The notes beneath the pieces were generated by a model. That model had not been told where the DNA came from. It saw only the letters and a program-made list of their open reading frames with translations, and did not search any database. Position numbers and translations under genes: made by a program. Shown here piece after piece: positions 1-64,000 of a DNA stretch of 64,000 bases (position 1 is the stretch's first letter; every line of letters begins with the position of its first letter). Origin of the DNA: Gonatopus flavifemur (Eukaryota; Arthropoda; Insecta; Hymenoptera; Dryinidae); the NCBI GenBank assembly GCA_018340375.1, contig JAFFJZ010000001.1, positions 55,048,001 through 55,112,000 of the forward strand, written 5' to 3'.

Positions 1-1395
1 ACCCGATAGCAGAATTTAATTCATTGTTACCAAATGTAATTCTATCTGACAATTCCATGAAAATTCCATTATCTATTGATAAAATGTATCCACAGTAAAT
101 AAAAAGTCCTCTTTGTTAATAAACAACATTCGGTTGGTTTTATTATACATATACAATTCCTCATCCACACAACACCGATGCCTCCGGAATTTCTGAAGAA
201 TTGATAAGCTATTCTTCAAGACAAATGATTGCAAATTCAACGTCAGAATGCCACTGTACGTCAATTTCACTTGTGCATTGAATAATAATAAATTTGAGGG
301 AATGCAGAGTTTTATAATCTACACTTCCAACCGTATATGAACATAAATTGGCAACGTGATGATTTCATAACTACAATCTAAGTCACAACTTATTATCAAT
401 CAATATACTAAAGATCTATAGATTATCGCTATATTCAGCGAATAATGCTTCCGATGCAATCACTGTCTGCGATAGACATAAACATAAACTGATAGCGGCT
501 CTCCTTTGAAATCATTCAAACCGGTTTGCCTTCCCCGCTTCATACTCTTGATAATATCTTACTCATTGTACAACATTTTATCAGTACATAATACTGTTCC
601 GTTCGCTTCACGGAGGGTAAAAAATATAGGTCATAAAAATTCCATTTTCTGCATACTTATTCAAATATGAAAATGTTTTGCGATTGGCAGAAATAAAGGA
701 GTTTCCAGAATTTGTTTAATTCATTCAAAAGTATTATCACCGCATCGAAAAAACTGATGAATACGATTCCCTACTCGATGCATTATTTCTCTCTTCGACT
801 TGAAGGAATTACTACACATTTCACAAAATTTATTATGACTTGTCAAGGATTTTTTGTTTGAACCACGGCAAATGAGTCACTCCCACGAATGAACGACGAA
901 TCTTTCTGCGAAGGAAGAAAAGAAAGAGACTTATTACACTTTTGAATACATTTCTCTCGCCGTTTTACGCGAACAACGATCGTTCTTCCAATAAATATGA
1001 TGCGAAACTGTTTTTTTTTTTCCAAGAATGGGCACAAATTTTTGTCGATACACTGGTCAATTTTATAGTATTTCAAAAGGAGATTGCCTGAAATATGTGT
1101 ATTCCGTAGATTTTGTTGTAAAATTTGATGGAACGATGAAGGAAAACATACTTATGTATACTAATATCTTAGAGTTTCTCTGACATTCATTAAATGCTCT
1201 TCTTTGGTGATTGATAGGGCGATAATTCATAAAAATCAAGATCGAATAGCATCAAGATACGAGACTATAGAAATTCGATAAGATTTGGAGATTGAAAATT
1301 CAAATCTTGAGTGCAGCGACCGATACCTACAACCATTTCATATATATCGGATGTATAATTCTCATACATCATTGTATATTATATCAATATTATAC
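1..1395. other. gene-free stretch, nothing recognised
   Basis: AT-rich DNA with scattered short open frames on both strands. None shows a conserved motif, splice pattern or codon bias that I can support as coding. No RNA gene or clear repeat was recognised. Confidence 0.5.
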
Positions 1396-1665
1396 CGGGT
1401 GTTTCAGAATTCGCTGAAAAAACTTCACAGACGTCATTCTACAGTTAAAACGCAATAATTTCCCGTAGTGAAAAATTTTTTTCAAGTGTTAGTTCTTGGT
1501 GAATGAACATTTTTAGATTTCTTTTCAAATTCAAATCACTCAAAAGCATTTTGTAGTACATACTTCAGCATAACGCCATTGGAAAGAATTGAACTATTCT
1601 GGTATTCTTTGTTTGGTAGCTATAATAATTTAAAGTTGCTGAATTCTGACTGACTGGTAGTGCAC
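1396..1665 (+). repeat. dispersed repeat family A, copy 1
   Basis: Starts with CCGGGTGTTTCAGAATTC and contains a run built around CACTCAAAAGCATTTTGTAGT, then TTTAAAGTTGCTGAAT. The same order of blocks recurs at 43062-43708, and in part at 29932-30200. It is a diverged interspersed element; the superfamily is not identified. Confidence 0.6.
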
Positions 1666-1804
1666 ACAGTAAAAAGTAAAACTTAAAGTGATCCCGAATA
1701 TCACCTTAAAAATGCAGCCAAAAGTAGCGCCTATTCCAACTGAAAGTAAGCAATAAAGAAGACTGAATTTCAGTCAATTCCATCTTACTTTGGAAATTGA
1801 GATG

Positions 1805-2745
1805 GAATTCTATACAGAAAACCGGTCACTTCGGGACAAGATATTTTTGATAATATTTTTTGTTTGATCTCACTCGGACTTCACGGGCCGAAAACCCAGT
1901 CACATTCCGACGGAAAATATCCTCGAATATCTTATCCAAGCTGTATCTTGCAGTATGAACAACCGGTCGATTTCGGACAAAATATTTTTCGATGGATCTC
2001 ATCCGGATTTCACAAGCCAAAAAAACAGCCTTAATCCGACGGAAAGTATCTTCGAATACTTCATCCAAGCTGTATTTTACAGTATGGAAAACCAGTCAAT
2101 AGCGGACAAAATATTTTTTGCCTGATTTCACACACCGAAAAACCAGTCAGAATCCGAAGGAAAGTACCCTCGAATATTTAATCCAAGCTGTATTTTATAG
2201 TATGGAAAACCAGTCAATAACGGACGAAATATTTTTTGCCTGGTCTAACTTGGATTTCACAAGCCGGAAAACCAGTCACAATCCGACGGAAAGTACCCTT
2301 GAATATTTCATCCAAGCGGTATTTTACAGTATGGAAAACCGGTAAAAACCGGACAAAATATTTTTTGATTGATTTCACTCGGATTTCACAGGCCGAAAAA
2401 CCAGTCACTATCCGCCCGAAAAAAATCATCGGGTATTTCATACAGTTTCTATTTGATTCACACAGCATGTCAAACCGGAGAAAAACTATCACAAAATATT
2501 TTGTCAGTATCGTCTGGAATTGTACGGGACAAAAACCGACTAAGAACCTGACAAAACCTGATGAAAAATTTTTTCATCTGGATTTGTCGGATATATCAAG
2601 CAAGTGCCGGGCCCGTCAGAGGCGACTTAAATATATTTTGTCAGTATCGTCTGGAATTGTACGGGACAAAAACCGACTGGGAACCTGACAAAAAATTTTT
2701 TGTCTGGAACTGTCGGACATTTGGAGTAAGGTTTTTTATTTGATT
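1805..2745. repeat. satellite-like tandem array, unit about 118-141 bp
   Basis: Successive units begin with ACCGGTC or ACCAGTC followed by CGGACAAAATATTTTTTG at about 1821, 1962, 2091, 2209 and 2338, so the spacing is 141, 129, 118 and 129 bp. Each unit also carries TCATCCAAGCTGTATTTTAC. A second half-type with TTGTCAGTATCGTCTGGAAT occurs at about 2501 and 2638, spacing 137 bp. Open frames through the array are by-products of the repeat, since both strands stay open. Confidence 0.8.
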
Positions 2746-3325
2746 CAAACTAATTTCTCCAGATGGCAATTTAACCTTTGTCACAAGTTTGCATTTCCCT
2801 TTTTATCGGCAAGATTTTCCTGAAATAAATTTTCGAAATTTTTTTATTCACTTTGTAAAATTTCATGTGCGGCGTTTGGAAGGTTCATATTTTCTTTCTA
2901 TTCTTTGTTAGGTATTCAGAATTTGTCGCCCATTTGTAAGTAAAATTCAACAGAAATGTGAACCGTTTTATCTTTGTTACAAACTTAAGAAGGTTACCAA
3001 TAGTTAATGATGCTAAATGTTTAATCCTTTTGAGTGTGTCAAAGTTTTAATAAATAATATATTTTTTCGAGTTATATTACATAGTTTCCAAATAACATGA
3101 ACACACCTGAGAGAATAATTGAAAATATTAATTTAGCTCAGGTTGGGGGCGGCGAAATATTATTAGCCCCTGGGCGGCGAAAACGTAAAGACGCCCCTGA
3201 TTATCAGACAAAGTATAGTAATCGAAGGACATGATTCATTCCGACGTCAAATATTATATATCTATCAGTGTTTAGCAGTAATGTAGTAACTGTTACGAGA
3301 GTTATGTTGAATTTCAATACCGACT
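2746..3325. other. gene-free stretch
   Basis: No coding signal or repeat recognised. Confidence 0.4.
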
Positions 3326-3959
3326 CCCGTATGGAAATATTTCGCTGAAAAATGTCTGCAAAACTATGAAAAATCTCTGAAAAAAAATGAAAAAACTCTG
3401 AGAAACTCTGAGAATCTCTGAAATTTTGATGAGAAATCTAATATTTTTGGGACATTCTTTACAGACTTTTTTCAGACTTTTTTCAGAGTTTCTCAGAGTT
3501 TTCTCATACTTTTTCAGAGAAATAGGAACGAAATTGCACTCTGAAAAAACTCTGACAAAACTAATAAATTGTTGACATTGTTCTGATTATTGAAAAATCC
3601 TGAAATTCAATAAATACATTCATATGCCGTATTCGAATATCATGTGTGAAAAAGTGTTTGAAAATTTTGTAATTTTTTTCTAAAAGTCAGAAAAATGTTA
3701 GCAATTCATCAGAGTTTTGTCAAAGTTTTTTCAGAGTGCAATTTCGTTACTATTTCTCTGAAAAAGAATGAAAAAACTCTGAGAAACTCTGAAAAAAGTC
3801 TGAAAAAAGTCTGTAAAGAATGTCCCAAAAATATTAGATTTCTCATCAAAATTTCAGAGATTCTCAGAGTTTGTCAGAGTTTCTCAGAATTTTTTCATTT
3901 TTTTTCAGAGATTTTTCATAGTTTTACAGACAATTTTCAGCGAGATATTTCCATACGGG
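3326..3959. mobile_element. foldback element, 634 bp, arms about 240 bp
   Basis: The left arm starts CCCGTATGGAAATAT and the right arm ends ATATTTCCATACGGG. Almost the whole of 3326-3565 is the reverse complement of 3707-3959. The arms are rich in CTCTGA and TCAGAG words. There is no transposase, so this is a non-autonomous MITE or foldback element. Confidence 0.85.
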
Positions 3960-4143
3960 CTGTCATTCATCGTCACAATAAATCATATCCTCCGATTACT
4001 ATATTTGTATGAAAATGGTTATCATATTTTTTTCTCCGTGTATGAACGATTTTTATATATACTTAACATCTTATCAGAATATTCTGGGTACGTTTGTTTT
4101 TCGCATGTTATTGGAATATTCCCAGAATATTCTGTGCTACATG

Positions 4144-4566
4144 CACTGAGAGAAAAAACTGTACACCGTGGAAAATTTCTATGGGAAACTTCACATAAAT
4201 GTTTGGAAGTAATTCACACATACATGCGTTAAGAATTTTCCGTATTTTACCGGAAATTTACTGCGAAATGATAGTGAAAATCCTATAAGGTTGGGAATTT
4301 TCAGTTAAATTCATGGGAAATTTCATATACATGTATCGGAAACTGATTTCCCATCCCATGACCGGAATTTTCCGAATGCTGCGTATGGAAAAATTCCGAT
4401 TATTTTTAACAGTACAGCTGAAAATGAACCCAAGTACAGTTTTTACTCACAGTAGCTATTTTTCCACTGTCGCAGCGATTTCCATAGCTATTTCAATGAA
4501 AAATGTAGCTACTGTAACTACAAAAATGTTCTTGGGCTCGTTTCCAGCTACAGTTTTTTCTCAGTG
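4144..4566. mobile_element. MITE, CACTGAGAGAAAAAACTG termini
   Basis: The left end CACTGAGAGAAAAAACTGTA mirrors the right end TACAGTTTTTTCTCAGTG. The internal block around TAGCTATTTTTCCACTGTC is shared with the composite element at 44045-45568, which makes this the less interrupted copy of the family. Confidence 0.8.
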
Positions 4567-6419
4567 TGGGTAGCATACAGTGCTTTCGAGTGATTCGGAT
4601 TTTTCAAAAAATCTAAAAATGTTGAGATCTCACAAACCAAGGTTCAAAAAAACTTTTTCCATATGGGACATTGTTGGATTATGAAACACCCGTTATATAA
4701 AAAGTATATTGATTGAACCATGCACTAATTTCTCGAAAAACTGCAACATTTGAAGATCCCAACGATTTAGGTGTACACTCAAATAGTACAAGAGTTCTGA
4801 AAAAACTCATAATCAACACAATATATTCATGAAGAACTCTTTTAGAATATGCGCTGTTTTGGTTCACGAGGGCATTCAGTAAACAAAACTCACTTCTCTC
4901 GTAAATTCAAAGAACTTTCAATTCAACTTCCAATATTGAAAATATTCTTCACGGAAAGTTACTGACACCCATTTCGAACTCCTTCTGGTACAAAATACAC
5001 TTATTCCGCTTTCTTCCAGCTCCAATACGATACCGTTGATTTTCTCAACCTAAATTTAGAAGTTATATTCATCACGTGTATTTTATCATCGTCGAATAAT
5101 ATCTCCTTAAGGCGTGTACATGTCAAACAGCAACACTTTCGAGTGATGGGTAAACGATATACTGTCGGTCAGATAACAAACATTCTATTTGAGATCGATA
5201 AAGAGCGAGTAGTAACGTGAATTTTTATGTACGACGAGCCGAGAGAAAAGTGAAAACCAAGATTCTTGGACACAAAATGAAGGTATACTCGACGGTTCGA
5301 TCTCGTCTCCTTATAAAAACACATTTCGATTGTTTGTTTTTTCATCGTCTGCTCACCCCGCTAACAAAGAAGTTGCATTGCCGTGACGTCTATTTGTAAT
5401 TTTAAAGAATGTGATTTCAACATAAAAGCTAGTGGTTCTTTTTTGTACTGACGTCACTCACGAAGATAGAATGACATGAAATGTGTGTTTGTACACAAAA
5501 TGGCCACTATCGGGGAGAAACATAATACGAAAAGGTACGAAAGAAGCTGTCGTGAAAGACCATTATCGAAGAGCTTCCTTCCCCCCGGTCCGTCGACGAC
5601 GACTTTGACAACGGGACACCAATGTTGCATGGCAGGGATGGTTCTTCACGATGATGAAGACATGGAAAAAAGTACATAAAGACAGATAACTCTGTCTCCT
5701 TCTTCGTTCCCTCTGTGCTCCACAGAATGTGAGCGAATGTTTGGATATAAAAACCCAGTGTTCTATACAAATGTTTCATCGTTCTCGTGCTTACAAAAAG
5801 AAGGAACGAGAAACAAACCTCTCAACCTTTTCTGTAAGGATATGTGGAGTAAAATGATTCGAATGAAAACTCTGATGAGACTCTGAGAGAACGATGAGTT
5901 CATTTCTAATACCTAAACTCAAAAGATCGAATGGTGTATTGAAAATTGTTTGGAACATCGAATGAGAAGCACGATGTAAACAGATTTTTGCTTGGATAAT
6001 TAATGTCCGAACTCCAAAATACATAAGGAATAGTGAATCCTCTGTAAAAATCTTTCCTGCTGATTGACTCAATTTTATAATATCAATAAGATTAAACTTT
6101 CAAGTCGACTACAAAATTCGTCAAAATTCGATGATCCAAACGGAAAGATTCGAAGGAAACTTACAGACAGTTCTAAAATAAAGAAGAGAGAAGGGAAAAG
6201 TGGATTTTTAAAAACAATAAAGTTCGTGCCGTTGTCTTGAAAACCGCAAATCATCTATTCCCTCAAGCGATGATGGATCTTCCTACTCTGTTGAGAAAGA
6301 AACAACAAATGTTTTCCCGTGCAATTATAAAAGTAACATGAAAGAATCGCTGAAAACATTCAGGGTGTAAAAATTCTGGAAAAACCAGAAGGTTTGTACC
6401 ATTGATTTTAATTTTAAGG
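4567..6419. other. gene-free stretch
   Basis: Short overlapping open frames on both strands at 5476-6072 have no recognisable domain. I see no splice pattern or repeat that explains this stretch. Confidence 0.4.
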
Positions 6420-6860
6420 GGGTATTCTAGTCTAGAAATTTGAAAAAATTGAAATTTTTCTTTCATATTTTTGAAGTTTAGACACTCAAGAATATGCCAG
6501 TGGGAGGATTTTTTGGAATTCTCATTATTTACAAATTTATAGCCATTTTAGTGACGCGGCATCCAATCTGGTACGACCGGAAAAATAATATTGTTCCAAA
6601 AACTGGTCAGATTTTGTCAGGATCTGACATACTGTCGAACGAACTTCGGAGAATGAGCATTTTGAAGTTGAGAAAGGTACATTATATGGAGCAGGAATCG
6701 CCGATTAACAATTTTTTTGTTTCAGATCACTTGAAGGGCTGGAATCATGCACCCCAGGGCAGTTTTTTTTCTCTTGGAACCTCACTTCACCAACTTATAA
6801 CTTTGTTAATTTTAAATATTTTTCTTTCCAGTAATTTTTGTTGTATTCTCAAAAGATCAA
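6420..6860 (+). repeat. dispersed repeat family B, copy 1
   Basis: It shares ordered blocks with 7550-7960: a TTTCAGATCACT block, then a purine-pyrimidine block ending in TGCA followed by TTTTTTCT, then TTTCTGG or TTTCCAG. The two copies are well diverged. The open frame inside is probably fortuitous. Confidence 0.4.
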
Positions 6861-7037
6861 TAGACAAATGTTGAAATAATGTATAATAAGAATATTATTT
6901 GTCTCATTTGTACAGAGCTCGAAAAAAACGTCCGAAATTCGTGCTTCTACACTGATCGAGAATTTTAGAAAAATGGATTTTTGTATATTTTCATAGGTTA
7001 AATCTTGAAGAACATGTTTTCAGGGGGGATTTTTATG

Positions 7038-7317
7038 CACGGAGAAAAAAAATTCGTTGGAATAACAAAAATTTCGCTGTCTTAACGAAACTCGCTTGTT
7101 ATTATATGGACAGCCAGCAAGTCCGCTAAAGTGAACGGCGATTCGTTGTTTCAGCGAATCAAGCTTCCTAAAATTAGCGAAGGACTGATAATTATAACGA
7201 ATCAGTTAGTAAATACAGCGAGTTAGCTCATTAACACAGTGAAATGTCATCGTTAGGTTATTCAATCCGTTCAGCGAAGACGGATTCGTTAAAATAACGA
7301 AATCTTTTTTCTCCGTG
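7038..7317. mobile_element. MITE, CACGGAGAAAAAA termini
   Basis: The left end CACGGAGAAAAAAAATTCGTT mirrors the right end AACGAAATCTTTTTTCTCCGTG when read in reverse. Internally it is rich in AACGA and TTCGTT. The same end type recurs at 13210-13474, 23594-23844 and 25706-25962. Confidence 0.8.
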
Positions 7318-7355
7318 TGAGAAAAAGTGAGCATAACATAGCATTCTATGACTTA

Positions 7356-7512
7356 CACTGTAAAAAGTTTGACTGAATGGAGCTGCATCTTACTTGAAAA
7401 ATTGTATGAGCAATTGTTTTCGGCGCTCAGTTTCAAATGAAACAGTGCTAATTTTGGCTGCATCTTGAGATAAACTTATTTGCAGATTCGAAGCAAGTTT
7501 TACATTTTACTG
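7356..7512. mobile_element. MITE, CACTGTAAAAAG termini
   Basis: The left end CACTGTAAAAAGTTTGACTG pairs imperfectly with the right end CAAGTTTTACATTTTACTGG. It is related to the better preserved copy at 27657-27806. Confidence 0.55.
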
Positions 7513-7549
7513 GGTAGACTGTTTGAAATTGTGCTCGAATCTTCGAATG

Positions 7550-7960
7550 TGTTTTTCTCGAAACTACTTTTTTCAAGACGGTTGACACGATATCTCCAGT
7601 TCTAATGGACCGATTCACCTGAAATTTGGTGTAAACCTCCTCTATACGCCCCTCTATCGGTCCTACCAGATTCGTGCAAAAAATTTTTTTTTTACTATCT
7701 GTAACAATTCAGAAAAGTGAAAAGCAGGTCGAAAATTGAATTTTTTTTCCTTCTCCGAGGTACGGACGATAACGGCATCCTTACCGATTCAGAATCTTTT
7801 GGTTTTATTTGTTTCAGATCACTAGAACCACCGGAATTGTGTCAACCAGGGTGCATGATTTTTTCTTCACCTCCCATTTTGTTCGTCTGTAACTTTTTTA
7901 ATTCTTGATTTTTTTTCTGGCAATTTAAGTATTTATTGTTAGCCCGAGTCGAAAAATTTG
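7550..7960 (+). repeat. dispersed repeat family B, copy 2
   Basis: Diverged partner of 6420-6860, with the same block order (TTTCAGATCACT, then TGCATGATTTTTTCTTC). No transposase or other protein domain is visible. Confidence 0.35.
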
Positions 7961-9233
7961 GACTGCTTTTGACATCATATTTTGTTTTTAGACTGATTTT
8001 GTGCTGATTCTCAATCACTTTCATTCGTTGGAAGAGAAATTCACACTCAAATCATGAAAAAGTACTGTTTTTGTCCGCATTATTCAACAGTCAGGACAAT
8101 CGTTCAAATTTTTCGACCCGAGGTAACATAAACATCTGAAGAAGATGAATGAGTAAACATGTTGTTTGTTTTTTTTTACCACACTTGAGAAAACACCTGA
8201 AATTTCTGCTCCTGGTCCAAGATATCCTACGAAATTTGAATCCTATCCATTAATTTTCTCGCGGTATTGGTAATCTTTCGGATTTTCATCAAAAATTAAC
8301 TTCACAAACCTTCCTGTTTCTGGTTTTACTAAAAAAACAAGACATAAGAAAAGCCTTATATTTTCAAGTGGCATTTTTCTCCGTGTAGAGGAATAAATGC
8401 AGATTTTTATCTCAAGGACTGTAGCTTCTGTAGCTACCACTTGTCCATAAACTTAATTTCCGATTCAAAGAAGAATATCTTTGTGACACTTCAAGACCCT
8501 TCACCAGAGTATGTTCACTTCCAGAGAATTGAAGGATATTAGAATTGCTGAAATAATATGATGAGTTATTCTCAGAAATTTCCTGAAGAAATGAAGGTGG
8601 CAAGAATCAATCTCTACTCCAGATCGATGAAACATTGCGATGAATGTGATACAAGGAAGGGATAGAAATACGTACTGACATACACGCACATATAAGGTTA
8701 GAATCGTGTATCGATTGTCTAATTTTCTTGGCAACAATTGTGAATATTTTCGTATTCTCATTATATAATTCTCAGATATCTTCAATGTTATTTATTTATT
8801 CTAAATTTCTCAGAAAAATCATTCTCAGTAATGAAAGGAAATGCCATTTCCCGCTAAAAAGATTTTTGCATTCAATCTCAACTATAATTGGTCAATATTT
8901 TAGAATCTAAATGATTTAATGTTTCATTCGAAGTCGAAGCAACAGCAGAATACGCACAGAAGAAACAGTTGAACCGCATTGCCTGTTTCAATCATCTGAA
9001 GAAAGTAGTTACTACTTTACCATAAAAGCAGATGTGGCGATCACATAACTGCCGTTACTACTTTCGATACGTAGTCTAGAATTGTCAATTCGAAATGAAT
9101 AAATAGAGTATGAAAAGTGTATGGAATTGATTACGATTTGTTTTGGGTCTCCGTTTCTAGTGACTGTCACTATGTTAATTTATAAATTCTATGGTAACAT
9201 GAACGGTTCATCAAAATCTCTCCGGTGTTGAAT
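7961..9233. other. gene-free stretch
   Basis: No gene or clear element seen. A TTTTTCTCCGTGTAG block near 8367 may be a solo end of the CACGGAG MITE family. Confidence 0.4.
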
Positions 9234-9241
9234 GGTACTAA

Positions 9242-9426
9242 CAGGGCTGCATCTGGAAATTCTATATAGTACCGCTTCCAGAGGGGGGAAATTGTCGGAA
9301 TTATACATAATTTATAAATAATTCAATGTAGTTTATATATAAGTTTTATATTAGTATATATAAATTATATCATGATGCCGCCCCTAGGCCTTCGCGTAAG
9401 TTGGCCTAGGCGCAGATGCGCCACTG
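9242..9426. mobile_element. hAT-type MITE with 8-bp target duplication
   Basis: The left end CAGGGCTGCATCTG mirrors the right end CAGATGCGCCACTG. Exact 8-bp direct repeats GGTACTAA flank it at 9234-9241 and 9427-9434. An 8-bp duplication with CAG...CTG ends is the hAT signature. At 185 bp it carries no transposase. Confidence 0.85.
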
Positions 9427-9434
9427 GGTACTAA

Positions 9435-11162
9435 TTGCAATTCTTGAATCCCTTTCACCAAGGTACTATCCACATAGCACTCTTTTTCTAAAATATATCT
9501 TGAGGAATGATTAGGAACAATGCAATAACTGTAATGCAATATGAAAAGATATCATTTGGAAGTAAGAACAATTTAAGACTTATGAAAGATATATTTTCGT
9601 ATTGAATAAGATTTCTTGCATCGCTCTTAATCATTTCTAACGAAGCATAGTTTAAGGGTCAATTCTAAGCAAAAAGTTAGTTCTATAAGAAAACGGCTAA
9701 TTCTAGAGGACGTCGGAACGGTCAATATAATGATATATAAATTATATTAAATTATATATAATTTAAAAAATATTTCTACTTAGATTTTTTCTTTGTCTTT
9801 GAAAATTGAGTATCCAATGTTTCGGTTAGTGCTAAATTTCACTTGAAATATGTTCTGATTCCTGAAGATATCTCTCAGAAAAAGAGCTCTATGTGAGTAT
9901 TTTTACTGATAATTATTGCCATATACTTTCCTCCAGGTGCTACCCTTATTCGTACCCTGAATTTGAGGTGATCAGTGGAATATGTTATTTCCATGAATGA
10001 TTCATGAATTCGACAAACTAAATAACAAAGATCTGATTGAATCCTATTCGTCCTTGGACTTTTTCAAAGAGAATGTTATCAAATCTGACCAAATCCCATT
10101 GAACACTAGACATTCAATTTGATTTTATCAGATTTTGCGTATTTGCATAATGAGAAACAAAACTTGACGTGGTAAGACTACACGTTGAATTAATTCACGA
10201 CATGAATATGAAATAGTTTCACTGATATATCCATCGATATAAAATAAACAGTACGATATGAATCAAAGTATTATATTGTAACTGTTAATTTATTTAGTAC
10301 AATCCGTAGTACACAAATTCGGACTTGTACTTACTTTCACGAAAAAAAAACATTCTGTGAAATCAATGTAATGAATCGAAATCATATTTTTATGTTGATG
10401 CTTTAGATCGAGCAGTTTCAAACGGAGAAATCTGTTAAGACTGCGATAGAATTCACAAACACTTGAAGATTATTTAGTATACAGAATATGAATAATTGTG
10501 TGTTCATTCTGAATTCTTCAATATTCTTCCCTTTATCTAGGATGAAATTATAACAGTTGTGATGACAACAGCTATATTGTAAATATATGATGCAACAAGC
10601 AGTGAAAAATGATACTGTGAAATGTCTATTTAATACAGAGAAAATTAAATGCCTGCTGTGGAACACATTGCAACTTTGTTCCCATTATCACAAACTTGAC
10701 CCTGCCCCTGGATTTTTTCTGTAAGTAAAATTCAAATAATATATCACACGTATAATTTTGGCACGTAATTTTTACTGTACAATAGAGAGAATACAGCTCA
10801 CAAATAGAATAACCTTCAAAAGAATCTAGAAATATTTCTTTTTTATGGGCACTCCAGTACCAAAAGAAACGTGCCAAATTTTGCGCCAACTTTTTTCATA
10901 TAATATGCGTTCAACGGAAATTTTCAGTTGGTAATAATAAAATCCACGATCAGGATTAGACTCTTAACATAAGTTTCAGTCTTTTACTGATTTTCTGGCG
11001 AGTGTGAAAGGATTTTGAAAGCAATAACCTCCAACTGTCAAGAATTTTTTGTAATTCCGTGTTTCAATACTTTCAAACTGTGAAAAAAACAAAATTCATA
11101 TCTAGAGTCCAATCTCGGGTATATGCTTGATTATTATCGATTTTTAATTTAATTCTATCAAC
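9435..11162. other. gene-free stretch
   Basis: No convincing gene. The block AATTTTGCGCCAAC near 10878 recurs inverted near 11437, so part of this stretch may belong to a larger decayed inverted element reaching 11456. Confidence 0.35.
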
Positions 11163-11415
11163 CCTGAGAGAAATTACTAATACCAAGACAACATATTCTT
11201 GAATATTTTCAAAAATATATATTTTTGAATGCAGGTAATATGGTGTGGAGCTAAGAGAAATTTTTCTTGAATTAAGCAAATATTTTCCTCAATTCAAGAA
11301 ATCTATGCTTGGTTTCAGAAAAATTTTCTTGAATCAAGAGAAAATATTTTTGGAGAAATGAATTTCTTGAAACAAGGAAATATATTGTTGATGATAGTAA
11401 TTATTTCTCTCTGTG
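11163..11415. mobile_element. MITE, CTGAGAGAAATTACTA termini
   Basis: The left end CCTGAGAGAAATTACTA mirrors the right end TAGTAATTATTTCTCTCTGTG. The interior is full of TTTCTTGAAT and ATTCAAGAA words and is largely self-complementary. Confidence 0.65.
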
Positions 11416-11475
11416 AAGTAATGGATTAAAAAACGTTGGCGCAAAATTTTACCCGCTTCTCCTGATGCTTCAGTG

Positions 11476-11693
11476 CCCTTAAGGGTATCCCGTAGAAGCC
11501 GAAGTGACGAGATTGTTTTTCCCAAAATACTCAAAAATGACTCAATAGAATGGAATATAACAACCAGCCAGACCTTCTTCCATATCAACAGAAGGTCTGG
11601 CTGGTTGTCTTAATTAATTTTATTCAGTCATCTTCGAGTATTTTGGGTAGAGAGATCTAGTAACTTCGGCTTCTACGGGATAGATACCCTTAA
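11476..11693. mobile_element. foldback element, near-complete palindrome
   Basis: CTTAAGGGTATCCCGTAGAAG on the left is matched by the reverse complement of CTTCTACGGGATAGATACCC on the right. The centre contains GAAGGTCTGGCTGGTTGT and its complement. The loop is very short. Confidence 0.8.
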
Positions 11694-11699
11694 TAGAAA

Positions 11700-13209
11700 T
11701 AAAGTTAATACAATAATATAAAAAATTAAATCAATTAAATTGTTGTGAAAATTCATACCCTATGTTTTTTTTCATGATCATTTATTACGCATTGATAATT
11801 TGTCATTCCTTATGAATGAAATTCAATAGAAATCTGAATCACGGTTCATATTCACCAACAAAGAACTGGGAAATATTATCAGATTCTTTTAAAAATTTCT
11901 ATTTTTCCCAACCACATTTCCCTCCGTGTGAAATTATGAAGAAAAGAATTATATAATTTATACGATTGAAGTATTTATCGATCATTAGAATTTCTTGTTA
12001 AACTGTTGTTTTGTCATTCCGTGTGATCGGTGGAATCTCAACAACGCAAATAAAATGACGGAAATGATTATTGCCAGCATCAATTGACATATCGAGGTGA
12101 TTTCTTGCTTTCAAATGTGACTGTTAGATAAATCGTTAAGCCGATACTTCTCGTATAATATGACACATTTTTCAAGACATTGCATTTAATGCGACTGCTA
12201 CAAATGCACCTGCCCGGAAGCGAATCATCGGATCATTTGCACAATATAGACATCCATCGTTCCGTATAGAAACTAGAAAATATATACATTTATAAGGACA
12301 AAATTAATAAGCCATGATTTTAATCATGGATTAAAGAGGATAGGCATTTTGAAAAGAAACCAATAAGACCCATCGCCTGGTCGCTATACCGCTCAGATCA
12401 GTCATTAGGGCGTGGGATAAAATCTACGTTACTTATCCTCACTTTTTTTCAATGTATTTCTAATGACTAAGATTGAATTGGAAATCATGCTACATCATAA
12501 TTACTTACATGGAGGAAATTACATGAGCAATGAAACAGAACTGATAAGTAGCATGTGGTCTCGCTATCGCAACAAAATTACTCACTATCGTAATAGAAAT
12601 TTTGATTGGTACAGTAATCTTTTCTGGTCTACAGATAAGATCAAACTCACTTTTCTCTACTGGAAACTTTTATGAAACGTAAATCACTGTTTAAAACAAT
12701 TCTTCGCTGTGCATGTACTGGAAGCAATAAACCAGTACATCTGTACAGGAAAATCACTGTGAGACTATCAAAAATTTCAGTGTATGTGCAGAAAAAATAC
12801 CGCAAAGAGACCGAGAGATTAACTAGTGAAAAAACTCTAGTGAAAAACCATTATATATTATGTGAAACCTTATTGCAACACAAATTCCATTCGAACCCTG
12901 ATTTTCTTCACTTTAGAATGTCACCGCCAAAAGAAATAAAATAAAAAAACATTTCCCTTCAATGAGAAGAAAATGATCAATCCCAGGTACTTGAAAACGG
13001 TGTTCATGAAATTAGTTTTGTGCTTGGACGAATGGACTTCACATCACAAAAAAGTTAGAAAAATCATGAAGGACTTTTTCGAAGACTACTTTTGAATTTC
13101 AAATTACATATTTGATGGATATTCATCAACAAAAATTACTGATGAAGATTTTTCGAGCTATGTTCACTATGATATTGGTTGTGTGATAATGTCAAAAAAT
13201 TTGCTTACA
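11700..13209. other. gene-free stretch
   Basis: Two short forward open frames (12463-12675 and 12672-12944) show no domain and no good splice context. Nothing else is recognised. Confidence 0.4.
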
Positions 13210-13474
13210 CACGGAAAAAAAGAAATAGCTGCGGCAACTACTTGAATAGTCGATTTTCGCCCATCTACTCGAGTAGTTGCTGCAGCTACTTAGTAGTCAG
13301 GACAAGTAACTCGATAGTTGCACTAACTAACGTAAATACCTGAGGTATTTTGAATTAGTTGAGACAGCTGAGGTGTTACTTGTCCTGACTACTAAGTAGC
13401 TGCAGTAACTACTTAAGTAGATGGTCGAAAATCGACTATTTGAGTAGTTGCTGCAGCTATTCTTTTTTTCCGTG
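13210..13474. mobile_element. MITE, CACGGAAAAAAAG termini
   Basis: The left end CACGGAAAAAAAGAAATAGCTG mirrors the right end CAGCTATTCTTTTTTTCCGTG. The arms extend through CTACTTGAATAGTCGATTTT and its complement, so it folds almost completely. Confidence 0.85.
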
Positions 13475-13832
13475 CACAAATTGGAAAAAAAAATAATCAG
13501 CTGTTATTTGCATAGCTAAAAATTAGTTACGAGAGTTATATTTTAGGTGTCATGGTTACTCACTGAGCGGTAGCAGCAAGAAATTTAGCTGCAGCAGCGA
13601 GAATTCAACAGCTAAGTTATTTGGCTCTCCAAATATCAACCACAAAACCTGTACAGTCACAGCTACGACTTTCTGCTGCGGTAGCTAAAAATAGCTCCAG
13701 GTACAATTATTTTAGCTACAGTGGTGAGGAAAGTGCTCAAAAATTGAGTACCTGCTGCAGCTATTTGCTTTTTTGCTGTGAAGAAGTTGAAAAAGAAACT
13801 TTCGAAAAAATTTCATTTTTCATGAATACGGA

Positions 13833-13855
13833 ATATATATATATATATATATATA
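13833..13855. repeat. (AT)n microsatellite
   Basis: About 23 bases of uninterrupted AT dinucleotide. Confidence 0.95.
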
Positions 13856-14509
13856 CTGTTACATGAGAGGAATGTTTCCAGAATTATTCCAAAAATGTTG
13901 ATGTCTTATTGAATTCCGCATTCTTTTTGTATGAAATCATTATCCGAGTATCATCATTCAGTGGCAACTTTCATTCATCATGGTATAACATTCTTACGTG
14001 TTATTTAAAATGAAACGATGAAAAGGCTTTTCTTATCTTTTCTCCAGGTTCTCCATATTAGAATACCAATTCCTGCATTTTGAAATGTTTTCTATCAATA
14101 ATTATTGATAATAACCAGTGGTGGCCAACCAAAGGAGAGCCGTTTGACAGTCGTCTCCCGGTTTTATTGTATTACACAGGTTTTGAAGAATGATACTAAT
14201 GGAGATGTTTAAAAGAGACTTATCCTTTTGTCTGTGAAAAATATATAATTCTTAGAGATTTCAATACAAATTCGGGATTCTTGTTATATGCGATCTACCT
14301 CAATTTCAAAATTTCCCACAAGGTAAGGGTTTGGTTTAGTTTAGTTTAAAAAAGGGTACGTTCCCCTTTTCAATCACCCCCTCCCAGTTATCCTCAAACT
14401 AAACCCCCACCTTGTGGAAAATTTTGAAATTCAGGTGGACCAGTTTATAACAAGAATGTCAGAATTCGATACTTTTTATGTAGAAAAGGATCGATCTCTT
14501 TTACGGATC

Positions 14510-16195
14510 CAGAGCAGGATTAACGCATGGGCCTGACTAGGCCCGTGCCCAGGGCCCCGAACGGTTGGGGGGCCCCCATCAATCGAATGACAAAAATATG
14601 GATTTTTCTGTCTAGTGGACAGAATTTGATAATTACGAAGAATTAACAAAGGAATTATCTAAAAACGAAAACTATCAAGACTATAATAAGCGTGTAAAAA
14701 CAATTAGTACACGACTTTCTTTTTCTGACTCATGTACAGATAATATTACTCTAGAAGGTGAAAATAAATTCAAGATCGAAGTTTTTATCCCTATAATCGA
14801 TAAACTGTCAGCTGAATTAACACGTAGGAGTGAAGAATATAGAAAGATATATGATACATTCGTATTCATTTTAAATATTGAAAATATGAACGATGATGCT
14901 ATAAAAATGAATTGTGAAAAGCTTTGTGAAATGTACTCTCATGATTTCGACGAATCTTGCATAGTATGTGAGTTCATACATTTCAAATTCTATTTAATTA
15001 ACAAATTAACAGATGGGAAACTGAAAGAATCGAAAAAATCGATAAGAAAGATTTATAAGCTATTATATATTGATGATAAAGCAACAGTTTTCCCAAATGT
15101 AGAAATAGGCATAAGAATATTTTCAACTATATTACCTACGAATGTTAGCGGTGAGAGATCGTTTTCCCGATTGGCTTTGATAAAAGATGAGCAATGAGCA
15201 TAGAAGTACTGTGACTCAAAAAACACCTGACGAATACAGTGTAATGTGTATAGAAAATGATTAATTACATTCTATCAACTTTGACGAAATAATCGACGAA
15301 TTCGTATCACAAAAAATAAGGCGAAAATGTATTTAATATTTTATTTGAATAAATTATTACTGTTCAGTAATTGATTTCTCATTTCTATTAATTTCTAAAT
15401 ATAACAGATATGTAAAAAAATGCGGCTAAGTGTAGTCTTTTCATGTACAGCAATTTAAGGGGTATATACAGGGGCTTATACCCAGTTGTAAGGTCGAAAA
15501 ACGGCGCTCTTTTAAAAATTTTTTCCTGGAAGGGATTTTATTTGACAAATACAAGAAGCAATGATACATGTAGGAGTAACTTTTAACTTAACATCAACAC
15601 TTTTTATTTCCAAAAATATTAGGTTGAATTGCTCTTGCAGACGATCTCCTGGGGGTCCTTTAAAAAAAGGGTGCTCTGGAGGTGAGCACGACATCTCCAG
15701 TTTGGGTTATTTAAAATGAAAAAGTCAAATTCTGTTAGTGGATAGATGAATCCAGGTATGTATTGATCGAAGGAATAGTCGAAATTTTCATTTTTGACAA
15801 AATGGCGGCTTCAAAAAGCAAGAAGTCCGATTTTGGATCAACATTTTTTCGTGAAATTATTTTTAAAAAATATGAATTATTATCAGAAATCTTATTCCTA
15901 TGATCAGTACCTGGAAAATATGTCTGAGAAGGTTATGTTGAAATTTCAGACCGATCAGTTGAGCCGTTTTGAAGAAATTACGCTCACCGACTTTGAAAAT
16001 GCAGTTTTGAGGAAAACGCGTTCCAAGTTCCAAAATCTCATTACGCATAGTAGAAAATTGTTCACAAATAATGTCCTTGTAACTTGGAGAATATTTGTTG
16101 GATTGACTTGAAATTTTCTGAGTGTATACTTCAATACAAGGGGGCTCGATGATCATGATGGGCCCAGAGCCCCCCAAATGCTTAATCCGGCTCTG
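14510..16195 (+). mobile_element. decayed hAT transposon with exact 8-bp target duplication
   Basis: Direct repeats TACGGATC at 14502-14509 and 16196-16203 bound a 1,686-bp element. The ends are imperfect inverted repeats: CAGAGCAGGATTAA on the left and TTAATCCGGCTCTG on the right, each next to a GGGCCC and GGGGGGCC block. Inside lies a broken transposase of the ZMYM1-like hAT type (14616-15334). The remainder, about 15335-16140, has no recognisable protein. The intact duplication with a dead reading frame means a single insertion that has since decayed. Confidence 0.9.
14616..15334 (+). pseudogene. hAT-type transposase remnant (ZMYM1-like, C-terminal dimerisation region)
   Basis: One frame is open from just after a TAG at 14613 to the TGA at 15195-15197. 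It reads through charged helical sequence to FPNVEIGIRIFSTILP and SGERSFSRLALIKDEQ, the recognisable C-terminal block of hAT transposases related to ZMYM1 and TTF-type proteins, normally the dimerisation region. After the TGA the family sequence resumes in a shifted frame (EHRSTVTQ, then SVMCIEND, a stop, and NFDEIIDEFVSQKIRRKCI), so there is at least one frameshift and one further stop. The N-terminal zinc finger and most of the RNase-H-like core are missing. It is not functional and is bounded by the element described for 14510-16195. Confidence 0.85.
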
Positions 16196-16417
16196 TACGG
16201 ATCCACATCACTAAAAAAGGATAATGAATTTCTGAAGCCGCCAATGTTAACAACAATATATTTTTACCAAAATTTTCCTCAGCATAGAATAATACCTCAG
16301 GTTGAGATATTAAAAATTTCAACCGCGAGAATTCGTATTATATCCATATACTCACACCTTTTGAACTATGAAGGACACGAAGCATCGAATTTCGCTGATG
16401 AGTGCACTGAGAATCTA

Positions 16418-16555
16418 CACTGAAAAAATGTGTGGTGCTGATAATAATAGTATAGAGATTGTAACCAGAAGTTAGGCTGTGATACCTATATTCTAACCTC
16501 AATTTGAGTCTGACAGCAATTTTATTGTTATTACCACTATACATTTTTTTCAGTG
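16418..16555. mobile_element. MITE, CACTGAAAAAATGT termini, TA duplication
   Basis: The left end CACTGAAAAAATGT mirrors the right end ACATTTTTTTCAGTG. TA flanks both sides (16416-16417 and 16556-16557). The 138-bp size and TA duplication fit a Tc1/mariner-type MITE. Confidence 0.8.
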
Positions 16556-16707
16556 TAATTTATTTGACCGAAGGAAATTATTTTGCCCTCGTTCGAATAA
16601 ATCCTGTTCTCAACGGAAAAAATAATTCAATTCGATGGCAAAATTTTTCATTGAATTGGAACAAAAAAATCCTCTCAAATTTGAAAAACATAATTTCAAT
16701 TTAAGAC

Positions 16708-17264
16708 AGGGTATGATTTATGCACTTAAGAATCATACACGTATTAATTGTACACGAAAAATAAAACCCAAAAGTATTTACACTAATAATTTTTGCCTAA
16801 CACATAATATTTTATGCAATGGTTATTTTTGCACATTTAATTGATTGACATAGAAATCAACAAAAATAGTAATCAACAAAAATTGTACACATATTGTTTA
16901 TGCACGATCAGAGAATAAAATTAATCAGTGTATAATTATTGTACTCCTAATCTAATTCATAGTAATTATTCGAGACAAAAATTTCTCGTATGAATTTCAT
17001 TAGGTGCGCAATCATTATACATCAATTAATTACATTTTTTGTCCGTGCATAAGAACATGTGTACGATTTTTGTAAATCACTTTTTTTTTCAAGCATGAAA
17101 AATATTTAGTGTACAATTTTCTTATCATATGATTTTACGTGCACCAAATATTATGTGTTAAATATGAGGTATTAAAAAAAAATTATTAGTGTAAATACTT
17201 TTGGGTTTTATTTTTCGTGTACAATCAATACGTGTATGATTCTTACGTGCATAAATCATACCCT
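16708..17264. mobile_element. foldback element, about 557 bp
   Basis: The left end AGGGTATGATTTATGCAC mirrors the right end GTGCATAAATCATACCCT. Complementarity continues for about 100 bp on each side (AATCATACACGTATT, ACACTAATAATTTTTGCC). No coding content. Confidence 0.8.
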
Positions 17265-18418
17265 ATTCAATTTAACAAACAATTTTTCCATTGAAATTGA
17301 GTTCTCAGTGTGATTGTTTGTAAGTAATGGTATTTTTAAAAAAAAATTTACGGAATTTACATTGAATTTTATAAAATATGTATCGATACTTTTTACAAAT
17401 TTTATGAAAAATATCGATACTATCAAATTATACACGAAGGTTCAATAATGTGGAAAATAGTGATGCACGATATTTTACGAATCGATATTCTTTATACAAA
17501 ATTCTTATCAAGTTTTTTCATCAATATTTTATAAAATTCAATATAAATTCGACAAAATTTCCATAAAGTATCGATATTTTCACATATCACCCATAACCAG
17601 TGGAAAAGGTCAAACCTGAATTCAAGTTTCAGTTTCCGGGGCAGGAGAGTTTAAAAATAAGGATTTTATTAGTTTTTTGTCGTTTATCTTGATAAGTATG
17701 AAGTTCACAAAACATGTGCACATATCTTTTTCCCATTTGAATTTTTATTGTAACTTTTATACCAAATAAGGTATATGCAAAAATAATTCTATATTTGACG
17801 AATATAAACTACACACATTTGTATTTAATACACGGGAAAGGAAAAACATCAAAAAAGGACCAACATGGTTAATAAATTGGCAGTATAAGTGGCAATATCA
17901 CTGTTACTATCAGACAACGTGGTAAAAATGTGGGTTCGATCACATAAAGGAATGAACGCGACACTGAACAGTGTTTTGATAAATCACACGTGTTCGCTAC
18001 ACTGTCTAACAGTAACAGGGATGTTTCCACTTGTCCTGCTACTTTTCATCCAGATAATATTAATTTCACTAAGAATTTACAACTTTAGTGAATCCTATGC
18101 GTCCGCTGTACATGGAAAGACCGAGTTCATTGATATTTACAAAAACAACTGTCAATTTAAGGAAAAAGAACATCGTTGAGAAATTCTCGTAGTGAATTTA
18201 TGAAAAATTCATCGTGAAGTTACCATCAGTTGATAGCAACTTGTAATTTTATCTCTCAATTCGGAATCAAATCATTCTGATCCGGAATTTTTTAATACGA
18301 ATTCTCGCTACTCTATATCAATCAATTCGCACCCTCTAAGCGATACTATATTACGCAGTATTTATGTAATCACAAAACTATCCCTAAACTACCATTTCTA
18401 CATAATTCTTATATTCCA
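17265..18418. other. gene-free stretch
   Basis: An open frame at 17889-18179 shares words with the MITE at 25706-25962 (TATCACTGTTACT and TACACTGTCTAACAGTAAC against TATCACCGTTATT and TACACTGTCTATCAATAAC), so it is probably part of a diverged element and not a gene. Confidence 0.35.
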
Positions 18419-18594
18419 CACTAAGAGCAACCAAATATTCTTGGTAAAAGCTACTGGAAATTTGATTAATTTAACCAAGAAAATATAGTTGATACAACTA
18501 AGTGGTTGAATCAACCAAATTTTTAGTAGCTCTCATTAGAAATGTTTGGTTGAGATGTTTCAGTTACAGTGACTATAGAAATTTCTCTCAGTGT
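18419..18594. mobile_element. possible MITE
   Basis: Begins CACTAAGAGCAACCAAATAT and ends AAATTTCTCTCAGTG. The termini are only roughly inverted, and the interior repeats AACCAAAT and its near complements. Tentative. Confidence 0.35.
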
Positions 18595-20010
18595 ACGCAG
18601 CTGAACAAATCAGCAAGGAAAACTTTACATCAACTTCGTCCAAGTTTACCATCTCAAGAATCATCTCAGCGTCTCAAGTACACTTCAAAGCCTTCATGAG
18701 ATAATTGCTTGCAAAAGAAATTACATAGTTAGAAAGAACCTTATTCCAAGAATATCTGTCGGGGGAAACCGAAATTAAATGCTCGCGTTGATCGACTAAC
18801 AATATGATGTCCATTCTTGTATAAAAACAAAATCGTAAGAATGAAGTTGTGACATAACGCTGACTGGCATATATCGCATTGATCTTCACAAATAATTGTT
18901 TTTTATACAACCATCAATTGTTCTTCAAACAATCAGTTATGAAGTTTATTGTCTTTTTTGTTTGCGATAAACTTTTGAAATTTCCGGATACTAAGCAATG
19001 TCCTACAGTACATACCTCAATTATTATTTAGTATCGTTCAGTAAGATCTGAAACTCATCGGAGTAATTAAAAAAAAACCAAGAAACGAAGAGAATGCGGA
19101 TTTTATTGATCCACCGTGCGATGTATTTTCATTTATATATAATACAACATAGTAACCATTACAATTTCATTTTCTTTGTCTGAGAAATAGATCACCACAT
19201 TTACAGAACAGAACTGCATTCAACTCGAGGAAATGGAGTCGATTTCTCGCTTTCCAAATGAAAAACATCTGAAGGTTTCTGTACCACTACTTTTGTGGGA
19301 GCTGGAATGACCTGATAGCGCTTTTTGCGAACATATTTTAATTTTCAATGGAAATTCTATGGAATCATTTTTCATACACCTGAAGAAATTTCAATTCGAA
19401 TATTCCTCAAATCGGAAAGTGATTGAGTGGCTTCCAGATTGGGAAAATAATTGGGTAATTTATCGAGAAATTCTTTGATAATTCAGGGAGTAATTCAATC
19501 AGAGAAAAACTCGGAAAAATGACCGAGATTTTGATCATTATACCAAAAAATGTGGAAATTTTCACCTCCTGTGATCAGGTTAATTGCTTCCCAACAAATT
19601 TCGGTAAATTTACCAAAACTTTTTCACAGTGCAACTATGTGGTGTGCCTGAGGGATGGATGTTTTTTAGGATACCAATATTTTTGTATACAATTTATCGC
19701 TCATCCCTAGTTTGATAAAACAATTCTATCAAAAGTTACACGAAATTTTATATAACAGGAAATTTTCTTCGTTCCTTTTGACGAACTATCCTATCTCGTT
19801 GATATACAATCCTCGTAAAAGTGAGGGAAAAGTCCATCAAATTGGATTCAAGACTTCTCCATCCATAGATCAATTTCGTACTTATTTTCTAAAGTATATT
19901 TGATGTTTGACTTTACAGTCTCGATTCAAATTTTCACATAAATATTCATTACCCTGTGAGAAAAAGTAGTCAAAATGATCGCAGAATGATGTTTCTTTGA
20001 CTAAAAATTA
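18595..20010. other. gene-free stretch
   Basis: Only short open frames without recognisable domains. Confidence 0.4.
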
Positions 20011-20126
20011 CCCTGGTTAAAAAACGCCATTGATTCTCGCCAAATCTCATTGAATCTTGTACAACGTTCCGACCAAATCCCATTAAATTTCATGTCATCA
20101 GATTCTATGGATTTTTTTAACCAGGG
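20011..20126. mobile_element. MITE, CCCTGGTTAAAAAA termini, TA duplication
   Basis: CCCTGGTTAAAAAA on the left mirrors TTTTTTAACCAGGG on the right, with TA on both sides. At 116 bp it is the smallest member of the family also seen at 43439-43674 and, enlarged, at 44638-45511. Confidence 0.85.
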
Positions 20127-20128
20127 TA

Positions 20129-21244
20129 GTTATATTATTCTCTAATCATATTGAATGAAAAATTGATTGTTTCCAGGCTTTTGGTTTCTCAACTATATTT
20201 AGTGGAAAAAAAGTGCGTGATAAATCATTTCTGAACAGAGCAATATTACTCGATCAGAAATAAAATATTCCCAATTTTCATCCATTAAAACAAAGATGAT
20301 AAACTATATCACATAGACACAAAAGATCCAAGCCTGAAAGCAAATTCCTTCACAATTATATCAAGATCAATTAATTGATCCATTGATTACAGCTGTAGGG
20401 AGAAGAAACAATCATCTTCACAAATTTCTAGGTCAATTCTTTACTTACTTTGACGAAAGGAAAAGAAAACAAAGAGAACTGGAAGATAGTGATTGAAAGT
20501 TAAGGATGTCAATGGACTTCTTTGAGATGTTGAAAGGACTCAGTTACGAAACTGATGTCACGGGAACTGACCTCTGTCTGAAAATTCAATTTTAAAAGAT
20601 AGATAGGATCTTGTCTCCTCTTTACGATCCGATACGATCGTATATGATATGTGAATTATATTTTTATTGTCTACGAACATCTGAAACACGTGACATAAAT
20701 GTCCAATATCTGTAAACGTGTTAACACTCATAAACACAATGTCAATTATACCAAGTTCAACAGTGATCAAGCAAGTTCACGAGCGCACAGTTTTCCAACA
20801 TGAATAAAACGGTCATCGGCAATGCGCGAAGGATATATCAATCGATACAAATCACACCGGAGAAGAAAACGAGAAAATACGTGACAACGTGACGACGACG
20901 CCCGGCATAGCGCAGCGTGGCGCTTCCGCGGCAGACTGGCGGGAAACTGACACGGGAGTCAAACATATCTGGGGCCGTCCGTTCTTCAGGAATGGATCTA
21001 CCGTTTCTGGGACCTAGGTTTTTATCATATCTACATGGATCATCATTTTCTTTTTCAATTTTTCTTTCTTATTGGTTCTTCATAAAATACCCACTGCGTC
21101 AAATGCACAATGGATAAAAACCCAGAAAACACGAAAGCACATTTTCAAAAACGTACTCAAACTTGAAGTTTGCAAGTTGTCATTTCGAAAAATGAAAAAG
21201 AAACGTTCTGCAAGTGTCATGTGACTTTGTTGATATTTAGAAAA
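20129..21244. other. gene-free stretch
   Basis: No gene recognised. A locally GC-richer patch around 20880-21010 has no domain in any frame. Confidence 0.4.
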
Positions 21245-21246
21245 TA

Positions 21247-22349
21247 CCCGATCAAACAAAACCTCGAGGGATCCCTCATAGGAACCCTTGAGAGTTCCCA
21301 GATAGGATCCCATAAGGGTTCCCCTGGGAATTTGGCACAAAAATTTTTTGCCTGGGAACCCTTGTGGAACTTTATATAAGACATTGTATTCAACATAGAA
21401 TCTTATAATTGGTCGAAATTTCTTGAAATTTTATGCTTTCCGTATATACTTGTGAAATAAATTTTCAATTTACCCAACTGTGAATAAAATTAATGTATAT
21501 ATAATTGAAATTAGAATTTCTAAAATATTAAAATGAACAAATTATAAGAGGATATGTGCAATTATTCATCTTTGAAATTATAACCCCATTCAAACATGAG
21601 GGGTATCTCTAGTTTCTCTATTTCCACAGGGAAATGGATTAAATATTTCCATCATCAAAATTCAGGGCAGCGTTATGATATTAGAGTTTACCTCAGATGA
21701 AATCAATATCGATAATGTCAGATCACTGCAATTTTTATTAAATCCTTATAATCAAACTGTATTTTTTCAAATTAAAACTACGAATATATATTTTATATTT
21801 ATCAACATATTTAATTTCAAGTATTTGTTTTTACAATACAAAAGTACGTTAAATGAAAATGTATGTTAAGCTGTACCATTGGATTTTATACATTTTAAAC
21901 TTTATTCACATGAATTCAGAAAAATTAGACACATGAACATGAATTACTCTGCACCACTGAAAATTGCTGTCAGATCCATTCAAAAAATAGTTGCCAGAGT
22001 TATCAAAAAGATATCAATTATTGGTAAACTAATGTTACACATTTTTGGAGAATATTTCAGTATCAAAAGAGATCACTGGGCCACTGCTGCAAACAGTATT
22101 CGTCCACCATTGTTCATACTGATCAAAATCATCTAAGTTCTTATTGGGGGAGATTTGATATGAGTATTTAGAATGAAACGGTTCAAAAACACTTTATGTA
22201 GGATCTTACATGATCTCCCACGTGGGATCCCATAAGGGTTCCCAGATGGGTCTTGGTCATAATTTTTTTGCCAAATTCCCAGGGGAACCCTTATGGGGAA
22301 CCCTCGAGGGTTCCTATAAGGGATCCCTTGAGGTTTTTTTTTGATCGGG
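21247..22349. mobile_element. TIR element, 1.1 kb, TA duplication
   Basis: The left end CCCGATCAAACAAAACCTC mirrors the right end GAGGTTTTTTTTTGATCGGG. The inverted arms, about 110 bp, are built from GGAACCCTT, AAGGGTTCC and GGGATCCC words. TA flanks both sides. The centre, about 21370-22190, is AT-rich with two short open frames that resemble nothing I recognise, so I call it non-autonomous. Confidence 0.8.
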
Positions 22350-22351
22350 TA

Positions 22352-23593
22352 CTATAGAATATAAGTAAACTGTGTCTAACCTCTAGAAAATGTTTATTTA
22401 TTATTTGATTAGTAATCAAAAGGATGATAAATAAACCTCAATTGAATGAATGATTGGAATTTTAATTACATGGATGTTTTGAGAAATTCATGATACTTTT
22501 TAACATCGTTGATCTCGAATTTGTCAATCAATCGAAAACGGAAATTGATTTTCGTTCTAGTGAGTTAAAGGCAAACTTGATGAAGAAGAATTTGCACAGA
22601 AATCTGGTTACTGCAATTTTGTTATCACTTGGATATCATTTCTAACCGCCTCTCATAGAGGATCAGAAATCATTTCTCAAGAGGAACAGTTTTTTATATT
22701 ATAATTTCAAAACGTACAGCATACATGGCAGCTTATACAATGAATGAGATTTGTTACAACCATTTGTATTATTAATTCACTTATTATCATTGTTGCTTCA
22801 TATTATTTTGTCAACTCTATTTGAAATGCTTGTTAAAATCTGTTAGGAAATTTAATAGGGATCTTTTGATAAACATTAGATACTTTTTACATGAAAAAGG
22901 TTCGATCTTTTTCCAGGATCCCCATCACTATGATCGGGACTTTGATCGGTTTTTATCATGAGAAATCCGGTCAAAATCTGACGAATCTTTCACCCGTATC
23001 TGAGCGCGTCTAACTGTCCTTTTAAATCCGGTTAGAATCTGTTGAAAAATATTTCCTGTCAGTGCTCAATTGGATTGTCCCAGACACAAGTATCAAGCAG
23101 AAACGGTTGAAGAATTTTTGTCAATTTCCAACCAGTGATGGAGATGTTTGAAAGACAACGATCCTTTTTTGGGTAAAGGATACACTGTTAGAAAAATCTG
23201 TTTGGAATTTAATGTAAAAAGTTTGGAAGCAATTAACACACACAATTGTGTATTAATTTTCAAACATTTTTGTATCCCCAAAATAATAGACAGAATTTTG
23301 AAATTCAAGCCACAAGATTATAAAAATCGATGTAAAAAAATGCATGAATTTTCAACACTATATTACTTAATTTCCAAAATTCCTCCCAAATATTTCATCA
23401 TGTTTTGTTACAAAATTAATACAAAAAATTCTGAAAATGAAAATACATATATGAACGAATTATTAGAACTGCGTGATTTGATTTCACAATTAGTGATGTT
23501 GATTTTACAACAAGTAATTTTCCCTACAAAAATTCACTTCGAAAGGGTAGACCACGATTGTCCCGAAATTTCCTGATTTATTGAAAACTAGTA
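22352..23593. other. gene-free stretch with one 142-codon open frame
   Basis: A forward open frame at 23148-23576 is the longest here. It has no motif I recognise and its composition follows the AT-rich background (Lys, Ile, Asn, Phe). I do not call it a gene. Confidence 0.35.
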
Positions 23594-23844
23594 CACGGGA
23601 AGAAGAAAATAGCACTGGTTACTGTCCATAACAGCAATCAGTTGAAAAACAAATGAAAACACGCTTGAATGATAGAGGTTAGCGCGATCACAGTGATGGG
23701 TACTGCAGTGAAATTCGTCAATGCTGCTTGGACATTAACGGTTACTGGGAGACGCAGTAATGAACGGCGTGAATTGGATTTTTCATTTTTTTTCAATGAA
23801 TTACTGCGATTCACAGTAGCCATTGCTGTTTTCTTTTTTCCGTG
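23594..23844. mobile_element. MITE, CACGGGAAGAAGAAAA termini
   Basis: CACGGGAAGAAGAAAATAGC mirrors GCTGTTTTCTTTTTTCCGTG. It sits inside a second inverted pair: GAAAACTAGTA just left and TACTAGTTTTC at about 23871-23881, so it may have inserted near a palindrome centre. Confidence 0.75.
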
Positions 23845-23884
23845 TACTTTCTGGTCATTTCTCAAAATCTACTAGTTTTCAACA

Positions 23885-25705
23885 GATCGGGGAATTTCAG
23901 GTTCACACACTTTCGGGATGATCGCATATATCGGGATATGAATTTTCATAAACTGTGGTGAATATCAGAAACTTTGTTTGAAATTTGAGAAATATGTGAT
24001 TGATTTTCCAATATTCAAATAAATACAGAAATTCAATATCTACAGTTATGAATTTTCACAAACTGTTATGAATTTCAAAACTTTTGTTTGAAGTTCATGA
24101 AATATGTGATTGATTTTTCAACATCCAAATGTGGAATACAATTCATATAGTGCCCTTGAAAATTAATGTACTTTTTTCTATGAACGTGTATTAAATTCAC
24201 AAACATTTTCAACAGTGTATATAATTTTTATAGATTTCAATAAAAGTTCGATATTTTTTATATAAAAGTAAATTCCAAAATTTGGAATATCAGACAAAAG
24301 TAGATAACAAATCTGCGAGTTTTTGATCGCATTTCCCATAACAAAAGCCGATGAAAGTCGAATAGAAATTTTCTGATAAGTTTTAACAGGCATTTTATGG
24401 TCAGTGCACCAGCGAATGAAGGATTAAGAATACGTCGCTATAAACTGCTACTTTTTTCAAATAAAATTCATAAAATCACTCATTTTTGTGTTTTACATAA
24501 ACTGAGGAAGCTTACAGTATCATAATTATCATTATTCATTGAAATATGTAGATTTTTCCAATTCACCAGTGAATGAACAGCTTGGAAAATTTATTGTATA
24601 ACGAATATTAATATCTCTCATACTAACATTTTCTTGGGTTGAATTAACTTCAAATTATTTTTGAATACGTTTTGCGGGCAGTGTTCATTCACCAGTGCCT
24701 GTTCACTCACTGGTGCACTCACCCTAAGCAGGGAAATAAACAATCTTCACTGTGAATTGAAATAACAAATTCATTTCGTCGTTATAATCCGAGGGGAAAA
24801 ATTATCAAAATTATATATAATTTATATATAATTCGATATAGGTAATATATAATTTTGATAAGTTTCTCATGAGGAATCAATAGTTCTCAGCAATGAGTGA
24901 TAAATAATAGTAATAAAACAATATTCCATTCAACTGATAACATTAACAATGCAGATGTAAACTACACTAAGGAAACTGGAAGTTCACTGAGTCTTGGTAC
25001 TGAAAAATGTCGATACATTCATTTTTCAGCGCATTAACTGAACTTTCATAGTCTTCGTGCTGCAAAATTCCAGTGCACGTGATGTCCTATTTCTACAAAT
25101 GTAGTAGGGTTTTCGGTTCAATGTGCTGGTTAATAACTTTCAGTAAAATTATTTCACAGCCTAGGAATGGACAATACTTATCGAGAACGCTTGGTTTCTA
25201 TAAAATCTAAATCTAGTTTCTATACATTTTCATAAAATTTTGACAAAAACTTGATACATATTTTATGTTGCTGAAGTTGGAATCGTTTATTGACACGAAT
25301 TAATAATCGAATAACGAGACACTCAGACTCAACCCTAGTTAAAGACCCAAAATCTCGCAGCAAATTCTTTAAACGATGTTTTCAATTTCGAAGAGTTAAC
25401 TCGAGAAAATAAATAACAATGGTTTATCAAATTTTGTGAATTTGAATTCTCGTTTCGTTGATATAAGCGATTCAAACTTCTCAAACACCATATTTTATAC
25501 AGAAGTACCCACCCAGCACAGTTTGCTACCGCATCATAACTACAATGTAACCCAAGATCATACGCAATATCGATCTACGATGCATATATTTTGAAATCAA
25601 AAGGTCATAAGAATTGCTTGCAACCACCATGTAACCAACCCAAAAATGTCATGTTACAGTGACGTTGCAACTACTTTTCATGAGTGTGAAATTACACGTT
25701 ACCTG
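23885..25705. other. gene-free stretch
   Basis: No gene recognised. A short direct repetition of the text around ATGAATTTTCATAAACTG and ATGAATTTTCACAAACTG occurs near 23938 and 24049. An AT-rich inverted block lies near 24815-24860. Confidence 0.4.
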
Positions 25706-25962
25706 CACGGAGAAAAATAAGATTTTACAAATTACTACATTCCTGCTGAATTGGCAGGATAAGAGAAAATATCACCGTTATTGATATAGAAGTGCAATAA
25801 AAATGTGTAATTTATCATGCAGAAGTTTGCACGCTCGTACTAAAGAATATTTTGTTAATCATTCATTTTTACTACACTGTCTATCAATAACAATGATATT
25901 TTCTCATATCCTGCCAGTTTGGTAGAAATGTAGTAATTTTGGAAAATTTATTTTTCTCCGTG
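25706..25962. mobile_element. MITE, CACGGAGAAAAATAA termini
   Basis: CACGGAGAAAAATAAGATTTT mirrors AAATTTATTTTTCTCCGTG. The arms continue with GGCAGGATAAGAGAAAATATC and its near complement. Confidence 0.85.
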
Positions 25963-26465
25963 TGTCCATTGCATGTAACTTCCAAGTTACATTTTAATCG
26001 TGATACGATTACAAACTGTGTTGCGTGGGTATCGATAATATCGATATTGCCCATCCCTGATGTGACCTTGATTTCCTGAATGTATTGTCCCTTTGATTAC
26101 TAAAAATTACGAAATGTCAACAAGTTGTGAATACTTCCCATTGAACGTAAATTTAAATTGTTAGAATGCTTCCGAAGAGTTTTATGAACATTTCGAAATT
26201 TTTTTGCAAACTTTTCCCCAGTACTTGAAAATATTGTTTGAACCTTCTACAAAAATCCGTATACTATCTAGGAATCAATGAGTATTCGATTTATCATTTT
26301 TTTATCGATTATTTCCACTGAGCTTTAAGGATTAAAAAGGAAGTAAAAGAATTTTACATGTAACCACCACGTAACGAACACCAAAATTTTGCGTTTTGGT
26401 AGTGAATTTAGAAGTTACATGTAATGAACAAGTCACATTGCATAAGATCTTGAAATTACATTGCA
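25963..26465. other. gene-free stretch
   Basis: Nothing recognised beyond possible fragments of the neighbouring MITEs. Confidence 0.4.
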
Positions 26466-26730
26466 CACTGTTGAAAATTTCTTGAATTATCATTCATTCT
26501 TCAAGTACCCTTGTAAATGAAATTTTTAATCCTGGTGATCGAATTGGGAATTCAATCATATGCAATTGAATTTTCAACTTTTGCTATATTATATCACCTA
26601 CAATAGAACAGTGTGGTGATTGAATTTTCATTCAAATGTAATTGAAATTTCAAAAACTTTTTCAATCACGTGAGTGGAAATTGCTTCCATCACATGTAAT
26701 TGAAGCTTCATGCAGAAATTTCTAACAGTG
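26466..26730. mobile_element. MITE, CACTGTTNNAAATTTC termini
   Basis: Left CACTGTTGAAAATTTC, right AAATTTCTAACAGTG. The interior repeats CAATTGAA and TTGAAGCTTCA-like words. It lies only a few bases from the next foldback element. Confidence 0.7.
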
Positions 26731-26733
26731 ATA

Positions 26734-27236
26734 CCCGAAGAGAACATGAAGCTTCAGCGAACGTTCAGATTAGATCTGTATAGATCGGATCGAAGGTTCA
26801 TGAAAGCTAACTTTTAGATTCACAAACGTTTGACAAAGGCTCTACGGACGTTGAAATATCCGCCTCGGAATACGTTCAGGAAACATAGATGGAACGTTCT
26901 CTGAAGGTTCATCGAAGGTTTGAGGAAGCTCCACAAAAATATCTATACTTATATTGATTTTGATCAATTTATACGAAGATTAAATGAATTAATAAACATA
27001 AATTATTATAAATTAATCTAAGTATAGATATTTTTGTGAAGCTTCGTCAAACCTTCGATGAACCTTCAGCGAACGTTCCATCTATGTTTCCTGAACGTAT
27101 TTCGAGGTGGACATTTCAACGTCCGTAGAACCTTCGTCAAACGTTTGTGAATCTAAAAGTTAGCTCTAATGAACCTTTGGCCCGATCTATACACATCTGA
27201 TCTGAACGTTCGCTGAAGCTTCATGTTCTCTTCGGG
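26734..27236. mobile_element. foldback family C, copy 1
   Basis: The left end CCCGAAGAGAACATGAAGC mirrors the right end GCTTCATGTTCTCTTCGGG. The arms are about 220 bp and nearly perfect, with a short AT-rich loop. A second copy sits inside another MITE at 44069-44534. Confidence 0.9.
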
Positions 27237-27656
27237 TTATGACATTCTTTTTATCTTACAAGGATTGGAATTCAGGTGATTATAATGATCCCAGAGAACA
27301 ATTCTTCGACCAACATTGGAAACTCTCATAATGTTATTTGGAAGATGTAGAAATGATTTCTGATGCGTTGATTCCTGCGACCTTTCTGACCCAAGTGCAA
27401 ATAGTCCAGTGATTGACTCGTAATGTAACGCTGCAATAACCAAAAACGAGCCTATCGACAAGACACTAACGAAGCCCTTGTGAGGACGCTAGTTTTTGGC
27501 TAGTACAGCGTTACTTTACAAAACAATCACTAGATCTTTTTTACTTGGGGAAGTCTTCTTAAGAAGCTGCCAGCGTCGATATAAAACCTCTTTTTCTATC
27601 TTATAATTCCGTCTTTTTCTAACCAATGATGCGAGTTACCGATGTTAGTATTCCCT
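27237..27656. other. gene-free stretch
   Basis: No supported feature. Confidence 0.4.
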
Positions 27657-27806
27657 CACTGTAAAAAGAAAGTCTTAATCTGGTGGCATCTTAATTTCAG
27701 ACAATGCTTTTTCCATTGTGTCGGCGATTGTTTTTTCGGCTTAATTTGTTTGCATCATAGATTCAGCCATGAAATGAGCTGAATTTGAGACTTTCTTTTT
27801 ACAGTG
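27657..27806. mobile_element. MITE, CACTGTAAAAAGAAAGTCT termini
   Basis: A perfect 19-bp inverted repeat (CACTGTAAAAAGAAAGTCT) ends this 150-bp element. It is related to the copy at 7356-7512. Confidence 0.85.
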
Positions 27807-27942
27807 CTTAAGAATTCTAAATGATATTTCAAAGTTATCCATGATATTTTTTACTCTCTCTGAGAACTCTTGAGAAAGACATCAAAAAGATGGCACAAAT
27901 CGACGCATTAGAGATCATTTCGACATCTTTTAGATCACATTA

Positions 27943-28340
27943 CCCGGGAAAAAATGAATTAGATCTGAAGAGATCAAATTAGATCTAATTGCATCTCTTT
28001 TGATCAAAAAAATGGAATGCGGTAGATCTGCTGAGATCTAAATGATGTATCTATTTGGATAACAATAGATCTACTCAGATCTAAGCAGATCTACGTGGAT
28101 CAGAATAAAAAAAACTGTGAACTGACGTAGATCAATTTGAATCTGAATAGATAAATTTAGATCTAGATAGGTCTATTTAGATCTACAGAGATCTAAATAC
28201 AAAAGGAGCTTTGATTTGTACTGAGGTGTGCGTAGATCTATCTATATCTATTTAGATCCAGAGAGATCTACCGCATTCCATTTTTTGGATCTAAAAAGAT
28301 CAAATTAGATCTCATTAGATCTAATCCATTTTTTCTCGGG
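27943..28340. mobile_element. AGATCT-rich MITE, TA duplication
   Basis: Left CCCGGGAAAAAATG, right CATTTTTTCTCGGG, with TA on both sides. The interior consists almost wholly of AGATC, AGATCT and GATCTA words at short intervals, giving many restriction-like palindromes. Confidence 0.85.
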
Positions 28341-28430
28341 TATGAAGGTTTCGAATGAATGTTTACTGGGATTAGAATCATAAGATTCCATCAGATATTT
28401 CTATTTCATTGTTAATTTGTTTCTCATGAT

Positions 28431-28654
28431 CCCGAGTAGCAACAGAATTTCAAAGTATATACGAAACAGAAACGTTCTAAGAATGTACGAATGAGGTACG
28501 AAGAACATACGATGAACGTTCATAGAATAGTCGAATCAAACCGTTTTAAATATACTTAGAACGTACATAGTACATTCGGAATGTACGATATTCATTCAAT
28601 CGACGTTCGATTGACGTACGTATATTCGATTACATACTATACGTTCGATGGATA
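28431..28654 (+). mobile_element. foldback family D, truncated copy
   Basis: Starts CCCGAGTAGCAACAGAATTTC and follows the family sequence for about 220 bp, then is cut by the start of a full copy. Confidence 0.75.
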
Positions 28655-28972
28655 CCCAAGCAGCACCAGAATATACTATGAACGTTCGTCGAATATTCGG
28701 AATATGTTCTATGCACACTCGAATGAGACCGTTTCATAGGTGCTATGCATATTCATCGAACGTATGTAATCGAATATACGATGGGACGTCAATTGAACGT
28801 CGATTGAAGGAACATCGTACATTTCGAATGTACTATGTAGCTTCTAAGTATATTTGAAACAGTCTCATTTGAACATTCTATGAACGTTCACCATATGTTC
28901 TCCGTATCTCATTCGTACATTCTACGAACGTTTCTATTTCGTATATACTTTGAACTTCTGTTGCTGCTTGGG
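28655..28972 (-). mobile_element. foldback family D, full copy
   Basis: Ends CCCAAGCAGCACCAGAATAT and CTTCTGTTGCTGCTTGGG. It is rich in GAACGTTC and ATTCGAA. It lies in the opposite orientation to the copies at 29376 and 32270. An open frame inside is preserved between copies only because the DNA repeat is. Confidence 0.85.
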
Positions 28973-29375
28973 AATATGTGAATCCAACAATAACGATGGA
29001 CTATCTTGACAGAATCGATACTTTTTTATAAATTTTGTATCTCAGCGGGTAGCTTCCCGCTTTGCCCCTCGCTGAGTAAGCCCATGGCTGAAAGTCTGAA
29101 AATTATGTGAAAAAATTAGGCCAGCTAGATCTAAGCTAGACATGAATTGAATTACCGAATTGACCCTAGTGAAAATGACATCGTGCAGGATGCATAATCT
29201 GGAGCAATTCTACGCTCCAAATGTTCTAATTTACGTTCAGTACACGATCCCTCAACTATAATTTATACTTTCACTACATGCTTTGCACGATTTCTTTTTA
29301 CTAAGAGAATAATCGATTATGCGAGTGACCTTTGATTTAGTGCATCTGGGAGTAGGCAACCACTGCTCATCCCTT

Positions 29376-29693
29376 CCCAAGCAGCAACAGAATTTCAAAG
29401 TATATACGAAATAGAAACGTTCGTAGAATGTACAAAAGAGATACGAAGAACATATAATGAACGTTCCTAGAATATTCGAATGAGACTGTTTTAAATGTAC
29501 TTAGAACGTACATAGTACATCCGAAATGTACGATATTCATTCAATCGACGTTCGATTGACGTACCGTCGTATATTCGATTACATACGTTCGATGAATATG
29601 CATAGCACCTATGAAACAGTCTCATTGGAATGTGCATAGAACATAATTCGAATATTCGAAGGACGTTCATAGTATATTCTGATGCTACTTGGG
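29376..29693 (+). mobile_element. foldback family D, full copy
   Basis: CCCAAGCAGCAACAGAATTTC to ATATTCTGATGCTACTTGGG, 318 bp, the same length as the copies at 28655 and 32270. Confidence 0.85.
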
Positions 29694-29931
29694 TTATCAC
29701 GTTTGAGGGTTTAAAATCATCCAGCCCCTCAGACGTGATTGCCTATACAGTTGCCTATTTTCAGGTGCACGAAACGTAAGGTTACACGCATAACCGATTA
29801 CACTAGCCAACAGCCAATTTATAACAGTCCAAATGATGATTTGTCTTCACTGAATGGCGGGGGAAGGGGCTGAATTCAAATATGTAGCCGAAATTTATTT
29901 ATGACGTCGAGCTTATGTATAGTGTTTTTAT

Positions 29932-30200
29932 ACAGGGTATAAAATAATTTGCGAACTGGATTCCACGAGTGTATTCTGCAAACAAAATACAGTAATTTCC
30001 CGTTTGGAAAATTTTTTTGAAGGCTTGGTTTTCAAGATATGAGCGGTTTTAGATGTTTTTTTTGAATCCGAATCATTCAAAAGCATTGTGTCTAACATTT
30101 TTGAGCGTGACACCTCAATTTTGAATTTCGAAGAAACATTTTTTCTCAGTCGGCAACACAAATTGTTTTTTCGAAATTCAAAATTCGGGCGATGTACCGC
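29932..30200 (+). repeat. dispersed repeat family A, copy 2
   Basis: Contains ACAGGGTATAAAATAATTTG, CAGTAATTTCCCGTTTGGAA and ATTCAAAAGCATTGTGT in the same order as the copies at 1396 and 43062. Confidence 0.55.
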
Positions 30201-30348
30201 GATGGATAAGAGATTGAATATTGATTCCTGAAAATTTCGTACTTTTTCATGGATTCAGTTCAGAGTATTCTTGCCAAGAAAATGTTTACTCAGTCGGTAC
30301 GCTTGTCTGGTGGGTTGCATCTGCGGGAATCGCTGGAATCCCCTTAAT

Positions 30349-30604
30349 GGTAGTATGCAACCTGCCCGACTGCTTGTCATTGACTGGAAACTACAGGTTC
30401 CTAGTGAAGTTACTAAAAATTACTAGTCCTCCGCCAATGATAGCAGAGTCGGGCATGTTGGGATGGGGGCCAATTTAACGAAAAACCAAATCAACGAAAA
30501 GTTGGCTGAAAAGAGAGATACGTCACACTCTCTCTTTTCAAACACTGATTTCGTTGATTTGTCTTTTCATTGATTTGGCCCCCATCCGCATGTTGCATAC
30601 TACC
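30349..30604. mobile_element. nested hairpin elements
   Basis: An outer inverted pair TGGTAGTATGCAA (30349-30361) and TTGCATACTACCA (30592-30604) encloses an inner hairpin bounded by GGATGGGGGCCAA (30461-30473) and TTGGCCCCCATCC (30575-30587). Confidence 0.7.
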
Positions 30605-30744
30605 ACTGCATTGAACTTAATATCATACTGGAATGAGCACTCTCCGCTTTCTCTATAGTATCGGCCGGTCAGAGGGAGAGATCAATATGTTGGGAGATGG
30701 TATCTGCTTTTAATATATGTATTTTAAAGAGAGAAAGTGAAATG

Positions 30745-32255
30745 TAAATTGGGTGAGACTACTCTTGGTGTACCGTGAGTGTAAATTCGGTGTGAAATGG
30801 GTAGAAATTCGGTATATCCGTATTCCAACTGGGGATTGGTTGGATGGTTTTCTGGTGCCCCCCCCCCCCCAGTGAAACAGCTTCCGGTATTTTCTCAGTG
30901 AAAATAGAGTGTCAATTCGGTGGGAACTCGGTGTATCGGTACCCAACCATAGGATGCTGGAGGTTGTTTGTTGGTGTAAATTGAGTGAGACTGCTCTTGG
31001 TGTACCGTGAGTGTAAGTGTGGTGTGCATTCGGTAGAAATTCGGTGTACCCGTATTTCGACTGGGAATTGGTTGGGCGGTTAATTTGATGGCAACTCGGA
31101 TTATCGGTACCCGACCGCAAAATACTGGCGCTGGCTTTTCGGTGTAAATTGGGGGAGATAGCTCTCGGTGTACTGTGGGTGTAAATTCGGTATGAATTTG
31201 GTAGAAGTTCAGTGCATCCGTGGTCCGACTGATTGGTTGGGTGGTTTTTCAGTGTACCCCGAGTGGAAAATGTTCAGGGGTTTTTGGAGGGAAAATTGAG
31301 TGTTAATTCGGTGGAAAATCAGTGTATTGGTACCCATCTACAAAATACTGGAGATTGTTTGTCGGTGTAAATCGGGTGAGATGGCTCTCGGCGTACTGTG
31401 GGTGTAAATTTGGTGTGAATCCGGTAGAAATTCGGTGCAACCGAATGCCGACTGGGGATTCGTTGGGTGGTTTCTCGGCGTACCCCGAGTTAGACGGGTG
31501 TAGGCGTTTTTCTTTCAGTGAAAATTGAGTGTTATTTGATGGAAAGCCGGTGTATCGGTTCCAATCCAGTGGACACTCGATGTTCCGGTATCCAACCACA
31601 AAATACTGGAGGTTGTTTTTTGGTGTGAATCGGGTGAGATAGCTCTCGGTATACTGTGAGTGTAAATTCGGTGTGAATTCGGTGACCTATGTTTCGATTC
31701 ACATCAAGTAGAGATGTTTTCCGGTGTAAACAAAGTGGAATTATGGTGTATACTCTTTATTTTTCCGATTTCTTGTTGATGTACGATGAGTTGATATTGA
31801 GTGTGGGTTGGGTGTTGATTCAGTGGGATTTCGGTGTACCTGTGTTTTGATTCAAATCATCTGCACAGATCTTTTGTCGTGAACCAGGTGAAATTGGGTG
31901 GATATTTCCTACTTTCCGAATCTTCTGTTTGGTGTTCGCTCAGTGGAGATTCAGTGTAAAATGGGTGTGAATTCAGTGGGAATTCGGTGTACCTATGTTC
32001 CGATTGACATCAAGTACGGATGCTTCTCGGTGTAAACAAGATGAAATTATGGTGTATACTCTTCATTTCTTGGATTTCTTATTGGTGTACGATGGGTAAA
32101 AATTGAGTGTGGATTTGGTGTAACTGTTGAGTGTAAAAAATTCACAAGTACACCGTGTTTTCAGGGTGTAAATTCGCCGAAATACCGAAATACCTCCGAC
32201 TTTACACTCAATTTACACTTACACCCCATTTACACCAAAAAAAAACAGTGTAACG
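30745..32255. repeat. GGTGTA-rich degenerate tandem array
   Basis: About 1.5 kb saturated with GGTGTA, GGTGAGA and TTCGGTGTGAA words. Higher-order units recur: the GTGAGA plus GCTCTCGGTGTAC block starts near 30753, 30985, 31151, 31376 and 31634 (spacing about 170-260 bp). A second unit type (GGTGTAAAC...ATTATGGTGTATACTCTT) occurs near 31720 and 32028. A C13 run lies at 30858-30870. Open frames on the minus strand are by-products. Confidence 0.8.
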
Positions 32256-32269
32256 TTTCCGCCAGGGAT

Positions 32270-32587
32270 CCTAAGCAGCAACAGAATTTCAAAGTATATA
32301 CGAAGTAGAAACGTTCGTAGAATGTACGGATGAGATACGAAGAACATATAATGAATGTTCATAGAATGTTCGAATGAGACTGTTTTAAATATACTTAGAA
32401 CGTACGCAGTACATTCGAAATCTACGATATACATTCAATCGACGTTCAATTGACGTGCTGTCGTTGATTCGGTTACATACGTTCGATAAATATGCATAGC
32501 ACCTATAGAACGGTCTCATTCGAATGTGCATAGAACATATTTCGAATATTCGAAGAACGTTCATAGTATATTCTGGTGCTGCTTGGG
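32270..32587 (+). mobile_element. foldback family D, full copy
   Basis: CCTAAGCAGCAACAGAATTTC to ATTCTGGTGCTGCTTGGG, 318 bp. It directly follows the tandem array. Confidence 0.8.
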
Positions 32588-32756
32588 ATTAGTCGGGTCA
32601 ACTGTCATTGGGGTTTAAGGTCGTTCGGGTTATAATCCGGTCGGGCTAACGCTAGTCGGGTTCAAGTGTCATTCGGACTTATTACTAGTCGGGTTTATCG
32701 CATACTACCTTTTGCGTCTTAGTGCACTTCTGTCCCTACTCCTTAAGGGCACACCC

Positions 32757-33281
32757 CTTAGAGCATATACTACTGGAGCGAGCTAAGGTTACGGAGAAGT
32801 GTGGTCAGTTTGTATTAAAGATAGAATGAGAATTCCGACTTTTAGGCAGTGCTATCTTTGTTTAAATCTCATTGGATAAAAAGAGAGACAACTGCCTATA
32901 ATTCGGATCTCTCTCTCTCTCTCTATCAATTCAACCACACTTATGTCTATTGAAATCATAGGCAATGCTCGCTCCAGTAGTATACCTTGATAACACACGA
33001 AGAATCCTTTCTCAAAAACAAGAATGAAATTCTTCAAGAACTCTTATCGAACTAATGAATTCATAAAGAGCTCTGGAGGGGTTCAATGTTTGGGACATTA
33101 ACGAGTTCTTTGAGAATGCTGAAAATATTGTTTTAATACTCTCAAAGAACTCGTTAATGTCCCAAAAATTGAACTCTTCCAGACTCCTTTACGAATTCAT
33201 TAGTTCGAAAAGAGTTCTTGAAGAATTCTATTCTTGTTTTTGAAAAAGAATTCTTCGTGTGTTATCTGGGTATGCTCTAAG
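32757..33281. mobile_element. palindromic element split by a later insertion
   Basis: The left arm CTTAGAGCATATACTACTGG (continuing to AGCGAGC at 32782) matches a right arm that is interrupted. GCTCGCTCCAGTAGTATA ends at 32984, and the rest, TATGCTCTAAG, resumes at 33271. Removing 32985-33270 and one TA restores the arm exactly. Confidence 0.8.
32985..33270. mobile_element. foldback family E, copy 1, TA duplication
   Basis: Starts CCTTGATAACACACGAAGAAT and ends ATTCTTCGTGTGTTATCTGGG, with TA on each side. The arms include GAGTTCTTTGAGAATG and AACTCGTTAATGTCCCAA. A second copy lies at 42772-43049. Confidence 0.85.
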
Positions 33282-33357
33282 GCACACCCAATCGCACCTC
33301 TCTCTTTGTCCACGCGATTGCATTGCCACGCTCACTCCAGTATTACCTCGGGTACTC

Positions 33358-33470
33358 ATGCTAGCGACTGTCGCGCGCGACATCATTAGAAGAAAGAAGA
33401 GATCCGAGTTGAAAAAAACATCTTCCCTCTTTTTTCTTCTAATTATGTCACGCGCAACAGTCGCTGGCAT
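33358..33470. mobile_element. short palindromic element
   Basis: ATGCTAGCGACTGTCGCGCG (33358 on) pairs with CGCGCAACAGTCGCTGGCAT (to 33470). TTAGAAGAAA and TTTCTTCTAA extend the arms to about 38 bp. Confidence 0.75.
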
Positions 33471-33497
33471 AAGTCTCCGGCCTTAGACTCAATGGGT

Positions 33498-33651
33498 GTT
33501 TCCGACAGCTGCTGCACACAGTGTGCACATTGCTCGAAACGGTGCTCAATTCAGTTCATGCTGTCATTTGATTGGTCCGAAATAAAAATTTTTGAGAATT
33601 GAGCACCGCTTCGCGCACTGTGCACGCTGTGCAGCAGCTGTCGGAAACGAC
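33498..33651. mobile_element. palindromic MITE with 8-bp flanking repeat
   Basis: GTTTCCGACAGCTGCTGCAC on the left is mirrored by GTGCAGCAGCTGTCGGAAAC on the right. CAATGGGT is directly repeated at 33490-33497 and 33652-33659. The 8-bp duplication suggests a hAT-type MITE. Confidence 0.75.
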
Positions 33652-34111
33652 CAATGGGTCTGCCCCTTTATAACACTCCATCATCCAATGACCGACCCTG
33701 ATGAACGAATTTTTTGTAAATGCACCTTAACGTATAGTTGCGGTCAATGATTCTTAATTTTTTTTGCACACTCCATCAAGAACCTTGAGAAAGTAGTGTG
33801 ACAATAAACAACAAATCCGTTTTTATACTCACTAAATGTTTTTTTTATTTTTCTCAATATATGGCCGAGAATAATACCTCAAGTGCCTTGGCTGAAGTCG
33901 ATCGGTGTTGTTTTGATTTTTATTCGTGTTTTTTTCCCATGTTTTTCCAGAAAATAGAATACATAAAAAACGATATGAAGTTTGTAGTGTCATTTTTTTA
34001 TAAATGAATCTCTCGTAGGATCAGCCTTCGCGGAAGGCAGTCATGTAATAATTTCCCCTTCATTTCACTACAATTTATCAAAAAAACCTGTTATTATTCA
34101 CATCAGCTAAA

Positions 34112-37100
34112 ATGGATTCTGCTGGCCAAAGTCAAAATCAAGTAAACAGTGGAGTTGTTGATAGTTCTGAAACCAAAGGAAGGTCCATATCTGATTATTA
34201 TCAATGTTTATTCATTTTCACAATTTTATATTATTTCAAAAGTCACGATTCTTTGTTTTTTCATATTACTACATAAGTAGCTCTATAGTTGTTACAAGAA
34301 TCAGATATATCAATACAAATTCACATTTGACAAGAAAATGAATCATTGTTCTGATTAAAATCATCAACTATGTTTTTCAAAAATTTGCTTATGAACTTTA
34401 TGATCAATTATCATAATTTGATCAGCATAGACCTTATCCTATCTACGCAAGTGAAGTCTTACATCTAAAAATGAAAAAAATGTCTGTGATAAATTTGTTA
34501 ACTATCGAGTAATCCTAAAAGACAGTTCAGAGTTATGTCATATTTGTGCGCAGAAATATTGTAACTGCAAATATATGCATTGGTTCAAATTCCAATCACT
34601 CACAATGGATACATATTACAACTATAGACCACTTTTCAAGATCAAAGAAAATTGAATTGTCTTTCAAGAATAAATTTTTATGTAATTGAATATTAAAGTA
34701 GAATATTCTTTTAATTTCAATTTTATTGTTTCAGTTGTCTTCTATTGCGATGTGCCAGTCAAAATTCTTTGGATGAGAGTTCACAAAAACATGTGCCTCG
34801 TGAAAGCGGCAGAGACAAACCTCCATACAGAAATCATCATCATACGAATCGAGCTTTCGATGTTATCAATGCAATGAGAAAGTAAATTGAATTTTTTTAA
34901 TAAATCGCCTCATATATGATCACCAACTAATGACCGTTAATAATTAACCCTGTTGATTGAAAATTTCTATTCAATGATCCTCTTTTACGTGTCATAAAAT
35001 ATGAAGTTCGAGTATTCTAATCAAATATACTATTTCAATTCCTCAGAAAAAATTTGTTGTGCGATGTGATTCTGGTAGCCGACGGAGGAATGGAAGTACC
35101 TGCCCATAAAATGGTCTTAGCTGCGTGTAGTCCATACTTTTATGCCATGTTTACCAGTTTCGAAGAACGAGATCAACAAAGAATTACTCTCCAAGGAGTT
35201 GATTATTCTGCTCTAGAATTGTTGGTGGAATATGTGTATACCGCAGAAGTTCACGTAACCGAAGATAACGTACAAGTACTTCTTCCAGCTGCAAATCTCT
35301 TGCAGTTAACTGACGTACGAGATGCGTGCTGTGACTTTTTACAAGCACAACTTCATCCTTCTAATTGTCTTGGGATTCGTGCTTTTGCGGATCTACATGG
35401 ATGTTTAGAACTGTTAACCCACGCAGACAGTTATATAGAACAACACTTTTCGTGAGTTTATCCGCATTATCTTTCTAAATTAAACCTATCATTTTTTTAT
35501 ATGATTCTGAAATTTTGTTTTCTGAACAGAGAAGTGGTAGATGGTGAAGAGTTTTTAACATTAACACCCCAGCAAGTGGCCAAATTGATATGTAGCGATC
35601 GCTTAATGGTTCCTTCGGAAGAAAAAGTTTTTGAATGTGTCATATCTTGGGTTCATCATGACTTAGAAAGCAGACAAACTCACTTAGCCCAATTGATGGA
35701 ACACGTACGATTACCTTTGCTCTCGCAAGAATACCTGGTGCAGAGAGTCGAAGAAGAACCTCTTCTTAAAGCAAATTTACAATGTGAGGCATATTCATGA
35801 TAAAGTTCAATGAACGTTGATGAAACAATATATATTTTTACACATTTTGTATATCATTATTTTCACAGGTAAAGATTACTTAATAGAAGCATTGAAATAC
35901 CATTTACTTAAAGGCGAACAGAAATCTTTGTTCAAATCCCCGCGAATTAAACCCAGACAACCACGAGGATTACCGAAAGTATTACTCGTTGTTGGCGGGC
36001 AAGCCCCAAAAGCTATAAGAAGCGTCGAATGTTATGATTTTAAAGAAGAAAAATGGTATCAAGTATCCGAGTTACCAACGCGTCGTTGTAGAGCAGGTAA
36101 ATATCTATTCAATTCTGTTTTATGAATTATTATACATGTAAATTTGAAATGATCAATGTAATTTCAGGACTTTCAGTGCTTGGAGGTAGAGTTTATGCCG
36201 TAGGGGGTTTTAATGGGTCTTTAAGAGTACGTACCGTTGATATATACGATGCAGCCGCTGATCAGTGGTCCCCTTGTCCAGAAATGGCAGCAAGACGGTC
36301 GACTCTAGGTGTTGCTGTGCTAGGCAATTGTATTTACGCGGTATATATTTCAATTTATTCATTAAGATATGAATTATTCAAAAATTCATAACGTATTGTA
36401 CAATGAAATTGAATTGTCAGGTTGGTGGATTTGATGGGTCCACTGGATTGAATTCCGCTGAGGTTTATGATCCAAGAACTCATGAATGGAGACTGATAGC
36501 TCCCATGTCGACTAGGCGTAGCAGTGTTGGCGTTGGAGTGGTTAAAGGACTTTTGTATGCTGTAAGATATTATTCAAAACGTATCTCAAATAAACAAAAT
36601 TGCAATCCAAGTATCAATTCAAAAGCAAACTCTCTTCAGGTTGGGGGATACGATGGAGCGTCACGACAGTGTCTTTCCAGTGTGGAATGTTATAATCCTG
36701 AAAAAGATCAATGGGAACCAGTACCTGAAATGTCGGCACGTCGTAGTGGTGCTGGCGTAGGTGTTTTAGATGGAATATTATACGCCGTCGGGGGACACGA
36801 CGGGCCTTCGGTTAGAAAGACCGTCGAAGCGTTTAATCCTGATACCAATCAATGGACCCCGGTTAGCGACATGGCTCTTTGTCGTAGAAATGCAGGTAAA
36901 GAATTAATTTTCAATCGATATGGTTTAAAATAATAAGAGTAACGCAATTTAATATTCGTTTATAACTTTCAGGTGTGGTCGCATTGAATGGACTTTTATA
37001 CGTCGTTGGAGGCGATGATGGTTCATCAAGTTTATCATCGGTAGAAGTTTATTCTCCAAGGACCGATACTTGGACAACATTGCCAACTTCCATGGGTATC

Positions 37101-37163
37101 GGTCGTAGTTACGCTGGAGTGGCTATAATCGATAAACCGATGACATCGACAATGACGATGTGA
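34112..37163 (+). CDS. kel: kelch (KLHL2/3-type BTB-BACK-kelch protein), ORF1 up to the in-frame UGA
   Basis: Nine exons: 34112-34182, 34735-34881, 35047-35451, 35530-35783, 35869-36096, 36168-36340, 36421-36561, 36640-36895 and 36973-37163. All junctions are GT-AG and phases agree, giving 621 residues. A BTB domain (about 80-185, LLCDVILVADGG and HKMVLAACSPYF) is followed by BACK (about 190-310, NCLGIRAFAD, EYLVQRVEEE) and six kelch repeats (about 325-615: VVGGQAPK, AVGGFNGS, AVGGFDGS, AVGGYDGA, AVGGHDGP, VVGGDDGS). Order and wording match Drosophila ring-canal kelch and vertebrate KLHL2/3. Such proteins bind cullin-3 through BTB-BACK and recruit substrates or actin through the propeller. 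Exon 1 and its weak GTCCAT donor are the least certain part; the start is the first ATG giving matching phase. The ORF ends at a UGA followed by a long in-frame extension (37164-38543). Confidence 0.93.
37161..37163 (+). promoter_or_regulatory. kel: candidate readthrough (recoded) UGA stop codon
   Basis: Context ACG ATG TGA GGT TTA. UGA is the leakiest stop codon. It follows the end of the last kelch blade (SYAGVAIIDKP plus about 8 residues), where KLHL2/3 homologues end. The bases ATGTGAGG also resemble a 5' splice site (GT at 37160), which is the main competing explanation. Confidence 0.8.
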
Positions 37164-38543
37164 GGTTTACAAGCCGCTGGGCATGTTACTGAACAAAATA
37201 CGGATCCGGGTGTTGACGAATCATCACGAGAAGCCGGGCCCAGCGGTATACAGGTACAAAATTCTGATCAACATCGCGGCGCCGGGGTAGGTGGAGCGGG
37301 AGTAGGAAGTCACGATTGTCAAGGACCACGTTGTGTTTGTCAAAGATACGAAAATGGTGAGTTAGCTGTAGTTGTAATGAATCAAGGAAGAAATCTTAAT
37401 CCGGAGGATAATTATCAAAACATAGCTGGTCGTCCACGAAATTTAGCCAACCGACCGTCTGTGGTGAATATTAATCCTAATTATCAGAATCCAATAGATT
37501 TAATACATAATTATAATCGTAATGGAGGTAACAACGGTAACAGATTACGGCAAGAAGCAGAGGAAAACATATATGAGAGATTAGACAATGACGAAGACGA
37601 TGAAGAAGACGCGGGATTAGCCATCGCACGAAATAATAGAAATCACGATCACACGTATGAAAGAATCGACGATCTACGTTCACGAATTTCTCGAGCACAT
37701 TTTGCCCACGAAATGGAATCAAGAAATTCGGTTCAGTACGATCGCCCGAGGCAAAATATTTATTTAGATCCTTCTCGAATTTGTCCAGTTGATATTTTAG
37801 GTAGACTCGGACGGAATTGTTTCTCCAGTGAAAATATAGCTAGCGCTTCATCTTCTTCCTCTATCAGATCGGGTTATCCTATTTACAATTGCGCAAGATA
37901 TTACGTTTGTCATCGTTGTTACTACTTACGCAACAGAGCACGTTATCAGAATCCTCGGCATTATCAAATGTATCAAACTCCAAGGAATTGTACATGTCCA
38001 TTTTGTCGCGGAGAGTCTCCAGCTTACGTTAAATTACGTTTGCCCGACATTTCGAAAAGAAAAGATTGTCATCATCGGAATGCCATGAATTGTAGTTTTT
38101 GCTCAAAGAAAGGTCTGAATATTCATATGAACAGGAATTTGGATTGGGTTAACAGAATAGGATCTTCGGTCGACAATCCACTTTACGCTACGATTCACAT
38201 TGGTAGAGTGGATCGAGCGTGTTCGAATTCTATTGACTCCTCCGGTCCTTCGACTTCCAATGAACCTTCATCCGTTTGCAGATTGAGTCATCCCGTGGCC
38301 GATAGACGTCGTCACACTTGTGACGATTCTTGCATTAGAAATCCTAGCGGTAGTCTCGCTGGTATCTGTCAATTCGTTGGTCGGTGTGAAAGAACAGAAT
38401 GTAATCATGGGAGATTGCATTTCGTGCATTGGTGGTTCCTCAATAAATGGCTTCCCTCTTGGAATTCTTTCAATTCTGAGAGGAATATCGATGCCGTCCC
38501 TGTTGTGGAAGAACCACAAGAAAGCGACAGCGATGATTATTAA
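37164..38543 (+). CDS. kel: kelch ORF2, in-frame extension reached by UGA readthrough
   Basis: Directly after the UGA the same frame stays open for 459 codons to a TAA at 38541-38543, with no intron needed; UGA decoded as an amino acid would give 1,081 residues. The early part is Gly-, Gln- and Asn-rich; a first in-frame ATG comes only at 37377. Further on are an acidic run (DNDEDDEEDAG), repeated YER motifs (NIYERL, HTYERI), a Ser cluster, then Cys/His-rich blocks (YVCHRCYYLRNRARY, CTCPFCRGES, NCSFCSKKG, TCDDSCIRN, CERTECNHGR) and an acidic tail ending DSDDY. No standard domain is recognised. Drosophila kelch is known to make a long form by suppressing a UGA between ORF1 and ORF2; this layout is the same. 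From memory, the fly ORF2 is longer. A separate downstream gene is unlikely because codons 5' of the ATG are already open and protein-like. Splicing around the stop cannot be excluded from DNA alone. Confidence 0.85.
   Translation, partial: GLQAAGHVTEQNTDPGVDESSREAGPSGIQVQNSDQHRGAGVGGAGVGSHDCQGPRCVCQRYENGELAVVVMNQGRNLNPEDNYQNIAGRPRNLANRPSVVNINPNYQNPIDLIHNYNRNGGNNGNRLRQEAEENIYERLDNDEDDEEDAGLAIARNNRNHDHTYERIDDLRSRISRAHFAHEMESRNSVQYDRPRQNIYLDPSRICPVDILGRLGRNCFSSENIASASSSSSIRSGYPIYNCARYYVCHRCYYLRNRARYQNPRHYQMYQTPRNCTCPFCRGESPAYVKLRLPDISKRKDCHHRNAMNCSFCSKKGLNIHMNRNLDWVNRIGSSVDNPLYATIHIGRVDRACSNSIDSSGPSTSNEPSSVCRLSHPVADRRRHTCDDSCIRNPSGSLAGICQFVGRCERTECNHGRLHFVHWWFLNKWLPSWNSFNSERNIDAVPVVEEPQESDSDDY
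37173..37247 (+). promoter_or_regulatory. kel: predicted RNA stem-loop just 3' of the kelch UGA
   Basis: CCGCTGGGC at 37174-37182 is perfectly complementary to GCCCAGCGG at 37238-37246, and a G-U pair (37173 with 37247) can extend it. The stem starts about ten nucleotides after the stop codon and eight of its nine pairs are G-C. The 55-nt loop holds a further CCGG...CCGG pairing option. Extended 3' stems at this distance are known to stimulate stop-codon readthrough in other RNAs; function here is inferred. Confidence 0.65.
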
Positions 38544-41500
38544 ATCGAAAATCTGTGAGGTTGCTCGAATTCCATTACTCGAAAATTCAAAAGATATTTC
38601 AAATCTTCGTAATTCAAGTAACACATCGCGTTGCTGGAAAAACAGTCTTTATTTCAAAATATTTGTAGACTTTCATATGAAAATGTACTCTCTGTAAACA
38701 GTTGAAAGGTTTTATTGTGAAATTTCAATCTTGAGCATTAAGAAAGGATGAAAATTCCGCATCAACAACATTTTCCATTAATAATCTGCGTGAGGTAATC
38801 CCTCCTATGATTGGTTGCATTCAAATTTACTATTTAAATATCAAACAAATAGGGTAATGAAAAGACAGTTTGAGTGTGCAAAAATCTTTCAGAAATCATT
38901 ATTAAAACATTTTAATTGATGCTTTATGTGTAAATTTAAATACCACTTGATCATTTGTAAAATCATTAGAGTACCACATTTGTATTCGTCTGTTTAATTG
39001 GCTCTTCATTGCTGCAATTCGTCAAGAACAAAAAAACGTGTTCATCCCCTCGATTCAATTTGATTTAACTTGATGCGAAATTTAGATATTTTCTTTCAAC
39101 CCTCAATTTGCTTGAGTTTCTTTTTCTTTTTCAATGACTCGATCAGTCGATTGTGACACCATCTTCGTATTGTGATATTTACAAATCTTCATTTTCTTTG
39201 GAGTTTTTATTGACTGAAAGTATAGATAAAACTCAATACATTTATAAGATCGAATGTTTTGATTTTTAAAATGATAAAGATACAGTCCCTGGTAGAAATT
39301 TTTCTAATCCCTTCTGTGGCGTAGAAAAGGAACAAGCCAGCCATGTTAGGCAACCCACTCCCTCGTCTAAGGAACTCCTAGAATGATTTCTATTGAGGTC
39401 GAGTATATAGGAAGTTATTAATGAGGATATTTGAATACATTCGTATGTGTATTTGTATTTGTTGATACATTTGTAACTATTAGTAGGAATTAATGTTGAA
39501 ATAGGTGTTTCAAGCCAAAATTAATTACAGAATTTGTTTTTGTCTCAATGTAGAGCATTTTTTCGCAATCTATATAATTTTTCAAAAAAATCTATAAAAT
39601 TAAAATCACGTTTATAATTAATGATATAATTCGAATAAAAAGGCATTCTTCATAGCCGAAGGGAATCGTTGAATTTAAATAATCTCGTGAATATAAATAC
39701 TTCTTCAGCGTAAAGTCAAGTCATATGATTTGAAATTATCGATTCGAATCTCATAACTCGAGACTCGAGAAAACTTCAAAATAATGATAGATTATAATTT
39801 TATCCGATTGAGTACAAAGTTTCTGCGCATCTTCTAAACATTACTTTTATGAACTAAATGTTTGAAGAAATTGAAAAATTTTCTGGTTGAATATATAGAA
39901 AACAGAATCCATTGCCTACATCAGTTTTATTGAATTCAACTGATCGCTAAAAGAAATTCTTATCCCCGCTGAAGAACTTTGGTAGATTTAAATAGACGTC
40001 TACCCAATTTCAAAACCCTCGCTAAGGAAAATATTATTTTTGTATTCACTCAGATTTAATAAATACCAGAACTTGAATTTCCAAATTCGTCCCCTCCTGG
40101 ATTTTTAAATTGGGTAGTCGCAGCATTTCTGTATCAAATACTACAATTCTTTTATCATTGCTATTTACATAATAATTGGAATACTTTAACTATCTCTGAG
40201 TCGCTCACCTCTGTGATCGATGGTTTTCTTTTAAATTCATCCATTAATTCATGGCTTCAATTTTTAGTCTTCTCTACAAAACTTGAAATCGAGTTTATAG
40301 CAGATGCTATCTGTTATAACTATTCAACAAATTCTGAAAAATAATCATAAACAATTTTCAATCGATTAACATTCTTGTTCTCGTTATAATAAAATCAAAC
40401 GATTTTAATAACATCAATGTGATCTAATCGCAACTAAGAGATCTGATCAAAAATCATGTGTATATTATCCACCTATTTTTTACTTTGGTAGGATTTATTT
40501 TTAATATTATAATTTAACACTGTACATATCGCGTTAACTTTAAGCGAAATTTACCAAAAATAACTCTCTTGAATTCAAATTTTATCTTCTTTTCATTTTT
40601 AACAAAAAAAGAATAATTTCAAAAATCTTTAAAATGTTGAGCACGGAATAATTTGTTGAATTACAAGGATAAAAAAAAAATAAAATAAAAATAAGATTTG
40701 ATAGATGATTTTATCAAAACACTGGAAAATGAAATTAATATATTTTATACACTCGAAATATCTTCTTGTTAAATACCACGCATTTGGTTTCCGTTCACAT
40801 GAATTTCGATAAATTCGCCTTATGCGTTCCAGATGATTTTCTGGTAATGGTATATTGAACTATACGTTAGATTCATCATGAAATTGTGTTTTCAAATAAT
40901 CTCAAAGGAGAGACAATAAATATATAGCGTATTCATCTTTTTTATGAATGCATATTTTATTCACGCGTGTTATTTTGCAATTTTCATGCATAGTTTCATG
41001 AATATTGATGTAAAGGGAATGTGTAAATACAAAACAATTGTGATTTTACTTTTCAGTCCCTGAATGATTATGAACTCTGAATATATGAGTTAGCAAAATA
41101 CCAAAGCAAGAACAACAGTTTCCAGGTATTTTTTGCCCAATTGCGTCGCCAAGTATGACACAAACTTAAAAGTTACTGCTGTCACGTTGGTTCAAATTTA
41201 AAAGCCACATCTGCGCATGAACGCAATGTAATTAGCGTTATACGGAGATTTGTAAAGAATACTACATACCTTGTCATGTAAAATCGCTAATTTTTATTTT
41301 TCATACTGTTAGTGAGATTTTAGTTCCGAAGAAAATGGGAATACTATATGTATACATATATCAATTTATAAATTCGCAATCATGAAAGTCGATAACTCGT
41401 GGATGTGAATACTATGCATAAATTCTACATCCATCTTTTCTTATCACTCAATGTACAACATATCAAACACTATTATATTCTCCTGCCATTCGTTAGTGCA

Positions 41501-42771
41501 TTCATGTATAAATTATTATGCAAAAAGTTCTGCGTGATATAAAGATGGTTTTGTTTTATAGTACCTGATTAGCTACAAATTCTGTTATTTACTTCCCTCC
41601 ATCAATTTTGTTCATCATTCTAAAATGATATAGAATGTATTAGAAATGAAATATCAGAAACATTCTAATGCTATCCGTTATAAATGTTTTGTACTTTATT
41701 GAAAATTAACTAATCGATTCAAATAAGTACTGTTTATTAGCCTGGTTGAAGAAATCGATTGAATCTAAGACACGATGAGATTTAACCAGATTTCACCTTT
41801 ATCCAATTCAGCGAAATTCAACAGGTCTTATTGAACAGACTGTCAGATAAAAGTATACGTAATTATTCGTAATACGTCCATCTTTACATGTAACTTATAT
41901 TCAAAAGAGTTTCTGCCCTCCACTGACAACTGATTTTACAATCGTGACGTTCTCTGATATATGAGTTGTCTCAAATCTTTTGAAAAAAACATTGACATAT
42001 GTTAACGTACAAAATATTTATCCATCAATAAAGAAAAACATTGAGAAGCATTCCATTGATAAACTGTATTTCTTTCTACATATTTACATCTAGTCTTCTA
42101 TGAATATTCAGTTTCAAAATTGCACGACTTGTCTCATCTCCAAGAACTACGAGTTTTTAACATCGTTACAACTTACGATAATCGCTCGCAATGTTGAATA
42201 TTTGATATTTCCTTCATCGCAATTAATGCATTATATAATATATGAACGTCTTTTTTGTTTGTTTCTCATTATATGCTATGAACGAAATGTCATTACATCG
42301 AAAAACAATTTCATTCAATTGAGAATTTTTAATATAAAAAACAAGGTGTAAACTAATTGATAACATTCTTATGAATAAAGGCAGAATTTATCAAAAGATG
42401 ATACTTTTGTGTGATTTGTATATTGTATTAATCAAAAAACCTTGTATAAATGCGTAGAATATACATGGACAATGTTTGTGAAAATCGAGATTTTTGTCAA
42501 ATTCTATAACATATCTGTAGAAGCTAGATATTTTTTGTATACAAACATCGTCTATTCCTAGCATAGAATAGAATAAGAGTTATGCTGATTCTTCATCACA
42601 TGCACAAATAATACATGAAACTCCAGAATGTTCGTTCAACTTGAACCCTTATCAAAATTCGAAGCCTCTGGCTCGGGGAAATCCAATTGCCCACTCCTCC
42701 GAAATTACGTACTTTCCTTCCTTTGTTTAACAATACAGGGGGATTCAGAACTCATGCACCGCCCTGATAAC
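38544..42771. other. kelch 3' region and gene-free stretch
   Basis: The first part is presumably the kelch 3' UTR; no strong AATAAA lies close to the stop, and one occurs near 40915. I see no other gene in 4.2 kb. A degenerate relative of the CCCTGGTT MITE may lie near 41740-41855. Confidence 0.45.
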
Positions 42772-43049
42772 ACACGAAGAATTCTTTTTCAAAAACAAGA
42801 ATAGAATTCTTCAAGAACTCTTTTCGAAATAATGAATTTATAAAGAGCTCTGGAGGACCTCAATGTTTGGGACATTAACGAGTTCTTCGAGAATGCTGAA
42901 AGTATCGTGTGAGTACTCTCATCAAAGAACTCGTTCATGTCCCAAACATTGAACTCTTCCAGAGCTCTTTATGAATTCATTAGTTCGAAAAGAGTTCTTG
43001 AAAAATTGTATTCTTGTTTTTAAGAAGAAATCTTCGTGTGTTATTTGGG
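42772..43049. mobile_element. foldback family E, copy 2
   Basis: CCCTGATAACACACGAAGAAT to ATCTTCGTGTGTTATTTGGG, collinear with 32985-33270. The internal GGGACATTAACGAGTTCTT and its complement are retained. Confidence 0.85.
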
Positions 43050-43061
43050 CGTACTTCCTAG

Positions 43062-43708
43062 CCATATTCTTCAGCCAAAATGCAAGAATTTTCCGTATAA
43101 AAAGAACCTTTTCGAGGCTTAGTTTCTGAAATACGAGCATTTTTGGATTCTAAAAAAAATCCAAATAACTCAAAAGCATTGTGTACTACATACTCTTGAT
43201 CTTAACGCCATTCGCTGAGTTGGAAAACGGTGGACCTCTGGAAAAAAATTGGAACTATCCTGTCATTCTTTGTTTCGGAACTATAAAAATTTAAAGTTGC
43301 TGAATCGTGATAAAATAGGTCAATTCTTTTCCAGAGATCCCTCGTTTTCCAACTTAGCGAATGAAATCAAGTTGTTTGTTTAAATCTAAAAATGCTTGTA
43401 TCTCAAACACTAAGCCTCTAAAAAATTTTTTGATACGGCCCTGGTTAAAAGAACCCATTGATTCTGCCCGATTCTCATTAAATTACAATTAAACGTAGAC
43501 AATGTTCTGAACAAATCTCACCGGTGATTTTTCAATGAGATTTGGTCAGAACTTTCATGTGAATCTCGTTGAATCTGGCCAAATCTCACTAAATTACGAT
43601 TAAACTTGAACAATGTTCTGACCAAATCTCATTGAATTTCATTTGTCAGATTCAATGGATTCTTTTAACCAGGGGGGAAATTATTGCATTTTGGCTGAAG
43701 AATTGTAT
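43062..43708. mobile_element. repeat family A, copy 3, palindromic, interrupted by a MITE
   Basis: The left arm ATTCTTCAGCCAAAATGCAA and the right arm TTGCATTTTGGCTGAAGAAT bound it. The central part matches the copies at 1396 and 29932. A CCCTGGTT MITE (43439-43674) interrupts the right arm. Confidence 0.75.
43439..43674. mobile_element. MITE, CCCTGGTTAAAAGAA termini, nested
   Basis: CCCTGGTTAAAAGAACCCATTG mirrors CAATGGATTCTTTTAACCAGGG. The interior repeats GACCAAATCTCA and TTCTGACCAAAT. It is inserted in the palindromic element at 43062-43708. Confidence 0.85.
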
Positions 43709-44044
43709 ACTATTTTGTCTGGTTTGCTTGGAATTTTTAACAGTATTGTGGAAAAATTTCCAAAATTATATCTAATTGTTAAAATTTCTCCCCATTGACA
43801 TGGATCAGCTTCCGCGTCATAGGAGGATCTTCAAAATGCCATCTGGGGATGAGCAATATCGATTATTGTGCGAAAAAGACCAATAAAACCGATAGACCAG
43901 ACCCTATTGAAATCTGTAATATTTCATGGATTTCTCCCACACAACACTCTGATCCTGATGTATTCACAAAGAATTCTTTATAAATTCATTGTGGGGTTCT
44001 TTAAGAATCCCTGGTATTCAAGAAGAATTCTTGAAGACTGCTTA
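43709..44044. other. gene-free stretch
   Basis: No gene. 43960-44040 resembles a decayed piece of foldback family E (AAGAATTCTTTATAAATTCATT). Confidence 0.4.
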
Positions 44045-44068
44045 CACTGAGAGAAAAAACTGTAGCTG

Positions 44069-44534
44069 CCTGAAGAGAACGTGAAGCTTCAGCGAACGTT
44101 CAGGTCAGATGTGTATAGATCGGGCCGGAGGTTCATTAGAGCTAACTTATATTCACAAACGTTTGACAGAGGTTTTACGGACGTTGAAATGTCCGCCTCG
44201 AAATACGTCCAGGAAACTGATGAAACGTTCGCTGAAGGTTCATTGAAGGTTTGACGAAGCTTCGCAACAATATCTATACTTATATTAATTTTGATCAATT
44301 TATATGAAAAATGAATTAATTAATAAACACAAATTATTATAAATTAATCGAAGTATAAATATTTTTGTGAAGCTTCCTCAAACCTTCGATGAACCTTCAA
44401 TGAACGTTCCATTTATCGTTTCGTAGTACCTTTGACACACGTTTCTGAATCTAAAAGTTAGCTTTCATGAACCTTCGATCCGATCTATACAGATCTAATA
44501 TGAACGTTCGCTGAAGCTTCATGTTCTCTTCGGG
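44069..44534. mobile_element. foldback family C, copy 2, nested
   Basis: CCTGAAGAGAACGTGAAGCTT to GCTTCATGTTCTCTTCGGG, collinear with 26734-27236 and somewhat more diverged. Confidence 0.85.
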
Positions 44535-44637
44535 TGAAAATGAGTCAAAGTACAATTTTTAGTCACAATAGCTATTTCTCCACTGTCACAGCGATTTCCA
44601 TAGCTATTTCAATGAAAAATCTAGCTACCCTGGTAAA

Positions 44638-45511
44638 ACAAAATCTCTCTGAATCTCTTTATATTTTGGAACAAATTTCAGAGAGATTCAGAGTGATCCC
44701 AGAGTAATTCAGAGGAAGTTAGAGACTTTTCCGATAGTGATACGTTCTGAATTCTTCAACTTTCTCTGAATCTCTGCGCATATCACTGAATCCCTCAGAA
44801 TTTTATATATTTAAACTTCAAAGCTCCCTCTGAATTTACCTGAATATCTCTAAATTTCTCTAAATCTCCCGGAATCTAATGTATTCAGATTTCAAAGCTT
44901 CCTCTGAATTCCTCTGAATTTCTCTGGATCCCTCTGAATTCCTCTAATCTCCGGGAATTTAATGTATTCAGATTTCAAAGCTTCCTCTGAATCTCTCTGA
45001 ATCCCTCTAAATATCCCGGAATTTAATATATTCAGATTTCAAAGCTTCCTCTGAATATTTCTAAAAAAGTTCCACGCACAGTTCTTCCTAATTTATCTTC
45101 CTCTGGAAGTCTCTGAAACTTCCAGAAAACCTCTGAAATGCAGGACCAAGAATTGTACTGAATTCATTCCTCTCTGAATTTCCCAGATCCCCCCGGATCT
45201 CTAAATTCCTCTGAATCTCTCTGAATTTTTCTGGAAAATCCCACGCACAATTTTTCCTAATTCACCTGTCTCTGTAAGTCTCTGACACCCCCTGAATCCC
45301 TCTGAAACCCTGAACCAAAAATTTAGCTGAATTAATTTCTCTCTGAATTTCTCTGAATCCTTCTGAAAAATTCAAAGCACAAGTTCTCTCAATCCACTAG
45401 TCCCCGAAATCCTCTGAACCACGTGAATTGCTCTGAATTTCCCTGATTCTCTCTGAATCTCTCTGAAACGTGAAATTTTCAGAGAGATTCAGAGAGATTT
45501 TTTTACCACGG
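44638..45511. mobile_element. enlarged CCCTGG MITE filled with CTCTGAAT repeats, TA duplication
   Basis: The ends CCCTGGTAAAACAAAATCTC and GAGATTTTTTTACCACGG are inverted, with TA at 44636-44637 and 45512-45513. The 874-bp interior is a degenerate array of CTCTGAATC, CCTCTGAATTTCTC and CAGATTTCAAAGCTTCC units; the last recurs at least three times at about 120-bp intervals. Confidence 0.85.
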
Positions 45512-45568
45512 TACCGTAACTACGAAAATGTACTTAGACTCGTTTCCAGCTACAGTTTTTTCTCAGTG

Positions 45569-46056
45569 TAAGAATTCTTTATGAGTTTTTTCAGAACTCA
45601 CATGATGAGCGTTTATTTGAAACATGCTTGTGATGTGATGGGGCTATAATATGTGTTGTCGCTTACTAGTAACTTACCAGAGATTCCCTAGGAATTGACC
45701 AGTCAGCGAATTTCGGGGTAGTGATGAGGATCTTTGAAAAGGATCGATACTTCTTTATATACAAAATATATATAAATTTTATATATTTCAATAAAAATTC
45801 AATACTTCCCAAGTAACACAAGAAGTTTTAAGAATGGTCTAGCACCTTCTTAGAAGGTTCTAGTACATGCTTAGAACTTCTTGTGTTACTTGGGTTTTTA
45901 GGTTCGTTCGTTCTACGTGCTCTGAGTTGCTCCAACTTGTACCAAACCAATCATTTCGTTGCTTAAACTGGAAGTAGCGAATCCAAAATACTTGGAGCGA
46001 GTTGGGGTAACTTGGGACATCGGTAAACGAACTTAGCTATTGTATAAAAAATCACT
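45569..46056. other. gene-free stretch
   Basis: No gene. A small inverted repeat around 45809-45895 (CAAGTAACACAAGAAGTTTTAAG against CTTAGAACTTCTTGTGTTACTTG) looks like another short MITE. Confidence 0.45.
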
Positions 46057-46065
46057 ATTTCGGGG

Positions 46066-46448
46066 GGTAGGGCACTACAATCCAGAACGTTCATTATCCA
46101 GAAAGTGCAAAATCCCGAGTGCCAATATCCAGAATGGGCAAAATCCCGAATGCTCATTATACAGAATGTTCATGGTCCCGAATAAAAAAATATATATTTT
46201 AATATAAATCAATTAATTGGCCACTTTTATAATGAAAAATTATTTGTTAACGCATAGTAAGTGAGGACAATTAATTTCTTACGATTAAACTGGTCAATTA
46301 TTTGATTTATATTAAAATATATATTTTTTTATTCGGGACCATGAACATTCTGTATAATGAGCATTCGGGATTTTGCCCATTCTGGATATTGGCACTCGGG
46401 ATTTTGCACTTTCTGGATAATGAACGTTCTGGATTGTAGTGCCCTACC
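46066..46448. mobile_element. Mutator-like MITE, long TIRs and 9-bp target duplication
   Basis: The arms 46066-46212 and about 46302-46448 are near-perfect reverse complements, starting GGTAGGGCACTACAATCC and ending GGATTGTAGTGCCCTACC. A 9-bp direct repeat ATTTCGGGG flanks it at 46057-46065 and 46449-46457. TIRs over 100 bp with a 9-bp duplication are typical of MULE elements. The near-identity of the arms suggests a recent insertion. Confidence 0.88.
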
Positions 46449-46457
46449 ATTTCGGGG

Positions 46458-46995
46458 TATTAAACATTCGGGCTTACTGATGTCTACGCTGTCAAAGATG
46501 TTCTTTTCAGTCTAATTTCCGGCAGACCGACCTATAATAATCATGAGTTAAATGGAAATACCAATCAGAAATTCCGAAATTATTCTAAAGAATATCCCTG
46601 CCGACTGTAGTACGCCATCGAATTATCTCAACTTGAGATTCCAAGTTATCTTTCGTTCAGTCCATCCAAATCTATTCTCTACTCTTCTCTACCGGATTGG
46701 AGCTGATTGGAGCGTTCAGTTCGTGACACATGAAATATCTGTAAATTTCCTTCATCATCTTGATCAACTTTTGAACAGTATTTTGTATCCAAAAATTTAC
46801 AAATCGAAAAATTCAAATTCAGTTATAATTGGCGCATTTAATCAAATCACGCTCATTCATATTAATCATTCGACATGACCTTATAACGAATCAATTCAGT
46901 TTCCGTGTACTATTTTCATTAAATCATCGATCAATATATCTTTCAATCTTTGATTACATCAAGTTTTTCAAGTGCATTATCAACTTCGCTCTACA
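46458..46995. other. upstream region of TMEM65
   Basis: Presumed promoter and 5' UTR. Two open frames (46552-46878 and 46829-47032) have no recognisable domain. No TATA box or initiator can be assigned confidently. Confidence 0.4.
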
Positions 46996-49680
46996 ATGTG
47001 TATGTCTTCGTCAATCGTGCGGGGTCAAATGATCACAAATACTCGTGGAAAAATTCAATTATTTAAAACCAGTATATGGAACCTTTTAAACAATCATGAA
47101 CATTATTGTACAAATTCAGAATCAAATAGAATGTTGAATGTATCTTCATCGATTGTCCAAAAATTCCCAAAACGATATCACAATTTCAAATATTTTGTTC
47201 ATTCAAAAGCTTCAATTGCGACGCAGTGTGCCGCTAGTACATTGACTAAAGAACAAGCACAAGATTTAGCTAGAAAATTAACTTCGGAAGAACGCGATGT
47301 TCTTATCACAGCACTCAGCGAATGTAAATCGCAAGCGGACAAGGCTGATTACGAAGGTAAATTCTCTATTACCGTTGGTCTAACGATTCAATTCTCAGAA
47401 GTTTATAGGTGTATGATTTATATGTCATTTTTATGTCGATAGGTCAATTGGCAGCTTTACGATGGAGGAGTAAATTTGGTAGACCTAGTAAAATTCCATC
47501 TTTAGGAGACGTCGATCCTACTGGTAGTTATTGTACCGTTCCAGATGATTGGTTGGTGCGAAAATATGGTAGGAGCAAGATGAAATTAATTCAGAAGCAG
47601 CAAAGACCCCTTTGAAGTCTTCAATTTTCTTATATTATTGATGGAGATATTTTGTTGTTTTCAATTATTCTATTTGCCAATACAGTATTATTATTCATCC
47701 AATTTTTCACTTTTTCTCAGAGCAATAGAAAATCTACATTGAAAATCTCCAACAATACTAGATTACATGATTTCTATGAATTGACGTCTATCAGTATTAT
47801 TGTACAATAATATAACAAATTATTTCATTTTCTTTGCTTCTAATTTCACGTGGATATGAATTTTGTAAGTCTATATATTGTGTATTACGTGCATTGCATT
47901 CGAGCATATGATGTTTGTATTCTAGTCATTTTCTACATGCTTACTTTCATACGGATATTCAAAAGACAATTTCACCAGCTCGTGGTTCTTGTTTGTCATC
48001 TCGCTTCAATCTCCTGTAGCTTTTGATCTTCTAAATCATGTTTTCAACACACAAAACTTATCAGATTAGCAAAAGCAGAGTATCAGAATTCCATTAAAAA
48101 TCGTGCTTTCGATTATTTGGTGTATAACAATTCTGCATGCTTTTAAAATAAAATAAAAAATTTTCTTTTTCATTTTTAATTCAAAAAAATTCGAATTCAT
48201 AGTAACTTCATATAACAAATGGTTTCGAATATTCACCTATCGATAGGACTTGAGAAAAGATAATTAAAAATATATATTCAATACTAATTGAAAAATTTTG
48301 CATGACTATCAAAACTATCGCAATCGACTTCTATCTTGGACACGATACTTCAGTTGCACTATATTTTCATCTTACTTAGGGTTTACAAAATGTACTTCCA
48401 AGAATCAATAAACGTCTATTTCTCCAAATTATGTGTATTTCATTATTCTTAATTATTTGTACTTTCTTCTATACGGTATATGTTCACATGCATATTTAAG
48501 TATATATTTCTTTCTCAAATTTGAATTCAAACAAAAACCAAACAGTGCATTGAAATGAAAGATTGATATTCCTCCATACACCATTATTTTATAGATTATT
48601 ATTTGATGAAAAATTACCCATTTAACACAAGAACATATTCTCATTATGTTACAATTTTCATACGAAATGCTTCATTATCATTTTTTCCAGAGATCATCAT
48701 TGATAGTCAAAATTCTGAGCTTTGTATTTCATTTTCTCGGTAACTAAACATCATTTCAAGGGAATTCAGTAGTTCCTTCCTCAATTTTCATCAAAATGGG
48801 TGAACAAAATCCGTAAAAATGATCATCATAATTTTCTACTGAATACTCTCAATCTTATACCAATAAGAGTATTCAAGTGCTCCAATCTGAAGAAAAACAA
48901 ACATTTACGAACGTTCTTTGAATTTTTGTTGAATTACGTTCGTACAGCAATCGAATACTCTTGAATACAATTATAATATTGAATTATAGAAACGACTAAT
49001 GAAAGGTTGTAGCTAAAAACTGTTTTGTCGCACATAAAATGTGTCTAAAATCTCAATATATGTTATAACAAATTAAATGTTTTCCAATTACAGTTGAACA
49101 TGTTCCAGAACCCACGACTAAAGATCTATTACTAGGTAGGAATTATTTTGAACGTTTTAAAATGATTATAGAAATCAATGAATAATACTGATAAAACTGT
49201 TGCAGTCGCAATCGCAAATGCAATTCCTTTCATTGGCTTCGGTTTTCTCGATAATTTCATCATGATTGTCGCTGTAGGTATAATAATTTTAGACAAATGT
49301 TTTTATTCAATTTACTCAATTTGAGAATTGCAGGGGGATCAAATTGAAATGATTTTGAGCAGAAAGTTTCCCATAACAACTATGACCGCTGCTGCATTAG
49401 GAAATACAGTTTCAGATATTATAGGAATTGGTTCCGTGCAATATGTAGAAATGTTTGCTCAAAAAATTGGATTACAACCACCAAAATTAACTCCCATTCA
49501 ATTAGACTTACCAAAAACACGATTAGCAGCAAATATGGTATGTTTCACATTTTAAATATCTGATACTTCACGTTCATTCTATTCTTTATTGATATTCAGG
49601 GCAGAGTTATTGGAGTTACTACCGGATGTTTACTTGGAATGACACCTATTCCGATTTTCTCCATGTTTCATAACACTTGA
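46996..49680 (+). CDS. TMEM65: TMEM65 homologue, mitochondrial inner-membrane protein
   Basis: Six exons: 46996-47356, 47443-47568, 49094-49135, 49206-49273, 49334-49537 and 49600-49680. Phases agree throughout and give 293 residues. The N-terminus is basic and Ser/Asn-rich, as expected for a mitochondrial presequence. A soluble part (LTKEQAQDLARKLTSEERD, then DDWLVRKYVEHVPEPT) precedes the family's membrane core: NAIPFIGFGFLDNFIMIVAG, then ITTMTAAALGNTVSDIIGIG, then VIGVTTGCLLGMTPIPIF. About three hydrophobic helices are seen. TMEM65 is an inner-mitochondrial-membrane protein required for sodium-dependent calcium efflux from mitochondria in vertebrates. The start is the first ATG in the open frame; a second ATG lies two codons later. 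If the second donor is skipped, 15 extra codons lead to a stop at 47613-47615. The gene converges on CNPPD1. Confidence 0.9.
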
Positions 49681-50162
49681 GATCAAGACTAAAATTCGAG
49701 TAGATTGATCACTGACGAGGTTTGAACTTTAAAAAGTATGTATATCGTAATAGTCTCTTATCACATAAAAGTCACGAGAACCCTTAAAGTTCATCTTCTT
49801 GAATGTATAAAACAAGTAACAGGCATCACAATTTCTCATCCCTGTAATAAAATTTGTGATTTTTGTAGATATGTGTGTAATATAATACTAGTAATGCTTG
49901 TAAACTCCACCTGAGATTGTATGATCTATCTATATTGAACATGACCAATATGTACTTAGCGTATCATTGTCCGTATAGTTAAGTGATTGTTAAGTAGGAT
50001 GCAAGTTTTTGTAATGATTCAGCCTTGAAAACACACCTATAAGTAACTATGACATCCGTTATCAAATAGATGATAATTTATTTAAGTTGATTATTTATAA
50101 TATATATTTTAAATTATTATGTATTCTATTGCTGAAAACTGTTATTCTAGTATATGTTATAA

Positions 50163-50168
50163 AATAAA
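50163..50168 (+). terminator. polyadenylation signal candidate for TMEM65
   Basis: AATAAA about 480 bp after the stop codon, in AT-rich sequence followed by GTGTTC. Confidence 0.5.
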
Positions 50169-50217
50169 AATGTGTTCAAAGAATGATAAAAATGCGATGA
50201 ATTGACATTACAAACGG

Positions 50218-50234
50218 TTTATTTCACGTTTATT
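50218..50234 (-). terminator. polyadenylation signal candidates for CNPPD1
   Basis: TTTATT on the plus strand at 50218-50223 and 50229-50234, which is AATAAA on the minus strand, 168-184 bp after the CNPPD1 stop. Confidence 0.5.
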
Positions 50235-50401
50235 TTTGAAAAAAAAAAAATACATTGATAACGTTGCAACTTACATCACCAAAATGAGTACAAAAACGTA
50301 TATTCGTATATAAATATATTTTCTGTATGATTATTCCCAAGATACATTTAGTTTCGTTAAAAGTTCTGATAAAAATATAAACAAATAATTTTATGTACTT
50401 A

Positions 50402-53400
50402 TCAATGCCAATGACCAAGAGATATTTTAATAATGTATGTCAAATAATAATTCCAGTCTTGCATAGGGGACTTTAAATTTATTCCAAAAAGTTTCTTCTG
50501 GCTGTATTGTAGTTTGGAATTAGTTTGTAGAAACGTATCAGTGTTGAATAAGAATTTGTTATTCGAGTATTGAAATTTCGTTTTTTCCGGAAACAAATGT
50601 TCTTCCGAATCGGTGCTTGAATATTCAAAAAGCCATGTCATTATTGAACTCTGCCACCATTGCCAGTTTAAATTTTCCACCCTACTTTCTACATTTTTAT
50701 CTACATCGCACGTTTGATTGCATTTCAATGACCAATTCTCCAAATCGGATTCAAAATTTTCATTGGAAGCATTGTGTTGCATATCGGATGATTCAGCTTT
50801 TATGAAAGGATTTAATTGTACTTTCGTAACGTTGTTAGAAGGGGTTAAAGGTGGACTTGGTCTAAGCAATGTTCCCGGTAAATGACTCGCAACCATAGCA
50901 GAACCCATGAGAGTCGCTACACCTGCCGCATATGTAGCTAAACAAACGGAAGACACATTTATTACTGCACTCGCAATAGCAACTAAATGTGCGGAGTTCA
51001 TTAGGCAACTCAATTCGGTATACGAAAACCAGCCTCGCTTTTGTGCTTCCTTATAGGCTATATCCTGCTCCAATTTTTCAAGCCTCTCCCAAAAATCTTG
51101 ATTCCTTACATAAACGGTCCAATCCTTGAAAAAAAAAAGTATTTGCTAGTGAAATACAGATGTAATATGTACTTATTAGGGACCATCCAGAAAATACGTT
51201 CACTTTTAGGGGAGTTGGAGTCGTTGAAAGTGAACGCCAGGACCCATAAGTTCAATATAAATCAATAAATTTGATACATTTCGATCCACTTTTATAATGT
51301 AGGTTGAAAATGATCACACATTCATTGAAAACAGTAATATTCTCGCATTCCGATTGATGAATATGATTTTTCTTCTCTTTCAATCCGCAATAAATTCTAA
51401 GCTTCATCAGCTTCAATATAAAAGTGATTCAGAATGCGTCAAATTAAATAAAATAAAAACCCTCAAACGCGATGAGCGGAAGTTGCTTACTTTCAGTTAC
51501 AGAGGGTTCAATTAATCCTTTTTCTACTTTCTACTAGATCTTTATAACAATTCATTGTTGATTAATTAGAAACATTTTCAAGTGGATAAATACGTGAGGA
51601 ATAATGTACTGAACATGGAAAACTGATAGAAAATGAACATTCATTCAAGGGGGGTAATCATAAGTGTTACAAGTTGTTACGAAGGCGGGGAAGAAGTCAA
51701 AAATAGTGCATTTTTGCGAAGGTATTTTCCGGATGGCCCCTTAGAAAGTAATAGATATTTGTTTTATGCAATTCTATGAACTCAAAAAACTTGTTGACAA
51801 TGTTTTCTAATGTGTCATTTGGATACACAATTTTGGAAGGGACAACTCACAAATGGAGTTACCAGGTTGGGGATTTGTCAGTTTCTTTAATTGGTAATTC
51901 TCATCAAATAAGGGATGTGATTAATAGAACCATGATAAAAAATCATTATTTAACAACTACCCACGAGTACAGATCACAAAGAACAAAGCTTTTAAGAACA
52001 TTGAAAGAACGCTTATTCAATGTTTGATCGTTCATAAAACGTTGTTGAATATTTTTCTCTCTCGAAGAGATGATAAGATGAGAATTACTAAACTATAATC
52101 GACAGTAGATTAGTAGTGTCTTGTGAAGTGGTCAATTTCAAAATAATGAATACTTACGATAGCTTTCAGGAAATCTTTTTCCAGTTCATTGATCTTTTCT
52201 AAAGTCATATCTGCCGATTGAGCCCATTCTGTATTGAAAACTTCATCTTCTTCTCCATCGTCGTGCAAAAATTTACTCGCTACCATCTATAACGAAAAAA
52301 AAGTCAATGATTTGGTTGGGAGGAATAAAAGATATCAGTTTTTACCAAATGTTATCAAAAATTATTCGCAATAAGTAGGAAATAAATTCACGAGTACTTA
52401 TTTATTCAAGGAAGAATAATGTTAATATTACATTATTACTTCATATAAGAAATTTTATAAATGCTTTGTGCAAAATTAAAGAAAAACTGATTGGCATATC
52501 TCCTTGTACAAGAGTGCTTCAAGAAGTTTCGATAAATTTGAACAGGAATGATTTTTCTTAAATCAAATTGGAAAATTCAAAACTTTTTGTTAATGTGAGA
52601 AAAATGCAGACTGATGTGGTTGATCCATCAATAACTAGAATAACTAGAATCTTTCATTTTTACTTATACAGTGTCGATAAAATGAATTCAAAAAGCATGA
52701 TGAGAAACCAAATAAGGAGAAAAATGCAGCAAAAAATTTCAAGAAAAAATGTCAGACTAGATCATCTGTGCTTTGATGCTTTGTTTTCGGAGAAGCTCCT
52801 ACGGGCTGACAACACGAATCATTCGTTTTTTGATCATGATAGTTATGATCGAGAGTATAAAACTATACAAAATACTAAAAAGTAGAATTCAAAATAAAAA
52901 CAAATTACCAATGAAATGAGAAACAGTTCAGAAGGTGCAACTCGGTTTAAATATTCGGTATTACAATCTCTCAATCTTTCAAGATATAACAGAGCCAAAA
53001 CCAGAGAACAAGGTGAAACACAAGCATTTCTAGAAATTTTACTTGCTTCTTCGGTATACAATCTTTCCAATGAATGACCTCCTTTCACTTCAGTAAAAAG
53101 TTCTGCAGCCAATTCTAAAAGAATGATAAACCTAGTCAGTGTATCAATTATATTATTGATTTGTTATGCTCTTGGGAAAATTCTTTAACCAAAGAATACT
53201 CATTTGTAAGATTTTTTAATAAAATTCTGATAATTGTAAGTTATATTCTCAAAGTTATTAAACTACAACTGATTTTAATGAGCAGGTATGGACGCAACAA
53301 CGGCAGATAGCTAAATAATCTCAACTGCATATCAGTTGAAATCTATTGATCGACTACTGTAACTTGTTTTGATCGACAAACCCTGAAGATGCAACCAGAA

Positions 53401-54101
53401 CCAATTGGTTATAAAAAGACATGTCCAGAACTATTCTGACAAATTAACTGAAAATAAAGCAATATTGAGCTCAGGTTGTATCACCAGGGAAAACTTTGCA
53501 ATGCTCGACACTTTTGAAATACTTCCAGATATAAATAGACTAGATACAACCAATCATTTGTAATTCATATGGAACGGTCTAGAGGCCAGTTTTGCACAAT
53601 AAGCATCGAGACTGGAAGCTACATTTCGATACTTCAAAATATTCCCAAATGTTGCATATGTACAAAGTTGACTTCAAGATATTGCGTAAATAAGGTTTTC
53701 AATTTTGATGTATACCGAGTGTGCAACAACTAACGCAGCCAATGAACAACACCATAAATAATCAAATGGTTCTGCAGAATCGCAGATTTACATTGAAACG
53801 AAATCAGTTGTATACAATAATATTAAATTTGATCACAAATAAGAGCATGTTAGAAATTACGTATCAATGAAAATACTAACCAGTAACAGGTAAACTCAAA
53901 CAATCTGTCATAGGTAATCTGGCATAATAGAGTGATTTTGTAATTCTGTTCAGGAATTCGTTATGATCGCCCATACTCTGAAATTGATAAAAAATATGAA
54001 TAAACAAAATGCAACAGTATTACGATGCACATTGTTATGAAAATAATTCAAATGCCTACTTTTAATTTGGCAGCTCTACTTCTTCGAGATATATTCGTCA
54101 T
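50402..54101 (-). CDS. CNPPD1: CNPPD1 homologue (cyclin Pas1/PHO80 domain protein)
   Basis: Minus-strand exons in order: 54060-54101 (tentative), 53881-53977, 52909-53114, 52158-52286 and 50402-51124. All have GT-AG borders and matching phases; 398 residues with the first exon, 383 if the start is the ATG at 53972-53974. The cyclin fold is recognisable from residues about 30 to 200: RNACVSPCSLVLALLYLERL, then PSELFLISL joined to MVASKFLHDDGEEDEVFN, then the pair KDFLKAIDWTVYV and QDFWERLEKLEQDI. Next comes a long hydrophobic stretch (AIASAVINVSSVCLATYAAG), as in vertebrate CNPPD1, a predicted single-pass membrane protein whose function is poorly known. The C-terminal half is low in conserved motifs. 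The second-to-last intron carries a MITE (51179-51740). It is divergent from THOC2 and convergent with TMEM65. Confidence 0.87.
51179..51740. mobile_element. PIF/Harbinger-like MITE in a CNPPD1 intron
   Basis: GGGACCATCCAGAAAATACG mirrors TATTTTCCGGATGGCCCC, with TTA at 51176-51178 and 51741-51743. A 3-bp TTA duplication is characteristic of PIF/Harbinger. 562 bp, no transposase. Confidence 0.75.
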
Positions 54102-54661
54102 TTCACTAGAATTCAGCAAATATTCATTCAGATGAGTTTCCTGTGGACTGGAAAAATTTGCGGTTTCAAAAAGAAGATGAAAAGCACCAAAACTAAACGA
54201 TGAAAAAAAACGTGGTCAATTTTGTATGAAATACAATTAAGATAACCTCCTATGGAACGGACGTTTGACATCAAAATTTATTTCCGGGTATGCGAAATTT
54301 CAAGCAACATTGTGAAATCTCGCCACACAAACAGAAGCTATGATCTCAAACCCATCTTTGAAACGTTGAAACAGTTGGTTTATTTCCAATGAATTGAATT
54401 TGTCTCCTAGATAACACAAGAGTTCAATGGAGTTTCTAGAGAATTTATAGTGAATTTTAGTAAGTTACTATCAACAAACCAATCGAATTTTCGGATTTCC
54501 ATGTGAAACCAGCCTAATAAACTTTGGTTTATAAACGTATGCTTTCATGAACACCGTAAACTTTGTAAAATGGAGTCCGTTCAAGTCTGTAAACCTGTGA
54601 TGTTGATGCGGTTTTTGTAGTCTAAACTGATTTGAATAGTGTTTAAAGTACAACTAATCAA
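54102..54661. promoter_or_regulatory. shared divergent promoter region of CNPPD1 and THOC2
   Basis: About 560 bp separate the two start codons. It must hold both 5' ends. I see no TATA box or obvious transcription factor site, as is common for housekeeping genes. The minus frame stays open upstream of the proposed CNPPD1 start to about 54208, so coding sequence could extend further. Confidence 0.5.
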
Positions 54662-57600
54662 ATGGCGAATAAAGTGTGGAGTGCAGAATTATGGAAATCA
54701 TGGGATAAACAAGGAAGAAATGATTTGTAAGTGGTTATCGTGATCAGAAGTGCGTTCGATTAATATTGAATTGATACTCCATATCTACTCTGTGAAATTG
54801 ATGGTTGCAACTTATCTCCCCTTGTTCTCGCTCTTCTGAAGACTTAATTGTGAATTAACAACTGTTTGCAGCCTCAAACTATTCAAGCAGAAATTTAAGG
54901 AAGGCAACCCAACAGGTAAGTTGTTCAACATTAGCTATGCATTCACATTGCATTATGTTCATTCTAACTGTGCTTATAAAATCGGCATCAATGATGTAAT
55001 TCCAGTAATTCATGTACCATAAATTTCATATGCCATAGAATTCTTGAAAATTCGATCTCCGAGTGCTTATTTTTTTATCTATTTCAGAATGGAGACGAGG
55101 ATTATACGAGTTGATATCCAATGGAATCCAAGGACACGTAAAAAAGGAAAGCATAGTTTCGACATTAGGTGAATTGTCGGTAAGGGATGATTGAGTTAAT
55201 TCAAAAATTAGAATTCGATTGATTATACCGTGTCTATTATTCAACATTTCTTCTTTCATTAGAACATCGATGGGGCGATACCATCTGCAATTGTGGATAT
55301 ATTTACATTGATCGACGCCGAAGCCCATAACGACGAGAGAAGTCATTTCTATTACATCGTTAAAGAATCTGAAAAGGTAATGATTCCCTTCATCTTGTAA
55401 GGATTATGTAAATTGAATTTATAATGAAGAACTTTTTTTCAAACAAGCTCATTAACCATACAGCATTCAATGCCGCCCAAACAGAAGGAAATTTAATATA
55501 ATGAATATAATTTCCTACAAAATATGTACCAATAAAAATTTGTGATTTTTATGCATCGGATAACTTGAATTTTCTCACAATGTTTTTATATTTCATATAG
55601 TTTTTGACTGACAGAATATTAAAGGAACGTCTTGAAATTGATACCCTCCAAGATGTAGGAACATTGAAAAATAGGAATTTTCAAACCAAGTTCATCAAAG
55701 TGAAGACCAAATTATAGTATGTATTTATCTTTATTTCTTCTTAATGGTTGATCAATAATTGTCTTTGATATGATTGAAATTTACTAACATTTTGTTCTTC
55801 GAAGAAACATCTTTGACAATTATTCATCAGTTTATAAAATTTCAATTTCTTCAAAGATGCAATTTTGTAGAATCGATGATACAGAAAATTTATCCACTTT
55901 GTAGTTACAAACAAAGGAAATTCAATTTATTCCGTGAGGAAAGTGAAGGATACTCCAAACTCATAGTTGAGTTGAACCAAGAACGTCCAGAAAGTGAAGT
56001 GGCATCTACATTAGAAATCGTTAAATCTCTCATTGGTATGACAATATAATAATTTCTTATATGCTCAAAGTTTTGAGGAAATGTTAAAAATCTCGATTTA
56101 TATCACTTTCAGGTTATTTCAATCTTGACCCTAATAGAGTTTTGGATATCTTGTTAGAAACTTTTGAAAATCGCCCAGAAAATGATGCACTTTTCATTCC
56201 TTTGATTCGTTCTTATATGAGCGATCAACAGGTATTATGTGAAGTTTTAGGTTTCAAATACCGTTCGACGGTCAATGCAACCCCTTTTTCGTTGCAAAAA
56301 GTCACAGCTCTTATGCTGCAACATCAAGTTATTAAATTAGATGATATTTTACCCTGGCTAGTACCAGATGACAAAGTTATCATAAAAGATCATGAACAAG
56401 CTATGAAATTAGCTAAAGAATATGTTCGTAAATTAAGTGTGATATCAACTAAGGATAAAGAAGAAGTGCCGGAAGAGAAAGAAAATCCTCAGGTTTTTAT
56501 TCGAATTTTAAATCATCGATAAATTTCAATGTTTCAACGTCGGGAATAATTTTCTTACTTTTCTTTATACAGGATAAGTATTCGTTGAATCAGAAGTTTG
56601 GATTATGCGAAGCATTACTAGAAGTTGGAGCTTGGGAAGTAGCTCAAAGTTTATTCAATCATTTACCAGATCATTGTTTGACCGATCAAAAACCGATCGC
56701 TTTAGCATTATGTAAAATGATTCATTCGCTCATCGAACCTATTTATAGAAAGTGAGTGTTCTTTAGAATTGCATATTAAATTGAGTTAGATATTATAAAT
56801 GATTTAAATTTTGTAATAATATTTCAGACATTGTATCATATCACCAAAATTGAAAGGACGTAAAGTTCCGCCATTGAAAAGCGCTTTGGCTCCAAAACCA
56901 TTGCAGAATTTAGAAGATTTACACGATCAACTTTTACCTATGCTCATGGTTCTTGGCCCCAATTTACACCATGATCCCATCTTGATGTATAAAATTATGA
57001 GATTATGTCATGCTGCTATAAAGCAATGTCCATTGGATGGAAACAAACAACCGGTGAATAAGAATAATCACCTCTACTATGACGTAATAACGATATTGGA
57101 TGTTGCGTTATTCCCTTCATTGTCGTTTATGGATTGCAATTGTTGCGTGGCGGAAGAAATTTGGAATATTTTAAAACATTATCCATATCAAAATCGTTAT
57201 TGTTTATACGCTCGGTGGAAAAATGATACGCCTTTGCAACACGCTGAACTTCTGCGAAAACGTGCGGATGCTCAGAAGAAAATTAAATCTATTATGAAGA
57301 GAGTGAGCAAAGAAACCATCAAACCTGTTGGCAGGTCCATCGGAAAATTAACACATTCTTCACCCGGTGTTTTATTTGATTATGTTCTTATACAAATTCA
57401 ACTGTATGACAATCTTATAGGTGAGTTCATTTTTTTTTTAGAAGTAGATTAACAATCACTTGTCAACATTTTTCAAGTATCAAAGAATATCCATTTTTAG
57501 AAGAAAAATTTTGTTTGTAGAGCTTATCTTTCTTTGACATAAATGTCAGAATGAATAGTAAATATTCATAAGAGTTATCTTTTATTTTAGAACTCTTAAT

Positions 57601-58105
57601 TGTTGACTTAATATATCTACAAATAAGATAAAGTTTTAAGCATTATTTTTGAATTTCATATTCGCATAAGAATTTAGTACAAGAATAATATGTTTAAAAT
57701 GATGAAAAAGCTTTTAGTTTCTATACGTGAAATCTGAAAGTTCCTTTGTTTTATGAACTAATAATAGTTATCGAGTTTCCAAATTTGAGGAATTAATTTC
57801 ACGTATAGTCCAGCTATGAACTTGATCTGCGACATTGCAAGAATTATAATAACTTAAACTCTTTTCCCAGGACCCGTTGTGGATTCTTTGAAATACCTGA
57901 CGAATTTATCGTACGACGTACTTGGTTATTGCCTAGTAGAAGCATTAGCTGGAGCGGATCGAGATAGATTTAAACATGATGGAACTAGTATATCTTTATG
58001 GCTACAATCCCTAGCTTCATTTTGTGGAGCCATATTCAAAAAATATAATATCGAATTGACTGGACTTTTACAATATGTCGCCAATCAACTTAAAGCACAG
58101 AAAAG
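54662..58105 (+). CDS. THOC2: THOC2 (THO complex subunit 2), N-terminal part only
   Basis: Ten exons: 54662-54726, 54872-54915, 55088-55179, 55263-55376, 55601-55716, 55905-56035, 56113-56492, 56573-56751, 56828-57420 and 57871-58105. Phases are continuous for 649 codons. Diagnostic blocks are [75 protein letters not shown] joined to [19 protein letters not shown], and [16 protein letters not shown] with [14 protein letters not shown]. All follow THOC2 in order. THOC2 is the large scaffold of the nuclear THO/TREX complex, which couples transcription to mRNA export and limits R-loops. Full-length proteins are over 1,400 residues, so less than half is here. The tenth exon ends at a good donor (AAAAG, then GTATAC) in phase 2. 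If that donor is not used, a stop follows at 58164-58166. The missing exons lie beyond 64000 or have been lost. Confidence 0.93.
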
Positions 58106-59940
58106 GTATACCATAAAACCACCATTACAACATAAGAATCATCGTTTTATAATCCCATTTACCTGATTGAGAGAGGAGACACGAGGTAGCATGCATCGAG
58201 TATGCTTTCATTAGTCATGTCAAAACATTGATCAATCATTTTCTTTGTTGAATTTCCAAACGATTCGAGGGATGGTTGAACAAGTATTCTCTATCAATTT
58301 TGAATTTAATTATCATCGGGAGAGTGCTGACAAATATATTTCTTGTTATCGATTACATAATTTGAATTAATACTAAAATATCAGAACTTGAACAAGAACA
58401 TCGTTTAAAAAAAAAACATTCGGACGAAACTTTAGTGAGAATCTACAAATGAAGTATCAGTAGAAAAGGAGTGGAAGAAATTTATGATACGTTGCTTCTG
58501 TGAAGAAAGAAGTAGGACCCGTTGTGCATTATTTATTATGAGATACTCATAAACTTTACGAAATACGTGTTCCGTTAGTGAATTGATTTAAAATCTTCCA
58601 AAGACATTGATAGCCAATTCAAACATACATTGCAACTGGAAAAATAGTTATTGAATAAAAACAAAATGACGAGTGAACTAAGAAGCAGAAGAAATCTACA
58701 AACACATGACATACGAATTGATTGTTCGAAGAATGACAATAATCACGTTAATAATATGGAAAAAAAGAAAAATATACTTTAAATAAGGATTGAGAAATGA
58801 TCAATATCAACTCACGTGATCTATTTCGACGATCATAACCTTATGGAAAGGATGGACTCAACGTTAATCGCGAAGAGATGAGCAAATTAACAATGTTTAA
58901 TGGGGATTAAGGATATTAAGATTCGATCCGCGCATGTACAAAACAAGTCACTGATCATTGACATATCCAGTGAATTCTCAGATTGATTGACGAAAAAAAA
59001 ATATTTCTCCATTGTCAACAAGGAAAAACATTCCTGCAAATAACATTTTGGGTTTGAAAGCAAAAGGATTGTGGAAGAAGACATCGATGAATATGAATTA
59101 CGATTAAAGTACAAGCATAAACTGCTCAATACAATAATAAGAAGATTACTGATCAAACTGATTTCATGAAATGGATAATAAATCCAAAACTTGTTGGGGG
59201 CAATTTTTTTACACTAAATATATCAAAAGGATTTGGTGTATTAACATTGCTGCCTCTGCAGCAACATTCTTTCAAATGAAGGTAATTATTTCATGATATA
59301 AAATTGAATCCATTACATATACAAAGAAAATATTCTTTGATTTGTTGGAAAATTCCCACCACAGATCAGAATGTTTATTTGAATATGTGATGGTCAAATT
59401 AAAATTAGTTTTATCGTCATGCCACCTACCAATTATTCGAATATTTTTATTTCAGTACAAAAATTATGTCATCCACGTAGAACTACTGTAATACACGTAG
59501 AAAAAGTCCAAATGATATAAATCAGAGTGAGAGATTATCAATAAAGTGAATATATTCTTCACTGAATATGAAGAATGGATGATGGACTGAAAGCTGTATA
59601 TCATTCACGCGATTTACAAGAGCATTCCCTTTCTGGTACATCAATCGATAAATGAAGTGATGTGAAATGTGATGATGACGAAGATTCAAGAAAATTGTGA
59701 GATTATTAAGATGTGGATGAATCAAAAGTGGAAGATCGAAGTGGATGGAGGTATTATATGTAAAAACGACGTTTCCACAAGAATTTATTTAATAGTGCAA
59801 TTTACATCTTTATGATCACAAGTACTCCGGTGAATCATAAAAAGATATTGATATTCGCTTGTTTGAAGTTGAACAAATAATTGATTGTTGGTCAAAATAC
59901 CAATTGAAGTAGAAGATTACGTTTCGAAAGAAATCTGTTA
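58106..59940 (+). other. presumed THOC2 intron, no exon seen
   Basis: No block of conserved THOC2 sequence is found after 58105. The sequence is AT-rich with short random open frames. Confidence 0.45.
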
Positions 59941-60921
59941 GGTGTATGACTTAATTTTAGCAAATTTTTTCTTTGAACCTAAAATTCTATTTAAAATAGA
60001 ACTATTTTTGTGGTCTTTTGAGGTTTTAATAAGATAAGATGCAAAGTTTTACAATACCGAACGACAACTGATAATCAGTACATTGGGCACTGCATTTTAT
60101 ATGAATTCCAACAAGAAAAAATGCTTCTAAAGCATGGGAATCAATTTTTAGGGTTCTTGGTGTCAATGTTGTGTCTCATGAGACGTGTAATGTGTTATCG
60201 ATACAAATGTTTTAGGAGTAGTGATTTCGATCGTGGATAAAGTGGATAAAGTTTCGACGTAAATGCAACAAAAGTTTGCAGCTCAGCAAGAAATCACCCA
60301 AACAGCTATTTCCAATTGTTTACATCAAATGGAAAAAATTCAAAAATTTAGAAGGTGGGTTCCAGATGTGTTGAAAAATGTAAAACGTTATGGGTAGATC
60401 CCAGGTAACCTATCACATCGACGTCGTAACAGGACTTCCAATTGAAGAAGGTTCTCCCGTGCTGCATTACAAACTGCTGGAAACTGGTCACACAATCGAA
60501 CAAACTGAATGAAGAATTTGATCAAAAAAGCCCATTTGCTGGGCAAAGAAGCAGGGAAGTTTATATACTGCCGCATGAGCTCGTTCGATCTCACGTTGGT
60601 TATCCAACTTGAAAAACTTTTGAACTCATCTCATCGGAATTGAGTTCCATCCGACTACCATTTGTTCCAGCCAATGCAGCACGCCTTAGTGGATGAATAG
60701 TTCAAAACGCCAGACGATGTTCATAAATTCGTCGAAGACTTTATCGCCTCAAAGTCTACAAATTTTCATCGTAACAGCATCCGCATGTTACCTGAGAGAT
60801 GGCGCAAGATCATAAAAAACGATGGACAATATTTCCAAGATTAATTCGTTGATGTCTATTTTTTGTTTTTATTATTTGAAATGAATTTGCTGAAAAATCT
60901 GTAAAAATTAAGTCATACACC
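59941..60921 (+). mobile_element. decayed mariner transposon with perfect TIRs
   Basis: A perfect 18-bp inverted repeat (GGTGTATGACTTAATTTT at 59941-59958, complement at 60904-60921) is flanked by TA at 59939-59940 and 60922-60923. At 981 bp it is shorter than the usual 1.3 kb, consistent with internal deletion. A broken transposase lies within (60082-60844). It sits in the presumed THOC2 intron in the same orientation. Confidence 0.88.
60082..60844 (+). pseudogene. mariner transposase remnant
   Basis: Pieces in several frames match mariner order. First GHCILYEFQQ, then after a shift NASKAWESIFRVLGVNVVSHETC; then SDFDRG; then ITQTAISNCLHQMEKIQKF with RRWVPDVL, the second helix-turn-helix and WVPHEL-type linker; then LLETGHTIEQ; then SDYHLFQPMQHAL, which carries the third catalytic Asp; and finally HRNSIRMLPERW with KNDGQYFQD and a stop at 60842-60844. 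There are multiple frameshifts and stops, and the first two catalytic Asp regions are not legible. It cannot make a working enzyme. Confidence 0.85.
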
Positions 60922-60923
60922 TA

Positions 60924-63900
60924 ATATAATCTTCCATAATACTACGTTTGAGAATAAATTGTTTATAATCAAGTTTGAAAATTGAGCGAGGATTCAGTTA
61001 TCGAATGAATATGATTTGAAATTGTATAAAACTGATATAAGTTGTTTATAACAGAACTAGGTAAGACATTTTCTTGTTTTTCTGTTCATGATTCTAAGGA
61101 AATCTCTTATCAAAGTCAGATTTTGTATGAAAATGCTCAAGTAATTTATATGGAACTCCTTATCAGGTGCTCATCATCGAAAACATATGTTGGCATACGA
61201 GTTGTCGTAGAAGACACTCCATTTTATCTTTCAAAAGGCACCTTCCATCTTTTCAGTCGATTTCCAATATGATATTGTCATGTTAACAAGGACGAGGGAA
61301 AATTAAACTGTGAGAATGATTGATAACTGTATTATTTATGTGCAAATAAGTTTGATTCGCTTGAAAATTCGAGCATTTTACTGAAGACAAAATATTGAAT
61401 ATTTCCCGAAACTTCATACTTTGGTTCACAAGATATGAAATTCTATCAGATGTTGCTTCGTTATATCAATCCACTGAAGGATTTTAGATTCGGAAAAAAA
61501 TCACTACTTCAAATTCATGCTACGGACAGTTATTGAATAACCTGCTACAACTGAATTCCTGGTTAGGTCTTCTCAACCGAGTGTATTGAACTCTCATCAT
61601 TGAAATTCACATGTAATAGCTGAAGCAGCACGCAAAAATAAAAACTTCATATCCTGTTAGTGAAAACAGTAGCAATCCAGATGTAAAACACTATATATTT
61701 CATTCTAATCACGTGGTATTATAACGAAATTTGTAATTAGCTGAATTATTAAGTATTTGGAATGATAGCCACTTCATGTTGACCAGTTTATTTGAAAAAG
61801 AACTCTAAACTCAATTTTCAAGTAATCTAAATGTTATAAAGAAATTATACTATTTCATCTAATAATTTTCAAATCAACTGATCAATATGAAATGGTTGAA
61901 TTCTCAATGCTAGTATTTCCTTAAAGCGAAAATTGTCATGATGTAGAGATTTCAATGATTCTTCACATGATTTTCACTACACGAAGAACTAGATGTCTTT
62001 GATTTTCCACATACCCTCTATTGAAGGTCTTGGAAATATAGAAAAAGGAAGATTTTCTCTTTCATTGATACACCAATTCATCTTGAAACGCAAGTGTTTG
62101 TACAAAATAACAATTATTATTGGTTCTTTATAATGAATTTTTAATTCATTATTAATCTCAATGAACAAATTAATTCAAAAAGTAAATCACCAAGTCACCT
62201 TCCGTATTAAATCGATTGTATTCGACGATTGTCAAATTGTGAAAAAATAAGATTTTGAAAAAATCTATCTTTTACTGCATACATATTTAGCAGAAACATG
62301 CTTTTCATAAAAGAGGAGTGCATATACATGGATAAAGCAACAGTTTAAAGTTTTAGGATATTTGTCATTCTTATCTCATCATTTGGAACCTTAATCAATT
62401 AGAATTCTGGGATTTTTAATCGTTGTACCTTCACAAGTCACAAAAATTTTGTACACATAATTTTAATGGAACAATTTTTTTTCTATTGTATCTCTGAATA
62501 TTTTTATCTTCTCTCTTAAAAAGTGGGTCAATATTTTTTTGCGTTGATCTTTGACTCTTGACAGAAATAAGAAAAATATTTTAATTATGTTCAGCCGTTA
62601 TTTGTAACGAAAATGAAGTTATAATGAGTTTTCTTTTATGAACTCACCCTTAGGAAGACCTTGGGACTTTTAATAGCTGTAAAATTTAGCCCATGCTTTC
62701 TTTTCTCATCGAAGAATTGAGCGATGAAGACTTATGTTCGTTATGAAAATGAAAAGAAAATCAAAACGCAGAATTTAACTCTCTGAGACATATTCGCGGA
62801 AGAATTAGCAGCGAGCAATTGTCAAAAGACTCCAGTCCGAAGCAGTTCCTTAACCTGTACTATAGAAATATACATTTTTATTGAATTATCATAATCTATG
62901 AATATACAATAATTATTTATATTTACAATAAACGGAAACAAATGTGATGTTATAAATTACTATATTTGATATAATATATGGTTTATATCATTACATTATT
63001 CAAATATATTTAATATCCTATTAGAAAAAACGCGTCGAAACATTATGTAGTGTCTCAGAGATTGCGAATGTTAGCTTTTTGTAACATTTTAAATGAAATC
63101 TTCCAAAATTTGAAGTATTTACAAACATAGCAATCTCCGAATATTCACGTGTTTATTTTATCCTGCAAATATGGAACAAGTTATCAGGATAGTAGAGTAG
63201 AATTCACTTTCATTTGGTTACATGGCTTCCGAGATGTACATGACAATGAAATGTTAAAGAGATAGTAGAACTATTCAAAAAAGATCTGATGAAATCAAAA
63301 TAACGTTTTATACAGCAATCATTCAGAGCGTGTAAAATTGCCATACAGAGCAATGTTTTAATTCTATTCAAGCATTTTAGAATAATTTGGAATAAATAAT
63401 GTGGCTCGTATTACGGCACTAGTATCCCCTTGGTAATCCGAAAATATTGAATACAGTAGAACCTTAATTATCTGTTATCCATCCGAATTTCGAGACACAC
63501 GATACAATATTCCCAAGAGAACCCAAGCTGATCGGGCGATGCATTCGAATGGATCAACCAATAGATTGATTTTCGATGAATTTTCATTCAACGAACATTC
63601 AATGAACCTTTATATTGAATGTCCATAGCTTCATTTTAGATTCAGCGATTATGCATGGTTTATGATTTTTCTAAGCGACTGAGTTGAAAGGAGGAAAAAA
63701 AGACGCAATCTTGAGATGCAGATAATCGAATTTCTTTTCAAATACATTATACGGAGGTTCATTGAAAGATATAAATTCGTAAAATGTCTTTGAGATATTT
63801 ACAAACCGTGCTCTTTTGTCGCTGGGTGTTGATATTAGTTTCATTTTATTGCATTTACAGGAATATTTATTTATTTATCAATATTTAAATACGAACCAAA

Positions 63901-64000
63901 CATTTTGATCAACTTAAAAGCACCTTTTTGGAAAAAATAGCTTTTCTTTTAGATTCGATTCACTTTTCTTCCTGCATTCTTCTTCTGAAAATATTTGATC
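60924..64000. other. gene-free stretch to window end
   Basis: AT-rich, with only short open frames such as 61042-61272 that have no recognisable domain. I found no THOC2 exon, RNA gene or clear TIR element. Confidence 0.4.

What the first reader, a model, noticed from the sequence alone, without database searches (positions are those of the whole stretch)
36973..38543. Kelch stop-codon readthrough architecture: UGA followed by 459 in-frame open codons
The last kelch exon runs through a UGA at 37161-37163 and stays open in the same frame to 38543. Drosophila kelch is an established case of UGA suppression giving a long ORF1-ORF2 protein. The same layout here, with ORF2 carrying Cys/His-rich blocks and acidic runs, argues that the extension is real protein and the recoding is conserved between distant insects. 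This is the most biologically interesting signal in the window.
Basis: partly seen in the sequence, partly recalled or inferred. Interest (0 to 1): 0.87.

Follow-up and report, generated by a model that had tools for sequence, protein, structure and literature searches.

The report
Hymenopteran kelch with stop-codon readthrough
An insect kelch gene stops at a UGA but then carries a long conserved second protein-coding part, most likely reached when ribosomes sometimes read through the stop with help from an RNA hairpin just after it, much as reported for fruit-fly kelch.

Summary
The window holds a nine-exon kelch gene (34112-38543, +); ORF1 (621 aa) ends at UGA 37161-37163, seven codons after KLHL2/3 homology ends. 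The exon then stays open for 459 codons; 0 of 20,000 random sequences did. ORF2 is real protein: 54 relatives were found, the 26 named ones all Hymenoptera. Conserved residues precede its first AUG (codon 72), so AUG initiation inside ORF2 cannot make them. A donor-like site overlaps the UGA, but its in-frame acceptors scoring above 3.5 all lie 665 nt or more downstream. A 10-bp stem begins 9 nt after the UGA; 0 of 5,000 synonymous recodings reach its score, which I defined after seeing it. Its arms encode [AST]AG[HQ] and PSG, among the most conserved residues there in the ten sequences that span them. Best reading: programmed UGA readthrough helped by a 3' stem-loop, as in Drosophila kelch. 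Homology to the fly ORF2 was not found, and no RNA, ribosome or relatives' DNA data were reachable. Known kind; new member.

The parts
34112..34182 (+). kelch exon 1 (first coding ATG)
   Evidence: gene model
34735..34881 (+). kelch exon 2
   Evidence: protein agrees with P0053/P0054
35047..35451 (+). kelch exon 3, BTB domain and start of BACK
35530..35783 (+). kelch exon 4 (rest of BACK inferred)
35869..36096 (+). kelch exon 5
36168..36340 (+). kelch exon 6, kelch repeat region by homology
36421..36561 (+). kelch exon 7, kelch repeat
36640..36895 (+). kelch exon 8, kelch repeats
36973..37160 (+). 5' part of exon 9: last kelch repeat and end of ORF1
   Evidence: KLHL2/3 homology ends at ORF1 residue 614
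37161..37163 (+). UGA stop codon, proposed readthrough site (AUG UGA GGU)
37160..37165 (+). GTGAGG, donor-like sequence overlapping the UGA; scores like real donors of this gene
37173..37182 (+). stem arm 1 (GCCGCTGGGC), 9 nt after the UGA, encodes AAG and the first base of H
37238..37247 (+). stem arm 2 (GCCCAGCGGT), last base of a Gly codon and PSG; 55 nt between the arms
37164..38543 (+). ORF2: 459 codons and TAA, conserved Cys-rich extension
37311..37367 (+). conserved block HDCQGPRCVCQRYENGELA (codons 50-68), upstream of the first ORF2 Met (codon 72, 37377-37379)

Best explanation
A hymenopteran kelch orthologue makes two proteins by programmed stop-codon readthrough. Most ribosomes stop at UGA 37161 and make the 621-aa BTB-BACK-kelch Cullin3 adaptor. 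A fraction decode the UGA with a near-cognate tRNA and continue in frame to make a ~1081-aa protein with a 459-residue Cys/His-rich tail. A 10-bp GC-rich stem-loop starting 9 nt after the UGA probably raises the readthrough rate. Shown: gene structure by sequence, open frame, conservation of ORF2 as protein in Hymenoptera, the stem as sequence, and its arms coinciding with conserved codons. Inferred: that readthrough happens, that the stem forms and stimulates it, tissue control, and any function of the tail.
For: (1) The UGA sits inside one exon, 7 codons after the end of KLHL2/3 homology. (2) ORF2 has 54 relatives: 50 ORF2-only records and 4 fused ones. Best E is 3.9e-112, and 25 columns are invariant in 51 sequences. 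(3) Among codons 2-33 after the UGA, codons 5-7, 14, 22, 23 and 26-28 are kept in at least 9 of 10 sequences. Block HDCQGPRCVCQRYENGELA precedes the first Met at codon 72. (4) For the donor overlapping the UGA no in-frame acceptor scoring above 3.5 lies before 37829, and for the exon-8 donor none lies in all of ORF2. (5) The stem: 0 of 5,000 synonymous recodings reach its score, and only 5 of 1,046 codon starts, all overlapping this site. MFE z is -2.9, -2.3 and -2.5 against synonymous resampling (10, 32 and 25 of 2,000 as stable). (6) 6 of 8 arm codons against 3 of 24 other codons are conserved in at least 9 of 10 sequences (Fisher p 0.002). 10 of 10 arm pairs could form all 10 base pairs by synonymous choice, against 213 of 20,000 random residue sets. 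(7) In Drosophila dfr a stem-loop at +10 to +58 drives readthrough by its stability and distance (PMC13170385 passages).
Against: No RNA, ribosome or peptide data. The base after UGA is G, not the favoured C (PMC5100048 passage). The UGA overlaps a sequence that scores as a splice donor (7.5, real donors 4.6-9.6), and two acceptors in frame with it, at 37829 (7.6) and 38135 (7.8), are about as good as the weakest real one (7.8). Three annotated fusions (P0052, P0053, P0054) skip the UGA by predicted introns. The stem score was defined after the stem was seen. By MFE alone 14 of 1,053 windows of the coding sequence (this site included) fold as well, and 5 of 28 other ORF2 windows reach synonymous z below -2. 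Relatives' nucleotides were not available, so covariation and conservation of the UGA itself were not tested.
Confidence: 0.82

Rival explanations
1. Alternative splicing removes the UGA: the GTGAGG donor at 37160, or an upstream site, joins to an acceptor inside ORF2, so no stop is ever read.
For: Donor-like score 7.5, like real donors, and identical from -2 to +6 with the exon-4 donor. In-frame acceptors at 37829 (7.6) and 38135 (7.8) are near the weakest real acceptor, 7.8. Gene models of Cyphomyrmex (P0052), Aphidius (P0053) and Ampulex (P0054) skip the UGA.
Against: In frame with that donor only 37829, 37868 (3.8), 37985 (4.2) and 38135 exceed 3.5, and each would discard at least 221 ORF2 codons that include conserved blocks. 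Upstream donors in other phases score only 2.2-3.1, and the nearest acceptors in other phases 3.8 and 4.4 (37488, 37737). The three models use three different junctions. Two of them drop the last kelch strand, and P0052 also reads 28 residues absent from ORF1 of the window and of P0053 and P0054 between exons 8 and 9, so they look unreliable. The acceptor before EQN that two of them seem to share has no AG in this window (gtt act gaa). Codons just after the UGA are conserved.
Confidence: 0.1
2. ORF2 is a separate gene or cistron translated from its own start, as databases annotate it.
For: The 23 named records are stand-alone proteins, 22 of them called uncharacterized or hypothetical.
Against: First Met in this ORF2 is codon 72, after the conserved RCVCQRYENGEL block. 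Listed starts differ from record to record. ORF2 lies in the kelch exon with no break.
Confidence: 0.04
3. A-to-I editing changes UGA to UGG (Trp) in some mRNAs, so that ORF2 is read without recoding.
For: One unnamed relative (P0031) is listed with Trp at this place. Insect nervous systems edit mRNAs (recalled).
Against: P0031 runs on upstream of the exon without a break, so it looks genomic; its Trp is then either a TGG codon or a TGA called with another code. Nothing here shows editing.
Confidence: 0.03
4. UGA encodes selenocysteine.
For: The codon is UGA, and Sec-type stem-loops occur in SPS genes (PMC4561486 passages).
Against: Honey bee and Nasonia have lost selenoproteins and the ability to make them (PMC2500217 passages). 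No Rfam family, SECIS included, matches the window at gathering score (that Rfam holds SECIS is recalled).
Confidence: 0.01

Closest known systems
Drosophila kelch (kel) UGA readthrough (Robinson & Cooley 1997; Hudson et al. 2021: recalled, or seen only as cited in PMC8417969 and PMC13170385)
   Same: Same gene family, same stop codon (recalled for the fly), in-frame ORF2 after a complete kelch protein; a 3' region predicted to form a stem-loop affects readthrough there (passages).
   Different: No sequence match between the two ORF2s was found. ORF2 is 459 codons here, against a longer one in the fly (recalled). Readthrough not measured here.
Drosophila dfr/vvl readthrough stem-loop (PMC13170385, passages)
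   Same: Stable stem-loop just 3' of a readthrough stop.
   Different: dfr uses UAG with the stem at +10 to +58; here UGA with the stem from +13 to +87 and 55 nt between the arms.
Hymenopteran readthrough element (HRE) of SPS1-UGA (PMC4561486, passages)
   Same: UGA readthrough without Sec in Hymenoptera with a nearby RNA structure.
   Different: HRE overlaps the UGA as a three-stem clover, and GGG-UG[C/U] follows the UGA; here GGU-UUA follows and the main stem is wholly downstream.
PhyloCSF readthrough candidates of bumblebees and honeybees (PMC7826183, 851 candidates, passages)
   Same: Conserved coding 3' of a stop in Hymenoptera.
   Different: The gene list is in a supplement that could not be read; kelch does not occur in the main text.

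Membership tests
Programmed stop-codon readthrough gene | Long in-frame ORF after the stop, conserved as protein | tested here: met
Programmed stop-codon readthrough gene | Stop codon itself conserved in relatives | tested here: inconclusive
50 of 54 protein records begin after the stop position; P0031 has Trp there; P0052-P0054 models skip it.
Programmed stop-codon readthrough gene | No splice form or internal start that explains the ORF | tested here: inconclusive
   internal AUG start excluded for the conserved first 71 codons; splicing unlikely by sequence, but no RNA data
Programmed stop-codon readthrough gene | Leaky context (UGA-C) | tested here: not met
   UGA-G; the context is a tendency, not a requirement (PMC5100048 passages)
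Programmed stop-codon readthrough gene | Ribosomes or peptides beyond the stop | not testable with these tools
   no such data held
Drosophila kelch type of readthrough | BTB-BACK-kelch ORF1 followed by UGA and long ORF2 | tested here: met
Drosophila kelch type of readthrough | ORF2 homologous to the fly ORF2 | tested here: inconclusive
   searches returned only Hymenoptera among named hits; word-based searches may miss the fly protein
Drosophila kelch type of readthrough | 3' stem-loop near the stop | tested here: met
   as predicted structure only
Hymenopteran readthrough element (HRE) | GGG-UG[C/U] directly after the UGA | tested here: not met
   GGU-UUA
Selenoprotein | SECIS element in the transcript | tested here: not met
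   no Rfam match in the window at gathering score

The most novel reading that the evidence does not exclude
Hymenoptera from sawflies to ants and bees share a kelch readthrough cassette: UGA, a short spacer and a stem whose two arms are kept codon-against-codon ([AST]AG[HQ] pairing with PSG). A whole family of hymenopteran 'uncharacterized proteins' is really the readthrough tail of kelch.
Probability: 0.6. Interest if true: 0.68.

Novelty: new member of a known kind. Interest (0 to 1): 0.56.

Why it matters
It would extend one of the pioneer animal readthrough genes to Hymenoptera, from sawflies to ants and bees, and name a family of uncharacterized proteins as the tail of a Cullin3 adaptor. 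It also gives a concrete, testable RNA element, with a predicted spacer and pairing, in which the coding and the structural demand on the same bases can be separated by synonymous changes.

Tried and rejected
AlphaFold2 of ORF2 with 51 sequences gave mean pLDDT 45.3, so no fold search was made. PDB, Pfam and NCBIfam searches of ORF2 found no family; scanning all 51 members against Pfam gave only matches at E 0.018 or worse in 1 or 2 members each. Scans of viral and prokaryote contigs for DNA of relatives found none (46 and 19 pattern matches, none confirmed), so dN/dS and covariation could not be done. A second hairpin that takes in the UGA (37130-37262 folds at z -4.05) was not pursued: its inner upstream arm codes for residues that differ in P0031 and P0053 and its outer downstream arm for GL, which is GM in most relatives, although its outer upstream arm lies in the conserved DKP. 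P0031's Trp was not used as evidence for a sense codon because its gene caller may read TGA as Trp. I first took P0053 (Aphidius) as a natural loss of both UGA and stem (still so in my notebook). On comparison its GLQEQQQR fits the later LQQ..R stretch of P0038, so it is more simply a gene model that skips the region, and I dropped that claim.
Full report
What is there. The window carries a complete kelch gene on the + strand with nine coding exons and eight GT-AG introns. ORF1 encodes 621 residues with BTB, BACK and kelch repeats. After designed kelch proteins, its best matches in solved structures are Kelch-like proteins 2 and 3, which match up to residue 614, seven residues before the UGA and at the end of those chains. 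ORF1 therefore looks like a complete protein, not a truncated one. The UGA at 37161-37163 lies inside exon 9, and the frame continues for 459 codons to TAA. Chance does not give this: 0 of 20,000 first-order Markov sequences stayed open.

ORF2 is real protein. A search of ORF2 gave 51 relatives among 4963 candidates, best E 3.9e-112. A profile search (7994 candidates, capped) added P0052 and P0053, and a full-length query restricted to its ORF2 part (745 candidates) added P0054. Of these 54 records 26 carry an organism name; by genus all 26 are Hymenoptera (that assignment is my knowledge): ants, bees, wasps, parasitoids and sawflies. Fifty records are ORF2 alone and four are joined to kelch sequence. 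Of the 23 named stand-alone records 22 are called uncharacterized or hypothetical and one a kinase. In 51 aligned sequences 25 columns are invariant, among them H-CDDSCIR and several Cys, and ENIYERLD is nearly so. [quoted passage not shown] This is conservation of protein; codon-level rates need the relatives' DNA.

Why readthrough rather than another route. Internal initiation: the first Met of ORF2 is codon 72, but HDCQGPRCVCQRYENGELA before it is conserved. Splicing: GAT|GTGAGG, which overlaps the UGA, scores 7.5 on a matrix from this gene's eight donors (real 4.6-9.6), so splicing deserved a serious look. Acceptors in frame with it and scoring above 3.5 lie only at 37829 (7.6), 37868 (3.8), 37985 (4.2) and 38135 (7.8; weakest real acceptor 7.8), beyond the first 221 codons of ORF2, and none in frame with the exon-8 donor exceeds 3.5. 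The matrix rests on eight introns, so these scores are rough. A splice form that joins the UGA region to the last part of ORF2 is not excluded, but it could not explain the conserved first half. Three database models skip the UGA, each by a different junction. I read them as gene-finder detours round an in-frame stop, but RNA data could overturn that. Selenocysteine: honey bee and Nasonia lack selenoproteins (PMC2500217, passages), and nothing in Rfam matched the window.

The stem-loop. From 9 nt after the UGA, GCCGCUGGGC (37173-37182) pairs with GCCCAGCGGU (37238-37247): ten pairs, one of them G-U, with 55 nt between the arms; a separate repeat search lists the nine perfect pairs. Energy alone is a modest signal: shuffles give z -2.36, and synonymous resampling gives z -2.9, -2.3 and -2.5 for 30, 33 and 36 codons. 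14 of 1,053 windows along the coding sequence, this site included, fold as well, and 5 of 28 other ORF2 windows fall below synonymous z -2. The stem itself is stronger evidence: a score of pairs plus GC pairs, for a stem beginning 3-15 nt in, was reached by 0 of 5,000 synonymous recodings, and in the whole coding sequence only at 5 of 1,046 codon starts, all overlapping this site. I defined that score after seeing the stem. ORF2 as a whole is AT-rich at third positions (GC3 0.31), so a run of GCC, GGG, GGG, CCC and AGC codons here is unusual.

The arms and the conserved islands coincide. Ten sequences span both arms: the window and nine relatives. The other 45 of 54 relatives do not show arm 1 and were left out. 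In the ten, 6 of 8 arm codons and 3 of 24 other codons among codons 2-33 are conserved in at least 9 (Fisher p 0.002); the three others are D14, R22 and E23. The arms lie codon against codon: Ala/Ser/Thr (NCN) against Gly (GGN), Ala (GCN) against Ser (AGC), Gly (GGN) against Pro (CCN). All ten could form ten pairs by some synonymous choice; random residue sets could in 213 of 20,000. PSG is kept in 20 of 21 sequences that reach that far, the miss being P0053, whose model skips the region (counted). The ten are not independent (five look like sawflies, two are nearly the same bee-like sequence), and residues could be kept for the protein's sake. Only the relatives' DNA can decide.

Comparison with what is known. 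Drosophila kelch is an established readthrough gene, with more readthrough in nervous tissue (PMC8417969 passages), and a region predicted to form a stem-loop affects it (PMC13170385 passages). The key kelch papers were not read: Hudson et al. 2021 is not held and Robinson and Cooley 1997 was seen only in reference lists; what I say of them beyond those passages is recalled. In dfr, stem stability and distance from the stop set the rate. Hymenoptera already have one UGA readthrough case with an RNA element, SPS1-UGA with its HRE (PMC4561486 passages), and 851 readthrough candidates were predicted in bumblebees (PMC7826183 passages); kelch may well be among them. Eight paper searches were made. 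Six held kelch among their terms and one paired readthrough with Hymenoptera. No title listed was on hymenopteran kelch readthrough, but most subscription papers are not held, so this is weak evidence of novelty.

Function of the tail. No family, fold or solved relative was found. The likeliest role is an added docking or metal-binding, largely disordered tail on the Cullin3 adaptor, made in some tissues only. That is inference, by analogy with the fly and from the Cys/His pattern.

Noticed in passing
window 32979-33276: Long inverted repeat (146-nt arms, 87% complementary, 6 nt apart) upstream of kelch, like a foldback element; three more inverted pairs follow at 33349-33661.
   Followed up: partly
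window 56088-57452: Two ORFs match the THO complex subunit 2 N-terminus (Pfam THOC2_N), a second conserved gene in the window.
   Followed up: partly
window 37130-37262: A second predicted hairpin takes in the UGA itself (UAAACC/GGUUUA and ACAUCG/CGAUGU); the whole stretch folds at z -4.05, 1 of 200 shuffles as stable.
   Followed up: partly
window 14616-15197: 193-codon ORF ending in SGERSFSRLALIKDEQ, which recalls the C-terminus of hAT transposases (recalled); Pfam found nothing.
   Followed up: no
window 30710-31686 (-): Two long minus-strand ORFs with recurring motifs of unknown nature; no Pfam match for the first, and no tandem array is reported across them.
   Followed up: partly
protein P0031 (unnamed source): A sawfly-like, apparently genomic record listed with Trp in place of the UGA and otherwise continuous kelch-ORF2; either a natural loss of the stop or a gene call with TGA read as Trp.
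   Followed up: partly
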